This document shows positions 1 through 64,000 of a stretch of 64,000 bases of DNA, piece after piece (the stretch's first letter is position 1; each line of letters opens with the position of its first letter). Position numbers and translations under genes: made by a program. Where the stretch lies: assembly GCA_902521795.1 (NCBI GenBank), contig CABYSX010000005.1:1-64000 (forward strand), given 5' to 3'. Under the pieces are notes generated by a model. That model saw nothing but the letters and a program-made list of their open reading frames with translations, was not told where the DNA came from and made no database searches. The stretch comes from an uncultured Alphaproteobacteria bacterium. GTDB lineage: Bacteria; Pseudomonadota; Alphaproteobacteria; HIMB59.

Positions 1-2
1 AC

Positions 3-203
3 ACAATTAATGAACCAGCAGCTGTTGGTGCTTATGAAGCACTAAAAGCTATGGGTAAAGATGATGGCAGTGTCCTTATTGCTTCAGTTGACGGTGGTTG
101 CCCTGGTGTAGCTGACGTTGATAGAGGCATTATCGGAGCAACATCTCAGCAATGGGGATACCGACGCTTCCAGCAATTGCAGTTGGAATGGTATCAGGTA
201 TAG
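3..203 (+). pseudogene. frcB: FrcB-like sugar-binding protein, C-terminal remnant fused out of frame to the permease
   Basis: The frame opening at base 3 reads [18 protein letters not shown], then SVDGGCPGV and GIIGATSQQ. These are conserved C-terminal blocks of periplasmic fructose/ribose-type sugar-binding proteins (FrcB/RbsB family). In that family ATSQQ is followed by a Tyr-Pro and about 50 more residues. Here homology stops at about base 152 and the frame continues through unrelated codons (WGYRRFQ) to a TAG at 201-203. The same DNA continues in another frame as permease. The gene is therefore cut at both ends: by the window edge on the left and by a deletion or misjoin on the right. The family is clear; fructose as ligand is inferred from the FrcA/FrcK neighbours. 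Confidence 0.65.
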
Positions 204-865
204 CTACTGGTGCTTTTAATGGATTACTAGTTACTCGATTAAGATTGCCTCCCTTTATTGTAACATTAGGAACATGGAACATTTTCTTTGCTCTTGTAAT
301 CTTCTTTACAGGCTCGCAATCAATTAGAAGTTCAGATATTGAAATTAATGCACCTCTTCTTCACTTTTGGGGAGAGAGAATAAACTTAGGTGGTTTTGTA
401 TTTACATATGGAGCTTTCCTAATGATTGGTATATTTGTCTTCTTGTGGTTTTTATTAAATAAGACTGCTTGGGGCCGTCACGTCTATGCAATAGGTGATG
501 ATAAGGATGCAGCTGAACTCTCGGGTATTAGAACAGACAGAATGCTTGTCTCTATCTATGCTGTTGCTGGTTTAGTTGTTGCGATTGGTGCCTGGGTTTC
601 TATAGGAAGAGTTGGTTCAGTATCACCAACAAGTTTTTATGAAGGCAACTTGGATTCTATCACTGCTGTCGTGATCGGAGGTACTTCGCTTTTTGGTGGA
701 AGAGGAACAATTATAGGCTCTTTATTTGGAGCTCTTATAGTGGGTGTCTTTAGCTCTGGTCTTTCAATAGCTGGTCTTGATGTTTTATGGCAGCGTTTTG
801 CTCTTGGCTGTCTTATTATTATAGCAGTTGGTATTGATCAATGGATTAGAAAGGTCTCAAACTAA
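152..865 (+). pseudogene. frcC: FrcC-like sugar ABC permease lacking its N-terminus
   Basis: This is the inner-membrane permease of a ribose/fructose-type (CUT2) importer. The readable part has family blocks AFNGLLVTRLRLPPFIVTLGT near residue 21, GEGNLDSITAVVIGGTSLFGG-like sequence (YEGNLDSI, GGTSLFGGRG) near 163-185, and several hydrophobic helices. It is 237 residues against about 320-360 for the family. The first 80-100 residues, including the N-terminal helices and the DLSVG-type motif, are missing. The ATG at 152 lies at the junction with the FrcB remnant and is probably an accident of the fusion. The downstream ATPase starts on the last base of the stop. If the junction is real, the transporter is probably dead; if it is an assembly error, both genes are intact in the organism. 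Confidence 0.7.
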
Positions 866-1629
866 TGGAGCCTGTTTTAGTAGCAAAAAATTTATCTAAA
901 AAATATGGAAGGGTTGTTGCCTTAGAAAGTGCCAATTTGGAATTATATCCCGGTGAAGTGTTAGGTGTCATAGGTGATAATGGAGCAGGAAAGTCAACAC
1001 TTATTAAGGTTTTATGTGGTGCTGTTATTCCGGACAGTGGAGAAATCTTACTAGATGGCAAACCTGTAACTTTTACCTCTCCAATAGAAGCTAGAACACT
1101 TGGTATTGAAACTGTTTATCAGAACCTAGCTTTGTCACCTGCTCTATCAATAACTGATAATATGTTTCTTGGAAGGGAAATCAGACAGAAAGGTTTTATG
1201 GGAAAGTTTCTTAAATTTCTTGATAAAAAGGCTATGGCAGATGAGGCTAGAAAGAGATTATCTGAATTAGGTCTCTTAACAATTCAAAATATCAATCAAT
1301 TGGTTGAAACTCTATCTGGTGGTCAGCGCCAAGGAGTTGCTGTTGCTCGAGCCACATCTTTTGGAACAAAAGTTGTCATCATGGATGAGCCAACAGCTGC
1401 ATTAGGTGTAAAAGAAAGTCGAAGAGTGTTAGAATTAATTAGTGAGGTAAGGGCAAGAGGAATTCCTATTATTCTCATTTCCCATAATATGCCACACGTA
1501 TTTGAGGTTGCAGACAGAATTCATGTTCATAGATTAGGTACTAGACTGTGCGTCATAGATCCAAAAAAATATGAAATGTCAGATGCAGTTGCTTTTATGA
1601 CAGGCGCTAAAGAACCTCCACAAAGTTAA
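865..1629 (+). CDS. frcA: sugar ABC transporter ATP-binding protein (FrcA-like)
   Basis: This is the cytoplasmic ATPase that powers sugar import through FrcC. Visible motifs are the Walker A GDNGAGKST (residues 37-45), a Q-loop Gln near 86, the signature LSGGQ (150-154), Walker B VVIMDEP (170-176) and a switch His in LISHN. At 254 residues it is a single nucleotide-binding domain, as in FrcA, and not the double-domain RbsA/XylG type. Its start overlaps the permease stop. Its stop overlaps the stop of the opposite-strand kinase in a shared TTAA. The protein itself looks intact although the two upstream partners are broken. Fructose specificity is inferred from context; ribose, mannose or another sugar is possible. 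Confidence 0.85.
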   Translation: MEPVLVAKNLSKKYGRVVALESANLELYPGEVLGVIGDNGAGKSTLIKVLCGAVIPDSGEILLDGKPVTFTSPIEARTLGIETVYQNLALSPALSITDNMFLGREIRQKGFMGKFLKFLDKKAMADEARKRLSELGLLTIQNINQLVETLSGGQRQGVAVARATSFGTKVVIMDEPTAALGVKESRRVLELISEVRARGIPIILISHNMPHVFEVADRIHVHRLGTRLCVIDPKKYEMSDAVAFMTGAKEPPQS

Positions 1630-2255
1630 TTTTCTAAAATATAGTCAGCCTGAATACTGTTTTTTAAAACATTTACACCATTAGGCAAATCGTTTTTATA
1701 TACTTTCTCCTTTATTTCTTCTTTTGGCAAATTAAATTTCTCCCATCTTTCAATTAATCTTTCCTCTAAAACTTTTTCCTCACAATTAATTATGACAGTT
1801 GTATTAAAAAATTTATGCAACTCTTTCCAAGGATAATTATTTAAAAGAATATAATTACCCTCAACAATTATAACTTTAGTATTTTTAGAAATTATAGCTG
1901 CTGAGGATCTTGATAATTCTAATGATCGATCAAAAATTGGAATAGCAACTTCTTCCTCTTTATACAATCTAGATATGAAGTTTATTAAACCCATAACATC
2001 AAATGTTTCTGGTGCTCCTTTTTTTAAAAGAAGTTTTTTTTCTTTTAAAATCTGGTCATCGTAATGAAAACCGTCCATTTGGAGGATACTAGTTTCATAT
2101 CCTTTTGTATTAAGGTCACTTTTTAATTTTTCAGATATCGTGCTTTTGCCAGATGCGGGTGGACCAGAAAGAGCCATAAAATAACGTTTTTTAACATAAT
2201 TATCGATTTGATCTGTAATTGAACTTAATAGCTCATCGTACATTAATCCTGGCAT
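1626..2255 (-). CDS. frcK: P-loop sugar/nucleoside kinase, FrcK-like
   Basis: This is a 209-residue P-loop kinase of the uridine kinase/pantothenate kinase fold. It has Walker A GPPASGKST at residues 31-39, a substrate-loop QMDGFHYDD, and a beta-strand VIIVEGNYIL like the Walker B region of uridine kinases. Proteins of this kind include FrcK, encoded beside frcBCA in rhizobia, whose exact substrate is not settled. Here it sits convergent to frcA rather than downstream in the same operon, and follows xylB by 17 bases, so it is probably cotranscribed with xylB. The role is likely phosphorylation of a sugar or sugar derivative, but the substrate cannot be read from the sequence. Confidence 0.7.
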   Translation of the reverse strand: MPGLMYDELLSSITDQIDNYVKKRYFMALSGPPASGKSTISEKLKSDLNTKGYETSILQMDGFHYDDQILKEKKLLLKKGAPETFDVMGLINFISRLYKEEEVAIPIFDRSLELSRSSAAIISKNTKVIIVEGNYILLNNYPWKELHKFFNTTVIINCEEKVLEERLIERWEKFNLPKEEIKEKVYKNDLPNGVNVLKNSIQADYILEN

Positions 2256-2272
2256 TATGATGTTAAGAAAAA

Positions 2273-3718
2273 CTAATTAACATAGTATTTCTTCCATTCA
2301 ACAAATCGATCTTGAAGTATTGATTTTGTGTTATTACTTTTTTTTATAATTTCTTTTACTGATGGCGACTTTAATACATCTTGGTGATTAAGATTATTGT
2401 ATCCGATATATGCCAACCTTGCGGCTCCATAAGCAGCCATAGCATCTGATGCTTCAGTAATGGCTAAATCTCTGTCAAGTATTGATGCTAAAAGCTTAAT
2501 CCAGTCTTTATTTTTGGATCCACCACCAATTACGAATAAGTTATTTAATTTGATACCAGTTTTAGAAAGAGCTTGATAGTTGTCATAAAGGCCGAAGGAA
2601 ATCCCTTCTATTAAACTATAAACTAATGTTTTTCTATTTGTTTCAATTCCCATATTGTGAAAACTTGCTCGAACGTGGGGATCATTCAGAGGAGTTCTCT
2701 CTCCTGTCAAATAAGGTAGGTAATATGGGGAGTTATTAATCAAGGCATCAGAGCTCATTGAGTCTTTTAAATAATTTGAAATTTCATCAATTGATGAGTC
2801 AAAAGTATTTATAAACCAATTAATATTGGAAGTGCAGGAAAGCATGACTGACATAAGGTGCCATGTATTAGGCAAACAATGACAAAAAGAGTGTATGGCA
2901 TCATCATAATTTTTTAAGAATTTCTTTGTAGATCCGAAAATAACACCTGAAGTACCCAATGAAATTGATGCATCACCCTCTTCATACAATCCTAACCCTA
3001 CAGCAGCAGCAGCGTTATCTCCTGCCCCACCGTAAACTTTGCATTTCATATTGAATCCATATTTCTCAGCTATATCTTTTTTAATAGTTCCAGTTTGATC
3101 AGTGCCTTCACAAACACTTGGCATTTGTGAGATATTCATTGAACTTGCATCAAGTAGTGTTTGAGACCAATCTCGTTTTTCTACGTCTAGCCAATAAGTT
3201 CCAGAGGCATCAGATAGATCACTAAAAAATTCTCCTGTAAGGTAAAATCGTAGATAGTCTTTGGGCAAGAGTGCTTTATAAATTTTATTAAAATTCTCAT
3301 TTTCATTTCTTTTAAGCCATAGAACTTTTGGGGCTGTAAAACCTGGCATTGCTATATTTCCAGCTATACCCATGACAGATTTATCGACCATTATTTCTGA
3401 GCACTCCTGATGACTTCTAGTATCATTCCACAGTATGCAGGGTCTAATTATTTCATGATCTTCATTAATGCAGGTAGCACCATGCATATGCCCTGAGAAA
3501 GAAACTGAATTTATATCGTTGATGTTAATTTTTTCTTTTAATCTTTTAATACATTGGTCAAAGGCGACTATCCATGAAGATGGATCTTGTTCAGACCATC
3601 CACTTTGAGGATTGGATAAAGGAATATCTTCACTCGAAACACTATGAATAATTTCTTGTTCCTCTCCAATGACTAAACATTTCATTGAAGAAGTTCCAAG
3701 ATCTACCCCCAAATACAT
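2273..3718 (-). CDS. xylB: xylulokinase (FGGY family)
   Basis: It phosphorylates D-xylulose to D-xylulose 5-phosphate in the cytoplasm. The protein has 481 residues, the usual length for XylB. It shows the ATP-binding start GVDLGTSS, a substrate-binding HMHG (residues 77-80), the catalytic Asp in GGAGDNAAAA (D234, matching D233 of E. coli XylB), SLGTSGV and the C-terminal GGGSKN adenosine loop. It is divergent from the aldolase-like gene at 3793 across 74 bases and precedes the FrcK-like kinase. With D-lyxose isomerase nearby it completes lyxose -> xylulose -> xylulose 5-phosphate. No xylose isomerase is in the window. Other FGGY specificities such as ribulose are less likely from the overall pattern. 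Confidence 0.88.
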   Translation of the reverse strand: MYLGVDLGTSSMKCLVIGEEQEIIHSVSSEDIPLSNPQSGWSEQDPSSWIVAFDQCIKRLKEKININDINSVSFSGHMHGATCINEDHEIIRPCILWNDTRSHQECSEIMVDKSVMGIAGNIAMPGFTAPKVLWLKRNENENFNKIYKALLPKDYLRFYLTGEFFSDLSDASGTYWLDVEKRDWSQTLLDASSMNISQMPSVCEGTDQTGTIKKDIAEKYGFNMKCKVYGGAGDNAAAAVGLGLYEEGDASISLGTSGVIFGSTKKFLKNYDDAIHSFCHCLPNTWHLMSVMLSCTSNINWFINTFDSSIDEISNYLKDSMSSDALINNSPYYLPYLTGERTPLNDPHVRASFHNMGIETNRKTLVYSLIEGISFGLYDNYQALSKTGIKLNNLFVIGGGSKNKDWIKLLASILDRDLAITEASDAMAAYGAARLAYIGYNNLNHQDVLKSPSVKEIIKKSNNTKSILQDRFVEWKKYYVN

Positions 3719-3792
3719 GTAAATTACTATACAATCTTTAAAAAAATTTTCTATTTATACTGTTAGAATTTTGATGATAAGGTTTTAATATA
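3719..3792. promoter_or_regulatory. divergent promoter region between xylB and the aldolase-like gene
   Basis: A 74-base AT-rich gap separates two divergent starts, so both promoters must lie here. A TATACT in the middle could serve as a -10 for the rightward gene. No palindromic operator is obvious. Confidence 0.4.
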
Positions 3793-4785
3793 ATGATTAG
3801 GTCTTTAGAAAAAAAATTACAAAAAATAAAAAAACAAATTTATAAACCCAAAGATTTTATTATTGCAGATGCTAAAGATGGCGATATGGCAATGGGTATT
3901 ACTTCCCCAGGCCCTAAAAGAGATATCAAGGGTAAAATTTGTAAGTCTTTTAAGAAGTTAGATGATTATAAACAAGCTATGGTAACAATGTCTAAATCAA
4001 ATCTTGTAGATATTATGTTAATGTCTGCATCAACTGGTGAAGATTTAATTAAAAAAAAGATATTTAGTAATTCCAAAGTTACTCCTGCTATTCGAATGAA
4101 TGACACTACAGATATTTGGTTAATGAGAAATGGTAATTACAGGTCTACTAACCCAAGACCTTTTCGATCTGCCCGACTAAATAGTATATCAAAATTTGCG
4201 AATTTAGGATTATTTTCAATGACATTCTCTAAAAGTGTTGATTTTGACTTAGCAATGTTAAATGCTTACAGGGATTTTAGAATTGAGGCTCTAAAATATA
4301 AATTTAACCATTTCTTGGAAGTATTTAATCCTCCAATTAATATTGGCTTGGAATCAAATGAACTGGGCGACTATATTAATGATTGCATCATTAAAGCTAT
4401 CGCAGGACAAACTACAGAGGAAAGACCACTATTTTTGAAGATTGCTTATAATGGCCCTAAAGCAATGGAGGAATTGGCTACTTATGATCCTGAAAATTTA
4501 ATCATTGGTATATTAGGTGGTAGTAAGGGAACCACCAGAGATTGTTTTGAATTAATTAATAAAGCCAGCAATTATGGTGCAAAGGTTGCTCTTTTTGGAA
4601 GAAAAATAAATCTATCTGAGGATCCAATTTTATTAGTAAAGCTAATGAGGGCGGTCATTGAAAAAAACGTAAATTCTATTGAGGCTGTAAAATTATATCA
4701 TAGTGAATTAATTAAAAAAAAAATACAACCTGATCACACTCTTAAGAAAGACCTCCAAATAACCGACCCTATTTTGAAATTATAA
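3793..4785 (+). CDS. unrecognised protein, possibly a class I aldolase-like TIM barrel
   Basis: I do not recognise this 330-residue protein with certainty. It lacks a signal peptide and membrane segments, so it is probably a cytoplasmic enzyme. Hints of a beta/alpha barrel of the class I aldolase type are: an opening strand FIIADAKDGDMAMG (residues 22-35), a strand LFLKIAYNG with K216 where Schiff-base lysines often sit, then GGSKGTT (242-248) and VALFGRKIN (265-273), which resemble the phosphate-binding ends of strands 7 and 8. It is divergent from xylB and convergent with the PfkB kinase (6-base overlap), so it belongs to the same sugar cluster. An aldolase acting on a phosphorylated ketose is a reasonable guess, not a finding. 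Confidence 0.5.
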   Translation: MIRSLEKKLQKIKKQIYKPKDFIIADAKDGDMAMGITSPGPKRDIKGKICKSFKKLDDYKQAMVTMSKSNLVDIMLMSASTGEDLIKKKIFSNSKVTPAIRMNDTTDIWLMRNGNYRSTNPRPFRSARLNSISKFANLGLFSMTFSKSVDFDLAMLNAYRDFRIEALKYKFNHFLEVFNPPINIGLESNELGDYINDCIIKAIAGQTTEERPLFLKIAYNGPKAMEELATYDPENLIIGILGGSKGTTRDCFELINKASNYGAKVALFGRKINLSEDPILLVKLMRAVIEKNVNSIEAVKLYHSELIKKKIQPDHTLKKDLQITDPILKL

Positions 4786-5754
4786 TTTTTTAATATTAGG
4801 TAAATTGCCTGAAGATGAGTCAATTTTCATCATAGCTGATCCCGCAGCATGAGACTTTTTCAGTGTATCCTCAATTGCCCAGTCTTCATGGACACCATAA
4901 ATAAATCCGGCACAAAAAGCATCACCCGCTCCAACAGCATTTTTAATATGTTTTTTTTGAATTTTGGGTGACTCTGAGTGATAAAAATCTTTTTTAGAAA
5001 TATATAGAGACTCAAGGGGGCTATGAATAACAATAGCTCTTTGAAGACCTTTTTGAAAAACGTTTTTAGATAATTTAATTAATAAATTTTTTTTTAGTCG
5101 TTTTTTTGAGTCTATAATTGATCTTTTAAACAGTAGTTGAGCCTCTATTTCATTTAGTAAAAGATAATCAGTAAAAGGCAGGGCACTGAAAATAATTTTT
5201 TGAAAGTTAGGGATATTATTTGAAGCTAAATCAAGAATGTTGATTAGGTTCTTTTTTCTTGATTGTTTAAGGACTTTGCAAAGTCTTGTCTGTTTACCAT
5301 CAAAAGAGTCTAGTTTTCCTAAAAGGCTGAGATACCCTATATATAAAATTTTAGGTTTTTTTTTGAGTTTATTTAATCTGAAATGTTTTGTATCTAATAA
5401 TGCATTTGCTCCCGAGTAATACAGAAATGTTCTTTCTTTTTGTTCCTCAGACATACATACTACTTGTGATGTTGGTGTGGTGCTTGAAATTATAAAATTA
5501 TTTATTTGTATATTGTTTTTCTTACAGTGTTTTTTTATTATTAAAGCATTAGCATCTTTCCCCAGCAAACCCATTGCTATCAAAGGATGATTGAAACCTA
5601 AAGAGTTAAGATTAGTTAAAACGTTTGATGGCCCACCTCCAACACATTGAAAGCTATCTAATATTGGCTCTAATTTTCCTCTTTCAGGTAATTCACTGAT
5701 TTTATAAGTGGTATCAACACACCAGATACCTAGGCCTATTACGCCTTTATTCAT
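4780..5754 (-). CDS. PfkB-family carbohydrate kinase
   Basis: This is a 324-residue ribokinase-fold sugar kinase. The N-terminal substrate region has GGGPSNVLTNLNSLG (about residues 38-52). The C-terminal PfkB signature NAVGAGDAFCAGF carries the catalytic Asp and anion hole. The start ATG touches the last base of the lyxose isomerase stop, so the two are translationally coupled on the minus strand. Substrate is unknown: xylulose, fructose or another ketose are candidates from context. If it phosphorylates C1 of a ketopentose, the aldolase-like neighbour could split the product; that is speculation. It is clearly different from the second PfkB kinase at 7977. Confidence 0.75.
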   Translation of the reverse strand: MNKGVIGLGIWCVDTTYKISELPERGKLEPILDSFQCVGGGPSNVLTNLNSLGFNHPLIAMGLLGKDANALIIKKHCKKNNIQINNFIISSTTPTSQVVCMSEEQKERTFLYYSGANALLDTKHFRLNKLKKKPKILYIGYLSLLGKLDSFDGKQTRLCKVLKQSRKKNLINILDLASNNIPNFQKIIFSALPFTDYLLLNEIEAQLLFKRSIIDSKKRLKKNLLIKLSKNVFQKGLQRAIVIHSPLESLYISKKDFYHSESPKIQKKHIKNAVGAGDAFCAGFIYGVHEDWAIEDTLKKSHAAGSAMMKIDSSSGNLPNIKKL

Positions 5755-6419
5755 TAAATTTCATTCCATAAAAGATGTATTGCAGGTTCATCCTCTAAGA
5801 TATCACTAAACCTTCCAACTGGTTCAAGGAAGTAATTATCTTTATTATCATCATTAACTTGAGACACTTCTCCGGCCATCACCATACCAGTGCCTGCTAC
5901 TGCATAAAATTTATGATAGACGTTTCTATCAACAGTTACGCTTTGTCCTCTTTTAAGTATTAATGGTTTATGAGGATGAATTTTTATAATTTTTCCATCA
6001 ACCAAAACCTCAATTTCTTTTTGAAGTTCTCTAAAATCTTTGTCTACTTCTAAAAATTCAATAGCTAAATCTCCCCCTCCTCTATTGATAATATCTTCTA
6101 ATTTAACCTTATGGCTATGAAATGGAATTTCTTGTCCTTCCTGCATAAAAAGTAATTTCTCAGCATATGGTTTGTCATCCATGACTCCTTGTACTCCATT
6201 ACGAATACAAAACAAAGTAATGCCTTGACTGTTAAAATTATCTTTTCCAAAGTCAGTTACATCCCATCCCATCTGATGACTTTTCAAGTATTTCCTTATT
6301 TCAGGTTTATCTTTGTAATCCTCTTTTGACCAATAGCCCCATTCTGGAAGAGTCCAATTGTATTCATCCATCATTTTTTTTGCAGTGTTTATTGCTGCAT
6401 TGATTTCTGATCGCTTCAT
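5754..6419 (-). CDS. D-lyxose isomerase (cupin, DUF1498 family)
   Basis: It interconverts D-lyxose and D-xylulose (and often D-mannose and D-fructose) with a divalent metal in a cupin barrel. The start was set at MKRSEIN, the conserved beginning of the family, 14 codons after a possible upstream ATG at 6461. This gives 221 residues, the usual length. Visible features are the conserved FCIRNG, the metal ligands in IPFHSHKVKLEDI (His-x-His), a GGGDLAIEF strand and a later HKFYAVAG with another ligand His. It heads a minus-strand operon with the PfkB kinase and lies near xylB, which uses D-xylulose. The family assignment is strong; mannose as the true substrate cannot be ruled out. Confidence 0.82.
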   Translation of the reverse strand: MKRSEINAAINTAKKMMDEYNWTLPEWGYWSKEDYKDKPEIRKYLKSHQMGWDVTDFGKDNFNSQGITLFCIRNGVQGVMDDKPYAEKLLFMQEGQEIPFHSHKVKLEDIINRGGGDLAIEFLEVDKDFRELQKEIEVLVDGKIIKIHPHKPLILKRGQSVTVDRNVYHKFYAVAGTGMVMAGEVSQVNDDNKDNYFLEPVGRFSDILEDEPAIHLLWNEI

Positions 6420-6464
6420 AGAACTTAGATTATCAAAAATAGAAATAATTGATATAATCATATA

Positions 6465-7481
6465 ATGAAGACTATTATTGTTGATCCGTTCCCTCGTGAA
6501 ATGGACTTAATTTTTAAACCAAATAAGATTAAGCTTTTAAAAAAAAACTTCAAAATTATAAATGCTCCAAGTAAAAATAAATTAAAATTTTATAAGCAAC
6601 ATATTTCAGAGGCTGATTTTATTATTGGGCAACCCGATCTCCCAAAGTCAATATTAACTTTAGCCTCAAAACTAAAAGCAATTTTCAATGTTGAAAGTAA
6701 TTTTATGGATAACATGGATTACGATTACTGTTTTAAAAATAATATATATGTTTTATCTACAGCTCCTGTTTTTGCACAAAGTGTTGCAGAAATTGCTGTT
6801 GGTTTAACAATCTCTTTAAAACGGGATATACACAAAGCTCATTTAGATTTTTTTCAAAAAAAAGAAAAATATGGTTTGGAGAGCAATTTACGAAGTAGTT
6901 TGTTACTAGATAACAAAATCGGTTTTATTGGTTTTGGAGACTTGGCTAAAAGTCTTAAGCCTATGTTAATGCCATACACATCCAATTTTAAAGTTTATGA
7001 TCCTTGGCTCCCGAATAAGTTAATAGAGGCCAATGGATGTAAATCAGCGTCATTGAAAGAAATTTTTAAAGATTGTGATGTGGTTTATGTACTTGCAACA
7101 ATAACTACAAAAAATAAGAGTATGATAGATAAAAAACTTTTGAAGTTAATGAAGAAAGATACCTGCTTGCTAATCCTAAGCAGAGCTAGTGTTATTAATT
7201 TTCAAGATTTAAATGAAATTTTAAATAAAGATAAAATTAAAGTTGCTACAGATGTGTTTCCTCAAGAACCAGTGCCAAAAAACGACCCAATTAGAAAAAA
7301 GAAGAGTATTCTTTTCTCTGCTCACAGAGCTGGTGCTTTAGAGAGTGTTTTTTTTGAAATGGGAGATATCGTTTGTGAAGATTTACTTTTAATGACAAAA
7401 GGCCTGCCACCTAGACTTTGTCGCCGAGCAGAATTAGAAACAGTTAAAAATTTACGTTCAAAACCAGTAGATATAAATTAA
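6465..7481 (+). CDS. D-isomer-specific 2-hydroxyacid dehydrogenase
   Basis: This is an NAD(P)-dependent oxidoreductase acting on a D-2-hydroxy acid such as glycerate, glyoxylate or 3-phosphoglycerate. The 338 residues contain the Rossmann motif IGFIGFGDLAKS (the third Gly of GxGxxG is Ala), the catalytic Arg in SRASVINF, the Glu/Asp segment DVFPQEP and the catalytic His in SAHRAG. It is divergent from lyxose isomerase, with only 45 bases between the starts, and opens a rightward series of sugar genes. A role in oxidising or reducing a two- or three-carbon acid made from sugar cleavage is plausible. The true substrate cannot be told from sequence. Confidence 0.78.
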   Translation: MKTIIVDPFPREMDLIFKPNKIKLLKKNFKIINAPSKNKLKFYKQHISEADFIIGQPDLPKSILTLASKLKAIFNVESNFMDNMDYDYCFKNNIYVLSTAPVFAQSVAEIAVGLTISLKRDIHKAHLDFFQKKEKYGLESNLRSSLLLDNKIGFIGFGDLAKSLKPMLMPYTSNFKVYDPWLPNKLIEANGCKSASLKEIFKDCDVVYVLATITTKNKSMIDKKLLKLMKKDTCLLILSRASVINFQDLNEILNKDKIKVATDVFPQEPVPKNDPIRKKKSILFSAHRAGALESVFFEMGDIVCEDLLLMTKGLPPRLCRRAELETVKNLRSKPVDIN

Positions 7482-7521
7482 TTATATTGAATATGGTTAA
7501 TTAATTTAGTTCTATAGGTTT

Positions 7522-7980
7522 ATGCTTATTAATATAGATCCTATTATAGGGCCCGAGGTGCTTCACACACTTCGCGCCATGGGACATGGAGATAAACTAA
7601 TTTTATGTGACTCAAACTTTCCAGCTTATTCTATGAATCCGCTAGTGCATCGTCTAGACGGGGTTGATGCCGCTCGAGCGGCTAAAGCTATATTATCTAT
7701 ATTTCCTCTAGATAGTTTTGTGGAGTTTCCAATACTTAGAATGCAAATTGATAACAAACCTGACGAAGTAAATGATGTTCATCGAGAAATGATGGAAGTC
7801 ACTAAAAGTGTTGCAGGTGAAAATTGGAAAATAGGATCTATTGAGAGATTTAAGTTTTACGAGGAAGCCAAAAAAGCTTTTGCAATTATTACAACAAACG
7901 AAACTAGACCTTTTGGTTGCTTTATTTTAACTAAAGGAGTTGTTAAGCCTGATGGTTCTGTTTGGATATTAAATAATTGA
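7522..7980 (+). CDS. RbsD/FucU-family sugar mutarotase
   Basis: It interconverts anomers of a free sugar before phosphorylation. The 152-residue length matches FucU, with AMGHGDKLILCDSNFP near residues 19-34 (catalytic His, Asp of the family), HRLDGVDA, and a C-terminal ETRPFGCFILTKGV. FucU acts on L-fucose and RbsD on ribose; sequence alone does not decide. Its TGA stop overlaps the TTG start of ribokinase (TTGA), so the two are tightly coupled, which favours a mutarotase for the kinase's substrate. Confidence 0.82.
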   Translation: MLINIDPIIGPEVLHTLRAMGHGDKLILCDSNFPAYSMNPLVHRLDGVDAARAAKAILSIFPLDSFVEFPILRMQIDNKPDEVNDVHREMMEVTKSVAGENWKIGSIERFKFYEEAKKAFAIITTNETRPFGCFILTKGVVKPDGSVWILNN

Positions 7981-8894
7981 GTATTTGTGTTTTTGGTATT
8001 TTTGTAGCAGATATCTGTTTTTTTGCTGAAAGCATTCCAGTCGCTGGCCAAACGATATTAGGTGACAAATATATAATTGGACCTGGCGGCAAAGGTTCAA
8101 ACCAAGCAATTGCTGCAGCTAGAGCTGGTGGAGAGGTTTCTTTTATTAGTAAAGTAGGTAAAGATAATTACGCAGATCTTGCAATTTCTTTATATAAAGA
8201 TACTGGTATCAACTACGATGGTTTAGAAATCGAGGAAAATGAGTCAACTGGATCTGCGGGTATTTTAATAAATAGAAAAACAGGGGAAAATGCTATTAAC
8301 GTCGTACCTGGTGCTGCTGGAACTATAGGCAAAAATTTAATTGATAAAAGTTTAAGTATAATTAAAAATTCAAAAATTTTTTTAACACAATTAGAAACTC
8401 CTAAAGATGTTACATTGTACGCTCTCAAAGAAGCCAAGAGTCAAAATTGTATTACGATTTTAAATCCAGCTCCATCGAGTGAAATACCAGATGATTACTT
8501 CCAATTTTTTGATTTTTTTACTCCCAATGAAACTGAAGCAAGTTTTTATTTTAATAAGCCTGTCGAAAATGAGGATGATTGTAAAGATGCTGGAAAATTT
8601 TTTTTAGAAAAAGGTATAAAAAATATATTGATTACCCTTGGGGAGAAAGGTTGTTATTTTAAAAACAATGATGAAGAATTTTTAATGCCTGCATTTAAGT
8701 TAAATAAGCCAGTTGTCGACACAACTGGTGCTGGTGATGCCTTTAATGGAGCCCTGAGTGTTGCTCTGTCTCAAAATAAAACCTACAAACAATCGATAGA
8801 GTTTGCTAATTTAGTCGCAGGAATTTCTGTGACAAAAGAAGGTGCTGCAAATTCAATGCCAACCAAAAAAGAAATTGAGGAGAGTATAAAATGA
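7977..8894 (+). CDS. rbsK: ribokinase (PfkB family)
   Basis: It phosphorylates ribose or a similar sugar at the expense of ATP. The 305 residues have the ribokinase substrate motif GPGGKGSNQAIAAARAGG (about residues 38-55), ILNPAPSS, and the catalytic loop DTTGAGDAFNGAL. Start is a TTG at 7977 inside the mutarotase stop; no ATG lies upstream, and the first strand SICVFG follows directly. The stop overlaps the ATG of the aldo/keto reductase. The GGKGSNQA motif is closer to true ribokinases than the PfkB protein at 4780. Ribose is the leading substrate, though the cluster suggests a broader or different sugar. Confidence 0.8.
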   Translation: MSICVFGIFVADICFFAESIPVAGQTILGDKYIIGPGGKGSNQAIAAARAGGEVSFISKVGKDNYADLAISLYKDTGINYDGLEIEENESTGSAGILINRKTGENAINVVPGAAGTIGKNLIDKSLSIIKNSKIFLTQLETPKDVTLYALKEAKSQNCITILNPAPSSEIPDDYFQFFDFFTPNETEASFYFNKPVENEDDCKDAGKFFLEKGIKNILITLGEKGCYFKNNDEEFLMPAFKLNKPVVDTTGAGDAFNGALSVALSQNKTYKQSIEFANLVAGISVTKEGAANSMPTKKEIEESIK

Positions 8895-9916
8895 GTTATT
8901 TAGCTAATGCAAAAAGATATACCAAAATGCAATATAGAAATTGTGGACAGAGTGGATTAAAGCTTCCTTTAATTTCTATTGGGCTCTGGCATAATTTTGG
9001 TGGGAATGGAATGTCTTCAGAGTCTAAAAAGATATTATTTGAATCTTTTGACTCTGGAATTACTCATTTTGATTTAGCAAATAATTATGGACCACCCTAT
9101 GGCAGTGCTGAGACTAATTTTGGCAAAGTTATGAAAAGTGATTTAGGAAAATATAGAGATGAAATGATTATTTCATCTAAGGCTGGTTATGATATGTGGG
9201 ATGGTCCTTATGGGGAATGGGGATCAAAGAAACATGTTATTGCTAGTTGTGATCAAAGTTTAAAGAGAATGAAATTAGATTATGTTGATATATTTTACTC
9301 TCATCGTTTTGATCCAAATACACCTTTAGAGGAAACGGCAGATGCTCTCGAAAGTATATATCGTTCAGGCAAAGCTCTTTATATTGGAATTTCCTCTTAC
9401 TCAGAAAAAAAAACTAACGTAATGATGAAAATTCTTAAACAAAGAGGAATTAAATTATTTATCCATCAACCCTCTTATTCTTTAATTAATCGTTGGATCG
9501 AAAAAGGCCTTACTAAAACTCTTTTGAAAAATGGAGTAGGATGTATCGCTTTCTCCCCTTTAGCGCAGGGCTTTTTATCAAATAAATACTTAAACGGACT
9601 ACCTAAGGGTACTAGAGTTAGTGAAAATAGCTCATTTAGTAAAAAATTAATTACTAAAAAAAATACAAAGATCATTAATGATTTAAATAAACTAGCAAAA
9701 AAAAGAGGCCAAAATTTATCTCAGATGGCCTTGGCTTGGGTGTTAAATAACAAAGCCATCACCTCAGCCTTAATTGGTGCCAGGACTGTTACTCAACTAA
9801 GAGATTGTCTTGCCTCTCTTGATAATTTGAACTTTGATAAAGAAGAAATAAAAAAAATTAATCAAAAGGCAAAAGATGGAGACATCAATATCTGGGCTCC
9901 ATCTAGCTCCTATTGA
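8891..9916 (+). CDS. aldo/keto reductase (YghZ/AKR14-like)
   Basis: This is an NADPH-dependent carbonyl reductase of 341 residues. The catalytic tetrad is visible: Asp and Tyr in THFDLANNYG, Lys in IISSKAGYDMW, and His in VDIFYSHRFD. The nucleotide-binding end is SALIGARTVTQL. Length and the GSAETNFG and LAQGFLSNKYLNG segments recall E. coli YghZ, which reduces L-glyceraldehyde 3-phosphate. It overlaps ribokinase by 4 bases and the SGNH hydrolase by 4 bases in the same operon. A role in reducing a sugar-derived aldehyde is likely. Confidence 0.82.
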   Translation: MSYLANAKRYTKMQYRNCGQSGLKLPLISIGLWHNFGGNGMSSESKKILFESFDSGITHFDLANNYGPPYGSAETNFGKVMKSDLGKYRDEMIISSKAGYDMWDGPYGEWGSKKHVIASCDQSLKRMKLDYVDIFYSHRFDPNTPLEETADALESIYRSGKALYIGISSYSEKKTNVMMKILKQRGIKLFIHQPSYSLINRWIEKGLTKTLLKNGVGCIAFSPLAQGFLSNKYLNGLPKGTRVSENSSFSKKLITKKNTKIINDLNKLAKKRGQNLSQMALAWVLNNKAITSALIGARTVTQLRDCLASLDNLNFDKEEIKKINQKAKDGDINIWAPSSSY

Positions 9917-10578
9917 TTAACATTTTAGTTTTCGGTGACTCCAATAGTTGGGGATATACGGATGAAGATGAGGGTAAAAGATATGAAAAAAGATGGCCTA
10001 TTGAATTATCTAACCATTTAGCAAATGCTCGTTTAAACTGTTCTGTAAAAGAAGATTCCTTACCCGGTAGGACTTCTAATGTTAATGATATGCAAGATGG
10101 ATCTCATTTAAATGGAGCTTCTGTTTTTAAATCTTGTTTATTATCCCACTCACCACTTGATTTAATAATAATAATGCTTGGAACTAACGATTTAAAAAAA
10201 AGATTTAACAGGTCCTCTGATGAAGTAGCTAAAGGAGTCAAAGAACTTATTAATATTGCCAAACATACATTTTCGGGAAAAGGAACTTGGCATGATCAAA
10301 ATTTATCAGAAATAGTAGTAATTTGCCCTCCAGTTCTCGGAGAGCTATCTAATGATTTACAATGGTCAAACTATATCGAATGGGAGGGAGCTTTTGATAA
10401 GTCTAAAAAATTATTTAACTCCTTAAAACATGTTACTAATGAAGAAAAAATTTATTTAATTGATAGTAATCAGTATATTAAGTCGTCAAGTCTAGATCCA
10501 ATACACTGGTCTAAAAAAACTCATGAAACTTTTGGTAAAAAAGTAGCTGATTTAATAGTAGATAGAATTAAACTTTAA
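9913..10578 (+). CDS. SGNH/GDSL-family hydrolase (arylesterase-like)
   Basis: This is an esterase of 221 residues. Conserved blocks are the nucleophile GDSNSWGY (Ser about residue 10), the oxyanion GTNDLKKRF, and the catalytic Asp and His in LDPIHWS. There is no signal peptide, so it acts in the cytoplasm. It starts with a TTG that overlaps the TGA of the aldo/keto reductase (TTGA), the same arrangement as at 7977. A deacylating esterase beside a mutarotase and a sugar kinase suggests removal of an acyl group from an imported sugar; this is inference. The C-terminus overlaps the convergent oxidoreductase by 11 bases. Confidence 0.75.
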   Translation: MINILVFGDSNSWGYTDEDEGKRYEKRWPIELSNHLANARLNCSVKEDSLPGRTSNVNDMQDGSHLNGASVFKSCLLSHSPLDLIIIMLGTNDLKKRFNRSSDEVAKGVKELINIAKHTFSGKGTWHDQNLSEIVVICPPVLGELSNDLQWSNYIEWEGAFDKSKKLFNSLKHVTNEEKIYLIDSNQYIKSSSLDPIHWSKKTHETFGKKVADLIVDRIKL

Positions 10579-11575
10579 TCCACTTACTTCTTTTGATCGA
10601 TTTAAAAGTAGCATCTAACACTTTCATATTTTTTTTTGCGTCTTTTAAATCATAATCAACTTTTGTTTTTTTTAAAAGATGATTAGAAAAAGCGGTAACT
10701 TGGTGTTCGTATTGATCAGATGGCTTAAATACTTTTATTGTATTATCTTTTCTGTATATTGACCGGCCATTGTAAATGACAACTGTTGTAGCTTTGCTCT
10801 TTATCGCATTAAAAGGATTTTCAACTACTATCGTTTTTTTTGTTCCTAAAATGATAACTTTTTGAGAATTAGTACTTTGGGTAGCAACAGTATAAGATGA
10901 GAATACACCGTCAAAATCTAATAAAGTAGTTGATAAAATATCTGTCTTAAAAATTTTATCTTTAATTGCTGTAGCAACAACTCTTTTTGGTTCCTTGTCC
11001 AGTAAGTATCTCGAAATTACTGTTGGGTAACAACCAATATCATAAACTGCACCGCCGCCATATTTTTGTATGTTTCTAATATTATTTGGGTCTTTATTAA
11101 AATAAGAAAAGACTGAGGATATATTTGATATTTTTCCAATACTTCCAGATTTGATGTATTTTTTTATCCATTGCCATTGAGGGTGATGTCTTACCATAAA
11201 AGCTTCTTTAATTATAATTTTATGTTTTGCTGCTTCTTTTATGAGTGGATTAATATCCTTTGCTTTTAATGATAGTGGTTTTTCTAAGAGAATGTGTTTG
11301 CCATGAGTACAAGCTTTTAAACTTGTTTTGATATGTAAATGATTAGGTAAAGGGTTATAGACAATATCAATATCGGGATCGAGATAAAGTTCATCATATG
11401 AACCATAACTTTTAGTAATATTAAATTTTTTTTGAATTTTTGTTGCTTTGCCTTTACTTCTACTAGCAATAGCTAATAAATTACTATTTTTGGATTTTAT
11501 GATAGCTGGAATAACATGTTCCCATCCAATTTTTGCTGAACTGATAATACCCCAATTAATAACTTTTTTTTTCAT
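10568..11575 (-). CDS. Gfo/Idh/MocA-family oxidoreductase
   Basis: This is an NAD(P)-dependent sugar or polyol dehydrogenase of 335 residues. An N-terminal Rossmann fold begins NWGIISSAKIGWEHVIPAI; the family motif ILLEKPLSLKAKD is at about residues 95-107, and the C-terminal substrate domain has GGGAVYDIGCYP with the usual catalytic Asp-x-x-x-Tyr/His region. Related enzymes include xylose (trans-1,2-dihydrobenzenediol) dehydrogenases and glucose-fructose oxidoreductase. It stands alone on the minus strand between the hydrolase and the fructokinase. Specific substrate is unknown. Confidence 0.8.
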   Translation of the reverse strand: MKKKVINWGIISSAKIGWEHVIPAIIKSKNSNLLAIASRSKGKATKIQKKFNITKSYGSYDELYLDPDIDIVYNPLPNHLHIKTSLKACTHGKHILLEKPLSLKAKDINPLIKEAAKHKIIIKEAFMVRHHPQWQWIKKYIKSGSIGKISNISSVFSYFNKDPNNIRNIQKYGGGAVYDIGCYPTVISRYLLDKEPKRVVATAIKDKIFKTDILSTTLLDFDGVFSSYTVATQSTNSQKVIILGTKKTIVVENPFNAIKSKATTVVIYNGRSIYRKDNTIKVFKPSDQYEHQVTAFSNHLLKKTKVDYDLKDAKKNMKVLDATFKSIKRSKWIKV

Positions 11576-11666
11576 ACAAAACTAAATCTAAGTAGTTATG
11601 TTATACCATTGAATTAATATATATGTGTATTATGTTTTTATATTCATATAATAGTTCACAAAAATA
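11576..11666. promoter_or_regulatory. divergent promoter region, oxidoreductase / fructokinase operon
   Basis: A 91-base, strongly AT-rich gap lies between two divergent starts. It must carry both promoters; several TATA-type -10 candidates are present (for example around 11640-11655), none with a convincing -35. Confidence 0.35.
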
Positions 11667-12593
11667 ATGTCAAAAAATTTTAAAGTGGGTATTGATTATG
11701 GTGGTACTAAAATTGAGGGTATTCTCATGGATAATGAGGGTAACGAGATTTTAAGAAAAAGATCAACATACGAAAAAAATTATGAAAATGGTATTGATAC
11801 TGTAAGATCCCTTATTGAAGAATTTGACAGTTATACAAATTCAGTTAACACTGTCGGTGTCTGTATTCCTGGTTTTTCTTCAAAAGAGACAGGCTTGGTT
11901 AACAACGCAAATTGTGTATGGATAAATGATAGGCCTTTCCATAAAGATTTAGAAAGAAGTTTAAATAGAGATATTAAATTGATGAACGATGCAAATTGCT
12001 TTGCGCTCTCAGAAGCTATTGATGGTTCAGGTGCTAATTACCAATCTGTATGGGGAATAATCATTGGATCAGGTTTTGGAGGATCATTTGTCTATAAAAA
12101 AAAGGTTATAGAAGGCATTAATCAAGTGGCAGGAGATTGGGGGCATCAACCACTTCCCTATCCTACTCAAGAGGAATATGAATTAAATCCAAAATGCGAG
12201 GTTGGAAATTGTGGAAGACCTCTTTGTGCGGAACAATTTATATCAGGAATAGGTTTTACTAAAATATTTAATTCTAAATATGGAACAAACTTCAGAACAA
12301 GAGAGATTGTGGCGCTAGAGGCAAATGGTGATGAAAGAGCAAAAAAAGAATTTGAATTATATGAGGATCGATTTGCAAGATTAATTTCAGTAATGATCGG
12401 TATTATAGATCCAGATGTAATTGTGATAGGTGGAGGAATGTCAAATGTTGCAAGAATTTATGAGAATATTCCAAAACTTCTTCCTAAATACACTTTTAGT
12501 GATAAAATAAGAAACAAAATCTTAAGAAACACTCATGGTGACTCTAGCGGCGTAAGAGGAGCAGCATGGTTGTGGGACTCAGATAAATTCTAA
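11667..12593 (+). CDS. mak: fructokinase (ROK family, Mak-like)
   Basis: It phosphorylates D-fructose (or mannose) to the 6-phosphate. The 308 residues follow E. coli Mak closely: GIDYGGTKIEGI phosphate loop, NDANCFALSEA with the catalytic Asp, GEWGH-like GDWGHQPLP, zinc ligands in CEVGNCGRPLC, DPDVIVIGGGMSN and a C-terminal HGDSSGVRGAAWLW block. Its stop directly abuts the start of phosphofructokinase, with zero bases between, so the two form an operon: fructose -> F6P -> F1,6BP. This fits the fructose-type ABC transporter at the left edge of the window. Confidence 0.85.
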   Translation: MSKNFKVGIDYGGTKIEGILMDNEGNEILRKRSTYEKNYENGIDTVRSLIEEFDSYTNSVNTVGVCIPGFSSKETGLVNNANCVWINDRPFHKDLERSLNRDIKLMNDANCFALSEAIDGSGANYQSVWGIIIGSGFGGSFVYKKKVIEGINQVAGDWGHQPLPYPTQEEYELNPKCEVGNCGRPLCAEQFISGIGFTKIFNSKYGTNFRTREIVALEANGDERAKKEFELYEDRFARLISVMIGIIDPDVIVIGGGMSNVARIYENIPKLLPKYTFSDKIRNKILRNTHGDSSGVRGAAWLWDSDKF

Positions 12594-13676
12594 ATGAAAA
12601 AAATTGGAATACTTACAAGTGGAGGAGATTGTGGTGGATTAAATGCTGCAGTTCGATCTATTTTTTTTCGAGCAAAGAATACATATAACATGGAAGTGCT
12701 TGGAATACGTGACGGCACTGTTGGTTTAATGCAAAGACCTGTGGCTTACTTACCGCTCGACTATCAAACCTTTAGCGGATCACTACTAAGACAAGGTGGT
12801 ACTTTTTTAGGCACAACTAGTAAGGGCAACCCCTTTAAGTTTCCAATGCCAGATGGAAAATTTAAAGACCGCTCCCAAGAAATAATCGATGGGTATCATG
12901 AGTTAGGTCTTGAAGGATTGATTGTAATTGGTGGAGACGGAAGTATGTCAATTCTTACAGAAATAGCAAAACGAGGTAATTTAAATATTGTTGCAATACC
13001 AAAAACAATCGACAATGATGTTGGTGCAACAGAAAGTTCAATTGGATTTAATACAGCTGTAAACGTTGCTACTCAGGCACTTGATAACCTTCAAACGACT
13101 GCTGCCAGTCATCAACGAACGATGATTTTAGAGGTTATGGGAAGAGATGCAGGACACATTGCAATTAATGCGGGTATTGCTGGTGGTGCTGATGCTATTT
13201 TAATCCCTGAAATTAAATATTCGATCAAAGGGATCGTTAACAAACTTACTGAAATGAAAAATAGAGGGATTGTTCACTCTTTAATTGTTGTTGCTGAGGC
13301 CGTTAAAACGGAAGAAGGTAGAAGCTATACTGTGGAATTTGCAGACGGACAAAAAAGACTTGGCGGTATAGGAAATTACTTGTCTGAAGAGATTATGAAA
13401 ATGACAGATATAGAGTGCAGAGTAACATCTCTTGGTCATGTACAAAGGGGTGCCCCTCCTACTCCAAGAGATAGAATTCTTGCCAGTGCTTTTGGTGTGT
13501 ACGCAGTTGATTTGATAGCACAAGGTAAAATGGGAAGAATGGTTGCTTGGAGAGATAGGAAGGTTGTTGATGTTCCAATTAGTGAGGGCATATCAACTTA
13601 TAAAGTAGTTGATAGATCAGACCCACTTATTGAAACTGCACTTGCTTTAGGAGTTTATGTCGGCGATATAGACTAA
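12594..13676 (+). CDS. pfkA: 6-phosphofructokinase (PfkA superfamily, group III-like)
   Basis: It phosphorylates fructose 6-phosphate to fructose 1,6-bisphosphate. The 360 residues show the start GILTSGGDCGGLNAAVR, GGDGS (113-117), PKTIDND (136-142, catalytic Asp) and EVMGRDAGHIA. Gly in GGDGS is typical of ATP users, whereas Lys in PKTIDND is typical of PPi-dependent and mixed group III enzymes, so the phosphoryl donor is not decided by sequence. It abuts mak on the left and the 2OG oxygenase on the right with no spacing. Presence of PFK is notable because many oligotrophic marine alphaproteobacteria lack it and use the Entner-Doudoroff route. Confidence 0.88.
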   Translation: MKKIGILTSGGDCGGLNAAVRSIFFRAKNTYNMEVLGIRDGTVGLMQRPVAYLPLDYQTFSGSLLRQGGTFLGTTSKGNPFKFPMPDGKFKDRSQEIIDGYHELGLEGLIVIGGDGSMSILTEIAKRGNLNIVAIPKTIDNDVGATESSIGFNTAVNVATQALDNLQTTAASHQRTMILEVMGRDAGHIAINAGIAGGADAILIPEIKYSIKGIVNKLTEMKNRGIVHSLIVVAEAVKTEEGRSYTVEFADGQKRLGGIGNYLSEEIMKMTDIECRVTSLGHVQRGAPPTPRDRILASAFGVYAVDLIAQGKMGRMVAWRDRKVVDVPISEGISTYKVVDRSDPLIETALALGVYVGDID

Positions 13677-14507
13677 ATGTTTGAGGCAATAGAAAAGATC
13701 TTAGACTTAAAAGAATTTAAAGAAGAAATATTTAAAGGAAAAATTTTTGTTTTTCAAAAATCACAATTCACTCTCGATTTAATTCAAAAAATTAAGACTG
13801 AGATTAGTAGTGAGTATGATGGAGAGCTAGAAAAAATTCATTATTTAAATGAATGTGAAGCAATTAGTACTAACCTGGTATCAAATCTGAAAAATTCAAA
13901 GATTTTTAAAGAATTATTTAAGAGTTTTTTAATAGAAAGAGGTTTTTATAATAATAATTCTTATTGGGACCAGTTTAGAATAAGAATTGCACCTGCTGAA
14001 AATAGATTTAATTACCGAGAGGCTTCAAGAATTAGCTCACATCGAGATACATGGGGAACAAATATTCATCAACAAATTAATTGGTGGGGACCTATTAGTT
14101 CTATTGACGAAACAAATACAATGATTTTTTATCCTGAATTCTTTTCTAAACCTGTAAAAAATTCTACATCTACTTGGGACCTCAATACCTACTTGGACCA
14201 TAGAAAAAGAAATGATTTTTCTTATCCATCTGCCCCTCAGATGTTAGAGGAATTACCTGAACAAGTTAAAATTCTTCCTGTAACTATCCAGCCAGGGGAA
14301 ATACTTTGTTTTTCTGGATGTCATCTTCATAGCTCATCTAAGCAAAAATCAGAAAAAACAAGGTTTAGCTTTGAAATTCGCACTATTTGTCAACAAGATT
14401 TGGATGATAAATCACAAGCTCCAAATACTGATTGTGATCTAAAATGGCAATTTCCTAAAATTTTTAGGAATATGAATGACAATTCGCCTTTGAAATTTAC
14501 TAGATGA
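13677..14507 (+). CDS. putative Fe(II)/2-oxoglutarate dioxygenase (phytanoyl-CoA dioxygenase-like)
   Basis: This is probably a non-haem iron oxygenase of 276 residues. The facial triad can be seen as H122-x-D124 (in SSHRDTWG) and a distal His at 216 or 218 (in FSGCHLHSSS), with R229 (EKTRFS) placed to hold 2-oxoglutarate. INWWGPI and MIFYPEFF are typical jelly-roll strands. The start codon follows the phosphofructokinase stop with no gap, so it must be translated from the same mRNA. The substrate is unknown, and a link with glycolysis is not expected for the family. Confidence 0.65.
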   Translation: MFEAIEKILDLKEFKEEIFKGKIFVFQKSQFTLDLIQKIKTEISSEYDGELEKIHYLNECEAISTNLVSNLKNSKIFKELFKSFLIERGFYNNNSYWDQFRIRIAPAENRFNYREASRISSHRDTWGTNIHQQINWWGPISSIDETNTMIFYPEFFSKPVKNSTSTWDLNTYLDHRKRNDFSYPSAPQMLEELPEQVKILPVTIQPGEILCFSGCHLHSSSKQKSEKTRFSFEIRTICQQDLDDKSQAPNTDCDLKWQFPKIFRNMNDNSPLKFTR

Positions 14508-14535
14508 GTAAAAATTTTTTTGCTAATTTGCTTAG

Positions 14536-15786
14536 GTGAAAAAAAAATATTCAATATTTAGTATCGCCAAAAATGCTTTAAAGGGTCATAAGGATTGGCC
14601 GAAAATGTGGCGAAGTCCAGAACCAAGAGAGTTTTATGATGTTATTATAATTGGTGGTGGCGGTCACGGTCTTGGTACTGCCTACTATTTAGCTAAAGAA
14701 CATGGTTTAAAAAATATTGCTGTAATTGAAAAAGGTTGGCTTGGTGGAGGTAATACTGGAAGAAATACAACTATCATAAGATCAAATTATTTGTGGGATG
14801 ACAGCGCTCATTTGTATGAGCATTCTCTTAAACTTTGGGAAAATTTATCAACTGAATTAAATTATAATGTTATGTTTAGTCAACGAGGTGTGATGAACCT
14901 TGCTCACAACGAACATGATATAAAAGAAATTAAAAGAAGAGTAAGTGCAAATAATTTAAATGGCATAGACTCGCTTTGGCTCTCTAAAGAGGAAATTCAA
15001 AAAAAGGTTCCTATCATGAATACCGACAATCTTCGCTATCCTGTTCTTGGTGCATCTTACCAACCTAGAGGTGGGACTGCTCGACATGATGCTGTTGCTT
15101 GGGGATTTGCTATGCGTGCAGATGAAATGGGAGTAGATATAATTCAAAACTGTGAGGCGCATCAAATTAAAACTAAAAACGGAAAAATAGAGGGTGTAGA
15201 AACATCTAAAGGTTTTATTCGAGCCAATAAAGTTGGTGTAGTTGCATCAGGACACACTGGTGTTCTAGCTGAGACTGCTGGTATCAGACTTCCACTACAA
15301 AGCAAACCTCTACAAGCTTTAGTTTCTGAGCCAATAAAACCAATTATTGATACTGTTGTAATGTCATCTGCTGTTCATGCTTATGTAAGCCAGTCTGATA
15401 AGGGTGAACTTGTAATAGGCGCAGGAACAGATAGCTATAATTCCTTCACACAGCGTGGTGGTTTTAATATCATAGAGGAGACTGTGAGAGCTATGGTCGA
15501 GCTTTACCCCGTGTTTGGAAAAATGAAAATGCTTCGTCAATGGGGAGGAATTGTCGATATTTGTCCTGATGCAAGTCCTATAATAAGTAAATGTGATGTT
15601 GAGGGATTATTTTTTAATTGTGGTTGGGGCACAGGTGGTTTTAAAGCGACACCCGGAAGTGCTAATGTATTTGCCCATACAATTGCTAAAAATCAGGCCC
15701 ATCAAATAAATAGTGCTTTTAATTTAGATAGATTTGCAAGCGGAAAACTAGTTGATGAACATGGGGCTGCAGCAGTAGCCCATTAA
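14536..15786 (+). CDS. soxB: sarcosine oxidase subunit beta
   Basis: This is the catalytic flavoprotein subunit of heterotetrameric sarcosine oxidase, which demethylates sarcosine to glycine with transfer of the C1 unit to THF. It has 416 residues and starts with GTG at 14536; the N-terminal [10 protein letters not shown]...WRSPEP block is typical of SoxB, which supports this start. It contains the dinucleotide motif [18 protein letters not shown] (36-53) and H184 in [12 protein letters not shown], the position expected for covalent FMN attachment. It is the first gene of soxBDAG. The C-terminal [13 protein letters not shown] matches the family. Confidence 0.93.
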
Positions 15787-15792
15787 TTCAAC

Positions 15793-16143
15793 ATGCTTAT
15801 TATCGACTGTCCGTACTGCGGTCCAAGAGACCAATCCGAATTTTCTAACGGTGGTGAAGCTCATGTTAAGCGGCCCGATGGATCTGCTGAAATTGGAGAT
15901 CGAGAATGGGGCGAATATGTTTTTATCAGAGCAAATCCAAAAGGAATTTTTTATGAAAGATGGGTTCATTCCCATGGATGCCGAAAATGGTTTAATTGTG
16001 TAAGAGATACATCTACCGATGAAATTTTAAAAATATATAAAATTGATGAAGAAAGACCAAAGCTAGATAGTTTTAAAAATAATGTAAAAACTCCATCAGG
16101 AGAACCAAACTTAGGATCAGGTAATTTTACAGTTAAAAAATGA
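15793..16143 (+). CDS. soxD: sarcosine oxidase subunit delta
   Basis: This is the small zinc-binding subunit of heterotetrameric sarcosine oxidase, with 116 residues against a usual 90-100. It has the conserved start LIIDCPYCGPRDQSEF, with the Cys pair at C6 and C9, and the later HSHGCRKWFN block giving His and Cys ligands. It lies 6 bases after soxB, and its TGA overlaps the soxA ATG, so it is part of a tight operon. Confidence 0.92.
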   Translation: MLIIDCPYCGPRDQSEFSNGGEAHVKRPDGSAEIGDREWGEYVFIRANPKGIFYERWVHSHGCRKWFNCVRDTSTDEILKIYKIDEERPKLDSFKNNVKTPSGEPNLGSGNFTVKK

Positions 16144-19118
16144 GTGAGTTGAATTTAACAGATAATAAGTTTATCCAATTTCATCAAAAAATAGGATTTA
16201 AATTTGATGGTGTAAAATATTACGGTTACAAAGGTGATACTATAGCCTCAGCTTTACTTAGAAATAACTTAAAGTTAATCGGAAGAAGTTTTAAATATCA
16301 TAGACCTCGTGGTTTTTATACTTGCGGTATAGAAGAGCCAAATGCTTTAGTACAAATAATTAGTGAATATTCGGAGCCAAATACAAGAGCTACCATAAAA
16401 AAGATTTATGAGGGCATGGAAATCGAAAGTCAAAATAGATGGCCTTCGTTAGAGACAGATATTGGAAGTATAAACAATATATTTTCACCAGTTTTTCCAG
16501 CAGGTTTTTATTACAAGACGTTTATGGGTCCTCATAAAAATTTTTGGAAAAAAATTTATGAGCCTATTATTAGAAAAGCCGCGGGTCTTGGCAAGCCTCC
16601 AAAAGAATTTAAAGCCGTTAGTACTCATCTTCATCATAATGTTGACATAACTATTGTTGGTGGAGGTTTGAATGGGCTTATTGCTGCAAAGAGTTTAATC
16701 GATACAAAATATAGTGTTCTTCTTATTGATTTTGACGATCAACTGGGTGGTATTTTGAATAACTCTAATAAAGTTCTAAGTGTGAATAATCAAACACCAA
16801 TGGACTGGATTAGTGAAACTGTTAAAGAAATCGAAAACTCTAAAAATATAAAAATATTAAAAAATACTTTAGTGACAACGTACAATTATATTAATCATCT
16901 AATTGCTGTTGAAGATAAATTTGTTGGATCTCGACCTTTGAAAGATAAAGTTAATAGCACTCTTCATAAAATTAGAACTGACCAAGTTATTTTATGCAAC
17001 GGTCATATAGAAAGATTTTTATCTTTTCAAAATAATGACCTACCAGGCATTATGTTGTGCTCATCATTTGAAAAATATATGTGTAGATATGGGGTGCTAC
17101 CCTCAAAGGAAACTGTTATTTTTAGCAATAACTCTAATTCTGAAAGTCTAGTATTTAGCCTTATCAAAAAGGGCTTTAAGCCAAAAGCTTACATCGACTC
17201 ACGCTCAGGCGAAAATATCGAACCAGACTTGTTTGATTTAATAAGAAAAAATGACATTCCTTTATACACTAATTCTCAAATTAAAGGGGCATACGGAAAT
17301 AAAAAATTACAAAAAATATTAGTTGAAGATAGTTCAGGGGGAGTTAATGAAATTAAAACAGATTTTTTATGTTTGTCTGGTGGTATCAATCCAGATGTTC
17401 ACTTGTTTACTCAGTCCAAAGGCTTATTAGATTGGGATGAAAAAGATTTAACCTATAAGCCCGCTCAAGCTTTTCAACCCACAATAACACTTGGCTCAGC
17501 TTCTGGGCAATTTGACTTTAATGCCATTAATAAGGAAATTAATGAAAAATTAGTTATATTTGGCATTAAACCTGTCCAAATTAAACTAGAACTAAATACA
17601 AGTCACAAATTTAAAATTGAAAAATTGTGGGAAGTTTTACCACAAAAACAAACTATTTGGTCAAAATCATTTATAGATTTACAAAATGATGTCACCACAA
17701 AAGATATAAGACAAGCTATCTCAGAGGGTTTTGATCGAATTGAACATCTCAAAAGATACACCACTAACAGCATGGGAACGGACCAAGGTAAAATAAGTAG
17801 TATAAATGCTTTGGGTATAGTTTCTGATTTACTCGATAAGAAAGTTAATGAAGTAGGAACAACAATTTACAGACCTCCTTATGCTCCTTTGAGTTTTGCT
17901 GCAATAGCAGGAAGAAATTCATATGAATATTACGACCCAGAGAGGAAATCACCGATTCATAATTGGCATATAACTAATGGTGCTGTTTTTGAGGATGTTG
18001 TTCAATGGAAAAGACCTTGGTATTTTCCAATAAATAAAGATGAAACTATGGACGAAGCCGTTCAACGAGAAAGTAAAAATGTAAGAGAAAATGCTGGGGT
18101 CTTGGATGGTAGCACTCTAGGAAAAATTGAGATTAAAGGTAGGGATGCATTAGCTTTCATGAATCTAATATATACAAATAGTTTCTCCAAAATGAAACCT
18201 GGCACCTCAAGATATGCCCTGATGTTAGGAGAGGATGGTATGGTAAAAGATGATGGTATTATTTGTAAAATCTCAGATGAGCATTTTATAGCAACTACTA
18301 CTACTGGAGGCGCAGCAACTGTTTTAGGATGTATGGAAGAATATGCTCAAACTGAATGGCCCAACTTAAATGTCTATATGAATTCTATAACTGAGCAGTA
18401 TGCTACAATTAATATCAGTGGTCCAAAAACAAGAAATATAATCGAGAAAGTTTTCCCAGAGGTTAATTTTAGCAATGAAGCTTTCCCATTCATGACATTT
18501 CAATTTCATGAATATGAAGACACTCCCATAAGAATTCTTAGAGCTAGTTTTACTGGAGAAATGGGTTATGAGATATATGTACCTTCAAATCAAGCTCTAA
18601 AAATATGGGAAAAAATAATAAGTTTTGGAAAGGAGTTTGGTTTGATGCCTTATGGTACTGAGACCATGCACCTTTTAAGAGCTGAAAAAGGATACATCAT
18701 AGTTGGTCAAGATACGGACGGATCAATTACACCTCTTGATTTAGGTTTAGATTGGATGATTGGAAAATCAAAAAAAGATTTTTTAGGAAAACGATCTTTA
18801 ATCCGTTCTGATACAGTTAGAAAAGACAGAAAGCAGCTCGTAGGAATTTTACCAACTAACAAGAATGAGAAGTTAGAAGAAGGTCAACACATAATTTTAG
18901 ATAAAGAAATAAAAACTCCAACTCCAATGCTAGGACATATAACATCATGTTATCAAAGTCCTACTTTAGGACATAACTTTGCTCTAGCTGTTATCAAAAA
19001 TGGTCAGTCACTTATTGGAACTAAAGCATTTGCATCAACTCCTGAATTAAAAACAATAGAAGTTGAGATAGTTGAACCAATTTTTTATGATAAAGAAAAT
19101 TCAAAGCTAGCTTCATGA
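16140..19118 (+). CDS. soxA: sarcosine oxidase subunit alpha
   Basis: This is the large subunit, 992 residues, binding NAD+ and THF. Order of parts: an N-terminal ferredoxin-like segment (GDTIASALLRNN, SFKYHRPRGFYTCG), a Rossmann domain ITIVGGGLNGLIAAKSL near residue 170, a cytochrome-c-reductase-like middle, and a C-terminal GcvT-type folate domain (about 600-990) with SFTGEMGYEIYVPS and ETMHLLRAEKGYIIVGQDTDG. It works with SoxB, SoxD and SoxG to move the sarcosine methyl group to 5,10-methylene-THF. It overlaps soxD and soxG by 4 bases each. Confidence 0.93.
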   Translation: MSELNLTDNKFIQFHQKIGFKFDGVKYYGYKGDTIASALLRNNLKLIGRSFKYHRPRGFYTCGIEEPNALVQIISEYSEPNTRATIKKIYEGMEIESQNRWPSLETDIGSINNIFSPVFPAGFYYKTFMGPHKNFWKKIYEPIIRKAAGLGKPPKEFKAVSTHLHHNVDITIVGGGLNGLIAAKSLIDTKYSVLLIDFDDQLGGILNNSNKVLSVNNQTPMDWISETVKEIENSKNIKILKNTLVTTYNYINHLIAVEDKFVGSRPLKDKVNSTLHKIRTDQVILCNGHIERFLSFQNNDLPGIMLCSSFEKYMCRYGVLPSKETVIFSNNSNSESLVFSLIKKGFKPKAYIDSRSGENIEPDLFDLIRKNDIPLYTNSQIKGAYGNKKLQKILVEDSSGGVNEIKTDFLCLSGGINPDVHLFTQSKGLLDWDEKDLTYKPAQAFQPTITLGSASGQFDFNAINKEINEKLVIFGIKPVQIKLELNTSHKFKIEKLWEVLPQKQTIWSKSFIDLQNDVTTKDIRQAISEGFDRIEHLKRYTTNSMGTDQGKISSINALGIVSDLLDKKVNEVGTTIYRPPYAPLSFAAIAGRNSYEYYDPERKSPIHNWHITNGAVFEDVVQWKRPWYFPINKDETMDEAVQRESKNVRENAGVLDGSTLGKIEIKGRDALAFMNLIYTNSFSKMKPGTSRYALMLGEDGMVKDDGIICKISDEHFIATTTTGGAATVLGCMEEYAQTEWPNLNVYMNSITEQYATINISGPKTRNIIEKVFPEVNFSNEAFPFMTFQFHEYEDTPIRILRASFTGEMGYEIYVPSNQALKIWEKIISFGKEFGLMPYGTETMHLLRAEKGYIIVGQDTDGSITPLDLGLDWMIGKSKKDFLGKRSLIRSDTVRKDRKQLVGILPTNKNEKLEEGQHIILDKEIKTPTPMLGHITSCYQSPTLGHNFALAVIKNGQSLIGTKAFASTPELKTIEVEIVEPIFYDKENSKLAS

Positions 19119-19636
19119 AGGATGTAATTCGATCAAATGGTATTGAAATTAAAAAAATTATCTCACAACAAATTGTTTTAAGAAGTTCTGGTAACTCAGA
19201 TTTCAACGGTGTTGTGAACAAGGCATTAAAACTCCTTCCCCCTTCTGATAATTTGAGAATAGTTACCAATGATAATTTTATTTTAGCTAAAATGTCTTTT
19301 GATCAATGGAATTTAGTTTTTAAGAAAGATATTGAACAAAAAAAATTTCACAAACTCTGTGATACTTTTAATAAATCTAGTTCAATTTTGGCAACTAACC
19401 TGACAGACTCACAAATATTTTTTCAAGTTGGTGGCGATAATGCTACTATGATATTAAATAAACTCACACATTTTGATTTTCGTGAAAAATCCTTTAAACC
19501 TTTTACAGCTGCTCAAACTTTATTGGCTAGAATTGATTGTTCCATTTTTAATTTAGATAACGTAATACTTTTAAGCTGTGGTCGATCATTTAGTGATTAC
19601 CTAGAAGATCGTCTAATTGACGCGGTTAATCTGTAA
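19115..19636 (+). CDS. soxG: sarcosine oxidase subunit gamma
   Basis: This 173-residue protein is in the fourth position of a soxBDAG operon. It has the weakly conserved GcvT-like fold of the gamma subunit, with TNLTDSQIFFQVGGDNATMILNK and TLLARIDCSIF segments. Gamma sequences diverge fast, so the call depends partly on position and length. It overlaps soxA by 4 bases. It is the last gene before a 63-base gap. Confidence 0.85.
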   Translation: MKDVIRSNGIEIKKIISQQIVLRSSGNSDFNGVVNKALKLLPPSDNLRIVTNDNFILAKMSFDQWNLVFKKDIEQKKFHKLCDTFNKSSSILATNLTDSQIFFQVGGDNATMILNKLTHFDFREKSFKPFTAAQTLLARIDCSIFNLDNVILLSCGRSFSDYLEDRLIDAVNL

Positions 19637-19648
19637 CTTTTTTTCATA

Positions 19649-19678
19649 TTGACATCAAATTTTGGAACTGATTAGTTT
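19649..19678 (+). promoter_or_regulatory. possible promoter for the dimethylglycine dehydrogenase gene
   Basis: A perfect TTGACA (19649-19654) lies in the 63-base gap, followed after 17-18 bases by a weak -10 (TTAGTT/TAGTTT). The -35 is convincing, the -10 is not. Confidence 0.35.
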
Positions 19679-19699
19679 AGATAAGTACTAAAGATAAAG

Positions 19700-22174
19700 A
19701 TGAAAAAAAAATCTAGGATTATTATTGTTGGAAGTGGGATAGTTGGTGCGAGCACCGCATATCATTTAGCCCAATTAGGTTGGAAAGATATGGTAATTCT
19801 TGATCAAGGTCCTTTATTTGAAACCGGAGGTTCTACTAGTCATGCTCCAGGTGGTGTATTTCAAACTAATCCATCTAGAATGATGTGCAAATTTGCTCAA
19901 TATACTGTTGAACTTTTGAGATCTCTAACTTTTGATGGAAAACCTTGTTATCACACTGTTGGAGGAATTGAGGTCTCTAAATCTAAAGAGAGGCATGAGG
20001 ACTTATATAGAAAACTTGGAATTGCACATAGTTATGGACTTCAAGATGCTAAAATTATTTCGCCAGATGAAGTTTTAAAAATGAGTCCTTATATTGATCC
20101 TGAAAAAATTCATGGTGGATATTATGTGCCCACTGATGGTCTTGCAGCACCAGTTAGAGCTGTAAAAGCTATGGCAAAATATGTAACAGATTTAAAAGCT
20201 GGAGAATTTATAGGTGATACAGCTGTTAAAGGTTTTAAAATTTCTAATAATCAAATTCGAGGAGTGCAGACTTCAAATGAGGATTATGATGCCGATATTG
20301 TTTTAGTCTCAACAGGTATTTGGGCGCCCAAAATGGGAAGACTCGCAAATATCTCTTTACCTCTGGTGCCTTGTGAACATCAAATGGTTTGGCTTGAGCC
20401 TTTTGAAGAATTAAAAGAATATCAGGCTGACCACAAGGAAGCATTGGTAGATCATGCCTTAGTTCGTCATCAAGATTACAGTCTCTATTTCAGGCAATGG
20501 AATGACTCTTATGTAATTGGGAATTATAGACATGAGCCAAGAATTTTAGAATCTGAAGATATAAAAAAACCTGAAGAGGCAGAGGAGATGCCCTCTTTAG
20601 TTGATTTCAGACCTGATGATTTTGCTGGGGCGCACAAAGAGTCTAATTGGCTATTTCCTAAATTTGCTGAGAAAAAATTAACTAAAAAGATTAATGGGAT
20701 GTTTTCATTTACTACAGATGGTAATCCTTTGATGGGAGAAACTTCAGTAAAAGGTTTGTGGACGGCAAATGCTGTTTGGATTACGCATAGTGGCGGCGTT
20801 GGAAAGGCAATGGCAGAATGGATTGTCAATGGCGAACCTGAACTTGACGTTCGTCAAGGTGATATAAATCGTTTCCATCAGCACCATCACGTCAGAAAAT
20901 ACTTACGAGCACGAGGAAAACAAAATTACAAAGAGGTTTACGACATCATTCATCCTTTACAACAAATGGAGCAACCAAGACCACTCAGGAGAAGTCCTTT
21001 TTATAATAGATTAGAAGGCCAAAAAGCTTATTTTTTTGAAACTATGGGATGGGAGCGTCCGCAATGGTATGAGGCTAATGCTGATTTAATGAAAGGAAAA
21101 AACTTTCCTAATCGAACTGGTTGGGCGGCAAAATATTGGTCCCCAATTCAAGCAGCAGAACATTTAGTTACAAGACAAACAGGTGCTCAATTTGATATCA
21201 CTGGTTTTGTAAAGATTGAAGTAAGTGGTAAAGGTGCCTTAAAGTTACTTCAAAAAGTCTGTACAAATAATATTGATGTTCCTGTTGGAAAAGTTGTCTA
21301 TAGCGTTATCTCCAATATATATGGTGGAATTAAAAGTGATCTTACTATAAGTCGATTAGAAGAAAACAAATTTTGGGTTTTAGCAGGAGCAGGAAATGGT
21401 ATGATTGATATTAATTGGCTTCGCTCTAATGCTCCTAATGATGGAAGTGTTCAAATCATTGATTGGACTTCCGCTTACGCAGGTATTGGTTTGTGGGGTC
21501 CAAATTCTAGATTAGCTCTTCAAAAACTTTGTGATGATGACGATGTTTCAAATGAAGGTTTCCCATTTTTTAGTATAAAAAGAATTTCAATTAGTAACGT
21601 TCCATGCATAGCGGTAAGAATATCTTACATAGGTGAGTTGGGATGGGAGATTTACACTCCTACAGAATATGGTTTAACTTTATGGGATGAACTTAGAGAA
21701 ACCTCAAGAGAATTTAATATGATTTGCTCAGGAGCTGGTGCCTTTGAGTCTCTTAGATTAGAAAAAGGATATAGATCACTTGGCTCAGATATTCACACAA
21801 ATTATAATCCCTATGAGTCTGGTTTAGGTTTTACTGTTAAGCTAAAGAAAGATGAAGACTTTATTGGTAAGTCTGCTTTACAAAAAATTAAAGAAAAACC
21901 AGTTCAAAAAAAATTAACTTGTATGATTTTAGAAGACCCTGAGGGAATAGCTTTAGGCACAGAGCCTATTTACAGTAACGGCAAGGCTGTGGGTTATGTT
22001 ACAAGCACTAATTATGGATATTTTGTAGATAAACATATTGTTTACGGCTACCTCCCATCAGAGTTATCAGAAAATGGGACAGCTTTAGAATTAGAATATT
22101 TTGGAAAAAGATATCCATTAAAGGTAACTCAAGAGCCTTTGTTAGACCCAGAAAACAATAGATTAAAGTCTTAA
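19700..22174 (+). CDS. dimethylglycine/sarcosine dehydrogenase-type FAD-folate enzyme
   Basis: This is a two-domain flavoprotein of 824 residues that oxidatively demethylates an N-methyl amine (dimethylglycine or sarcosine) and passes formaldehyde to THF. The N-terminal DAO domain has IIIVGSGIVGASTAYHLA (7-24) and H48 in GSTSHAPGG, matching the covalent FAD histidine of mammalian dimethylglycine dehydrogenase. The C-terminal half is a GcvT-type folate domain (CTNNIDVPVGKVVYS, SYIGELGWEIYTPT, SLRLEKGYRSLGSDI). It lies between soxG and the MTHFR gene, in line with betaine breakdown. Dimethylglycine is preferred because sarcosine already has soxBDAG; the exact substrate is not proven. Confidence 0.85.
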   Translation: MKKKSRIIIVGSGIVGASTAYHLAQLGWKDMVILDQGPLFETGGSTSHAPGGVFQTNPSRMMCKFAQYTVELLRSLTFDGKPCYHTVGGIEVSKSKERHEDLYRKLGIAHSYGLQDAKIISPDEVLKMSPYIDPEKIHGGYYVPTDGLAAPVRAVKAMAKYVTDLKAGEFIGDTAVKGFKISNNQIRGVQTSNEDYDADIVLVSTGIWAPKMGRLANISLPLVPCEHQMVWLEPFEELKEYQADHKEALVDHALVRHQDYSLYFRQWNDSYVIGNYRHEPRILESEDIKKPEEAEEMPSLVDFRPDDFAGAHKESNWLFPKFAEKKLTKKINGMFSFTTDGNPLMGETSVKGLWTANAVWITHSGGVGKAMAEWIVNGEPELDVRQGDINRFHQHHHVRKYLRARGKQNYKEVYDIIHPLQQMEQPRPLRRSPFYNRLEGQKAYFFETMGWERPQWYEANADLMKGKNFPNRTGWAAKYWSPIQAAEHLVTRQTGAQFDITGFVKIEVSGKGALKLLQKVCTNNIDVPVGKVVYSVISNIYGGIKSDLTISRLEENKFWVLAGAGNGMIDINWLRSNAPNDGSVQIIDWTSAYAGIGLWGPNSRLALQKLCDDDDVSNEGFPFFSIKRISISNVPCIAVRISYIGELGWEIYTPTEYGLTLWDELRETSREFNMICSGAGAFESLRLEKGYRSLGSDIHTNYNPYESGLGFTVKLKKDEDFIGKSALQKIKEKPVQKKLTCMILEDPEGIALGTEPIYSNGKAVGYVTSTNYGYFVDKHIVYGYLPSELSENGTALELEYFGKRYPLKVTQEPLLDPENNRLKS

Positions 22175-22192
22175 TTGTTATAGTTTAAAATT

Positions 22193-23074
22193 ATGAGCAA
22201 AGATAATATCGTATCTTTATTAAATGGTTTTACAGTCGAACTAAATCCAAAAGTAAGACATAAATTAAATTCAATTCCACTAGATAAAAAAAATAATGTT
22301 TATATTACTTATCTTCCTGACGCTACTGAAAAGGATATTTTAGAAACAGTTGAATTTGTTTCTAATCAAAATTTAGTTCCCATTACTCATTTACCTGCAA
22401 GGACAATGAAAGACCTAGAACACGTTTCAAGTTTTTTGAAAGAACTTAGAAAAAGAACTGATAGTAAAAAAATATTGGTTATTGGAGGTGGAGGTAATCA
22501 AAATGGATCTATCTCCTCTTCTCTAGAAATATTAGAGTCTGATTTGCTAAATGATAACGATTTCACTGAGATTGGTGTTGCTGGACATCCTGAGGGATCT
22601 CCAGATATAAATCAAGAAACTATTAATGACTTTTTAAATAAAAAGTATGACCTTTCTCAAAATAAAAATTTAAATATAGAGTTAGTAACACAGTTTTTTT
22701 TTAATGCCTCGCCTTTCATAGACTGGTGTCAGGATTTAAAGGCAAAAAATATTAATTTACCAGTAAGAGTTGGTTTCCCAGGTCCTGCATCATTTAAGAC
22801 CTTACTAAACTTTGGAATAATGAGCGGGGTAGGAAATTCGATAAATTTCCTAAAAAAAAATTCCTCTAAAGTAACTGATCTTCTCACGAAAACATCTAAT
22901 GATGATATGCTTATTGAATTAGCTAATTTTGCTCAGGGTGAAAACCCACTAAAAAGCTTTCACTGTTTTCCTTTTGGTGGATTTGAAAAAACTTGTTTAT
23001 GGTTAAATGCTGTCCAAAGTGGTGAATTTACAATTGATAATAGTAAAATAGTCCTCCACAAAAAAATTTTTTAA
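22193..23074 (+). CDS. divergent 5,10-methylenetetrahydrofolate reductase (MetF-like)
   Basis: This is a 293-residue MTHFR-fold flavoprotein. The catalytic Glu is in GFTVELNPK (E16, equivalent to E28 in the FEFFPP of E. coli MetF), followed by YITYLPDATEKDILETV, PITHLPARTM and the FAD loop EIGVAGHPEGSPDINQE. The strand that in MetF ends ALRGD here reads VIGGGGNQNG, so the folate-binding Asp (D120 of E. coli) is replaced. It follows the dimethylglycine dehydrogenase by 18 bases and precedes the DmdA-like gene. In this place it may run in the direction methyl-THF -> methylene-THF for catabolism instead of making methyl-THF for methionine. Confidence 0.78.
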   Translation: MSKDNIVSLLNGFTVELNPKVRHKLNSIPLDKKNNVYITYLPDATEKDILETVEFVSNQNLVPITHLPARTMKDLEHVSSFLKELRKRTDSKKILVIGGGGNQNGSISSSLEILESDLLNDNDFTEIGVAGHPEGSPDINQETINDFLNKKYDLSQNKNLNIELVTQFFFNASPFIDWCQDLKAKNINLPVRVGFPGPASFKTLLNFGIMSGVGNSINFLKKNSSKVTDLLTKTSNDDMLIELANFAQGENPLKSFHCFPFGGFEKTCLWLNAVQSGEFTIDNSKIVLHKKIF

Positions 23075-23128
23075 CCATACGATTTTGATTGCATACAACA
23101 GAAAAAGAAATTAATTTTTTTCCATTGC

Positions 23129-23148
23129 TACAATAGCTTTACTGGAGG
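23129..23148 (+). promoter_or_regulatory. -10 box and strong ribosome binding site of the DmdA-like gene
   Basis: TACAAT (23129-23134) resembles a -10 element. GGAGG (23144-23148) lies 4 bases before the ATG at 23153 and is one of the best Shine-Dalgarno sequences in the window. Together with the downstream terminator this marks an independently expressed gene. Confidence 0.5.
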
Positions 23149-23152
23149 ATAA

Positions 23153-24457
23153 ATGAAGCTAACACAACCAAGCACAGTGGACCAGTCAGACAGACAAGTC
23201 CCTTATAACTTAAGACAATCTGGTCCAACACCACAACAAATGTTGATTTCAACAAGAGTTAGAAAATCTGCCTATTGGCATTTATCAGTAGAGGCTGGAT
23301 GTTGGAGATGTACTGTTTATAACCGAATGTATCATCCTAGAGGATACGTAAGGCCTGAGGATGGCGGTGCAATGGTAGAGTATGATGCACTTGTAAATCA
23401 TGTAACCATGTGGAATGTCGCTGTAGAGAGACAAATTAGAGTCAAAGGTCCTGATGCACTAAAGTTTACAAACTACGTAATTACAAGAGATGCTTCAAGA
23501 ATTGAAGTTATGAATGGTAAATATGTAATTTTATGTAATAGCAAGGGAGGAGTTTTGAATGATCCAATCTTGTTAAGAGTTGCTGAGGATGAATTTTGGT
23601 TTTCTTTATCTGACTCCGATATCATGTTTTTCCTTCAAGGTGTTAATCATGATAAAAAATTTAATGTTACTATTGATGAAATAGATGCTGCACCTGTTCA
23701 AATTCAAGGACCTAAGTCTGTTGATTTAATGGCAGATCTTGTAGGCGAAGCGGTAAGAGATATTCCATATTATGGTTTGATGGAAGCTAAAGTTGGAGGA
23801 AGAGATTGTATAATTTCTCAAACAGGATTCACAGGTGAAAAGGGTTATGAGATTTACCTCAAAAATGCAACTCTATATGCTGATGATATGTGGTATGCAG
23901 TTTTAGATGCAGGTAAAAAACATAATTTAAAAGTAATCGCTCCTGCTCACCACAGAAGAATAGCAGCAGGAATTTTATCTTGGGGTCAAGATCTTGACTC
24001 AGAGACTTACCCGTTCCAGTGCAACCTAGGATATCAAGTTCCAAGAAAAAAAACTGATGATTATATAGGTAAAGATGCTTTAGAAGCTATGAGAGCCAAA
24101 ATGGAAGCTGGAGAAAAGCCTTACAGCAATCAGTTAGTTGGCTTCGCTCTTGGTGGCAAACCAATAGATGAATATGCTCCTGATTTTTGGCTAGTTTCTG
24201 AAGATGGTAATACACCAGTTGGATACTTAACATCTCCTTGGTACTCTCCTGAATTAGAAACAAATATTGCAATGGGATATGTGCCGTATGAAAAAAAAGA
24301 TATTGGAAACAAATTCAAATTTCATTTACCTGATGCATATTGTGATACACCTGGTCAACCAGTTGATGGGGAAATTGTTGAAATACCTTTTAGACCGTCT
24401 GTTAATCCAAATGCCAGAGAGATCGCAAAATCTGAAGGTAGAGATACCGCTTACTAA
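23153..24457 (+). CDS. DmdA/GcvT-family folate-dependent methyltransferase (possible DMSP demethylase)
   Basis: This is a 434-residue single-domain folate enzyme of the aminomethyltransferase superfamily. It is closer to DmdA than to housekeeping GcvT: RVRKSAYWHLSVEAG, VYNRMYHPRG, HVTMWNVAVERQIRVKGPDA, WFSLSDSDIM and AAPVQIQGPKS recall DMSP demethylase blocks. It is about 60 residues longer than SAR11 DmdA (369), with an N-terminal extension and a longer C-terminus. True DmdA moves a DMSP methyl to THF giving methyl-THF, which suits the adjacent MTHFR. Other members of this clade may act on other methylated compounds, so function is open. It has its own RBS and terminator. Confidence 0.6.
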   Translation: MKLTQPSTVDQSDRQVPYNLRQSGPTPQQMLISTRVRKSAYWHLSVEAGCWRCTVYNRMYHPRGYVRPEDGGAMVEYDALVNHVTMWNVAVERQIRVKGPDALKFTNYVITRDASRIEVMNGKYVILCNSKGGVLNDPILLRVAEDEFWFSLSDSDIMFFLQGVNHDKKFNVTIDEIDAAPVQIQGPKSVDLMADLVGEAVRDIPYYGLMEAKVGGRDCIISQTGFTGEKGYEIYLKNATLYADDMWYAVLDAGKKHNLKVIAPAHHRRIAAGILSWGQDLDSETYPFQCNLGYQVPRKKTDDYIGKDALEAMRAKMEAGEKPYSNQLVGFALGGKPIDEYAPDFWLVSEDGNTPVGYLTSPWYSPELETNIAMGYVPYEKKDIGNKFKFHLPDAYCDTPGQPVDGEIVEIPFRPSVNPNAREIAKSEGRDTAY

Positions 24458-24470
24458 AATTAACCTTTTA

Positions 24471-24497
24471 AGCCCAGTTTTTACTGGGCTTTTTATA
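24471..24497 (+). terminator. Rho-independent terminator of the DmdA-like gene
   Basis: A perfect 8-base stem (AGCCCAGT / ACTGGGCT, 24471-24478 and 24483-24490) with a TTTT loop is followed by TTTTTAT. It starts 13 bases after the stop codon and closes the C1-metabolism block. Confidence 0.92.
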
Positions 24498-24533
24498 TTT
24501 GAAATTTAAATTTCCTGTAATAATCTAGATTAA

Positions 24534-24908
24534 ATGAATATTGTAAGAATAATAAATAGTTCAAAGCTATATGATTTATATGATCAAATGTTCGACTATT
24601 TTAATTTAGCGATTTATGATTTGGAGTCTAAGTTAGATACTAATTTTGATTATAAAAAAATTAAAAATAAATTAGAAACGTTTGCTGACAATCACTTTAA
24701 AAGTGCTCTTAATGAATTTAATAGTGAAATTTTAAAACTTAAAGATCAGATCCCTGATGATTTTGTTAAAATTGAAAAACTATCAAATGAGTTAAAGACT
24801 TATTTTAATACCTTTTTAGAAAAAAAACTTTTTGATGATCATAAAATAGAAGATTTAAAAAATAGTTTAAAAAAAAGTCTTGATAAAATAAATAAGATTC
24901 ATTCTTAA
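24534..24908 (+). CDS. hypothetical coiled-coil protein
   Basis: I do not recognise this 124-residue protein. It is rich in Lys, Asp, Leu and Ile with heptad-like hydrophobic spacing (residues 35-120), so largely helical or coiled coil. It has no signal peptide and no membrane segment. It begins after the terminator of the previous unit and lies 21 bases ahead of rmuC, so it is probably expressed with rmuC. Codon use is like its neighbours, which supports a real gene. Confidence 0.55.
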   Translation: MNIVRIINSSKLYDLYDQMFDYFNLAIYDLESKLDTNFDYKKIKNKLETFADNHFKSALNEFNSEILKLKDQIPDDFVKIEKLSNELKTYFNTFLEKKLFDDHKIEDLKNSLKKSLDKINKIHS

Positions 24909-24929
24909 AAGTTATTAAATTATTTAAAG

Positions 24930-25892
24930 ATGGACACAGATATCATTATAATTATTTTTCTTGTAATTGTTATTATACTTTTATTAATAACTGTTAAAAA
25001 TACGTTTAATAAATCAAATAATGGTTTTGATGTTGATATAAGAAAAATGAGCCAAAATTTAGAGAGTTTGTACAGTAAAACTTTGGAGCAAACAGGATAT
25101 GTTAATTCAAAAATAGATGAGATTGGGACCCTAACAAAAAAGATGTCTAATGCTATGTCCTCAAATATTTCTGATATGGGAGAAATGGGTGAAATTATTT
25201 TAGAAAATATTTTAGAAGATTGTGGTATGACTAAAGACAGAGACTATAAAACTCAATTTACAGACAAGAATGAAAATGGACAGGTTTTTAGACCAGATGT
25301 TGTAGTTTTTTTGCCAGAAAATAGAAATATTGTCATTGATTCTAAGGTACCAATGAAAGATTGGTATGAATTTCAAAACACAGATAATGAACAATCTAAG
25401 GTTAACTCGATTAAAAATTTTATAAATTCTGTGAAAAGTCATATTAATAGTATTCATAAAAAAGATTATACTAATCTTTTAAAAGTCAACTCTCCTGACT
25501 ATGTATTTATTTTTATGCCTCATGAATTTGCTCTAATAACAGCTCAAAAATATGATCAGAGTATTTCAAATTATGCTCAACAAAAACAAGTCATTATAGT
25601 TGGCCCATCAACTTTAATTATGTGTATGAAATTAGTTGAGAGTATTTGGAGATTAGAAAAACAAAATAAAAATTCAAAAGAAGTAGCTGAAATAGCAGGT
25701 GGAATGTTTGATCAAATTGCAAAGGCTATAAATTTACTTGATAAAACTGAGTCCAACATGATTAAATCTGCAGAAAATATAAGTCAAACAAAAAAATATA
25801 TTAAGGACGGTAAGGGTAGTTTGCTTAGTAGAGCTAATAAAATGAAAGAGTTAGGAGCTAAAACAAAAATAGACTTAGATTTTAAAGAATGA
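24930..25892 (+). CDS. rmuC: RmuC-family DNA recombination protein
   Basis: This is a membrane-anchored RmuC protein of 320 residues, shorter than E. coli RmuC (475) but normal for small genomes. Residues 4-23 form an N-terminal membrane helix, followed by a short coiled coil and the nuclease-like core: MGEIILENILEDCGM, FRPDVVVFLPENRNIVIDSKVPM (the PD-(D/E)xK-like D...DSK pattern) and YVFIFMPHE. The family limits inversions and rearrangements in E. coli; its biochemical activity is not established. It overlaps the glycosyltransferase by 4 bases. Confidence 0.82.
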   Translation: MDTDIIIIIFLVIVIILLLITVKNTFNKSNNGFDVDIRKMSQNLESLYSKTLEQTGYVNSKIDEIGTLTKKMSNAMSSNISDMGEMGEIILENILEDCGMTKDRDYKTQFTDKNENGQVFRPDVVVFLPENRNIVIDSKVPMKDWYEFQNTDNEQSKVNSIKNFINSVKSHINSIHKKDYTNLLKVNSPDYVFIFMPHEFALITAQKYDQSISNYAQQKQVIIVGPSTLIMCMKLVESIWRLEKQNKNSKEVAEIAGGMFDQIAKAINLLDKTESNMIKSAENISQTKKYIKDGKGSLLSRANKMKELGAKTKIDLDFKE

Positions 25893-26863
25893 AAATTCTT
25901 ATTTACAGTTTCAATGATAAAATAGGAGATGGTTTACAAAAGATAACATTTCTTCAAAAAATAAAAGATATTTATCCTAATTCAATAATTTATTACACAA
26001 CAAGTCAAACAACAACTCTTAAGGATAAATTAAATCCATTAGTTAAAGATATTATTCATGAATTTATTGAAAATAATAAAATTGACTCCTCTCTTCTAAG
26101 TCTTTTAAGAAGCAATGATAAAATCCCAAGAGTTAAATTTGATTTAATAATAGATTTACAAAAAGTTGTTTTAAGAACATTAAATCTAAGAAAAATACCC
26201 CACAAAAAATTTTTTAGCGCATCTGCTAATTTTTTATTTTCAGATTTTAAAAATAATAATAATTTGAAATTTAAAAATATTTATATAGAACAATTTTACT
26301 TTAATATTTTGTCAACTATTCAAGATGATGTAATAGATAAGATACCTAGTATTCATGTCCCCAATAGTAAATTTATTGATGACATTATCACTGATAAGAA
26401 AAAGAACATTGCTATCGCCCCAGGTGCCGGAAACCCTATTAGGCAGTGGCAATTTGATAATTATTTGCAAATAGCAAAAAAGCTTAGAGATAGACAGTAC
26501 AATGTATTTTTTTTTTTAGGACCAAGTGAGAAATCCTTTTTAAATGTATGTCTTGAAAATAAATTTATTTGCCCTGAATGGAAGAATGGTCAAATAATTG
26601 CTAGTGATATATCTTTCACGATGAATTTAGCAAAAAAAATGAGCTGTTTGTTATGTAATGATGGCGGCACTGCTTGGATGTTTGAATTCGCTGGTGTAAA
26701 AACTTTAAAACTATTTGGTGTTACTAATGAGAAAAAATTTTCAAGGCCTGGCTACTCTCAGTCTATTCAAGTTAAAGATTTTGGGTATGATGATTTAAAA
26801 GATTTTCCATTAATTGAATACGAGAATATATTAAATAACTTTTTAAAAAGTATAGTTGATTAA
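25889..26863 (+). CDS. glycosyltransferase family 9 (heptosyltransferase-like)
   Basis: This is probably an LPS/outer-core sugar transferase of the GT-B fold, 324 residues. An N-terminal KILIYSFNDKIGDGLQKITFL resembles the phosphate-sensing start of heptosyltransferases. The nucleotide-sugar domain has NIAIAPGAGNPIRQW (about residues 174-188) and LLCNDGGTAWMFEFAGVKTLKLFG, the GT9 C-terminal signature. The donor and acceptor are unknown. It overlaps rmuC by 4 bases and its stop shares a TTAA with the convergent GT32 gene. Confidence 0.75.
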   Translation: MKILIYSFNDKIGDGLQKITFLQKIKDIYPNSIIYYTTSQTTTLKDKLNPLVKDIIHEFIENNKIDSSLLSLLRSNDKIPRVKFDLIIDLQKVVLRTLNLRKIPHKKFFSASANFLFSDFKNNNNLKFKNIYIEQFYFNILSTIQDDVIDKIPSIHVPNSKFIDDIITDKKKNIAIAPGAGNPIRQWQFDNYLQIAKKLRDRQYNVFFFLGPSEKSFLNVCLENKFICPEWKNGQIIASDISFTMNLAKKMSCLLCNDGGTAWMFEFAGVKTLKLFGVTNEKKFSRPGYSQSIQVKDFGYDDLKDFPLIEYENILNNFLKSIVD

Positions 26864-27678
26864 TTGCAAATTTTTAAATTTTTTACATAAGTATAGCTTG
26901 GAACAGTATAGTGCCTAACAGATGAACCTTTAAGTTTAAAAATACCATTATTATTAAACTTAACATCTAATTCTGCGAAATCAGAGATATCGTATTTAGA
27001 GATGTATTTTCTCATGACTTTTGTGTACATACCAGGTCCTGTAAAATTAAGGATTGCAAGCTTAGGGTTTTGGAATAATTTATCTTTATAATTTGGATAA
27101 TCTGAGCAAATTTCGTTGATTAATTTTTCTAAAAATAAATGCTTAGAAGAGAATGCTAATCCCCATTGCAAAAAATAATTAAATGGCCTTTTTAGATTAA
27201 AAAGTTTTAAATTTCTTGGGGGGTAAAAACATTCACTGTCTTCATAAGTAATTACTCCGTTATCATTTTCATTATGTAACTGATTTAATGGACAGTCACA
27301 TCCTTTTGCTATATCAAAATAATATCCACCCCTATCATGTAGTATGCAATATCTAAAAATATCAGCTTTCATCGGACCAAAATTAGAATTAAAGTATATT
27401 TTAGAAATATCCTCTTTGCCCCATTTTGACTGCATATAATCATCCCTGTGCTCTTTATCGTATAGATAAAAAGAAAGTGAGGGATTTTTATCTCTAAAGA
27501 TCTTTATCGATTTAGAGTGCGTTTTTCCTAAATATCTTGTTTCCCATGTTTGGAATACTGTAGAAGGAATTTGATTTTTTGAGGGTTGATTTGAAATTCT
27601 ATCTTTAATTTCTATAAGTGGGTATTCTGTATAACTTCTTATAAGTTTTCGAATATTATAAGCTATTGATTGTTTCAT
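26860..27678 (-). CDS. GT32-like glycosyltransferase with altered DxD motif
   Basis: This is a 272-residue GT-A transferase related to capsular polysaccharide and OCH1-like mannosyltransferases: [52 protein letters not shown]. In most GT32 proteins the last motif ends Asp-x-Asp, which binds the metal-nucleotide sugar; here it reads Asp-Ile-Ala, with another Asp four residues on (GCDCP). The C-terminus has [11 protein letters not shown], usual in the family. It lies 5 bases after the tRNA-Ser on the same strand. Role in surface polysaccharide synthesis is inferred. Confidence 0.7.
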
Positions 27679-27683
27679 TTATT

Positions 27684-27773
27684 TGGCGGAGAGAGTGGGA
27701 TTCGAACCCACGATAGAGTTGCCCCTATACACGCGTTCCAGGCGTGCGCCTTAAACCACTCGGCCATCTCTCC
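27684..27773 (-). tRNA. tRNA-Ser (GGA)
   Basis: Read on the minus strand, this 90-base gene folds as a class II tRNA. It has a 7-base acceptor stem (GGAGAGA with TCTCTCC), a D arm, an anticodon stem CACGC/GCGTG with loop CTGGAAC giving anticodon GGA, a long variable arm (TATAGGGGCAACTCTATC) and a T arm with GGTTCGAATCC. CCA is encoded. It reads UCC/UCU serine codons. It sits 6 bases from the lepA stop. Confidence 0.95.
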
Positions 27774-27779
27774 AAAAAA

Positions 27780-29579
27780 TTAATCACTATCCCCTATTTT
27801 TAAAGCCTCAAAAAAGGCAGTCTGTGGTATCTCGACATTACCAAATTGTTTCATTCTTTTCTTTCCTTTTTTTTGCTTTTCAAGGAGTTTTTTCTTTCTA
27901 CTTACATCTCCTCCATAAAGTTTTGCAGTTACATCTTTTCTAAAAGCTTTGATTGTTTCTCTTGCGATAATTTTACCGTAAATAGCAGCTTGAATGGGAA
28001 TTTGGAAATTTTGTCTAGGGATCAAGTCTTTTAATTTATTACATATTCTTCTACCAATAGTTTCAGCTCTAGTTTTATGAACAATATTTGAGAATGCATC
28101 AACAGTCTCTGAATTAACAAGAATATTTAGTTTTACTAAATCGCCTTGGAAATAATCATAAACTTGGTAATCAAAACTAGCATAGCCTTTAGAGTAAGAT
28201 TTTAATTTATCATAAAAATCTATCACAATTTCATTTAATGGAAGCTCCATTTCTAAAATTGCTCTGTTATTTTGGATATTTAAGTTTTTTTGTTTACCTC
28301 TTTTTTCAATACATAGATTTATAACAGTTCCTAAATAATCTTGGGGAACAATGATTGTTGATTTAACCCATGGTTCTAAAATTTGATCAATTTCCGCAGG
28401 ATCAGGAAGTTCTGATGGATTCCTTATAACAAATTCATTTTTATTTCTATCTATGACTTTATAGACAACACCAGGAGCGGTAGTAATTAAATCTAAATCA
28501 AATTCTCTTCTCAGTCTTTCTGTAGTTACCTCTAAGTGAAGTAACCCTAGAAAGCCACATCTAAAACCATATCCTAATGCGGCACTAGTTTCATTTTCAT
28601 AAGTGAAGCTAGAGTCGTTTAAAGCCAATTTTTCAAAACTTTCCTTTAACCTTTCATAATCTGATGTGTCTACTGGATAGATTCCACAAAATACAACTGG
28701 TAGAGAGGGCTTAAATCCAGGAAGTGGTTTAATTTTTTGGTCATTTAATTCAGCGATTGTGTCTCCAACTTTACAATCAGCAACTGACTTTATACTCGCA
28801 TTGATAAAACCTATTTCTCCAGGACCAAGCTCGTTACAATAATTAATTTCTGGACTAAAATATCCAATTCTATCTATATTGTACTGTTGATTGTTAGATA
28901 GAAACTTAACCTTCATTCCTTTTTTCATAACACCATCAAGAATTCTGACTAAAACAGTCACTCCTAAATAATTATCGTACCAACTATCAACTAACAGAGC
29001 TTTTAGACTCTTTTCATTGGTATGTGGAGCTGGGAGTTTTTCAATAATTTGCTCCAATAAACCTTCAACACCTAATCCTGTTTTTGCAGAGACCAAGTGG
29101 GCTTCTGAAGTATCTATTCCAATTGTTTGCTCAATATCTTCTTTTACTCTCTCAGGTTCAGAAGCAGGAAGATCAGCTTTATTAAGGACTGGGAGTATTT
29201 CATGGTTGACATCAATTGCTTGGTAAGCATTTGCAAGTGTTTGGGCCTCAACACCTTGAGTACTATCAACCACAAGAACTGAGCCCTCACATGCAGATAA
29301 CGATCTTGAAACCTCATAAGAAAAATCTACATGCCCAGGTGTATCAAGAATATTTAACTGATATTCATCTCCGTTTTTGTTTTTATAATTCAATCTCACA
29401 GTTTGTGCTTTTATAGTGATACCTCTTTCTCTTTCAATCTCCATTGAATCGAGGACTTGATCTTTTTTAGTTCTGTCATCCATACCTCCACAAATTTCAA
29501 TAATCCTATCTGCTAAAGTAGATTTTCCATGATCAATATGGGCTATAATTGAAAAATTTCTTATTTTAGAAATTTCCAT
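27780..29579 (-). CDS. lepA: elongation factor 4 (LepA), ribosome back-translocase GTPase
   Basis: This is a translational GTPase of 599 residues, the normal LepA length. G1 is [14 protein letters not shown] near residues 13-26, G2 [11 protein letters not shown]3 [13 protein letters not shown]4 NKADLP. The LepA-specific C-terminal half has [15 protein letters not shown] and the end [32 protein letters not shown]. The start overlaps the pheT stop by 1 base. This places lepA at the end of an infC...pheT series on the minus strand. Confidence 0.97.
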
Positions 29580-31972
29580 TAAGTTCTAATTTTTGCTTTA
29601 AATTTATTAGATACTTTTTCTAAAATATTTTTATGAAGCTGTTCTAAGTCTTTCTCTTCGAGAGTTTTTTCTTTCGATTGAATAGTAACTCTGAATGTCA
29701 CACTTTTAATACTATCTCCTAAATCTTTTGATTCATAGAGGTCAAAGAATTCAACATTCTTAATTAAGTTTTTATCTATACCTGTGACATATTTTTGTAC
29801 TTCATAAAGGTTTTGTTGTTTTTCAAATATAAATGAAAAGTCTTTTTCACTGAACTGAAATTGAGAGTCTGTAATATTGATAGAATTAATTCTAGATATA
29901 GTCTCTATTGGGAGATTTTCAAAAAACAACTCAATTGTATAGGTATTTTTAAGTTTAGGAAATTCCTCCATAATTAAAGGGTGAACTTTTCCATATCTAG
30001 ATATTAATTTTTTTCCCATATGAACCTCAGCAGATTGTCCAGGGTGATAGATATTTGAAGTTGATCTTGAAATATTAAACTGTTTTATATCAAAGTTTAA
30101 TGAACTAATTAATTTTGATGCGAGTTCTGTTAAAGAGTAAAAGTTAAAATTTACAGATTTATAAATTGAGTTTGTGTCATCTTGAGATGAAATAAGTAAA
30201 GATAGAATATTCTCTTGAGATTGTGATGAATTATAAATAGGTCCAATTTCAAATAATTGAATATTTTTAATTCCTTTTTTAAAATTTAACTCTGCACTTT
30301 CTAAATGATTAAAGATCATTGAATTTCTCATGAAAGATTGATCGTCACTAATTGCATTAGAAATTTTTAATGATGTATCACCTGTGAGGATTTCTTGAGC
30401 TCTGTTTGAGTGAAAAGAGAAAGTTATAACTTCTGAGACTCCATTAGATACTAAGGTTTTTTTAAGTTTCGATATTGTTTTAAATTTCTTATTAACTAAT
30501 GAATTTTCAATATTATTAATCTCATCTTTTGATGAGGAGGGTACACTTACATTGATATTATCGTATCCATAAATTCTTATAATTTCCTCAACAATATCAA
30601 TGTTATTTTTAACATCATTTCTCCACGATGGTACCAATACATCGCATTCATTATCACTTCTCTCATTAATTTGAAATTCTAAGTCTTTTAAGATTTTGAC
30701 TTGTGTTTGTGGTTCTAAATCTAAACCAATTACCTTATTAAAATAATTAAAGTCATATTTTATTTTGTGTTCATTAGTGACTAATTTTCCAGCATCAGTA
30801 TTTTTACTAACAGATCCTCCACAAATTTTGTTTATCAGGTAAGATGCATATTCTAAACCTTCTAGGACCATATTTTTATCTAAACCTCTTTCAAAGCGGT
30901 ACCTGGCATCAGAATTAATTCCAAGAGATCTTCCTGTTTTTGCCACACTATTTGGATTAAATATAGCTACTTCTAGAAACACATTTTTGGTATTTTCTGT
31001 GCATCCACTGTGATCTCCTCCAATAATTCCCGCAATCGCGAGAGCATTATTATTATCAGCAATTACTGTTGAGCTAACGTCCAAAGTGTAATCTTTATTA
31101 TCCAATGCAAGAATTTTTTCATTAGAGTTTGCAAGTCTCATATCGAGTTTTTTTCCGACTTTATCTGCATCAAATACATGCAATGGTCTACCTAAATCGA
31201 CAGTAATAAAATTTGTTATATCAACTAATGCATTGATTGGTCTTAGTCCGAGGCTAATTAATTTCTTTTGCAACCATTCTGGAGACTTTGTATTATTTAC
31301 ATCTTTAAAGTATCTACTAACGACATACTCACAGCTATTATCATCATTTTTTATACTCCAACTAATTGGGCTTTCAAATTCTAATTTTTTTATTTTTTCG
31401 TATTTTAATGGCTTAAGTTTTCCCATACCTTTTGCAGAAAGATCTCTAGCAACTCCTCTAATACTGAGACAGTCTCCTCTGTTAGGTGTAATACCTATCT
31501 CAAAAATGGGATCATCTAGTTTAAGTGCTTCCACTGCAGAGGTACCATTTTTAAAGTTCTCCGACAGCTCGATAATACCTTCGTGATCATCACTCAAATT
31601 AAGTTCTCTCTCTGATAAAAGCATTCCTTCAGATGTTTCACCTCGAATCTTGCCTTTTTTTAAATGTATTTGTGTTCCAGGAATATACATTCCTTCTTTA
31701 GCAAATATTCCTTTTAATCCCTTCTTAACATTATTTGCGCCACAAATTACTTGATAAGTATTAGCTCCGTCATCAACTTTACAAATGTTCAATCTATCTG
31801 CGTTAGGATGTTTTTTAAAATCTTTAATTGTTGCTACAACAAATTTTGAGTATGAGGAATAGTCACTTAAACTCTCCAGTTCAAGGCCTATATTTGTGAG
31901 AGCATCACCAATTTCAGTTGCACTTTTATCTGTCTCTAAATGTTCACACAACCAACTATAACTAAACTTCAC
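29579..31972 (-). CDS. pheT: phenylalanyl-tRNA synthetase beta subunit
   Basis: This is the beta chain of the (alpha beta)2 PheRS, 797 residues. It has the N-terminal [10 protein letters not shown], a tRNA-binding EMAP/OB domain (residues 40-150, [11 protein letters not shown]), B3/B4 editing region ([26 protein letters not shown]), B5 and a C-terminal anticodon-binding FDX-ACB domain (FSFIFEKQ...). It overlaps pheS by 1 base and lepA by 1 base. The gene is intact. Confidence 0.97.
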
Positions 31973-33021
31973 TAAAAATCTCCAATGCTAAAACCGTTAT
32001 TAGCAATCCAATTTAAGTTTCCACTAAAAAATGATCTTATGTCAGTTAGGCCGTATTTTAACATTGTAATTCTATCTAAGCCCATTCCGAATGCAAAACC
32101 TTGAAAATTTTTTGTATCAACATTGCAATTTTCTAAAACTATAGGATTTACCATTCCACATCCAAGTATTTCAAGCCAACGATCACCTTGACCTAATTTA
32201 ATCTTGTTGTTAACTATCTCATAGGCGATATCCATTTCTGCAGACGGTTCTGTAAAAGGAAAATAACTAGGTCTAAACCTAACTTTTAAATCCTGCACAT
32301 TAAAAAATTGTTTACAGAATTCAATCAAGGTTCCTTTTAAATCACCCATGTTTGCATTTTCATTAATAAACAATCCCTCAACCTGATGAAACATAGGAGA
32401 GTGCGTTGAATCTGAGTCACACCTATAAGTTCTTCCAGGAGCTATTATTTTAATTGGAGGTTTTTCATTTAATAAAGTTCTGATTTGAACTGGACTTGTA
32501 TGTGTTCGCAAAACGAAGGGTTTTCCATCTTTATCCTTATCATCAATATAAAATGTATCTTGCATTTCACGGGCAGGATGGTTTTCAGGAATATTTAATG
32601 CAGAAAAATTAAAATAATCTGTCTCAATGTCTGGGCCTTCGGCAACTGAGTAACCCATTGATCCAAAAATCGTTATAACCTCATCAAATGTTTTTGATAT
32701 TGGATGAACCTTTGGCGAAATTGAATTTGGTGGGGGAAAACTAAAATCTAAAGATTCATTTCTTAACTTAGAGTTAATTTCTTCAACTTTTATCTGATTA
32801 AATTTAATCTTAATGAGCTTATCAACCTCACCTCTTAATTGATTTAATTCAGCGCCTGTAGATTTTTTTTCGTCTAATGATAAATCTTTGAGACTTTTAA
32901 GTAACTCTGTAATTTTTCCTTTTTTTCCTAAATAGGCTACTTTAACATTTAGTAAATCAAGTTGATTAGAGCTTTGCTCTATTTCTTTTGTAGCTTCATT
33001 AAGGACTTTTTTAATGTCCAT
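31972..33021 (-). CDS. pheS: phenylalanyl-tRNA synthetase alpha subunit
   Basis: This is the catalytic alpha chain, 349 residues. An N-terminal coiled coil (residues 1-85) is followed by the class II core: motif 1 region HPISKTFDEVITIFGSMGY, DIETDYFNFSALNIPENHPAR, motif 2 TYRCDSDSTHSPMFHQVEG, and motif 3 GFAFGMGLDRITMLKYG. It sits 8 bases downstream of rplT in the usual order rpmI-rplT-pheS-pheT. Confidence 0.97.
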   Translation of the reverse strand: MDIKKVLNEATKEIEQSSNQLDLLNVKVAYLGKKGKITELLKSLKDLSLDEKKSTGAELNQLRGEVDKLIKIKFNQIKVEEINSKLRNESLDFSFPPPNSISPKVHPISKTFDEVITIFGSMGYSVAEGPDIETDYFNFSALNIPENHPAREMQDTFYIDDKDKDGKPFVLRTHTSPVQIRTLLNEKPPIKIIAPGRTYRCDSDSTHSPMFHQVEGLFINENANMGDLKGTLIEFCKQFFNVQDLKVRFRPSYFPFTEPSAEMDIAYEIVNNKIKLGQGDRWLEILGCGMVNPIVLENCNVDTKNFQGFAFGMGLDRITMLKYGLTDIRSFFSGNLNWIANNGFSIGDF

Positions 33022-33029
33022 TTTAAATT

Positions 33030-33389
33030 TTAAACGGCTATATTAGCCTTAGCTTTCTCAACTATTGTTTTAAACGCAGCTGGTTCATGAAATGCAATTT
33101 CAGATAGAATTTTTCTATTGATTTCAATATTTGCTTTTTTTAATCCATCAATAAATTTGGCATATGTGAGGCCATGCTCTCTAACACCAGCATTAATTCT
33201 TTGGATCCAAAGTCCTCTGAAATCTCTCTTTTTATTTCTTCTATCACGGTAAGCATATTGGAGTGCTTTATCCATGCTTTGTGTAGCTACACGGTAGACA
33301 TTTTTTCTTCGACCGCGATGACCTTTTGTAAATTCAAAAACTTTTTTATGTTTAGCTCTTGCTGTAACTCCTCTTTTGACTCTTGGCAT
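33030..33389 (-). CDS. rplT: ribosomal protein bL20
   Basis: This is a large-subunit protein of 119 residues with the typical basic N-terminus [16 protein letters not shown] and [22 protein letters not shown]. It is preceded by an AAAGGAGAT ribosome binding site. bL20 is an assembly protein and a known translational repressor of its own operon in several bacteria; see the element at 33634. Confidence 0.97.
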
Positions 33390-33405
33390 ATTATATCTCC
33401 TTTAC

Positions 33406-33606
33406 CTATTTGGAATACGGCATCATTGATTCAATTATTATTGATGCAGACTTTGATAAGACTCTTGTACCTTTAGAATTTCTGATAAAAGAATTTGTTC
33501 TTTTGGACATGCCATGGCGTTTACCAACGCTTCCGACAACTAGCTTTCCTGAAGAGGAAGTTTTAAAGCGTTTTTTAACGCTACTTTTTGTTTTTAGTTT
33601 GGGCAT
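33406..33606 (-). CDS. rpmI: ribosomal protein bL35
   Basis: This is a 66-residue basic large-subunit protein, [15 protein letters not shown] then [10 protein letters not shown]. It has a strong AAAGGAGAT ribosome binding site on the minus strand just upstream. It is 16 bases ahead of rplT and 94 bases after infC. Confidence 0.96.
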
Positions 33607-33633
33607 TTTATCTCCTTTTGAGTGAACTAATTA

Positions 33634-33682
33634 GGTCTTAAGGCATACCCTTATTTAAAAGCCTGTTCGACCAGTTGAGGTC
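33634..33682 (-). promoter_or_regulatory. candidate L20-type RNA control element in the infC-rpmI gap
   Basis: In the minus-strand RNA a GACC (33682-33679) is followed by GGTC (33672-33669) and AGGC-type GGC (33664-33661), then by GCCT (33644-33641) and GACC (33637-33634). The central GGTC can pair with either flanking GACC. One choice is a short hairpin; the other is a longer two-part helix (GGTC/GACC and AGGC/GCCT) with an internal loop. bL20 is known to bind such split helices ahead of rpmI in other bacteria. The pairing is seen; the regulation is inferred. Confidence 0.4.
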
Positions 33683-33700
33683 AATTAAATATCATAAAAT

Positions 33701-34249
33701 TTATTTAGGTGCAACAACGAGGAAAGCTTGTCTTCCCTCAATTTTAGGTTCCATTTCTACTCTAATAAGTTCACCAAGGTCTGTTTTAACCCTTTTAAGC
33801 ATATCGATACCCAAATTAGAATGTTCCATTTCCCTACCCTTGAATCTCAAACTAAATTTAACTCTATTTCCCTCTTTTATAAATTTCTGTGCATTTCTTA
33901 TTTTTACTTGATAGTCATGCTCACCAGTGCCTGGTCTAATTTTAAGTTCTTTAGTTTCAATTACTTTTTGTTTCTTTTTTGCTTCATTTTTCTTCTTTTG
34001 TTCTTGGTACTTAAATTTTCCGTAGTCTACTATTTTACAAACTGGAGGATTGTTATTTGGAGCAATTTCAACTAAATCCATACCTCTGCCTTTAGCAATG
34101 TCAATAGCTTCATTTTTTTTCATAACTCCCAATTGCTCACCATCATCTAGAATTACTCTTACATCAGCCGCAGATATAAAATTATTTATCTTATGAAGAT
34201 CTCTTTTGCCACGAAAATTGTTGTTTCTTTGAAAAGGTCTATTCAAAAT
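33701..34249 (-). CDS. infC: translation initiation factor IF-3
   Basis: It binds the 30S subunit and controls start-codon choice. The protein has about 182 residues with an N-terminal domain (INNFISAADVRVILDDGEQLGVM) and C-terminal domain (ELKIRPGTGEHDYQVKIRNAQKF). No ATG is available upstream of the conserved core. The candidates are ATT at 34249 (position just before) and TTG at 34246, adjacent codons. ATT is the classic non-canonical infC start that allows autoregulation by IF-3 in E. coli, so it was chosen, but no clear Shine-Dalgarno precedes either codon. It heads the operon infC-rpmI-rplT-pheST-lepA. Confidence 0.93.
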   Translation of the reverse strand: MLNRPFQRNNNFRGKRDLHKINNFISAADVRVILDDGEQLGVMKKNEAIDIAKGRGMDLVEIAPNNNPPVCKIVDYGKFKYQEQKKKNEAKKKQKVIETKELKIRPGTGEHDYQVKIRNAQKFIKEGNRVKFSLRFKGREMEHSNLGIDMLKRVKTDLGELIRVEMEPKIEGRQAFLVVAPK

Positions 34250-34326
34250 ATTATATGGAAATAATAGATAAGGAAGTTTGCAATTATAAATATCCTAAGG
34301 ATTGCTTAAATAAAATCATTTTAGGA

Positions 34327-34354
34327 TTATTAGCAAAGATAAATCAATTGTAAA
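34327..34354 (-). promoter_or_regulatory. possible infC operon promoter
   Basis: On the minus strand TTTACA (34354-34349) and TAATAA (34332-34327) are separated by 16 bases, within the 110-base gap upstream of infC. This leaves a leader of about 75 bases. Matches to consensus are moderate. Confidence 0.35.
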
Positions 34355-34360
34355 TATAAA

Positions 34361-35269
34361 TTATATTAATATTTGTTCTATTTTATTAGTAATAGTGTCA
34401 ACACTGATATTTTTTACGTTTGATGATGTAATTTTATGCACATTATCTCCAAGAGGATAGCAAGACCTCGAAATGTCATTATCATTTGCTATCCATATTA
34501 CATTTTTATTTGTAAGACCAGCAATATGAGCTGGCCCAGTATCGTTTGTTAAAATTAACACAGATGTCATGCATAATTGATAAAAATCCTCTATCTTGGA
34601 CTCACTTATTTTATTCATAGACTCAGGACACAATTCAATAATTTCATTTATTGTATTTAAATCCAAATCAGAACCTGTCAAATAAATTTCATATTTTCTA
34701 AGTACCAAATATTTAGCAACTTGGGCAAATTTATCTGAAGGCCATTTTTTATATTCACCAGATTTTGATGCACCTGGTATAAAAATAACTTTTTTTGAAG
34801 CTTTTATATCATCTTTGAGCATCCAATTTAAATCAGGCTGTAAGAAATGATTTATACCCAATTGTTTTAATTGCTCTTGATGATTTTTTGAGATGTGCTG
34901 GATGCCAAGTTTTTTTTGCTCATATTTATAACTTGAAAATTTCCTTGCAGATAAAATTTTACATTTAGTAAATATTTTTAAAAAAAAATTGTATGTTTCA
35001 GTTCTAGTTGAGTTTTGTAAATCAATTACCAGATTAATTTTTTTTTCTTTAACCATTCTCAAAAGATTTTTTACTGATGAAAAGATTGCCAATCTATTAT
35101 CAATACAAATTTCATTTACATAAGGTAAATTTTTAAAAGTTTTTTTATAATTAGACTGTGTAAGTAGATAGATATTGGAATTAGGATAATTTACTCTTAA
35201 TGTTTTCATAGCTCCAAACGAAACGATTAAGTCTCCCAAGGACCCATGTTTTATTATTAAAATATTCAT
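34361..35269 (-). CDS. glycosyltransferase family 9 (heptosyltransferase-like)
   Basis: This is an LPS core-type transferase of 302 residues. The start MNILIIKHGSLGDLIVSFGAMKTLR is the heptosyltransferase N-terminal motif; then NLVIDLQNSTRTE, IFIPGASKSGEYKKWP (donor region) and LILTNDTGPAHIAGLTNKNVIWIA, the GT9 nucleotide-sugar motif. It overlaps the next upstream glycosyltransferase by 4 bases (both minus strand). Heptose as donor is not certain. It shares only fold with the GT9 gene at 25889. Confidence 0.8.
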   Translation of the reverse strand: MNILIIKHGSLGDLIVSFGAMKTLRVNYPNSNIYLLTQSNYKKTFKNLPYVNEICIDNRLAIFSSVKNLLRMVKEKKINLVIDLQNSTRTETYNFFLKIFTKCKILSARKFSSYKYEQKKLGIQHISKNHQEQLKQLGINHFLQPDLNWMLKDDIKASKKVIFIPGASKSGEYKKWPSDKFAQVAKYLVLRKYEIYLTGSDLDLNTINEIIELCPESMNKISESKIEDFYQLCMTSVLILTNDTGPAHIAGLTNKNVIWIANDNDISRSCYPLGDNVHKITSSNVKNISVDTITNKIEQILI

Positions 35270-36360
35270 GTATTTACTAAATGATTATAAGCCTCTAAAG
35301 TTTTTTTACACATCAGGTCAGATGAGTAATTTTTTTTGACATAAGATCTTCCTTTTTTAGAAATTGATTGATAATTTTTTAAGGCATATTTAAAAGTTTT
35401 TTTAAAAGAATTAAATGAATTTACATTGAATAGTAGTTTTCTATCAAAATTAAAAAGTTGTTCTTTAGTACCTCCTTGATTAGGAGCAATAATAGTTTTA
35501 GATGATGATAAAGCTTCAGAGATAGTTCTCCCAAAACCCTCAGGTCTTTTAGAAATATTAATAACTAAGTAAGCATCTTGATATAATTTGTTAATTTCTA
35601 GAGTTGGTTTGTGAATTATTATATTCTCAGATAAATTAAGTTTCTTTATGAGTAATAGTATTTTCTTTTCTTCTTTGCTTTGATTTGAAGATATTAAATG
35701 AATTTTAAATAAATCTCTATAATTTTGCTCCAATAATGAGAAATAATTGAGTAATAATTCGTGTCCTTTCCAATTTGATATTCTTGAGGGAATAAAAATA
35801 TTTTTATCAATAACTTTTTTTTTTGATGGATGAAAAAAGTTAATATCTATGCCTCTGGGAATAACGTGTATTTTAGTTTTTTTGGGATAATTATTTTCAT
35901 ATGTTTTTTTAACGAAATTAGAATTAAATATTATTGAGTCACCTTTTAACAAAAAACTGTTATACCAATCTTTTAACAAAGACTTGGACTCATACTTATT
36001 GTGAATACTTGTAACTACTTTAATATTTAATTTTTTAATAAAATTAATCAGAAAAAAAGCAGGTGCTCTTGAAGAAATGTGAACTAAGTTTATTCTTTTC
36101 TTTCTAATTAAATTTTTAATAAGTGCTTTGATTTTATTTTGATCAAATATATTTTTAAATCTTAAATTCCCAATTTTTATAATTTTTAATTCTTTAAGAT
36201 TAAAGTTTTTATCATTACTTTCACATAAAATATAGTTTTCAATTTTTTTTTTATTAAGGTAATTAGCAATATCTCTAACTCCTGTCTCGACTCCCCCAAT
36301 ACCCATAGATGGTATTATTTGTAAACAAGTAATTTTTTTTGTATTTTTATTCTGTGTCAA
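35266..36360 (-). CDS. glycosyltransferase family 4
   Basis: This is a GT-B transferase of 364 residues: LQIIPSMGIGGVETGVRDIANYL at the N-terminus, HISSRAPAFFLI, VIPRGIDINFFHPS, NIFIPSRISNWKGHELLL, and the EGFGRTISEALSSSKTIIAPNQGG motif with the two catalytic/donor Glu residues (E-x7-E). Its start is a TTG at 36360, since no ATG lies ahead of the conserved GGVE. The start lies over the start region of the divergent hydrolase. Probable role is surface glycan synthesis. Confidence 0.82.
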   Translation of the reverse strand: MTQNKNTKKITCLQIIPSMGIGGVETGVRDIANYLNKKKIENYILCESNDKNFNLKELKIIKIGNLRFKNIFDQNKIKALIKNLIRKKRINLVHISSRAPAFFLINFIKKLNIKVVTSIHNKYESKSLLKDWYNSFLLKGDSIIFNSNFVKKTYENNYPKKTKIHVIPRGIDINFFHPSKKKVIDKNIFIPSRISNWKGHELLLNYFSLLEQNYRDLFKIHLISSNQSKEEKKILLLIKKLNLSENIIIHKPTLEINKLYQDAYLVINISKRPEGFGRTISEALSSSKTIIAPNQGGTKEQLFNFDRKLLFNVNSFNSFKKTFKYALKNYQSISKKGRSYVKKNYSSDLMCKKTLEAYNHLVNT

Positions 36361-37079
36361 AACTAAACTTTTTTAAAAAAGGTAATATTAAAATATCTTA
36401 TAGATACTACAAAAGAAGCAAAAAAACTCTTATCTTTTTACATGGTTTATTATCAGACATGAATGGTAAAAAGTCTAATTATTTAAATAATTATTGCAAA
36501 AAAAATAATATTTCATATTTATGTTTTGACTTTCAAGGTCATGGGAAATCTAGTGGCGAGTTTACAAATTTTGGGATTAGTGATTGGTATAATGATCTAG
36601 ATAATATAGTTAAATATTTAAAAATAAGAAATTTTATTTTAATAGGTAGTAGTATGGGTGGATGGGTTGCAATCATTTATGCTTTAATGCACCCAGAAAA
36701 AGTTACTAAACTTATTGGGATTGCTCCTGCACCTGATTTTACTGACGAGTTAATTTGGAAAAAATTTAATATTCACCAGAGAAATAAAATAAAACAAAAT
36801 AAAATTGTAAAACAAAAAGTTAGTTCTGATTTTACTTATTATTACTCCCCAGCATTATTTAATAGAAGTAAAAAATATCTTCTTGAAAAAATTAAAGGTG
36901 ATTTTTTGGGAGAAACTATTTTCCTTCATGGGGGTCAAGATAAAGCAGTACCATATGGGTATAACGATAAATTTAATTTGAGTAAAAAATTTAAAAACTT
37001 TAAAAATATTTTAATTAAGCATGCTGATCACGGCTTGTCTGATAAAGAAAGTTTAAAAACTCTATCTAAATTTATTTAA
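36354..37079 (+). CDS. alpha/beta hydrolase
   Basis: This is a cytoplasmic serine hydrolase of 241 residues with LIFLHGLLSDMNGKKS (oxyanion loop), GHGKSSG, nucleophile Ser in IGSSMGGWVA (about residue 105), acid Asp in GGQDKAVPY, and His in KHADHGLS. It resembles ABHD10-type (thio)esterases. Start is put at GTG 36354, giving MSKLNFF; a TTG at 36339 is also in frame. Either way the start overlaps the GT4 start on the other strand. The stop shares TTAA with gltB. Confidence 0.72.
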   Translation: MSKLNFFKKGNIKISYRYYKRSKKTLIFLHGLLSDMNGKKSNYLNNYCKKNNISYLCFDFQGHGKSSGEFTNFGISDWYNDLDNIVKYLKIRNFILIGSSMGGWVAIIYALMHPEKVTKLIGIAPAPDFTDELIWKKFNIHQRNKIKQNKIVKQKVSSDFTYYYSPALFNRSKKYLLEKIKGDFLGETIFLHGGQDKAVPYGYNDKFNLSKKFKNFKNILIKHADHGLSDKESLKTLSKFI

Positions 37080-40000
37080 GCTATTTTCGATTTTTTTGTA
37101 ACAGGAAATTCTAGTTTATCAATCACCTCATCAGGTACTACATGGGCAAATTTTTTGATTTCAGAATCATAATTTTCAATAATAAACTCAGCTCTTTTAG
37201 ATTTAGTCTCTTTGTGGAAATCTTTTAAGAGATCTAGAAGATGGTTTTTCCAATCTTGATTATCAACTTCATATAAACTTATAGTTTCCATATTCATTAA
37301 ATCAGAAATACTTTTTTGATCAGAATAAATAAAGGCAGATCCACCTGTCATTCCTGCACCAAAGTTATCACCAATATTTCCCAAAATAATTGCAGAACCT
37401 CCAGTCATGTACTCACATCCATTAGCACCACATCCCTCAACTATTGCTAGAGCGCCGGAGTTTCTGACACAAAATCTATCTCCAGCTTGACCAGATGCAT
37501 ACAATCTTCCATCAGTAGCTCCATAAAGAGTTACATTTCCAATAATAACATTTTCATGACTTGGTTGAGTAAATGAGTTTCTTGGTTGAACAACAATTTT
37601 TCCCCCAGAGAGACCTTTACCTACGTAGTCGTTAGCATCACCAAAAACTTTTAATGTAAGACCTTTGACTGCAAACGCTCCTAAAGACTGACCAGCCGAG
37701 CCTCTTAGCTTGAGTGTCACATGATCTTCAGACAAGGCATTCATTCCATATTTTCTTGTTATCACAGAAGAAATTTTAGTTCCAATTGTTCTTAATGTGT
37801 TTTGAATATTGTAAGTTAATTCAATTTTTTGACCTGAATTAATAAAGTCTTTGCCATCTTTTTCAAACTGATCATCTAGGGTATGTGGGACTTCATTTCG
37901 TTTTTTTTCAGAATGATAGTCATAAATTTTACCATCATCAATTTTTGTTAATATCGGATTTAGGTCTAGATTATCCAAATCACTAGATCCATAATGAATT
38001 TGAGATAAGAGCTCTGTTTTACCGATTATATCTTTTAAAGATTTATAACCTAAAGAAGCAAGTATTTCTCTAACCTCTTCTGCAATAAAAGAAAATAAGT
38101 TAACAACTTTTTCAGGTGTGCCACCAAATTTTTCACGGAGTTTTTCATCTTGAGTACAAACACCTACTGGACAAGTGTTTGAATGACATTGTCTTACCAT
38201 AATACATCCCATTGCAACAAGTGATGCTGTACCAATACCATATTCCTCTGCTCCTAGTATTGCTGCTATCACAATGTCTTTTCCAGTTTTTATACCACCA
38301 TCAGTTCTAAGAAGGACTTTATCTCTTAATCCATTTAAGGCCAGAATTTGATGAACTTCACTAATACCTAACTCCCAAGGAAGCCCTACATATTTAATGC
38401 TAGACTGGGGACTAGCGCCCGTTCCACCTGAGTGCCCTGAAACTAATATCACATCAGCTTTGGCTTTTGCCACACCTGCGGCGACAGTTCCTATTCCTGA
38501 TTGTGCAACTAGCTTGACGCAAACCTTAGCTATGGGATTAATTTGTTTTAAATCATAAATAAGTTGAGCAAGGTCCTCAATAGAGTATATGTCATGATGA
38601 GGTGGGGGGCTAATGAGTGTTACACCTTTTGTGCTGTGTCTTAATTTAGCTATTAAATCAGTGACTTTAAAGCCAGGTAATTGTCCACCCTCTCCCGGTT
38701 TAGCACCTTGTGCTATTTTAATTTCTAATTCTGAACAATTATTTAAATACTCTGCAGTTACTCCAAATCTTCCACTAGCTACTTGTTTAATTGCTGAACT
38801 TGGATTATCACCATTTTTTAATTTAGAATACCTCCTCGAGTCCTCACCACCCTCACCACTATCTGACTTTGAGCCAATTCTATTCATTGCTACAGCTAAT
38901 GTTTCGTGAGCTTCAGGGCTAAGAGCTCCAAGAGAGATTCCTGGAGATACAAAGCTTTTTCGAATTTCAGAGATGCTTTGCACGTTATCGAGATTTAAAG
39001 AATTTTTACTTTCATTAAACTGTAGAAGATCCCTGATCTGTATTGGTTTTGAGCTATAAATTCTTGAAGTGTATTTTTTATACAAATTATAAGAGTCTCT
39101 AGTAACTGCTTCTTGAAGCATGTGTATTGAAACACCCTCATATGCATGTGCTTCGCTGTTGGTTCTAAACCTATATTCTCCCCCTATGTCTAATATTACA
39201 TTATCAGATTTAAAGGATTGCTCATGCTGTCGCCTTACTCTCTTTTCCAATCCATCTAATCCTATTCCAGATATTCGTGAGGACATACCTGGGAAAAAAC
39301 TCTCTACCATACTTCTACTTAAACCAATTATTTCAAAATTCCTTCCACCACGATAAGAACTAATAACAGAAATACCCATTTTGCTGATTATCTTTCTCAA
39401 TCCCTTCTCTATGGATTTTTTGAAGTTTTTTATTAGTTGAGGATAATCAGTATTCTCGTAAATTCCTTTTTTAAATCTATCTGAGATAAGTTTTTCGACT
39501 AATGAAGCATTAACTGTAGTAGCTCCAACACCGATAAGTACAGCAAAGTAGTGAACATCAAGGCATTCTCTTGAGGAGACATTTAATGAAGTAAATGTCC
39601 TTAAATTATTTTTGATTAAATAACTATGCACAGCACTGGTTGCAAGTATCATTGGCAAAGCAATTCTGTCAGTGTTAATATTTTTATCAGTAATAATTAA
39701 ATGTTGAGAACCAGATCTAACTGCTTGTTCAGCCTCAGAGCATATTCTTTGAATTTCATTTAAGAAATTTGTCTCTTCATTTAAATTATATGTACAATCG
39801 ATCTCAGTTGTAAATTTTGACAAATGGCTTTTAAGAGTTTCAAGCTCGTTATCTAATAATAAAGGGCTTTCTAAAAGTACCAAATTGCATTGTTCTGAGT
39901 CTTCTTCTACGATATTTCCTAAATTTCCAAGTCTAGTTTTTAGACTCATTACCACTTGTTCCCTTAGGCTATCAATAGGAGGGTTAGTTACTTGGGCAAA

Positions 40001-41590
40001 ATTTTGTTTAAAGAAACTATGAAGACCTCGGTATCTTTCAGTTAGTACACTTAGGGGTGCATCGTCACCCATTGATCCGATAGCCTCTTGACCTGTTTTA
40101 ACCATAGGGTCTAAAATTAAATCAAGAGTTTCTAATGTTAGATTAAATGATTTAGCTATTTGAAAAACATTATCTTTCTCCTCTATTGATGGGGTATATA
40201 TCTTGTCTTTGGATAAAATATTATCTAACTTAATTGTCTTTTCATTCCAGTCTGAGTAATTATTTCGGCTACTGAGTAATTCTTTTAGTTCAGAGCTTTC
40301 ATAAAATTTATTCTCTTTATAATTGACTGCAATTAATTCACCAGGGCCAACTCTTCCTTTTTTTATAATATTTTTTTCATCAATATTAATCATTCCCACT
40401 TCAGATCCTGAAATTAGAAGATCGTCATCTGTTAATATAAACCTAAGCGGCCTTAAACCATTTCTGTCCATACCAGATATTATCCAATCTCCAAAATTCC
40501 CGCAGACGGCTGCTGGTCCATCCCATGGCTCAATTACAGCGTTACAATAAGCATACATACTCTTTAATTGATCAGATAAATCAGATCGATTTGACCAAGA
40601 CTCAGGAATTATCATGGATTTTGCCATCGGCATGTCTCTATCTGTTTGAACAAAAAGCTCAAAAGCAGCATCAAGAGATGCAGAGTCAGATGCATCTGAG
40701 TCAAGTATTGGTTTTAAATCATCTATTCTTTCGTTAAAAAAAGGGTGTGTAATTCTTGGCTCATGCGCACTCATCCAATTTATATTTCCCTTTAAAGTAT
40801 TGATTTCTCCGTTATGTGCTAAAACTCTAAATGGTTGCGCCAAAGACCATGTAGGAAATGTATTAGTGGAATACCTTTGATGGTAAATGGCAAATTTAGA
40901 TTTAAATTCATCATCTAATAAATCTGGATAGAATTCAGATAGCTGTTCAGCTAAAAACATACCTTTGTAGACAATTGTTTCTGTCGATAAAGAGCAAATA
41001 TAAAAGTCATTAATATTCTGAGATTTAATCTTGTTCTCTATCCTTCTTCTTGTTAAATAAAGTTTTTTTTCAATGTCAGGAGTGGTTTCTTTAGGGGAAA
41101 AAATTATTTGTTCAATTTCTGGTTTAGTGTAATTAGCTTTTTCACCTATGATCTCTGTATTAACTGGGACTTGTCTCCATCCAAAAAGATTCATTCCAGC
41201 TTTTATAATTTCATATTCAACGATAGCTCTGCATTTTTCTTGCGCACCAAAATCTCTTTTTGGTAAGAATATCATACCTACACCTAATATAGAGTCTTGG
41301 CTCGTTCTATGACCCATTTTTAATACTTGCTTACTGAAGAAAGAATTTGAAACTTCTAACATAATCCCAGCACCATCACCAGTTTTACCATCTGCATCAA
41401 CCGCACCCCTATGGAATACAGCCTTCAGTGCCTCGACGCCTTTTTCAACTATATCTCTTCTTGACTCACCTTTAATTGAGGCAACTAAACCGACACCACA
41501 ATTATCATGCTCATATTTTTCGTTATAAACGTGATTGTCTTTTAGCTTTTGTTTATTTCTTCTGTAGATTTCTAATGGGTGATCTTTCAT
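37076..41590 (-). CDS. gltB: glutamate synthase (NADPH) large subunit
   Basis: It makes glutamate from glutamine and 2-oxoglutarate. The protein has 1504 residues. After a propeptide of about 30 residues comes the catalytic Cys of the glutaminase domain in HDNCGVGLVAS (C31). Middle and FMN domains follow (SGEGGEDSRRY, PGEGGQLPG, GTGASPQSSIKY), then the 3Fe-4S cysteines in GCIMVRQCHSNTCPVGVC, and a C-terminal beta-helix with repeated GG blocks (GANGCEYMTGGSAIILG). It overlaps gltD by 4 bases. Two antisense reading frames inside it are shadows. Confidence 0.97.
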   Translation of the reverse strand: MKDHPLEIYRRNKQKLKDNHVYNEKYEHDNCGVGLVASIKGESRRDIVEKGVEALKAVFHRGAVDADGKTGDGAGIMLEVSNSFFSKQVLKMGHRTSQDSILGVGMIFLPKRDFGAQEKCRAIVEYEIIKAGMNLFGWRQVPVNTEIIGEKANYTKPEIEQIIFSPKETTPDIEKKLYLTRRRIENKIKSQNINDFYICSLSTETIVYKGMFLAEQLSEFYPDLLDDEFKSKFAIYHQRYSTNTFPTWSLAQPFRVLAHNGEINTLKGNINWMSAHEPRITHPFFNERIDDLKPILDSDASDSASLDAAFELFVQTDRDMPMAKSMIIPESWSNRSDLSDQLKSMYAYCNAVIEPWDGPAAVCGNFGDWIISGMDRNGLRPLRFILTDDDLLISGSEVGMINIDEKNIIKKGRVGPGELIAVNYKENKFYESSELKELLSSRNNYSDWNEKTIKLDNILSKDKIYTPSIEEKDNVFQIAKSFNLTLETLDLILDPMVKTGQEAIGSMGDDAPLSVLTERYRGLHSFFKQNFAQVTNPPIDSLREQVVMSLKTRLGNLGNIVEEDSEQCNLVLLESPLLLDNELETLKSHLSKFTTEIDCTYNLNEETNFLNEIQRICSEAEQAVRSGSQHLIITDKNINTDRIALPMILATSAVHSYLIKNNLRTFTSLNVSSRECLDVHYFAVLIGVGATTVNASLVEKLISDRFKKGIYENTDYPQLIKNFKKSIEKGLRKIISKMGISVISSYRGGRNFEIIGLSRSMVESFFPGMSSRISGIGLDGLEKRVRRQHEQSFKSDNVILDIGGEYRFRTNSEAHAYEGVSIHMLQEAVTRDSYNLYKKYTSRIYSSKPIQIRDLLQFNESKNSLNLDNVQSISEIRKSFVSPGISLGALSPEAHETLAVAMNRIGSKSDSGEGGEDSRRYSKLKNGDNPSSAIKQVASGRFGVTAEYLNNCSELEIKIAQGAKPGEGGQLPGFKVTDLIAKLRHSTKGVTLISPPPHHDIYSIEDLAQLIYDLKQINPIAKVCVKLVAQSGIGTVAAGVAKAKADVILVSGHSGGTGASPQSSIKYVGLPWELGISEVHQILALNGLRDKVLLRTDGGIKTGKDIVIAAILGAEEYGIGTASLVAMGCIMVRQCHSNTCPVGVCTQDEKLREKFGGTPEKVVNLFSFIAEEVREILASLGYKSLKDIIGKTELLSQIHYGSSDLDNLDLNPILTKIDDGKIYDYHSEKKRNEVPHTLDDQFEKDGKDFINSGQKIELTYNIQNTLRTIGTKISSVITRKYGMNALSEDHVTLKLRGSAGQSLGAFAVKGLTLKVFGDANDYVGKGLSGGKIVVQPRNSFTQPSHENVIIGNVTLYGATDGRLYASGQAGDRFCVRNSGALAIVEGCGANGCEYMTGGSAIILGNIGDNFGAGMTGGSAFIYSDQKSISDLMNMETISLYEVDNQDWKNHLLDLLKDFHKETKSKRAEFIIENYDSEIKKFAHVVPDEVIDKLEFPVTKKSKIA

Positions 41591-42999
41591 GATGCTTTTT
41601 TGATTTTTGAGCTTTGTAAGAAATTATGAATTGATTTTGCAACTTCACGGCCATCATGGATTGCCCACACAACGAGGGAGGCACCCCTAACAATATCCCC
41701 AGCAGCAAAAATCTTTGGATTACTAGTTTGAAATTTTTTAAAATCAACTTTAACTGTTTTCCAGCTTGTTAATTCAATATTTGTTTTAAAATTGTAGTTC
41801 AAATCCTCGGGTTCAAAACCCAGAGCTTGGATAATTAAGTCACTTTTTATTTGTTTTTCAACACCTGTATCAACTGGTTTTCTTCTTCCGCTCTCATCAA
41901 CCTCACCTAAGGCAGCGACTTTGTATGTCATACTTGTTGCAGTAGAGTTATCACTTATAATTTTAGATGGGACAGATAACCAATTAAATTTAATACCCTC
42001 TTGTTCTGCATTTAAAACTTCTCTTGCTGATCCTGGCATGTTTTCTTTATTTCTTCTATAAAGACAAGTAACTTCCTTCGCCTGTTGTCTAATCGCTGTT
42101 CTAACACAGTCCATAGCTGTATCTCCACCTCCAATAACAACTACGTTTTTATCTTTTGCTGTGAGAAACTCATTATTTGATGGAGAGTCACCTAATCCAG
42201 TTCTGTTACTCTCAATTAAAAAATCTAAAGCAGGAATGCTATTATTAACTGATGAGGTATCAATATCTAATTGTCTAGCCTTATAAACACCTGTTGCTAT
42301 TAATATTGCGTCGTAATCTTTTTCCAAATCTTGAAAGGAGATATTTTTTCCAACTTCCGTATTTAAATTAAATTTAACACCACTCTCTAAAAGCCACTCT
42401 GTTCTTCTTTCTACAATTTTTTTATCTAATTTGAAGTTAGGTATGCCATAAATCATCAAACCACCTGCTCGGTCATTTTTTTCAAAGACGTCTACTTGAT
42501 ATCCATTTTGAGTTAAATAGGCTGAAGCGGCCATTCCTGCAGGACCAGATCCTATAATAGCCACTTTTTGTTTAAATTTATTTTGCGAAGATAAATTTTT
42601 AACCCATCCTTTTTCCCATGCTATCTCTGTTAAGTATTTTTCTAAATTACCAATTGTAATTGCCCCAAAGCCCGCTTGTTCAACAACGCAGTTACCTTCA
42701 CACAATCGATCTTGAGGGCAGACCCTCCCACATACCTCTGGGAATGCATTTGTAGAAGCGGATACTTGATAAGCTTCTTCCAATCGGCCTTCAGCGATGT
42801 AACGAAGCCAATCTGGTATATTATTATTTAAAGGACAATGAATTTGACAATATGGTATTCCACACTGAGAGCACCTTGAGGATTGTTCAACAGAATCATT
42901 TTTATCAAACTGACTGTAAATCTCCTGAAAATCCTTTATCCTTTTTTCAGGTTCAGTTTTAGATGGATTCTTTGGTTTTTTTTTATGAAACTCTAACAT
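41587..42999 (-). CDS. gltD: glutamate synthase (NADPH) small subunit
   Basis: It passes electrons from NADPH to GltB. The protein has 470 residues. The N-terminal 4Fe-4S cysteines are in CSQCGIPYCQIHCP and CGRVCPQDRLCEGNC. The FAD motif is VAIIGSGPAGMAASAYL (about residue 148) and the NADPH motif NVVVIGGGDTAMDCVR (about 287). It is first in a gltD-gltB operon, the reverse of the E. coli order, and divergent from uppP across 95 bases. Confidence 0.96.
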   Translation of the reverse strand: MLEFHKKKPKNPSKTEPEKRIKDFQEIYSQFDKNDSVEQSSRCSQCGIPYCQIHCPLNNNIPDWLRYIAEGRLEEAYQVSASTNAFPEVCGRVCPQDRLCEGNCVVEQAGFGAITIGNLEKYLTEIAWEKGWVKNLSSQNKFKQKVAIIGSGPAGMAASAYLTQNGYQVDVFEKNDRAGGLMIYGIPNFKLDKKIVERRTEWLLESGVKFNLNTEVGKNISFQDLEKDYDAILIATGVYKARQLDIDTSSVNNSIPALDFLIESNRTGLGDSPSNNEFLTAKDKNVVVIGGGDTAMDCVRTAIRQQAKEVTCLYRRNKENMPGSAREVLNAEQEGIKFNWLSVPSKIISDNSTATSMTYKVAALGEVDESGRRKPVDTGVEKQIKSDLIIQALGFEPEDLNYNFKTNIELTSWKTVKVDFKKFQTSNPKIFAAGDIVRGASLVVWAIHDGREVAKSIHNFLQSSKIKKAS

Positions 43000-43094
43000 G
43001 ATAATAAAATATTACTTTATTCTCCTACAAGTACACCGGATGGTATTAATATAAATATTTTAAGACTTAGTAAACCAATAAATGATAATAAATT
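43000..43094. promoter_or_regulatory. divergent promoter region gltD / uppP
   Basis: This is a 95-base AT-rich gap between two divergent starts. Both promoters must be here. I see no clear consensus pair and no strong palindrome. Confidence 0.35.
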
Positions 43095-43850
43095 ATGACT
43101 ATTGATACTATTTTTTATATTTTTTATGGTCTAATACAAGGAATTACTGAATTTATCCCAGTTAGTTCGAGTGGTCACCTAAATATCATAGAAATACTCT
43201 ATAAGAATATAGAATCAAGAAACTATTTATATGAAACATCTGCCCACTTTGCCTCCCTATTAGCTTTATTAATATATCTGTTTGCAAATAAACATTTTTC
43301 AAAATCAAATATTAAAGCTAACTTTAAGGTAATAGTTTATGCAACTATACCAGCAGTTTTTCTGGGCATAATACTAAAATTTTATGATTTAAGTTTTATT
43401 AGCTTAGAGTTAATAGGATACACCTCAATTATAGGAGCAATATTGCTCTATATCGCAGACAAACCAAATAAATTTAAATTTGTTATTAAAAGCAAAAGTA
43501 CCAAATTTATTTTAGCTGGTTTTTTTCAGTGTCTTGCCTTTTTACCAGGTTTTAGTAGAGCAGGAAGTTGTATCATTGCTTTTAGGTTATTTGGAGAAGA
43601 CCGTAAATATTCCTCTATTTATAGTTTATATATGGGTATACCGATAATTGGGTTATCTTTTTTTTCAAATATAAGTGATTTTGAGAGTGTTATTATAGAT
43701 ATGGGTCTATTTATAGTTTTTTTTTCTTCATTTTTTGCAGCTTATATCACAATTTCTATTTTTATTAGTTTTATAAATAAAATTGGTTTTATGCCATTTA
43801 TTGTTTATAGAATTTTTATAGGAATAGTCTTGTTAATATATGTTTATTAA
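43095..43850 (+). CDS. uppP: undecaprenyl-diphosphatase
   Basis: This is an inner-membrane phosphatase that recycles undecaprenyl pyrophosphate for peptidoglycan and O-antigen synthesis. It has 251 residues and about 7-8 membrane helices. The signature motifs GITEFIPVSSSGHLNI (residues 15-30, catalytic Glu/Ser/His) and FLPGFSRAGSCI (Arg) are present. It is monocistronic; its stop shares a TTAA with the convergent NDUFA9-like gene. Confidence 0.94.
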   Translation: MTIDTIFYIFYGLIQGITEFIPVSSSGHLNIIEILYKNIESRNYLYETSAHFASLLALLIYLFANKHFSKSNIKANFKVIVYATIPAVFLGIILKFYDLSFISLELIGYTSIIGAILLYIADKPNKFKFVIKSKSTKFILAGFFQCLAFLPGFSRAGSCIIAFRLFGEDRKYSSIYSLYMGIPIIGLSFFSNISDFESVIIDMGLFIVFFSSFFAAYITISIFISFINKIGFMPFIVYRIFIGIVLLIYVY

Positions 43851-44776
43851 ACTCTATCAATAAACTTTTTAAGGTACTCTGAGGTAATAATTTTCATATT
43901 TGACAGATCTTGTTTCAATATATCAGTGACTAATTTTTGACTTCCCTCTGATATACTATCATGTGAAAGAGTTACATACTGATCATAAGTAAATAAAGGT
44001 TTAGGGAGTTTTTCTAATATTTTGCCTTGAAGGATTGCAAGAAAAGAAGGCATATAGAAAAATCTTTCCTTTTTTTTCAAAGATATGAATATATGACTTA
44101 AAATTTCTTTAAAAGTAAATATCTCATTACCTACAGCTGCTAAATTTGAATTTTTGTATTTATCAAAATTATTTAATAGATTAAAAATTAAAAGAGATAA
44201 GTCATTGACATAAATTGGTTGGAATTTAGTTTTTCCTTTTTTAATTAATGGAAGGAAAGGTAGAATTTTAGCCATCTTACCAAATAAATTAATAAAATTA
44301 TCTTCTTCACCATAAACTGTACTTGGTCTTACAATAATATGATTGGTGTTATTATTTTCAATAAATTCTTCGCCCATTTTTTTGCTAATTAAATAATTTG
44401 ATTTGGTTTGAAAAGTTGAACCTAAACTTGAAACATGAAGAAATGGTTTTTCAAATAATTCACAATAACCAGCAATTTTTTTTGGTAATAGGTAATGAGC
44501 TAATTCAAAGGATAAATTATTTTGTTCATATAGAATTCCTATCAAATTAATAACTAAATCTGATTTCTCTATTAAGCTTTTAATTTCATTTAAATTATTA
44601 ATATCAAATTCAATTACTTCAATCTGTCCTATGTCTCCTGAAAGTATATTTCTTTTAACCCTTCTGGCATTTCTGACAGGACATATAAGCTTGTCACCAT
44701 TTTGTAAGAGTCTTTTTGTGATACTTCTTCCTATAAAGCCTGTTGATCCAAAAACTAAGATATTTTTGTTTTTCAT
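43847..44776 (-). CDS. NAD(P)-binding NDUFA9-like epimerase-family protein
   Basis: This is an atypical short-chain dehydrogenase of 309 residues: Rossmann start ILVFGSTGFIGRSITKRLL, CPVRNARR, DLVINLIGILYE, and a weakened active site LHVSSLG...YLISKKMGEE (Y-x3-K-like). Such proteins are related to the mitochondrial complex I accessory subunit NDUFA9, and are common beside uppP in alphaproteobacteria. They may help complex I assembly or act on quinone or sugar nucleotides; the role here is not known. Confidence 0.78.
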   Translation of the reverse strand: MKNKNILVFGSTGFIGRSITKRLLQNGDKLICPVRNARRVKRNILSGDIGQIEVIEFDINNLNEIKSLIEKSDLVINLIGILYEQNNLSFELAHYLLPKKIAGYCELFEKPFLHVSSLGSTFQTKSNYLISKKMGEEFIENNNTNHIIVRPSTVYGEEDNFINLFGKMAKILPFLPLIKKGKTKFQPIYVNDLSLLIFNLLNNFDKYKNSNLAAVGNEIFTFKEILSHIFISLKKKERFFYMPSFLAILQGKILEKLPKPLFTYDQYVTLSHDSISEGSQKLVTDILKQDLSNMKIITSEYLKKFIDRV

Positions 44777-44811
44777 TGTATTATCTATCTTATATAAATA
44801 TATGTTCTAGG

Positions 44812-45444
44812 ATGTCAAATTATCAATTATTTCATAATGATCTACCAAGCAAAGTTTTAAAATCATTTAAAGGAGATATATCTATCGATACTGAAACTCT
44901 TGGTTTAAATATTAAAAGAGACAGACTCTGTCTAATACAATTGAGAAATGAAACAGATAAAAAAGTGTATCTAATTAAATTTGAAGAGTATTTATCACCA
45001 AAACTATCAAAGAACTTAAAAACATTACTAGAAAATAAGGATCTTACAAAAATTTTTCATTATGGAAGATTTGATATGGCAGTATTAAAAGAAAATTTAA
45101 AAATTAGTGTAAAAAATGTGTTTTGTACAAAGGTTGCATCAAAATTAACTAGAACTTATTCATCAAAACATGGTCTAAAAGATCTAGTTTATGAAATATT
45201 AGATATTCAATTAGATAAAACAGAACAGTCATCTGATTGGAGTAAAAAAAAACTTACCAAAAAACAAATAGATTATGCAATGAATGATGTTTTGTATTTA
45301 TCAGAAATAAAAGACTCTCTTAATGATAAATTGATAAGTCAAAAAAGATTGAAGCTATTTAAATCAATAATGAAATTTATGGAAATAAGAGTTGAGTTAG
45401 ATTTACAAGGATGGGAGGGAATAGATATTTTTGCCCACAAATAA
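44812..45444 (+). CDS. rnd: ribonuclease D-like 3'-5' exonuclease
   Basis: This is a DEDDy exonuclease of about 210 residues with no HRDC domain, as in the short alphaproteobacterial form. Start was chosen at the ATG at 44812 (MSNYQLFHNDLP), 23 codons inside the longest frame, because homology begins here and the longer frame runs into the neighbouring start. Active-site parts: SIDTETLGLN (Asp, Glu), FHYGRFDMAVL (Asp) and YAMNDVLYL (Tyr-x3-Asp). It leads the rnd-kdsD-lptCAB series, 3 bases ahead of kdsD. Confidence 0.9.
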   Translation: MSNYQLFHNDLPSKVLKSFKGDISIDTETLGLNIKRDRLCLIQLRNETDKKVYLIKFEEYLSPKLSKNLKTLLENKDLTKIFHYGRFDMAVLKENLKISVKNVFCTKVASKLTRTYSSKHGLKDLVYEILDIQLDKTEQSSDWSKKKLTKKQIDYAMNDVLYLSEIKDSLNDKLISQKRLKLFKSIMKFMEIRVELDLQGWEGIDIFAHK

Positions 45445-45447
45445 TTA

Positions 45448-46395
45448 ATGAATAAATCAAAAATTAAAAAAGTAGGACAAGAAGTAATAAAGTTAGAATC
45501 TATTGCACTAGCTAAGCTTTCTAAAAGCTTGGATAAAGATTTTATCAAAGCTGTTGAGTTAATATCAAAACAAAATGGTAAAATAATTGTTTCAGGTGTA
45601 GGAAAAAGTGGGAATATTGCTGGCAAGATTGCAGCATCCTTCACATCAACAGGAATACCAGCAATCTATTTAAATCCAGTTGATGCAAGTCACGGTGATA
45701 TGGGCATAATAGAAAAAAATGATGTTCTTATAATCTTATCTAATTCTGGAGAAACACATGAATTGGCGGATTTAATAAACTTTAGTAAGAAAAAAAAAAT
45801 TATAATTATTTCAATAACTTCCTCTAAAAAAAGTTTATTGTCTAAAAACTCCGATATTGGTTTGGTATTACCTCCTCATTCAGAGGCTGATAAATTGCAA
45901 ACAATTCCTACAACTTCTACAACAATGTCTTTAGCACTTGGCGATGCTCTTTGTTGTTCGGTTTTAAGTCTGAGAAAATTTGATAAAAAATCCTTTAGTG
46001 AACTACATCCAGGAGGAAAAATTGGAAAAAAATTAAAAACTTTAAATGAAATTATGGATATTGATATTCCTATTATCCAATCTAATTCATCTATAATTGA
46101 TGCAGTTTTAATGATGACTGAAAAAAAATACGGATGCGTTGTTGTCTTAGATAGAAATAAAGAAATTAAGGGTATTATTACTGATGGTGATTTAAGAAGA
46201 TCAATTGAAAAGATTGATATGAAGAAAAAGGCTACTAATATTATGAAAAGTAGACCTATAGTTGCAACAAGTGATTTATTAATTTCATCTGCTATTGTTC
46301 TTATGAATAAACATTCTATAACAAGCCTTATCGTTGCAAGACAGAATAAACCAATTGGTATTGTTAATATAAAAAAGTGTTTAGAAAATGATTAA
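45448..46395 (+). CDS. kdsD: arabinose-5-phosphate isomerase (KDO synthesis)
   Basis: It converts ribulose 5-phosphate to arabinose 5-phosphate, the KDO precursor. The 315 residues have an N-terminal SIS domain (VSGVGKSGNIAGKIAASFTS, DASHGDMG, LILSNSGETHEL) and two C-terminal CBS domains (from about residue 200, GCVVVLDRNKEIKGIITDGDLRR; TSLIVARQNKPIGIV). It is placed with lptCAB as usual. kdsC, often next to it in other bacteria, is not here. Confidence 0.94.
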   Translation: MNKSKIKKVGQEVIKLESIALAKLSKSLDKDFIKAVELISKQNGKIIVSGVGKSGNIAGKIAASFTSTGIPAIYLNPVDASHGDMGIIEKNDVLIILSNSGETHELADLINFSKKKKIIIISITSSKKSLLSKNSDIGLVLPPHSEADKLQTIPTTSTTMSLALGDALCCSVLSLRKFDKKSFSELHPGGKIGKKLKTLNEIMDIDIPIIQSNSSIIDAVLMMTEKKYGCVVVLDRNKEIKGIITDGDLRRSIEKIDMKKKATNIMKSRPIVATSDLLISSAIVLMNKHSITSLIVARQNKPIGIVNIKKCLEND

Positions 46396-46816
46396 CTATT
46401 TAGGTAATAAAATATTAAATACTTTAATTATAATATTTTTGGGAGCTCAGTGTTTAATATTTTTTCTTAACCAAAAACCGTTAACCAAAAATTTTAGTCA
46501 AAAAAATATTACTGTTGAAAATTTTTCTAGTATTGTTTTGAGTAACTCAGGGATTACCAAGATTGGTTCTGAAAAATTAAATAAAATTGATGAAGATAAT
46601 ATCTACCTTGAAGGAAATTCATATCTAGAGAATAAAGAATATAAAATTTATGGAAAAAACATATCAATTAATCTTTCTGAAGAAATATCTAAGAGTGATG
46701 AGAACGTTGAAGTAATTAATAGTATGGGATTATTAAAAGCACAAGGTTTTAAAAATCTTGATAATGATAATAAAATATTCTTTAAAGGTGAGGTAGAATT
46801 TGTCATTAATAAGTAA
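46388..46816 (+). CDS. lptC: LPS export protein LptC
   Basis: This 142-residue protein is anchored by an N-terminal membrane helix (about residues 9-27) with a periplasmic beta-jellyroll after it. It bridges LptBFG in the inner membrane to LptA. LptC sequences are poorly conserved, so the call depends on topology, length and position between kdsD and lptA. It overlaps kdsD by 8 bases and lptA by 17. Confidence 0.82.
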   Translation: MINYLGNKILNTLIIIFLGAQCLIFFLNQKPLTKNFSQKNITVENFSSIVLSNSGITKIGSEKLNKIDEDNIYLEGNSYLENKEYKIYGKNISINLSEEISKSDENVEVINSMGLLKAQGFKNLDNDNKIFFKGEVEFVINK

Positions 46817-47270
46817 ATTATTTTTTTTCTTTACGCTTTTATTTTTTTCTTCAAATGCATACACAGAAAGTTATGTAAAAGCAGGAGAAAGCCTTATTTG
46901 GGACTCAGAAAATAAAAGCTACACGGCTAATGGTGATGTAGAGTTTAAGAATGATAAATTTTTAGCCTTCGCTGATAAAATGATTGCTGATTATATAGAG
47001 GAAAATAATGATGAAATTTTTACTGTGATTGAGCTTTTTGGTAATGTGGTGATTGAATTTGAAGAAGAAACTTTTAAGGGTAATTATGCTATCTACACAC
47101 GTGATAATAATATAATAAAACTTACTGGTGATGTATCAATTGAGTCTCCAACAAGACTACTTACAGGAAATGAATTAATAGCTGATATCGATAATAACAA
47201 AAGAATACTTAACTCAGCTAATAAAGAGTCTCTAGTTGAAGTTTTATTAGAAAATAATGCAAACGATTAA
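46800..47270 (+). CDS. lptA: LPS export periplasmic protein LptA
   Basis: This 156-residue protein has a signal peptide (SLISKLFFFFTLLFFSSNAYT) and an OstA-type beta-jellyroll: SLIWDSENKSYTANGDVEFKN, ADKMIADY, IELFGNVVIEF, LTGDVSIESP. It starts with TTG at 46800 inside lptC; no better start precedes the signal peptide. It carries LPS across the periplasm to LptDE. It overlaps lptB by 14 bases. Confidence 0.88.
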   Translation: MSLISKLFFFFTLLFFSSNAYTESYVKAGESLIWDSENKSYTANGDVEFKNDKFLAFADKMIADYIEENNDEIFTVIELFGNVVIEFEEETFKGNYAIYTRDNNIIKLTGDVSIESPTRLLTGNELIADIDNNKRILNSANKESLVEVLLENNAND

Positions 47271-47973
47271 GCTGATCGAAATAAGTAAAAGCTTTAAGTC
47301 AAAAAAAGCTCTTAATAATGTAAATATTGAGTTTAAAAACAATTGTATTAATGGTCTACTTGGACCAAATGGTAGCGGTAAGACAACTCTTTTTAATATT
47401 ATAGCTGGTTTTTTATCTCCTGATTTAGGAAAAATTCAATTAGATGAAAATATTTTAAATGAAAAAAGTCTTAGCTTAAGAACAAAGCTAGGTATTTCAT
47501 ATTTACCACAAGAAGCATCAATATTTAGAGATTTAAGTGTTTACGATAATATTTTTTCAATAGCAGAATTATATTATAATAAAAATAATTCAATAAAAGT
47601 AACAGAAAATTTAATTAAACTATTCTCATTAGGTAGTTTTCAAAAGACAAAAGGAAAATTATTATCTGGCGGTGAGAGAAGAAGAACTGAAATTGCTAGG
47701 GCATTAGCTAGTAATCCAAAATTTCTTTTACTTGATGAACCTTTTGCAGGTATAGACCCGATAGCGATTGAAGAGGTTAAATCAACAATTTCATTGTTAA
47801 AAAAAATGAATATCGGAATAATTGTAACTGACCATAATGTAAAAGAGGCTTTGAGTATTGTTGATTTTGGATACATAATTTACAATGGAGAAATAATAAA
47901 ATCTGGTAGCCCTAAAGAGATTACATCTGATAAATTTGTAAAAAAAATATACTTAGGTAAAAATTATACTTAG
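47257..47973 (+). CDS. lptB: LPS export ABC transporter ATPase LptB
   Basis: This cytoplasmic ATPase of 238 residues powers LPS extraction. Walker A GPNGSGKTT (about 36-44), Q-loop YLPQEASIFRDLSV, signature LLSGGERRRTEIARALA, Walker B FLLLDEPFAGIDP and switch His in VTDHNV. The ASIFRDLSV stretch after the Q-loop is LptB-specific. It is followed by aroA after 3 bases instead of the common rpoN. Confidence 0.94.
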   Translation: MQTIKLIEISKSFKSKKALNNVNIEFKNNCINGLLGPNGSGKTTLFNIIAGFLSPDLGKIQLDENILNEKSLSLRTKLGISYLPQEASIFRDLSVYDNIFSIAELYYNKNNSIKVTENLIKLFSLGSFQKTKGKLLSGGERRRTEIARALASNPKFLLLDEPFAGIDPIAIEEVKSTISLLKKMNIGIIVTDHNVKEALSIVDFGYIIYNGEIIKSGSPKEITSDKFVKKIYLGKNYT

Positions 47974-47976
47974 CTT

Positions 47977-49275
47977 ATGTCTTTTAATTGTAGAAGTTTG
48001 ATTAAAGGTACATATTTTCCTCCAGGTGACAAATCTATCAGTCATAGAATTTTAATTTTAGCAGGACAGGTTATTGGTAAATCAAAGATTTCTAATTTAT
48101 TACAAGGTGATGATGTAATTAATACACTCAAAGCTATGAAGCTATTAGGAGTTCAAATTTTCAAAACAGATAAGCATTATGAGGTTTTTGGTATTCCTCC
48201 TGGTGGGTTGATTCAACCTAAAAAGATTATAGATTTTGGAAATTCAGGAACTGGAATTAGGCTTATATCTGGCTTAATTTCATCTAACAATATTGAAGTT
48301 AAATTAATTGGTGATAGTTCTTTGAGCAAAAGGCCTATGAAAAGAGTAACAGAACACTTATCTAAAATAGGTGCAACAATTAAATTAAGAAGTGAGTCAT
48401 TTCCTCCAATTAAAATAAAAGGAACAGGTAATGCAGTACCATTAACGTTTGAAATACTTATTCCTTCTGCGCAAATCAAAAGTGCAATAATGCTATCAGC
48501 TTTAAATACTAATGGGACAGTAAAAATTAAAGAATTTAAGACTACAAGAGATCATACTGAGAATATGCTTAAGTCGATGGGATATAATATTAAAGTAAAG
48601 GAAAATTCTCTACACAGATTTATAGAGATGAAAAATAATCAAGATTTAAAAACAATAAATTATAATGTGCCTGGTGATCCATCTTCGGCAGCATTTTTTA
48701 TTTCAGCTGCTTGTTTAAAACCTGGATCTAAACTTATCGTAAGAAATATTCTTTTTAATAAAACAAGAGTGGGTTTTATCAAAACCTTAAAGAAAATGGG
48801 TGGAAATATAAAAGTTATTAGAAAGAGAAAAATTCATAATGAATTAATTGCCGATTTAAAAATTGAACAAAAGAAAAATTTAAACTCAACTACATTGGAG
48901 TCTGTTGATGTTCCATTACAAGTTGATGAAATTCCAATTTTATCTATAGCTGCTTCGTTCGCAGATGGACTATCAATATTTAGGGGTTTAAAAGAGCTTA
49001 CAGTCAAAGAAAGTAATAGATTGTTACTTATACACAAAAATTTAAAAAAAATTGGAGTTAAATCTGAAATTAAAAATTTTGATTTATATATTTATGGTAA
49101 TCATAATTTAAAAAAAGGCGCTGGTGTTATTAAACACGATGATGATCATAGAATATTAATGTCTTTTTTTATTGCGAATATGATTTGTAAAAAAAACAAT
49201 ATAATAAAAGATAAATCCTGTGTAAAAACAAGCTATCCAACGTTTTTCAAACATATATATCAATTTAGTAATTAA
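47977..49275 (+). CDS. aroA: 3-phosphoshikimate 1-carboxyvinyltransferase (class II-like EPSP synthase)
   Basis: This is the shikimate-pathway enzyme joining shikimate 3-phosphate and PEP. The 432 residues have PPGDKSISHRILILAG (residues 13-28), DFGNSGTGIRLISGL, SLSKRPMKRV, TRDHTENMLKSMG and ELTVKESNRLLL. The pattern of GNSGTGIRL and RDHTE resembles class II enzymes. It follows lptB by 3 bases and is followed by rpsA with no cmk between. Confidence 0.94.
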   Translation: MSFNCRSLIKGTYFPPGDKSISHRILILAGQVIGKSKISNLLQGDDVINTLKAMKLLGVQIFKTDKHYEVFGIPPGGLIQPKKIIDFGNSGTGIRLISGLISSNNIEVKLIGDSSLSKRPMKRVTEHLSKIGATIKLRSESFPPIKIKGTGNAVPLTFEILIPSAQIKSAIMLSALNTNGTVKIKEFKTTRDHTENMLKSMGYNIKVKENSLHRFIEMKNNQDLKTINYNVPGDPSSAAFFISAACLKPGSKLIVRNILFNKTRVGFIKTLKKMGGNIKVIRKRKIHNELIADLKIEQKKNLNSTTLESVDVPLQVDEIPILSIAASFADGLSIFRGLKELTVKESNRLLLIHKNLKKIGVKSEIKNFDLYIYGNHNLKKGAGVIKHDDDHRILMSFFIANMICKKNNIIKDKSCVKTSYPTFFKHIYQFSN

Positions 49276-49343
49276 TTTTTCTTGAAAAACATTAATAAAA
49301 CTTTAAAAGAACCTAACTTAACTTGAAAGGTAAATAATGACTT

Positions 49344-51041
49344 ATGATATCTAACGACGAGTATAGCAAATTGCTAGACCAACAATTCGAAACTAAAAAT
49401 ACAATCGCTGCAAATAAAATAATTTCTGGAACTATTCTTAAAATAAGCGATCAACACATAACAGTTGATATTGGATATAAGAGCGAGGGACAAATACCCA
49501 AAGAAGAATTTCTTAATACTGGATCATCAGATGATTTGAAAACTGGTCAAGTTATTGAAGTATTTGTTGAAAAGTTAGAAGATAGAGAAGGTAACGTAAA
49601 AGTTTCTCATGAAAAAGCAATTAAGATGAAATCATGGGAAAAGCTTCAAAAACTTTATGACAATAAAGAGAGAGTAAAAGGCTTTATTGTTGGTAAAGCT
49701 AAAGCTGGTCTCTATGTAAAAATTATGGGCACAAATGCTTTTTTACCATTAAGTCAAATAGATGTTCGCCCCGTCAGAGATGTAAGTCATTTAATAAAGA
49801 CAGAGGAAACTTTTGAAATTCTTAAAATGGATTACTCAAAAGGTAACATTGTTGTCTCAAGAAAAGCAATACTCGAAGAAAAACAAAAAGAAATAAAAAA
49901 CAAAATTTTAGAGAAGTCACAAAGTAACTCAGTCATTACGGGTAAGGTAAAAACTTTTACAGACTATGGTGCTTTTGTAGATTTAGGTGGAATTGATGGC
50001 CTAGTTCATTTGAGTGATATTTCATGGAGTAGAATTGGCCACCCTTCAGATGTACTGGAAGTTGGAAAAAAATATGAATTTAAAATTCTCAAAGTTTCAG
50101 ACGATTCAGATAAAATTAGCTTAGGTTATAAACAATTAAAAGATGATCCTTGGGAAAAAATAGAAGAGAAAATTACTCTTAATGAGATTTATGATGGAAA
50201 AATTACCCATATAACTGATTATGGTGCATTTGTTCAACTTACAGAAAAAGACTTAGAGGGATTAGTTCACTCCAACGATATCAGCTGGACTAAAAAAAAT
50301 ATACATCCAAATAAAATCTTAGAAGTTGGATTCAATATTAGAGTTAAAATATTAGAAATAGACAAAGAGAAGAAAAGAATAAGTCTTGGAATTAAACAAA
50401 CTGAGCCAAATCCATGGGAGAATATTCTAAATGAATACAAAAAAGATCAAATTATTGATACAGAAATCAAAAATATTACTGAGTTTGGTATATTTGCGAA
50501 GCTCAATGATAATATTGACGGACTGATACATAAGAATGATTTATCATGGACTGACTCTAATGGTGATAGGACCTTAAAAAAATATCAAAAAGGTCAAACT
50601 ATTCAGGTAAAGATTCTAGAAATTGATCCTGGAAAAGAGAAAATAAGCTTTGGTATTAAACAATTATCTTCCGATCCTTTTAATGAATTTTTTAAAGATA
50701 AATCTAAAGGAGATATTGTATCTGCAACAATTACTAAGATTTCCAACAATGGAATCGATGTTGAAGTTGCTAGCTTTATCGAAACAACTATAAGAAGAAA
50801 AGAGCTCTCAAAGAATAAAGAAGAGCAAAATATAACTAGATATAATGCAGGTCAAAAAATAGATGCTAAAATAAGTTCTATTGATCTTACAAATCGAAAG
50901 TTTGCTCTTTCAATAAGACAGCTAGAGATAGATGAAGAACAAAGTTTGTTAGAAAAATATGGATCTAAATCCTCTGGTTCAGTTTTAGGGGATATTTTAG
51001 GTAAGGCTTTGGATGAGGATAAGGACTCCAAAGAAAAATAA
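49344..51041 (+). CDS. rpsA: ribosomal protein bS1
   Basis: This mRNA-binding small-subunit protein has 565 residues and six S1 domains (about 25-95, 110-175, 195-265, 280-352, 368-440, 455-525). The third and fourth show the classic VKTFTDYGAFVDLGGIDGLVHLSDISW and ITHITDYGAFVQL. The last is diverged. The start at 49344 overlaps a five-codon frame starting at 49337, which has the better Shine-Dalgarno spacing. The C-terminus overlaps ihfB by 29 bases. Confidence 0.95.
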   Translation: MISNDEYSKLLDQQFETKNTIAANKIISGTILKISDQHITVDIGYKSEGQIPKEEFLNTGSSDDLKTGQVIEVFVEKLEDREGNVKVSHEKAIKMKSWEKLQKLYDNKERVKGFIVGKAKAGLYVKIMGTNAFLPLSQIDVRPVRDVSHLIKTEETFEILKMDYSKGNIVVSRKAILEEKQKEIKNKILEKSQSNSVITGKVKTFTDYGAFVDLGGIDGLVHLSDISWSRIGHPSDVLEVGKKYEFKILKVSDDSDKISLGYKQLKDDPWEKIEEKITLNEIYDGKITHITDYGAFVQLTEKDLEGLVHSNDISWTKKNIHPNKILEVGFNIRVKILEIDKEKKRISLGIKQTEPNPWENILNEYKKDQIIDTEIKNITEFGIFAKLNDNIDGLIHKNDLSWTDSNGDRTLKKYQKGQTIQVKILEIDPGKEKISFGIKQLSSDPFNEFFKDKSKGDIVSATITKISNNGIDVEVASFIETTIRRKELSKNKEEQNITRYNAGQKIDAKISSIDLTNRKFALSIRQLEIDEEQSLLEKYGSKSSGSVLGDILGKALDEDKDSKEK

Positions 51042-51318
51042 GTCTGATATTTTAAAGACTTATTTGCAATCTGAAACTGATTTAACATCTAAAATAAATG
51101 AAGCTATATTTAATAGGTTCTTCGATATTTTAGAAAAAAATATTTCTAATCATATTTCTATAGAGCTAAGAAATTTTGGCATTTTTAAGTCTAAATTTAT
51201 GAAATCTAGATATGGTTCTGATCCTAGAAATAAGAAAAAAATATATATACCCTCTAAATGGAAAGTTACATTCAAAGCTAGTGAAAATATCAATAAAAAG
51301 TTAAATGAAAAAATTTAA
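51013..51318 (+). CDS. ihfB: integration host factor beta-like / HU-family DNA-bending protein
   Basis: This is a 101-residue HU-fold protein. It has helices LTSKINEAIFNRFFDILEKNI, the beta-arm ELRNFGIFKSKFMKSRYGSDPRNKKKIYIPSKW (FGxF, then the Pro-containing arm replacing RNPKTGE with SDPRNKKK) and FKASENINKKL. Position directly after rpsA matches ihfB in many proteobacteria. The start is placed at ATG 51013, inside rpsA; the first 8-10 residues are extra compared with IHF-beta, so a later start is possible. It overlaps pyrF by 14 bases. Confidence 0.82.
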   Translation: MRIRTPKKNKSDILKTYLQSETDLTSKINEAIFNRFFDILEKNISNHISIELRNFGIFKSKFMKSRYGSDPRNKKKIYIPSKWKVTFKASENINKKLNEKI

Positions 51319-52012
51319 ATCTTTTATAGCCTTAGACCTGAAATCTAATACTCAAAATATTAGTATTGTAAAGAAACTACACCGCCATGTTTATGGTTTT
51401 AAAGTCGGGTATAGATCTTTTTATAATAACCGTTCAAATGAGCTTATTTCAGAAATCAAAAAGTCGAAATGTAAATTATTCCTTGATTTAAAACTTCACG
51501 ATATTCCAAACACTGTTAGCAGTGCGATAGATTCTTTATCTAACATAAATCCTGATTTTCTTACCTTGCATATATCAGGAGGTAAAGAGATGATGAAAGC
51601 TGCAGTAAACTCTATTAAGAAAAATAAACTTAAAACTAAAATCTTAGGGGTAACCTTATTAACGAGCTTAGATGGAAAAGATAGCGAAAAAATTTATAAA
51701 GAGGGTAGTACAAAAAAACTTGTAAAAAAATTTACTGAAATTGCTAATAATGTAAATATTCATGGCCTTATTTGCTCAGGTGATGATCTGAGAGTTTTAG
51801 GAAAATTTAATAAATTAATTAAAATAACACCTGGTGTTAAAATGTTTGCTAGAAATGATGATCAAAAAAGAGTTACTTTTGCTCATAATGCTTTACAAGA
51901 TGGTGCAAGCTTTGTTGTAATAGGAAGAGAATTAATAGAAAGCAAAAAACCTTTAGAATTATTAAAAAAATATGGCGAACAATATAAAAATAAAAATTTG
52001 TGGACAAAATAA
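51305..52012 (+). CDS. pyrF: orotidine 5'-phosphate decarboxylase
   Basis: This TIM-barrel enzyme makes UMP. The 235 residues have IALDLKSN at the start, the catalytic LFLDLKLHDIPNTV (Lys-Asp network, D-x-K-x-x-D), GVTLLTSL, LICSGDDL, KITPGVKM and FVVIGRELIES (phosphate-binding). It lies between ihfB and trpF and overlaps trpF by 41 bases. Confidence 0.95.
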   Translation: MKKFKSFIALDLKSNTQNISIVKKLHRHVYGFKVGYRSFYNNRSNELISEIKKSKCKLFLDLKLHDIPNTVSSAIDSLSNINPDFLTLHISGGKEMMKAAVNSIKKNKLKTKILGVTLLTSLDGKDSEKIYKEGSTKKLVKKFTEIANNVNIHGLICSGDDLRVLGKFNKLIKITPGVKMFARNDDQKRVTFAHNALQDGASFVVIGRELIESKKPLELLKKYGEQYKNKNLWTK

Positions 52013-52598
52013 TCCAGCCATTATTAATCACTGTCTTGATTTAAATATTTCCTATCAAGGGTTAATTTTTTATGAAAAGAGTCCAAGGTTTATAGATATA
52101 GAAACACTTGCTCTTGTTAATCAATATTTTAAAACACATAAAGATAAATTTGTGGGTGTTTTTGTTAATCCATCTATTGGTGAAATTAAAAATAAATTAG
52201 AAGTTTTTGATTTTGATACAATTCAACTTCATGGGGATGAAGATCAAAACTTTATAAGTGAAGTTAAAAGTAATTTTAAGAAAAAGATATATAAATCAAT
52301 ATCACCAGAAGATTTTAAAACAACTGAGTTAATTGATGTAGATCAGTTCCTCATTGAAGCCAAACCCTCTTCAAATCAGATGCCTGGAGGAAACAATACA
52401 ACTTGGGATTGGTCTGATTTTAAAAATAGTAAAAACCTTCCTTATATTTTATCAGGAGGTCTAAATGTCACTAATATCAAAAAAGCAATTAGCTTAACAG
52501 GTGCGGATTTTGTTGATATAAATTCTGGTGTAGAGGAACAACCAGGTGAAAAAAGCCTTACTTTGATAGATGGTATTATTTCATCAATTTATAATTAA
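51972..52598 (+). CDS. trpF: phosphoribosylanthranilate isomerase
   Basis: This tryptophan-pathway TIM barrel has 208 residues. KIKICGQNN carries the catalytic Cys, [29 protein letters not shown], and phosphate-binding [11 protein letters not shown] with catalytic Asp region [17 protein letters not shown]. The start ATG at 51972 lies inside pyrF, the only ATG ahead of KICG. Order trpF-trpB-trpA-accD-folC is the common alphaproteobacterial one. It touches trpB by 1 base. Confidence 0.95.
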
Positions 52599-53803
52599 TG
52601 AAAACATATAAACAACCTAACACTGTTGGAAGATTTGGTGAGTTTGGTGGCATGTATGTTTCAGAAACATTAATGCCCCTATTATTAAATTTAGATAAAT
52701 CGTATAAAAAAATTCAAAAGGATAAAAAATTTAAAAAAGAGCTAAATGACCTTTTTAAAAACTATGTGGGAAGGCCCTCCTCTTTGCACTACGCTAAAAA
52801 TTTATCTAAATATATTAATGGACCAAAAGTATATTTTAAAAGAGATGAGCTAAATCACACAGGAGCCCATAAAATCAATAATTGCTTAGGGCAAATACTC
52901 CTTGCAAAAAAAATGGGCAAAACAAGAATTATTGCTGAAACAGGTGCAGGACAACACGGTGTTGCAACAGCTACTGTTTGTGCGCTTTTTGGACTTCCTT
53001 GTTATATCTACATGGGCTCTAAAGATATTGAGAGACAAAAACCAAATGTTTTTAGAATGAAGCTTCTGGGTGCCACCATTATTCCTGTTGAGTCTGGAAG
53101 TAAATCTTTAAAAGATGCGATGAATGAAGCTTTAAGAGATTGGATTAAAAACGTCAGAGATACTTTTTATATTATTGGCTCCACTGCAGGTCCCCACCCC
53201 TATCCAAAAATGGTAAGAGATTTTCAATCTGTCATTGGAAAAGAGGCGAGAGAGCAAATATTAAAAGTAGAGAAAAAACTACCAGATTATTTGATAGCTT
53301 GCGTTGGAGGTGGTTCAAATGCCATGGGTTTATTTTATCCATTTTTAAATGATAAAAAGGTAAAGATTATTGGAGTTGAGGCGGCTGGTAGAGGCGCTAA
53401 AACAGAAGAAACAGCTGCCACAATGACCTCTGGAACTCCTGGTATTTTACACGGTAGTTACAGTTATGTCTTACAAGACAATGATGGACAAATAAAAGAG
53501 GCTCATTCTATTTCTGCCGGTCTCGATTATCCTGGTGTAGGGCCTGAACACTCCCACTTAAAAGATATTAAAAGAGTTAAGTACTTCGGTGTAACTGATA
53601 AAGAAGCTCTTGAAGCATTTCAAACATGTTCAAAACTAGAGGGAATTATTCCTGCTCTAGAACCCTCACATGCTCTAGCCTACTTAATTAAAGCATTTAA
53701 AAATAAACATAAAAATAAAGTTTTAATTTTAAATATGTGCGGAAGAGGTGATAAAGATTTATTTACCGCAGCTAAGGCTATTGGATTTGATGCAGATGAA
53801 TAA
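52598..53803 (+). CDS. trpB: tryptophan synthase beta chain
   Basis: This PLP enzyme joins indole and serine. The 401 residues have [17 protein letters not shown], the PLP Lys in [11 protein letters not shown] (about residue 92), [17 protein letters not shown] with the catalytic Glu, [10 protein letters not shown] phosphate loop and GRGDKDLF at the C-terminus. It forms the alpha-beta complex with the next gene. Confidence 0.97.
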
Positions 53804-54572
53804 TTTAGACACTCTTCCTAAGAAAAAAATACTCTCCTTATTTATGACATGTGGGTTTCCTACATTGTCTCAAAGTAAAAAAATCTTTAATGAAATGTTA
53901 TCTCATCAACCTGATGTTATTGAATTTGGACTTCCCTTTTCTGATCCGATGGCGGATGGGCCTATTATTCAAGAAGCAAATAAGCTTGCACTTAGCTCAA
54001 ACCTGTCAACACAACAATCGCTAAATTTAATTAAAGAATTAAGTAAATTTAAAAATAATACTTCGTTTGTAATTATGTGCTATTTAAATACTGTTCGTAA
54101 ATTTGGTGTAGATAAATTCATAAAAAGCATAAAGAATATTGTTGATGGAATAATTATTGTGGACTTGCCTTTTGAGGAAGAGAGTGAAATTAAAAAGTCT
54201 CTATCAAAAAATAATATTCATTTGATTAAGTTAATCTCACCGATGACAGATAAAAAAAGAGCTCACAAACTTTTAAAGGGTTCAAAAGGTTTTATTTATT
54301 ATATATCAGCAACAGGAATTACTGGCTCAAACAAATTAGATTATAAAGAGATCAATAAAAATGTTAAATCTCTAAAAAAGGTGTCAAAAATTCCAGTTTT
54401 AGTTGGGTTTGGTATAAAATCTAAAAAGGATGTACTCGAAATATCAAAAAAAACTAGTGCTGATGGTGTTATAATTGGTTCAGCTCTTATACAAAAATAT
54501 TTTGATTTAAAAATGGATATCAGTAAATATCTTATTGCTTTAAGAAAATTTATTAAAGAGGTTAAAGTTTAA
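53790..54572 (+). CDS. trpA: tryptophan synthase alpha chain
   Basis: It cleaves indole-glycerol phosphate to indole. About 260 residues, with [12 protein letters not shown], the catalytic Glu in [21 protein letters not shown] and Asp in [11 protein letters not shown], and phosphate sites SATGITGS and [10 protein letters not shown]. Start at 53790 or 53796 (two ATGs, both inside the trpB end); the longest open frame starts 14 codons earlier but adds non-homologous residues. Confidence 0.95.
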
Positions 54573-54573
54573 A

Positions 54574-55419
54574 ATGAACTGGTTAACAGATTATGTAAAA
54601 CCTAAATTAAGTTCTCTTGTTAATCGAAAAGAGCCCCCCTCTGATTTATGGACCAAGTGTGGTTGTGGAGAGAGGACTCTTTATGTCAGTGATTTAAAAG
54701 AAAATCTAAATGTCTGTTCCTATTGTGACTACCATATGAATATGGATGTAAATAGCAGATTGAAAAATTTATTTGGCGATAATTCTTTTGAGCTTATAGA
54801 AGTACCTTTTGAAAATAATGATCCTTTAAAATTTAAAGATCTTAAAAAGTATTCCGATAGAATGAAGGCTGCACAAAAAAAAACTGATCAAAAAGATGCT
54901 GCTATTTTAGCACAAGGTGATATTGGAGATACAAAGGTTGTAGTTTTTATTTTGGACTTCAATTTTATGGGAGGTTCTATGGGCCAATTTGTTGGCGAAG
55001 CATTTAAAATTGGTTGTCAAAATGCTGTTGATTTAAATTGTCCATTCATTTCTATTGCTTCTTCAGGTGGTGCTAGAATGCAAGAGGGTATCGTAAGTTT
55101 GATGCAACTTCCCAAAACAGTTGCTGCTGTGAATATGTTGGATCAGCATAAAATCCCATACATTAGCGTGTTGACGCATCCAACTACAGGTGGTGTTAGT
55201 GCTTCATTTGCTATGCTTGGAGATATCATTATTGCAGAAAAAGGAAGTATGATTGGTTTTGCTGGCAAACGAGTGATTGAAGAAACAATTAAAGAACAGT
55301 TACCTGAAGATTTTCAAACAGCTGAATATCTTTTAGAGCACGGGATGATTGATATGGTTGTTCATCGTAAAGAATTAAATCAATCTATCTCAAAAGTTTT
55401 ATCTTTTGTAAAAAAATAA
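54574..55419 (+). CDS. accD: acetyl-CoA carboxylase carboxyltransferase subunit beta
   Basis: This makes malonyl-CoA with AccA. The 281 residues have an N-terminal zinc ribbon with C29, C31, C48 and C51, followed by the crotonase-fold core (FNFMGGSMGQFVGEAF, SIASSGGARMQEGI, TTGGVSASFAMLGD, GFAGKRVIEETI). The first Cys pair is spaced CxC where E. coli has CxxC; many alphaproteobacterial AccD vary here. It follows trpA by 1 base. Confidence 0.96.
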   Translation: MNWLTDYVKPKLSSLVNRKEPPSDLWTKCGCGERTLYVSDLKENLNVCSYCDYHMNMDVNSRLKNLFGDNSFELIEVPFENNDPLKFKDLKKYSDRMKAAQKKTDQKDAAILAQGDIGDTKVVVFILDFNFMGGSMGQFVGEAFKIGCQNAVDLNCPFISIASSGGARMQEGIVSLMQLPKTVAAVNMLDQHKIPYISVLTHPTTGGVSASFAMLGDIIIAEKGSMIGFAGKRVIEETIKEQLPEDFQTAEYLLEHGMIDMVVHRKELNQSISKVLSFVKK

Positions 55420-55423
55420 GATC

Positions 55424-56677
55424 TTGCAAGATCCCATTTTTCAAAGACTACTAAAACTTCACCCTAAGTTTTCTGACTTATCTTTAGGAAGAATTAAAAA
55501 GCTCCTTAAAAAAATAGATTTTGATGAGAGTTTACTACCAAAAGTAATTCATATAGCCGGTACTAATGGTAAGGGTTCTACAGCAGCAATTTTAAAGTCA
55601 ATACTCAACCACCATGGATATTCAACACATGTTTACTCTACCCCACACCTAGTAAAGTTTAATGAAAGAATACAATTAAGATCAAAAGATATTTCAAATC
55701 AAAAGTTATTAAAATATTTAAGATATTGTGAAAATATGAATGAAGGAAATTTAATTACTTTTTTTGAAATAACTACAGCGGCAGCTTTTAAAGCTTTTCA
55801 AGATCATAAAGCTGACTATTTAATTTTAGAAGTAGGACTTGGTGGAAGGTTTGATGCAACAAATATAATCAAAAGATCAAAATTTGCAGCTATTACTCCA
55901 ATTTCCTTAGATCATCAAGACTATCTTGGTACTTCCTTAAATCAAATCGCATTCGAAAAATTAGGTATTTTGAATTCAAGAAGTACGATTGTTGTTAACA
56001 AGCAAAAGTTAGGAGTAATGAATTATATTAAGTCACAACTAAAAAAAAGAAAATTGAATGCAGATGTTTATAATGATGAATGGAAGATAAGATCTAAATA
56101 TTATATATCCGATAAAGCAAAGATAGATATATCAAAATTAAATTTATTGGGTGCACATCAATTAGTTAATGCTGGATTAGGAATACATTTAGCAAAAAAT
56201 ATTTTAAAAGATGCGTTTGATACGGAAGTGACGCAAAAAGCATTAACAAATTGTCAATGGCCAGGAAGATTACAAAAAATTAAAAGTGGCGTGTTAACGA
56301 GAAAGATTAAAAAATTTAAAGATATTTATTTAGATGGATTTCACAATATAGATGGAATGAAAGCCTTGATTGCGTCATTAACTAAAAATAAAAAAATATT
56401 AATATGCTCTTTTTTAAATAATAAAAAGTATTTGCAAATGCTTACTAGTTTATCAAAACACTTTAATAAAATTGTAGTAATTAAAATGGATGAAGAAAAT
56501 TCTATTACTAAAGAACTATTACCCAAAAATCTCTCTTTATATTTTGCTGACTCTTTAGATCAGTCTTTTAAAACTATTAATAAATTATCTTCAACACAGA
56601 CTTCAGTTTATTTTGGAGGTTCTTTGTATTTTATAGGTGAAGTTATAAAAAAGAACCAATCTCAAAAATTAAGTTAG
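55424..56677 (+). CDS. folC: bifunctional folylpolyglutamate / dihydrofolate synthase
   Basis: It adds glutamate to folates. The 417 residues have the Mur-ligase P-loop IHIAGTNGKGSTAAIL (about residues 41-56), VYSTPHLVKFNERI, LEVGLGGRFDATN, ISLDHQDYLG, and the C-terminal WPGRLQKI and YLDGFHN. It starts with TTG at 55424, 4 bases after accD; the DPIFQRLLKLHP start is typical. It supplies polyglutamylated folate needed by the C1 genes at 14.5-24.5 kb. Confidence 0.94.
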   Translation: MQDPIFQRLLKLHPKFSDLSLGRIKKLLKKIDFDESLLPKVIHIAGTNGKGSTAAILKSILNHHGYSTHVYSTPHLVKFNERIQLRSKDISNQKLLKYLRYCENMNEGNLITFFEITTAAAFKAFQDHKADYLILEVGLGGRFDATNIIKRSKFAAITPISLDHQDYLGTSLNQIAFEKLGILNSRSTIVVNKQKLGVMNYIKSQLKKRKLNADVYNDEWKIRSKYYISDKAKIDISKLNLLGAHQLVNAGLGIHLAKNILKDAFDTEVTQKALTNCQWPGRLQKIKSGVLTRKIKKFKDIYLDGFHNIDGMKALIASLTKNKKILICSFLNNKKYLQMLTSLSKHFNKIVVIKMDEENSITKELLPKNLSLYFADSLDQSFKTINKLSSTQTSVYFGGSLYFIGEVIKKNQSQKLS

Positions 56678-56762
56678 TTAATATTATTTTTTTTTGGCAA
56701 TCTATTTGATCCATTTTTATGAGATTATGGTAAATATTGATGATTAACCTTAATCCTCCAAA

Positions 56763-56795
56763 AACCATTCTTGTGGTTAAACTGCAAGAATGGTT
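56763..56795 (-). terminator. hairpin terminator of the DCC/GST operon
   Basis: An 11-base perfect inverted repeat (AACCATTCTTG at 56763-56773, CAAGAATGGTT at 56785-56795) has an 11-base loop. Read on the minus strand it comes 5 bases after the stop of the gene at 56800 and is followed by TTT. It may also stop folC transcription from the other side. The remaining 85 bases of the gap show nothing else I recognise. Confidence 0.75.
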
Positions 56796-56799
56796 CTCC

Positions 56800-57135
56800 T
56801 CAGATCTTAGATTTATTTTTATAATATAATATCAAAGCCATCGTTTCGTATGCGATATTCCATAATTGCTTAAAAATTGGTAACTTTAAAAATGATGACA
56901 AATATTTCCATCTGGGCATGGTATCCCACAAAATTAAAAATGACTCTGATCCAGAGATCAGCCTACCCTGATGATAAATGTGCATTCTTCTGAATAAATC
57001 TTTTTTTGAAAGATGATTTATATGTTCATCTCTATCTTTAGAGATATCAACGTAGTTTATATCGCAAGTTTTTTTTTTATAATGACTTATTTCAGCATTA
57101 CAAATATTACATGAACCATTGAAATATACTTTCAT
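56800..57135 (-). CDS. DCC-family thiol-disulfide oxidoreductase (DUF393)
   Basis: This 111-residue protein has the start VYFNGSCNICNAEISHYKK, where the usual DGxCxxC of the family reads NGSCNIC, and a middle DKDLFRRMH-like stretch with SGSESFLILWDTMPRW. The thioredoxin-like fold is small and without a signal peptide. It lies 1 base after the GST gene, so probably the same mRNA and a thiol-related function. The reaction is unknown for the family. Confidence 0.78.
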   Translation of the reverse strand: MKVYFNGSCNICNAEISHYKKKTCDINYVDISKDRDEHINHLSKKDLFRRMHIYHQGRLISGSESFLILWDTMPRWKYLSSFLKLPIFKQLWNIAYETMALILYYKNKSKI

Positions 57136-57136
57136 T

Positions 57137-57754
57137 TTAATTTACACTTGGCGGCACTGTGCCGTCTTTCAATAAATCGTAACCCTTTATAACAGCAGGT
57201 CTAAGTGCAATTTTATTATACCATCTGGTCAAATTTAAATATTTATTTAAACCAATATCGTGGATTGGATGTCTTGCAATCCAAGGAAATGTAGCCATGT
57301 CAGCAATTGAATATTCTCTTGCTAAATATTCATTGTTAGATAGATGATCATCTAAATTTTTGTAAATAGTTTCTGCTATTTTAAAATATCGCTGTTCTCC
57401 AAATTCACTTTTACCTGGGTTGTAATGATGAAATTGATGATGCTGACCTAACATTGGTCCTATATAACCCATCTGTGCCATCAGCCATTGAGTCGTTAAA
57501 TTTTTATTTAAACCATAAAACTCTCCTGAGAAGTTTGCTAAATATATTAATATCGCACCAGATTCAAAGATAGTCTGGTTTTCATGTCTGAGTACAGGAA
57601 TTTTTGAGAAAGGTGAGATTTTTTTAAAGTCTTCGTGGAACTGCTCTCCTTTGTTTAAGTTAATAAATGTAACTAAGTACTTTTCGTTGATCTCCTCTAA
57701 CATTATTGAAATTTTTCTAGCATTGGGAGTTGAGTCTGCGAATAACTCAAACAT
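57137..57754 (-). CDS. glutathione S-transferase (YfcG/Nu-class-like)
   Basis: This 205-residue GST has an N-terminal thioredoxin-like domain (FADSTPNARKISIMLEEI with the TPN motif of Nu-class disulfide-bond reductases, SPFSKIPVLRHENQTIFESGAILIYLA with the cis-Pro and Glu-Ser GSH site) and an all-helical C-terminal domain (YSIADMATFPWI, N-capping Asp). It sits between the small membrane protein and the DCC protein in a minus-strand operon. Confidence 0.88.
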   Translation of the reverse strand: MFELFADSTPNARKISIMLEEINEKYLVTFINLNKGEQFHEDFKKISPFSKIPVLRHENQTIFESGAILIYLANFSGEFYGLNKNLTTQWLMAQMGYIGPMLGQHHQFHHYNPGKSEFGEQRYFKIAETIYKNLDDHLSNNEYLAREYSIADMATFPWIARHPIHDIGLNKYLNLTRWYNKIALRPAVIKGYDLLKDGTVPPSVN

Positions 57755-58099
57755 CTAAATGAGGCTCATAATGTATTTATGAACAAAATATCCAATCACT
57801 AGCAAAGTTAATCCGATCAAGTAAATTAGCCAAAAATTCATATTGAGATTTTTTGCGAAGAAGAAGGGTAAGAAAAATAAATATGAGACAGGTACCCCAA
57901 CAAGAATACTTTTAGCAAAAATTACAGTATTTTCAGTATTTTTATGCTCTAAGAAAGAGAAGGCAATGGCGATAATACTCGCGATTGGAAGAGCGATAAT
58001 AAATCCAGATAACTCTGGTTTTTTACCAGAAAGCCAGCTTGCAAATGCAATTACAAGGGCTGCTAATATTACTTTTAGAGCAAAAATCATATTCAACAT
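57755..58099 (-). CDS. small membrane protein, DUF3147-like
   Basis: This 114-residue integral membrane protein has four predicted helices. The family-like signs are ELSGFIIALPIASIIAIAF and a repeated hydrophobic pattern. It ends where the GST gene begins, with no spacing. No function is known for this family; assignment rests on pattern and length. Confidence 0.6.
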   Translation of the reverse strand: MLNMIFALKVILAALVIAFASWLSGKKPELSGFIIALPIASIIAIAFSFLEHKNTENTVIFAKSILVGVPVSYLFFLPFFFAKNLNMNFWLIYLIGLTLLVIGYFVHKYIMSLI

Positions 58100-58119
58100 T
58101 TTATACTAATAAATAAAAA

Positions 58120-58956
58120 TTAAAGATTATTTTCAGGAACTAAGAACGTTGTAGAGGCCCAGTCACTATGCCAGATTGGTTCTTGTTCATCAGGTTTTGA
58201 TTTTAATGGATAAATGACAACTGAGTCTAAAAGATACTCCTTACCTTGTTCTATTTCAAAAGTAAATTTACCCTTTTCATCTGTTTTGATATTTGAAACA
58301 GACAATTTAGAGTTTTTATATTTTGAGAAAATTGTAACGAGGTTATTTGGAAGTGGTTTTTTTTTATAATATAAAGTTGCACTGATTTGTTTAAAGTCAA
58401 AATTTGTATAAGGGTTTTGATCTAAAACAAATTCAAATAAAAGTCCTGTTTTTTTATCTTTTCCTTTACTAGCACTACTTGTGGTAATTAAAGATTTTGC
58501 ATAACGCCGATAACTCTCCATAAAATTACTTTGGGGGAAGCCTTTATCTAAATGAGTTTGAATTAATTGTTCATAACCCTTCTCAGAAACAAAATCCTTA
58601 AATTTTTGAAATTTTTTGTAATTTACAAATTTATCAGTAGTTTCGTGATAAATAATTAATAAGTCTTCCAACTTTGTCTTTGTGTTTAATGCTGGTACAT
58701 CTCCAAGTATACCTTTGACTTTTTCTTTTTTATTTTTAGACCCAGATAAAATTTTAAAGGTTTTAAAATCTTGCGGATTATACATTAAGGCCATGCCCTG
58801 AAATTCTTGCCCCACTCTTAAGTGAGCATTTATGATGTTATCATCAAGCCGGTATTTGGTTGGCTCAATCCAAAATTCGTGAGCGCTTGCCTGAACAAAG
58901 CAAGCAATGATGAATGAAAAAACATAAAGAATTCTTTGGTGAACTTTGGTAAACAT
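58120..58956 (-). CDS. DUF4198 periplasmic protein
   Basis: This 278-residue secreted protein has a signal peptide ending about ACFVQASA, after which the mature form begins HEFWIEPTKYRL. That His-rich N-terminus is a hallmark of DUF4198 proteins, linked to nickel/cobalt uptake and placed beside transporters. The C-terminal half contains an Ig-like segment (NIKTDEKGKFTFEIEQGKEYLL). It is divergent from the HupE-like gene with only 6 bases between starts, so the pair is probably one metal-related unit. The metal is not known. Confidence 0.78.
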   Translation of the reverse strand: MFTKVHQRILYVFSFIIACFVQASAHEFWIEPTKYRLDDNIINAHLRVGQEFQGMALMYNPQDFKTFKILSGSKNKKEKVKGILGDVPALNTKTKLEDLLIIYHETTDKFVNYKKFQKFKDFVSEKGYEQLIQTHLDKGFPQSNFMESYRRYAKSLITTSSASKGKDKKTGLLFEFVLDQNPYTNFDFKQISATLYYKKKPLPNNLVTIFSKYKNSKLSVSNIKTDEKGKFTFEIEQGKEYLLDSVVIYPLKSKPDEQEPIWHSDWASTTFLVPENNL

Positions 58957-58962
58957 GACTAA

Positions 58963-60069
58963 ATGATTAAGTACTTATTCTTTTTAATTCTTTTATTAAG
59001 CCCTCCTCTACATACACATGAAATTAAATCTGCGATCGTAGATATTACCATTATAGAGGAAAATGCTTCAATTGAATTTAAATTGAATGCTGAAACTGTG
59101 CTGTCTGAAATTGACGCCTCCGTTTATGTAGATACAAATAATTCCCCTCAGTCTCAAAAATATGATGAATTTAGGGCCTTTTCTGTTCAAGAAATAGAAA
59201 AGTTAGTATTAAAAAATAAGTCTAAATTTATTAATAAGATCCAAATCAATAGTGAGGGTGAAATTATTCCTCTCTTACTAAACAAAGTAGAGATGTTTGA
59301 TGAGGCAAACGATGAGATGCCGAGAGATACTATTTTATATCTCAATTTCGATCTGAAAGACTCTTCTTCGTTTACAATTCAATTTGATAAAAAGATAGGA
59401 CCTGTTGTTATTAGACAATTTGAAGATTTATCAAAAGAGTCTGTCTTGTTTACAAGCTATTTAAAGCCAGCTGAAAAATCGCCTCTTTTGTCCCAACAGT
59501 CACAATCCTCAGTAGGAAAAACAATAATTGAATATTTAATTCTAGGAATAGAGCACATTGTTCCTAAAGGGCTAGATCATATATTATTTATTATAGGTAT
59601 CTTTTTTTATGCAATTAAATTTAAACCTCTATTACTTCAAGTTACCATGTTTACGCTCGCACATTCTATTACACTAATTCTTGCTAGTTTTAATTTAATC
59701 TTTATCCCTGCAGTAATTGTAGAACCCTTGATCGCTCTATCTATCAGTTATGTCGCAATAGAAAATATTTTTCAAAGACGTTTGGTTGTTCCTCGTTACG
59801 TCATAATTTTTATCTTTGGATTAATTCATGGTTTAGGTTTTGCTTTTGTTCTTGGAGATATCGGATTGAATACAAGTCAACTGGTAATAAGTCTAATTTC
59901 ATTTAATCTTGGAGTTGAAGTAGCTCAAATAGCAATCATTATTCTTGCATCAATTATTTTTATTCTACCCTCACGCCAAAGCTGGTATCGAGCATTTTTG
60001 CAAATTCCTATTTCTGTTATAATCTCCTTGATAGGCTTATATTGGTTTATTGAAAGGGTATTTTTTTAG
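58963..60069 (+). CDS. HupE/UreJ-family membrane protein
   Basis: This 368-residue protein has a signal peptide (KYLFFLILLLSPPLHTHE), a periplasmic beta-rich domain to about residue 175, and then a C-terminal HupE/UreJ domain of 6-7 helices with the motifs GLDHILFIIGIFF, LAHSITLILA and FGLIHGLGFAFVLGDIG. HupE/UreJ proteins transport nickel or related metals. The His residues in these motifs are candidates for metal binding. It is divergent from DUF4198. Confidence 0.8.
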   Translation: MIKYLFFLILLLSPPLHTHEIKSAIVDITIIEENASIEFKLNAETVLSEIDASVYVDTNNSPQSQKYDEFRAFSVQEIEKLVLKNKSKFINKIQINSEGEIIPLLLNKVEMFDEANDEMPRDTILYLNFDLKDSSSFTIQFDKKIGPVVIRQFEDLSKESVLFTSYLKPAEKSPLLSQQSQSSVGKTIIEYLILGIEHIVPKGLDHILFIIGIFFYAIKFKPLLLQVTMFTLAHSITLILASFNLIFIPAVIVEPLIALSISYVAIENIFQRRLVVPRYVIIFIFGLIHGLGFAFVLGDIGLNTSQLVISLISFNLGVEVAQIAIIILASIIFILPSRQSWYRAFLQIPISVIISLIGLYWFIERVFF

Positions 60070-60620
60070 AAGTCTACTTTTATAGTCCCTAAAATTGATA
60101 AAGATTTATCTGCAATCACAATTTCTCCAGAGGTTGGATAATAATCAAGAAAGCCGCCGACTATCACATAATGAGTGACGAAAACTAGGTTCCCCCCACT
60201 ATCGTCCCATCTATTGATAAATTTACTCAATTCCAACATTTGTTTTGTGTGATTTTTTTGGTACTTACCAGAAAACGTAGAGTTTAATGCACTAAAATTC
60301 TCGAAATCTCCAAACGCATTCCGTGCTGTATCTTGGCAACGGCACCACTGACTAGAATAGACAAAGTCTACCGGTATAGAATATTCAATAAATAATTTGC
60401 CAATTGTTTGGGATTGACGAATTCCTTGTTGATTTAAATTTCTTTGTGTTGAGCAGTCTTCTAGTTCAAAGATATCAGGATCTCCACCCCCTGGAGCGTA
60501 AGCATGACGAATAAAAACTACTTTTCCGCCATCTTTTAACAAATCCCAACTGGTCTCGTTAGAAAAAGAATGGGGGTTAAATAAAAAGTAAAAAAGTAGA
60601 AAAAAATTAATAACCCTCAT
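60066..60620 (-). CDS. secreted histidine phosphatase family protein
   Basis: This 184-residue protein has a signal peptide (residues 1-20) and a histidine phosphatase core: VVFIRHAYAPGGGDPD (RHA in place of RHG), RNLNQQGIRQSQTIG, VYSSQWCRCQDTA and VFVTHYVIVGGFLDY (second His). Periplasmic location suggests phosphate scavenging or signalling, but the substrate is unknown. It overlaps the cyclotransferase by 4 bases on the same strand. Confidence 0.8.
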   Translation of the reverse strand: MRVINFFLLFYFLFNPHSFSNETSWDLLKDGGKVVFIRHAYAPGGGDPDIFELEDCSTQRNLNQQGIRQSQTIGKLFIEYSIPVDFVYSSQWCRCQDTARNAFGDFENFSALNSTFSGKYQKNHTKQMLELSKFINRWDDSGGNLVFVTHYVIVGGFLDYYPTSGEIVIADKSLSILGTIKVDF

Positions 60621-61114
60621 TGTTGAGAGTGATACTGATGATAAGCTTGTTTTTTCACATCATTCCAATACTGATCTGCTTCTTCCGCTGTATATTTCCC
60701 ATAAAGTTGCATCCAAAGTTCAGTGGTTACTAAAGTTAAGGCCTCGTCTTTCTCTTTCCATTCATCATAAATCCAAGGGTTCATCGAGGGCTCGACCCCT
60801 TTTTGAGAGAAATATTTTGCCTCTAAATGTTTTCCATCAGTCTCAACGGACATTATTTTAGGAGCAAATTCTACATCTTCAAAAAAACGTATGCGTGCAA
60901 TATCATCGTCCGTTAAACCTTTAACCAATATTCCATCGACGCCCGTGTAGTTATCACCAAAAATTATAACTGGGAAATTCTCATCAATGACAAGGCGTAA
61001 TTCACTTTTAGGTGCAAAAGCAGGAATTATATCTAAATGGTTAGATGTCTTTCCAATAACTTTTTCTAAAACTGAAATAGAACGAAGTGTGCCGTAAAAA
61101 AAATAATTTCCCAT
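60617..61114 (-). CDS. gamma-glutamylcyclotransferase-like protein
   Basis: This 165-residue AIG2/GGCT-fold enzyme has the signature YFFYGTLRSISVLEKVIG (phosphate-like loop YGTLR), DGILVKGLTDDDIARIRFFEDVEFAP with the candidate catalytic Glu, and W...YDEWKEKDE at the end. The family releases 5-oxoproline from gamma-glutamyl substrates. It lies 7 bases after pxpA on the same strand, in front of the phosphatase, so its product may feed 5-oxoprolinase. Confidence 0.78.
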   Translation of the reverse strand: MGNYFFYGTLRSISVLEKVIGKTSNHLDIIPAFAPKSELRLVIDENFPVIIFGDNYTGVDGILVKGLTDDDIARIRFFEDVEFAPKIMSVETDGKHLEAKYFSQKGVEPSMNPWIYDEWKEKDEALTLVTTELWMQLYGKYTAEEADQYWNDVKKQAYHQYHSQQ

Positions 61115-61121
61115 AATAGTT

Positions 61122-61898
61122 TTAAAAAAATTCTGGAAGTGTTACTTGCTTTATCTTCATTTCTTCAAGGAGTATGCAAATTTGTTCAGATATTTCAATA
61201 CTATTTGGTGTGTCGCTATGTACACAGATTGAATGTATATCTGTTTTTAAAGTATCCCCTGCGCGTGAAATAATTCCCTTTTGTATGAGCATTGCTCGAA
61301 CGTGTTCGCTGGCACTTTTGGGATCTGTTATTAATGAGCCACTGACAGAACGAGGTGTGAGTGTGCCATTACTCTCATAGGTGCGGTCTGCAAAGACCTC
61401 AAGGGCAGTAGCAGTGTCACTCTCCAAGCTCATTTTTGCAAGTTCACTTAAAGCTGGCGCAAGTAATATCAAAGAAGGGTAATTTTTTTTTAGGTAGCCA
61501 ACTATTTCAGCAGAGAGATTTTGGTCAACACAAGCCATATTACTGAGAGCCCCGTGAAGTTTAATGTGAGTCACTGTAGCACTCATTTCTAATGCAAGGT
61601 TATGAATAAATAGTAATTGATCGTTGAGAATTTCATGGATGAGTTGCTTGTTCCAATTTATTTGTGACCGTCCAAAGTTATCTCTATCTAAAAACGAGAT
61701 ATGAGCTCCGATTGAAACATTTTTTGTATTACAATAACTAAGTGCTTTAGAAACAACTTCTTTTGAACCCCCATGAAATAAACATGAAATATTGGCAGAG
61801 CTAATTTTGTCTATTAGTTGCACATCAACAGACTCATAAAAACTATGATCTTTTTCTGCTATATCAGAATTAAAATTAATTTTATTCAAATGCACCAA
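61122..61898 (-). CDS. pxpA: 5-oxoprolinase subunit A (LamB/YcsF)
   Basis: This subunit of the ATP-dependent 5-oxoprolinase has 258 residues. Features are INFNSDIAEKDHSFYESVD (family usually DLNCDLGE), the SIGAHISFLDRDNFGRSQI block (family GAHPSYPD), THIKLHGALSNMA (family KPHGALYN), EVFADRTYESNGTLTPRS and ICVHSDTPNSI. The usual Cys/Gly of the first motif are replaced (NFNSDIAE). It is divergent from pxpB with 20 bases between. Confidence 0.9.
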   Translation of the reverse strand: MVHLNKINFNSDIAEKDHSFYESVDVQLIDKISSANISCLFHGGSKEVVSKALSYCNTKNVSIGAHISFLDRDNFGRSQINWNKQLIHEILNDQLLFIHNLALEMSATVTHIKLHGALSNMACVDQNLSAEIVGYLKKNYPSLILLAPALSELAKMSLESDTATALEVFADRTYESNGTLTPRSVSGSLITDPKSASEHVRAMLIQKGIISRAGDTLKTDIHSICVHSDTPNSIEISEQICILLEEMKIKQVTLPEFF

Positions 61899-61918
61899 AG
61901 TTACATTAAGATATTAGC

Positions 61919-62638
61919 GTGTATTTCAAAGGAATAAATTCTTATGGAGACCGAGGGATGATCCTAGATTTTGGAGATGACTCCTCAAAATCTATATCGC
62001 TAGAGGTGAATAAAGCATTTTCTACTATTTCAAATCTTGGACTGCCTATACTTAATATAATTCCTTCATTTAATAAAATTGTGATTATTTTTGAAAATTC
62101 GCAAATACGCGATCAAAATAAAGAAAAAATTACTTTAGAGATAAGTGAAATAAAATCTCAATCTCATAAAAGTGCCAATAAAACATGGAAAATACCTGCC
62201 TGTTATGATGAAAGTTTCGCTTTAGATTTAAAGTTAATTCAAAAACTTCATCAGATAACAAAAGAAGAGATTATAAACCTCCATACCTCTGAGAGTTACT
62301 ATACCTATTATATAGGCTTCATGCCGGGATTCCCGTATCTGGGTGATATCTCCTCTCAATTAATTACACCGCGATTAGCTACTCCAAGAATTAAAATTCC
62401 TGCTCGATCCATTGGAATAGCTAAAAACCACACTTGCATATATCCAAAAATATCACCGGGTGGCTGGAATATTATCGGACAAATACCCTTCGATATATTT
62501 GATCTTCAAAACCCTAGCCCCTCTCTTTTTTTACCTGGAGACAAGGTAAGTTTTTACTCTGTCAACCAGAAAGAGTTTCAGCAAATCCAAAAGAAACATT
62601 TTTCAATTAATGAATTGATCAAGGAGTACTCCTCATGA
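61919..62638 (+). CDS. pxpB: 5-oxoprolinase subunit B (KipI-like)
   Basis: This 239-residue protein starts with GTG. Conserved parts are the YGDRGMILDFGDD start, IPACYDESFALDL, YTYYIGFMPGFPYLGD (the GFxPGFxYL motif), and PARSIGIAKNHTCIYPKISPGGWNIIGQ. It pairs with PxpC to hydrolyse 5-oxoproline. Its end overlaps pxpC by 4 bases. Confidence 0.92.
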   Translation: MYFKGINSYGDRGMILDFGDDSSKSISLEVNKAFSTISNLGLPILNIIPSFNKIVIIFENSQIRDQNKEKITLEISEIKSQSHKSANKTWKIPACYDESFALDLKLIQKLHQITKEEIINLHTSESYYTYYIGFMPGFPYLGDISSQLITPRLATPRIKIPARSIGIAKNHTCIYPKISPGGWNIIGQIPFDIFDLQNPSPSLFLPGDKVSFYSVNQKEFQQIQKKHFSINELIKEYSS

Positions 62639-63513
62639 ACTCACTTGCGATCACCCGTACAGGGACTCATTTAACTGTTCAGGATTTTGGAAGATTTCAT
62701 TATCAACACTTAGGAGTTTCCCCTAGTGGGGCTATGGACCAGCGAATTATTAAAGAATTAGAAAAAATTATACCACTTCATCATAATCAATTTATTGAAT
62801 TTGCCTATGTGGGACCCTCAATAAAAGTAAAGGAAGGTTCTGTAAAGGTTTGTGTCGGTGGAAATTGTAATATGAATATACAAAAAAATAATGGTACTCA
62901 AATTATATGCCAACCCTATAAGAGTATAAATTTATTTGAAGGGGATGAGTTGAATATTCATAATACAATCGACTCTGTTTATGGTTACATCGCAGTTGAA
63001 CATGGGCTTGGGTTAGATCCTTGTTTAAAAAGTTTCTCTACTGATACAAAGGCAGGAATTGGCTCTATCAATAGGCCGTTGAAAGTTGATGATACCTTTG
63101 AAATTCTGGAAGATGTGAGTTCTTGGGATCATTTATCCATACCAAACCCTGCTTACAAAAAGGAGACAAACTTTAAAGTTTATCCTGGTCCTCAACTTCA
63201 ATTTTTTACAGATCAGGCTCTACAATCGTTTATTAGCAGTACTTTTACAATATCAGCCCAAAGTGATCGGATGGGTATCAGGCTCAAAGGAGAGGCCATC
63301 CTCAGCTCTGAGTCACACGATATTTTGTCTGAAGGTATTTTACCTGGGTCTATTCAAGTACCCAGTGATGGGCAGCCTATTGTATTAATGCGAGATATCC
63401 CGTGCACTGGTGGATATCCAAAGATTGCAATTTTAAATGAGGAAGATATTTCCAAAATCTCTCAACTTCCCCCTGGAAGCCAAATTACGTTTGATTTACA
63501 AACAATCTATTAG
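62635..63513 (+). CDS. pxpC: 5-oxoprolinase subunit C (KipA-like, biotin-dependent carboxylase-like fold)
   Basis: This 292-residue cyclophilin-like protein has TGTHLTVQDFGRFHYQHLGVSPSGAMDQ (family blocks DxGR, SGxMD), GYIAVEHGLGLDP, and the C-terminal SDRMGIRLKG, GILPGSIQVPSDGQPIVLMRD. It completes pxpABC. The product, glutamate, links to gltBD. Confidence 0.92.
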   Translation: MNSLAITRTGTHLTVQDFGRFHYQHLGVSPSGAMDQRIIKELEKIIPLHHNQFIEFAYVGPSIKVKEGSVKVCVGGNCNMNIQKNNGTQIICQPYKSINLFEGDELNIHNTIDSVYGYIAVEHGLGLDPCLKSFSTDTKAGIGSINRPLKVDDTFEILEDVSSWDHLSIPNPAYKKETNFKVYPGPQLQFFTDQALQSFISSTFTISAQSDRMGIRLKGEAILSSESHDILSEGILPGSIQVPSDGQPIVLMRDIPCTGGYPKIAILNEEDISKISQLPPGSQITFDLQTIY

Positions 63514-63537
63514 CCAAATTTCTATGTATAACTAGAA

Positions 63538-64000
63538 ATGAAAATTTCAAAGATTCAAGATCTCATCCCCTCATCGACTAAATCAAATAGCTCTGTTGCC
63601 TCAAGGCAAGATACTTTAGAAAAATTTAACTCTTTTAATCCTGCACTCTATGCAAAGACCAGAAACTTTCTCAATGGACAAATTTCAAGATTATCTGCTC
63701 ACATCAAACATGGAATTATTTCAAATAAAGAGATATATGAACATGTTCGAGATAAATATGCTTTTAATGAGAGTGAAAAATTTATCCAAGAATTAGCATG
63801 GAGAGACTTTTGGAGAAGTTATGCCTATCATCATCCTGATCAACTGTGGACAGATGTGGAGGAATATAAAACTGGATTTCAAGCACACGAGTATCAAGAC
63901 GACTTACCTGAAGACATCGCATCTGCAAAAACTCCAACACAAGTAATCAATGTTTTTATCGACCAGCTTCTTAGTGCTGGGTATCTGCATAACCACTCAC
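63538..64000 (+). CDS. photolyase/cryptochrome FAD-domain protein, cut by the window edge
   Basis: An open frame starts at ATG 63538 and runs to the edge (about 154 residues). After a short start it goes straight into the FAD-binding C-terminal domain of photolyases: ALYAKTRNFLNGQISRLSAHIKHG (family RLSPHLxxG), ISNKEIYEHV, FIQELAWRDFWRSYAYHHPDQLW (family FLRELxWREFF), DQLLSAGYLHNH (family MRxLxxTGWxHNR). The N-terminal alpha/beta antenna domain is absent. It could be a short FAD-domain photolyase-like protein. Length and stop are not visible. Confidence 0.75.
   Translation, partial: MKISKIQDLIPSSTKSNSSVASRQDTLEKFNSFNPALYAKTRNFLNGQISRLSAHIKHGIISNKEIYEHVRDKYAFNESEKFIQELAWRDFWRSYAYHHPDQLWTDVEEYKTGFQAHEYQDDLPEDIASAKTPTQVINVFIDQLLSAGYLHNHS

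Follow-up and report, generated by a model that had tools for sequence, protein, structure and literature searches.

The operon and its last two genes

The window, i.e. the whole stretch of 64,000 nucleotides analysed, derives from a HIMB59-clade alphaproteobacterium and contains on one strand an operon with the order soxB, soxD, soxA, soxG, a dimethylglycine oxidase-like gene, an MTHFR-like gene and, as last member, a DmdA-like gene (Table 1). The latter two genes, which terminate the sarcosine oxidase/dimethylglycine oxidase operon, are indeed positioned side by side, as given in a preliminary description of this DNA, and constitute intact open reading frames separated by 78 bases. The soxA product possesses the SO_alpha_A3 and GCV_T domains, and that of the divergent soxG reaches 30 bits against TIGR01375 (cut-off 143.95). 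The top PDB match of the 824-aa flavoprotein is the N,N-dimethylglycine oxidase 1pj5 (E 6.8e-215). PhyH-like oxygenase genes, of which one precedes soxB, recur close to the pair in other lineages. As no Rfam element besides one tRNA reached the gathering score, no riboswitch was found in the window.

Table 1. Genes of the operon and a possible further member, with the evidence for their assignment
Feature	Position	Strand	Evidence	Proposed product
PhyH-like Fe(II)/2-oxoglutarate oxygenase, possible extra operon member	13677..14507	+	weak family matches below cut-off; recurrence	
soxB, sarcosine oxidase beta subunit	14536..15786	+	TIGR01373, 675.4 bits (cut-off 529.45)	
soxD, sarcosine oxidase delta subunit	15793..16143	+	PF04267, 125 bits (cut-off 27)	
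soxA, sarcosine oxidase alpha subunit	16140..19118	+	TIGR01372, 1123.6 bits (slightly below cut-off 1164)	
soxG, sarcosine oxidase gamma subunit, divergent	19115..19636	+	PF04268, 26.5 bits (cut-off 21)	
Dimethylglycine oxidase/dehydrogenase-like flavoprotein with GCV_T domain, 824 aa	19700..22174	+	PDB 1pj5	
MTHFR-like, MetF2 / SYK-6 MetF subfamily, 293 aa	22193..23074	+	family, fold, context elsewhere	proposed methyl-THF oxidase (methylene-THF reductase running backwards)
DmdA-like GCV_T-family methyltransferase, 434 aa	23153..24457	+	family matches, tree, motifs	proposed glycine betaine:THF methyltransferase

Family assignment of the two proteins

GCV_T and GCV_T_C are the only Pfam domains found in the 434-aa protein. 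Its best NCBIfam model is that of the DMSP demethylase (NF009133) with 258.6 bits, below the equivalog cut-off of 410, and its best PDB match is the P. ubique DmdA structure 3tfh (E 1.6e-45); a separate DmdA of the same genome exceeds the curated cut-off with 506.6 bits. A tree was calculated from 34 DmdA-like rows (33 of the 81 loci and the window), 11 of the 13 DmdA copies above cut-off and 19 other rows; long branches were flagged by the program and the DmdA2 rows were not recovered as one clade. Therein, the DmdA-like rows form a single clade (support 100/100) which is sister to the DmdA and DmdA2 rows (98/97), and the GcvT, SoxA, dimethylglycine oxidase and TMAO demethylase domains fall elsewhere. 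The 434-aa protein is thus placed outside the DmdA clade and also apart from the GcvT rows; NCBIfam confirmed the identity of three of the latter. A grouping with GcvT, named in the preliminary description as one outcome that would overturn its proposal, was not obtained, and a GcvT identity is rejected on the basis of the tree and of the score against the GcvT model TIGR00528 (154.5 bits, cut-off 235.85). An AlphaFold2 model of the 434-aa protein, calculated with 14 close rows as input, was poor (pLDDT 54.2, pTM 0.45).

The DmdA-type motif NDP, which corresponds to DDL in GcvT, is present in all 91 DmdA-like rows examined, many of them near-identical. The idea that the catalytic Asp of GcvT is replaced in the DmdA-like protein was discarded, since the aligned Asp is retained and the preceding residue is altered. 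PMC7487153 names Trp W171 as the DMSP-specific residue of DmdA; according to our own mapping of the alignment numbers of that source, the corresponding position (SGW motif) is occupied by Phe226 in the 434-aa protein, which is invariant across a 14-row alignment. Phe is found there in 89 of the 91 DmdA-like rows, with row L187 unmatched by the pattern used, and two of the 13 DmdA rows above cut-off (L082, L091) carry Tyr instead of Trp. The sister relationship to DmdA and the common NDP motif would be compatible with a DMSP demethylase isoform, which is nevertheless extremely improbable in view of the score below the cut-off, the second, genuine-scoring DmdA in the genome, the exchange of Trp by Phe and the betaine-pathway neighbourhood. 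From its sequence, the 434-aa protein is judged to be neither a GcvT nor a DMSP demethylase. DMSP, previously put forward as a substrate, is considered unlikely for these reasons and because 17 of 30 carriers of the DmdA-like protein, mostly drafts, lack a DmdA match above cut-off. The identity of 70–79% between alpha- and gammaproteobacterial DmdA-like rows suggests one well-defined substrate.

The 293-aa protein scores narrowly below the cut-off of the Pfam MTHFR family (22.5 versus 24 bits) and matches the MTHFR structure 7xg9 with E 5.8e-39 over query residues 8–271. A fold search with its AlphaFold2 model (pLDDT 86) retrieved the SYK-6 MTHFR 7xlf with Z 31.1 and an rmsd of 2.4 over 275 residues, followed by the next hit at Z 21. 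On the basis of model and matches, the protein has an MTHFR fold with near full-length homology and belongs with the MetF of Sphingobium SYK-6 (Z 31 versus 21). It is therefore assigned to the MetF2 / SYK-6 MetF subfamily, for which methyl-THF oxidation is predicted, Ruegeria MetF2 being likened by gene setting and description. Since the MTHFRs of HIMB59, Pelagibacteraceae and Rhodospira lack the Asp found in the VIAGD stretch of the SYK-6 enzyme, their activity could differ from that of the latter.

Conservation of the pair and its genomic partners

The two genes are adjacent (less than 300 bases apart) in 40 of 40 HIMB59-clade loci, a label used here for L002–L041 (L010 is named HIMB59, the rest are at least 89% identical to the window protein), in 19 of 19 Pelagibacteraceae loci, in 8 of 21 other loci and in 2 of 11 further loci. 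Among 385 genomes the MTHFR subfamily occurs in 15 of the 19 with a DmdA-like gene, compared to 54 of the 366 without; at the threshold applied, four of the 19 lack an MTHFR partner. Classification was based on thresholds of our choice (1e-100 for DmdA-like, 1e-40 and 1e-60), and the class counts are lower bounds obtained by scoring at most 4, 6 and 3 candidates per genome. The pairing exceeds chance, and these counts, together with the adjacency in several lineages, bear out the anticipated co-occurrence with the MTHFR paralogue outside the genome of the window. One member, L182 of genome G045, may have been wrongly counted as DmdA-like because it scores 535 bits, versus at least 786 bits for the remaining DmdA-like rows, and carries Trp at the Phe site; its removal leaves 18 of 385 genomes. 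In G045 the MTHFR gene lies close to a DmdA2 gene.

MTTB proteins serve several substrates. Of the 69 Alphaproteobacteria genomes with the MTHFR subfamily, at least 52 encode an MTTB/MtgB-family protein and at least 15 the DmdA-like protein, with both present in two and neither in four. The mutual exclusion within these MTHFR-positive genomes corresponds to a Fisher p of 5.6e-9, uncorrected for kinship; significance is lost when all 385 genomes are considered (MTTB in 2/19 versus 79/366, p 0.39, likewise uncorrected). Either partner is present in at least one genome of 33 of the 36 MTHFR-positive families, and six families, including that of G045 (f18), have only the DmdA-like partner. Two of the four partnerless genomes were inspected (G247 and G273; G231 and G354 were left out): a DmdA-profile match adjoins the MTHFR of G247 (L170), and a weak AMT-type match lies near that of G273 (L179). 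An MtgD-like pterin-binding gene was detected within about 2.4 kb of MTHFR in 11 of 20 loci (L161–L180) from the 54 MTHFR-positive genomes without the DmdA-like gene, covered by shorter sequence stretches than the DmdA-like loci, and nine of these 11 also contain a RACo-type corrinoid activase; the MtgD-like and RACo profiles were built from five of these same loci. This setting equals that of Ruegeria, where metF2 is described as downstream of mtgD and MetF2 is reported to be the protein whose production differed most on betaine, choline and carnitine (PMC12478193).

Sarcosine and dimethylglycine oxidation supply methylene-THF, and the MTHFR might accordingly run forward to provide methyl-THF for methionine, with the DmdA-like protein handling formaldehyde/methylene-THF in the manner of the GCV_T domains of the neighbouring oxidases. 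MetE-like PF01717 frames, all short, are found in 10 of 14 HIMB59-clade genomes and in none of four Pelagibacteraceae genomes, so that methyl-THF might be used for methionine in the HIMB59 clade. This biosynthetic function is nonetheless improbable, as the same 14 and four genomes contain no PF01717 frame longer than 384 aa and 11 HIMB59-clade genomes no PF02574 frame of MetH size; moreover, clade and NDP motif are of DmdA type and not of GcvT type, the MTHFR subfamily sits elsewhere beside methyl-THF-forming systems, and it is the canonical MetF that adjoins MetH in Rhodospira and Roseospira.

In 12 of the 19 Pelagibacteraceae loci the genes for OpuAC, a permease, MTHFR and the DmdA-like protein follow each other on one strand with gaps of 48–64 bases before the pair. 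From family matches, the transporter directly upstream of the pair in these loci is of the glycine-betaine type: OpuAC corresponds to PF04069, and the permease of one locus matches best to choline/betaine permease models, below their cut-offs. Of the 19 Pelagibacteraceae loci, 14 carry a dimethylglycine or sarcosine oxidase gene, as do 13 of the 21 other loci and 7 of the 11 further ones. A search with a Rhodospira dimethylglycine dehydrogenase (DMGDH) at E≤1e-80 retrieved no match in G022 (Spiribacter) or G023, the latter carrying DMGDH at its locus L059 according to our profile. Rhodospira trueperi, Roseospira marina and a Rhodospira MAG combine the pair with dimethylglycine dehydrogenase; in the two Rhodospira genomes and Roseospira marina there is no match to PF00848 (GbcA-type Rieske) or PF06253 (MtgB) and no free-standing BHMT, PF02574 being restricted to frames of 1200–1456 aa (MetH size).

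Other candidate betaine demethylases accompany the pair in many carriers. GbcA/carnitine-monooxygenase-like Rieske genes lie near it at 15 of the 19 Pelagibacteraceae loci and at 3 of the 21 others. For BHMT-like genes the corresponding numbers are 10 and 1, and the genome of the window itself has two such genes. The GbcA model NF058607 (E≤1e-60) gave zero matches in 30 genomes and zero in the control genomes as well; absence of GbcA is thus claimed solely for the 10 of 30 genomes without a PF00848 match, the controls being matched in 4. Because of these additional demethylases, which could already process betaine, the substrate of the DmdA-like protein may be another quaternary compound. The same mechanism would then act on proline betaine, beta-alanine betaine, a carnitine-like or a dimethylsulfonio compound, again with methyl-THF oxidation by the MTHFR, and would also fit the recurrent PhyH-like oxygenase and the several loci in which neither oxidase was seen (e.g. 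L046, L049, L057, L058). We consider such a substrate rather unlikely, given the linkage of the pair to dimethylglycine/sarcosine oxidases and OpuAC-type transporter genes, the single defined substrate suggested by the sequence identity across two classes, and the replacement pattern with MTTB systems in MTHFR-positive genomes.

A thioether such as methylmercaptopropionate (MMPA), the product of DmdA, is a weaker methyl donor than an onium ion, which speaks against MMPA as substrate, as do the 17 of 30 carriers, mostly drafts, without a DmdA match above cut-off and neighbours that are N-methyl rather than sulfur genes. The pair had been noted in SAR11 already in 2011 (SAR11_1264–SAR11_1265, metF-AMT) as a possible constituent of the SAR11 Ia core genome, and the authors guessed MMPA from the closeness to DmdA (PMC3160333). 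DmdA above cut-off in 13 of 30 carriers would agree with MMPA demethylation, and a DddP-like gene, below the DddP cut-off, is situated near some Pelagibacteraceae copies; altogether, we regard it as very improbable.

Proposed route from glycine betaine to the folate pool

Flavin amine oxidases are not known to act on quaternary nitrogen, and the operon therefore needs a separate step for it. Within the operon the candidate is the DmdA-like gene, the PhyH-like oxygenase being less likely. With DMSP as donor, DmdA moves a sulfonium methyl group to THF. Judged from context, glycine betaine, a quaternary compound and the first substrate of the operon, is favoured over a side compound. Operon context and conserved linkage support the earlier proposal that a methyltransferase of DmdA type works with an MTHFR paralogue as an attachment to the betaine pathway; of the methyl-THF module suggested for DMSP or another methylated compound, the module is retained and DMSP is unlikely. 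We thus propose, with slightly better than even confidence, a cobalamin-independent glycine betaine:THF methyltransferase acting together with a methyl-THF-oxidising MetF2, a scenario in which gene content, family placement, conserved linkage and the distribution across genomes are observed, and substrate, MTHFR direction and each catalytic step are inferred. As DmdA does with DMSP, the 434-aa protein would demethylate glycine betaine at its quaternary nitrogen and pass the one methyl group directly to THF, forming dimethylglycine and 5-methyl-THF, which the MTHFR paralogue would oxidise to 5,10-methylene-THF. The dimethylglycine and sarcosine oxidases would likewise convert the next two methyl groups to 5,10-methylene-THF. 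By these combined steps all three methyl groups would reach the folate pool, and the operon would degrade betaine to glycine independently of cobalamin and homocysteine.

The protein shares with DmdA the GCV_T fold, the NDP motif and, presumably, a reaction in which THF accepts a methyl group of an onium carboxylate; it differs by about 65 extra residues and by the clade, binding-site, score and operon features described above. The Pelagibacteraceae loci L062–L081 contain the adjacent pair like SAR11_1264–SAR11_1265, to which they are likened by the description in PMC3160333, whereas the HIMB59 pair closes a soxBDAG-dimethylglycine oxidase operon. In Sphingobium SYK-6, metF belongs to a ligM-metF-ligH operon and LigM, a GCV_T-family demethylase, produces 5-methyl-THF (PMC6888825). 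The SYK-6 MTHFR (7xg9/7xlf) is also the nearest solved structure to the 293-aa protein; however, the SYK-6 substrates are aryl methyl ethers and LigM represents a distant GCV_T branch (44.4 bits for the 434-aa protein against the LigM model). In Ruegeria pomeroyi, MtgBCD passes a betaine methyl group to THF before its proposed oxidation by a MetF paralogue, according to PMC12478193, and the present MTHFR subfamily adjoins MtgD-like genes in other genomes. MtgBCD, in contrast, comprises several proteins, cobalamin and a corrinoid activase, compared to one protein without a cobalamin domain here. It is about an even chance that a single B12-free protein replaces MtgBCD before the same MetF2 in HIMB59, Pelagibacteraceae and scattered alpha- and gammaproteobacteria. 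BHMT and GbcAB also initiate betaine catabolism, yet transfer the methyl group to homocysteine or oxidise it to formaldehyde, respectively, and belong to other families; the BHMT, GbcA and MtgB families (PF02574, PF00848, PF06253) do not match the 434-aa protein.

To our knowledge, a direct betaine:THF methyltransferase is without precedent and would represent the first direct quaternary ammonium-to-folate methyl transfer. Titles and abstract openings of the open-licence literature yielded no description of a GcvT-family enzyme that demethylates betaine with THF, nor did those on HIMB59 and betaine among the matches listed. Glycine betaine is one of the osmolytes that are most plentiful in the sea. 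According to a 2025 proposal (PMC12478193), SAR11 links betaine demethylation with methionine synthesis via one enzyme, Bhmt. Such a route alone would bind betaine use to the need for methionine; a B12-free transfer to THF, if true, would release betaine use from that need, account for the ability of cells with very small genomes to burn all three betaine methyl groups and assign a function to the SAR11 pair reported in 2011. Estimates of oceanic betaine turnover based on gene markers would then change as well.

Organisation of the operon

Two intact genes encoding an MTHFR-like and a DmdA-like protein lie exactly at the positions at which the preliminary description had placed them. They are the last genes of a same-strand series comprising soxB, soxD, soxA, soxG and a dimethylglycine oxidase/dehydrogenase-like gene, with a spacing of 18 bases ahead of the MTHFR-like gene and of 78 bases within the pair. 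The head of the HIMB59 operon is formed by a gene for a PhyH-like oxygenase. Loci closely resembling that of the window (L002–L041; DmdA-like protein 89–100% identical) originate from SAGs and MAGs and are termed here the HIMB59 clade, a label of this analysis, as one locus carries that name.

Coordinates of the operon genes and of PhyH-like oxygenase genes in further loci
Feature	Source	Position	Strand	Product
PhyH-like Fe(II)/2-oxoglutarate oxygenase	window	13677-14507
soxB	window	start 14536	+
soxD	window	start 15793	+
soxA	window	start 16140	+
soxG	window	start 19115	+
Dimethylglycine oxidase/dehydrogenase-like gene	window	start 19700	+	824 aa
MTHFR-like gene	window	22193-23074	+	293 aa
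DmdA-like gene	window	23153-24457	+	434 aa
PhyH-like oxygenase	L042	8900-9799
PhyH-like oxygenase	L050	3001-3858
PhyH-like oxygenase	L184	11260-12129
PhyH-like oxygenase	L198	4875-5915

Family assignment of the two proteins

The best curated model for the DmdA-like protein is that of DMSP demethylase (258.6 bits, cut-off 410), the GcvT model TIGR00528 likewise remains below its cut-off (154.5 bits, cut-off 235.85), and the closest solved structure is that of P. ubique DmdA (3tfh). In a midpoint-rooted maximum-likelihood tree of 64 rows, in which long branches were flagged, the protein and 33 rows from other loci form a single clade (support 100/100), whose sister is a group of DmdA and DmdA2 rows (98/97). 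It falls apart from the six GcvT rows, three of which were scanned with NCBIfam and all confirmed, so that the grouping with GcvT considered as the counter-case in the preliminary description is not borne out; the SoxA, dimethylglycine oxidase and TMAO demethylase domains are also placed elsewhere. An NDP motif is common to the DmdA-like protein and DmdA, where GcvT has DDL. The position of the DmdA tryptophan described as DMSP-specific in PMC7487153 is occupied by phenylalanine in 89 of 91 DmdA-like rows, and a genuine DmdA (506.6 bits) is encoded on another contig of the window's genome. Because of the score below the cut-off, the separate clade, the Trp-to-Phe replacement and the separate DmdA, the protein is regarded as a DmdA paralogue, most likely with a different function. 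The DmdA2 group (L147:11593-12732, L095, L096, L097 and L148; 327–395 bits to the DmdA model, cut-off 410) is placed between DmdA and the DmdA-like clade and retains the DMSP-site tryptophan in 5/5 rows.

The DmdA-like protein is strongly conserved, 13 alpha- and gammaproteobacterial rows being 70–79% identical to the window row, whereas its MTHFR partner is far less so (25–34% outside the HIMB59 clade). The latter scores slightly below the Pfam MTHFR cut-off, but a profile of 16 relatives matches the SYK-6 MTHFR with 283 bits (next structure, 51), and its AlphaFold2 model (pLDDT 86) gives Z values of 31 to the SYK-6 and 21 to the E. coli enzyme. According to PMC6888825, SYK-6 metF belongs to a ligM-metF-ligH operon, LigM converting aryl methyl ethers to 5-methyl-THF. 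Methyl-THF supply for methionine synthase is not a likely task, since the protein is the sole MTHFR found in 11/11 HIMB59-clade genomes, which contain no PF02574 frame of MetH size and, where PF01717 was searched for, none above 384 aa; these absences rest partly on drafts, the window's genome being 84.8% complete. Rhodospira and Roseospira additionally possess a canonical MetF. At the position of the SYK-6 VIAGD Asp, HIMB59 has Gly, Pelagibacteraceae have either Gly or Ser, and both Rhodospira and Roseospira have Ser, whereas the remaining aligned rows retain Asp; its loss is possibly tied to an oxidative direction. The N-terminal Glu is almost invariant.

Linkage of the pair and proposed exchange of the methyl-THF producer

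The association with MTHFR postulated in the preliminary description recurs elsewhere: the pair is adjacent in 40/40 HIMB59-clade, 19/19 Pelagibacteraceae, 8/21 other and 2/11 extra class-sample loci. Dimethylglycine or sarcosine oxidase genes are found in 40/40, 14/19, 13/21 and 7/11 of these loci, respectively, and in 1/20 of the (shorter) windows around MTHFR-subfamily genes without a DmdA-like gene (soxA, L177). The order OpuAC, permease, MTHFR, DmdA-like on one strand characterizes 12/19 Pelagibacteraceae loci, with 48–64 bases before the MTHFR gene; OpuAC was called by Pfam in L063 and by a profile built here in the others. In our own reading of the two stationary-phase columns of a table in PMC5069961, the P. 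ubique SAR11_1264 and SAR11_1265 mRNAs drop together.

Among 385 Alphaproteobacteria genomes, 19 carry the DmdA-like protein, 69 the MTHFR subfamily and 81 MTTB/MtgB-family proteins. MTTB is present in 52 of the 69 MTHFR-subfamily genomes and the DmdA-like protein in 15, these counts including 2 genomes with both; 4 have neither. Mutual exclusion of the two demethylases is not significant over all genomes (2/19 vs 79/366, p 0.39); it is confined to the MTHFR-positive set (p 5.6e-9, uncorrected for kinship). A MtgD-like pterin-binding gene lies close to MTHFR in 11/20 fetched loci without a DmdA-like gene, accompanied in 9 by a RACo-type corrinoid activase; neither occurs in any DmdA-like locus fetched up to L160. 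This is the same setting as that of Ruegeria metF2. According to PMC12478193, its product shows the strongest change in production of all proteins when cells grow on betaine, choline and carnitine, and is the likely methyl-THF oxidiser downstream of MtgBCD. In the simplest reading, MetF2 depends on an enzyme that supplies it with methyl-THF, usually from quaternary amines, and the DmdA-like protein stands in for MtgBCD. That the MTHFR subfamily also serves other THF methyltransferases is suggested by the neighbours of its genes: a DmdA-profile gene directly adjacent in L170, a DmdA2 gene close by in L193 and an AMT-type gene in L154. In Spiribacter salilacus (L154:3456-5503) the MTHFR-subfamily gene overlaps this different AMT gene by one base, a hint that a further demethylase using THF is paired with a dedicated methyl-THF oxidase.

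Proposed pathway and alternative betaine demethylases

We consider it probable that the two proteins constitute a module making and oxidising methyl-THF, and lean towards glycine betaine as its substrate. The DmdA-like protein would convert betaine and THF to dimethylglycine and 5-methyl-THF, MetF2 would oxidise the latter to 5,10-methylene-THF, and dimethylglycine and sarcosine oxidases would finally yield glycine. The pair was already described in SAR11 in 2011, with MMPA as guessed substrate and a comparison with Methylobacterium MetF, in PMC3160333, which also proposes that another AMT, SAR11_1303, near opuAB/AA/AC, possibly acts in betaine metabolism. The parts of the literature searched contained no mention of an assignment to betaine, of a separate clade, of an exchange with MTTB systems or of the operon in HIMB59.

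Among 30 carrier genomes of the DmdA-like protein, PF06253 is present in 2 and PF00848 missing from 10. No PF00848, PF06253 or free-standing PF02574 protein was found in Rhodospira trueperi, Roseospira marina or a Rhodospira MAG, yet all three contain dimethylglycine dehydrogenase and the pair; here, the DmdA-like protein is the best candidate for the initial demethylation of betaine. The case is less clear-cut in the window's own genome, which also carries two genes of BHMT-like type. One of them neighbours a second dimethylglycine dehydrogenase-like gene (contig C14, L144:2307-4739 and 5677-6714), as though every betaine demethylase were paired with a dedicated oxidase, and the other lies at a distance of ca. 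4 kb from a Rieske gene that is GbcA/carnitine-oxygenase-like. The surroundings of this Rieske gene (contig C1, L142:8325-16956) include aldehyde dehydrogenase and DddP-like peptidase-family genes, and a comparable Rieske, BHMT and DddP-like group lies close to the pair in the Pelagibacteraceae loci L063 and L079.

The PhyH-like oxygenase, found in 35/40 HIMB59-clade loci and recurring in four further lineages near a DmdA-like, MTHFR or dimethylglycine dehydrogenase gene, might in principle remove a methyl group from a quaternary amine by oxidation, but no copy of it was found in the loci of Rhodospira. Its Pfam match is weak at most (≤20.3 bits, cut-off 22; none for L184), and it may represent a third member of the module.

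Elsewhere, a TMAO demethylase gene (L143:2471-4822; 1150.6 bits, cut-off 1100) adjoins that of an uncharacterised 389-aa AMT (1287-2456), and an AMT gene of the same clade (L145:3373-4569) adjoins a TorA/BisC-like reductase gene (4575-6914).
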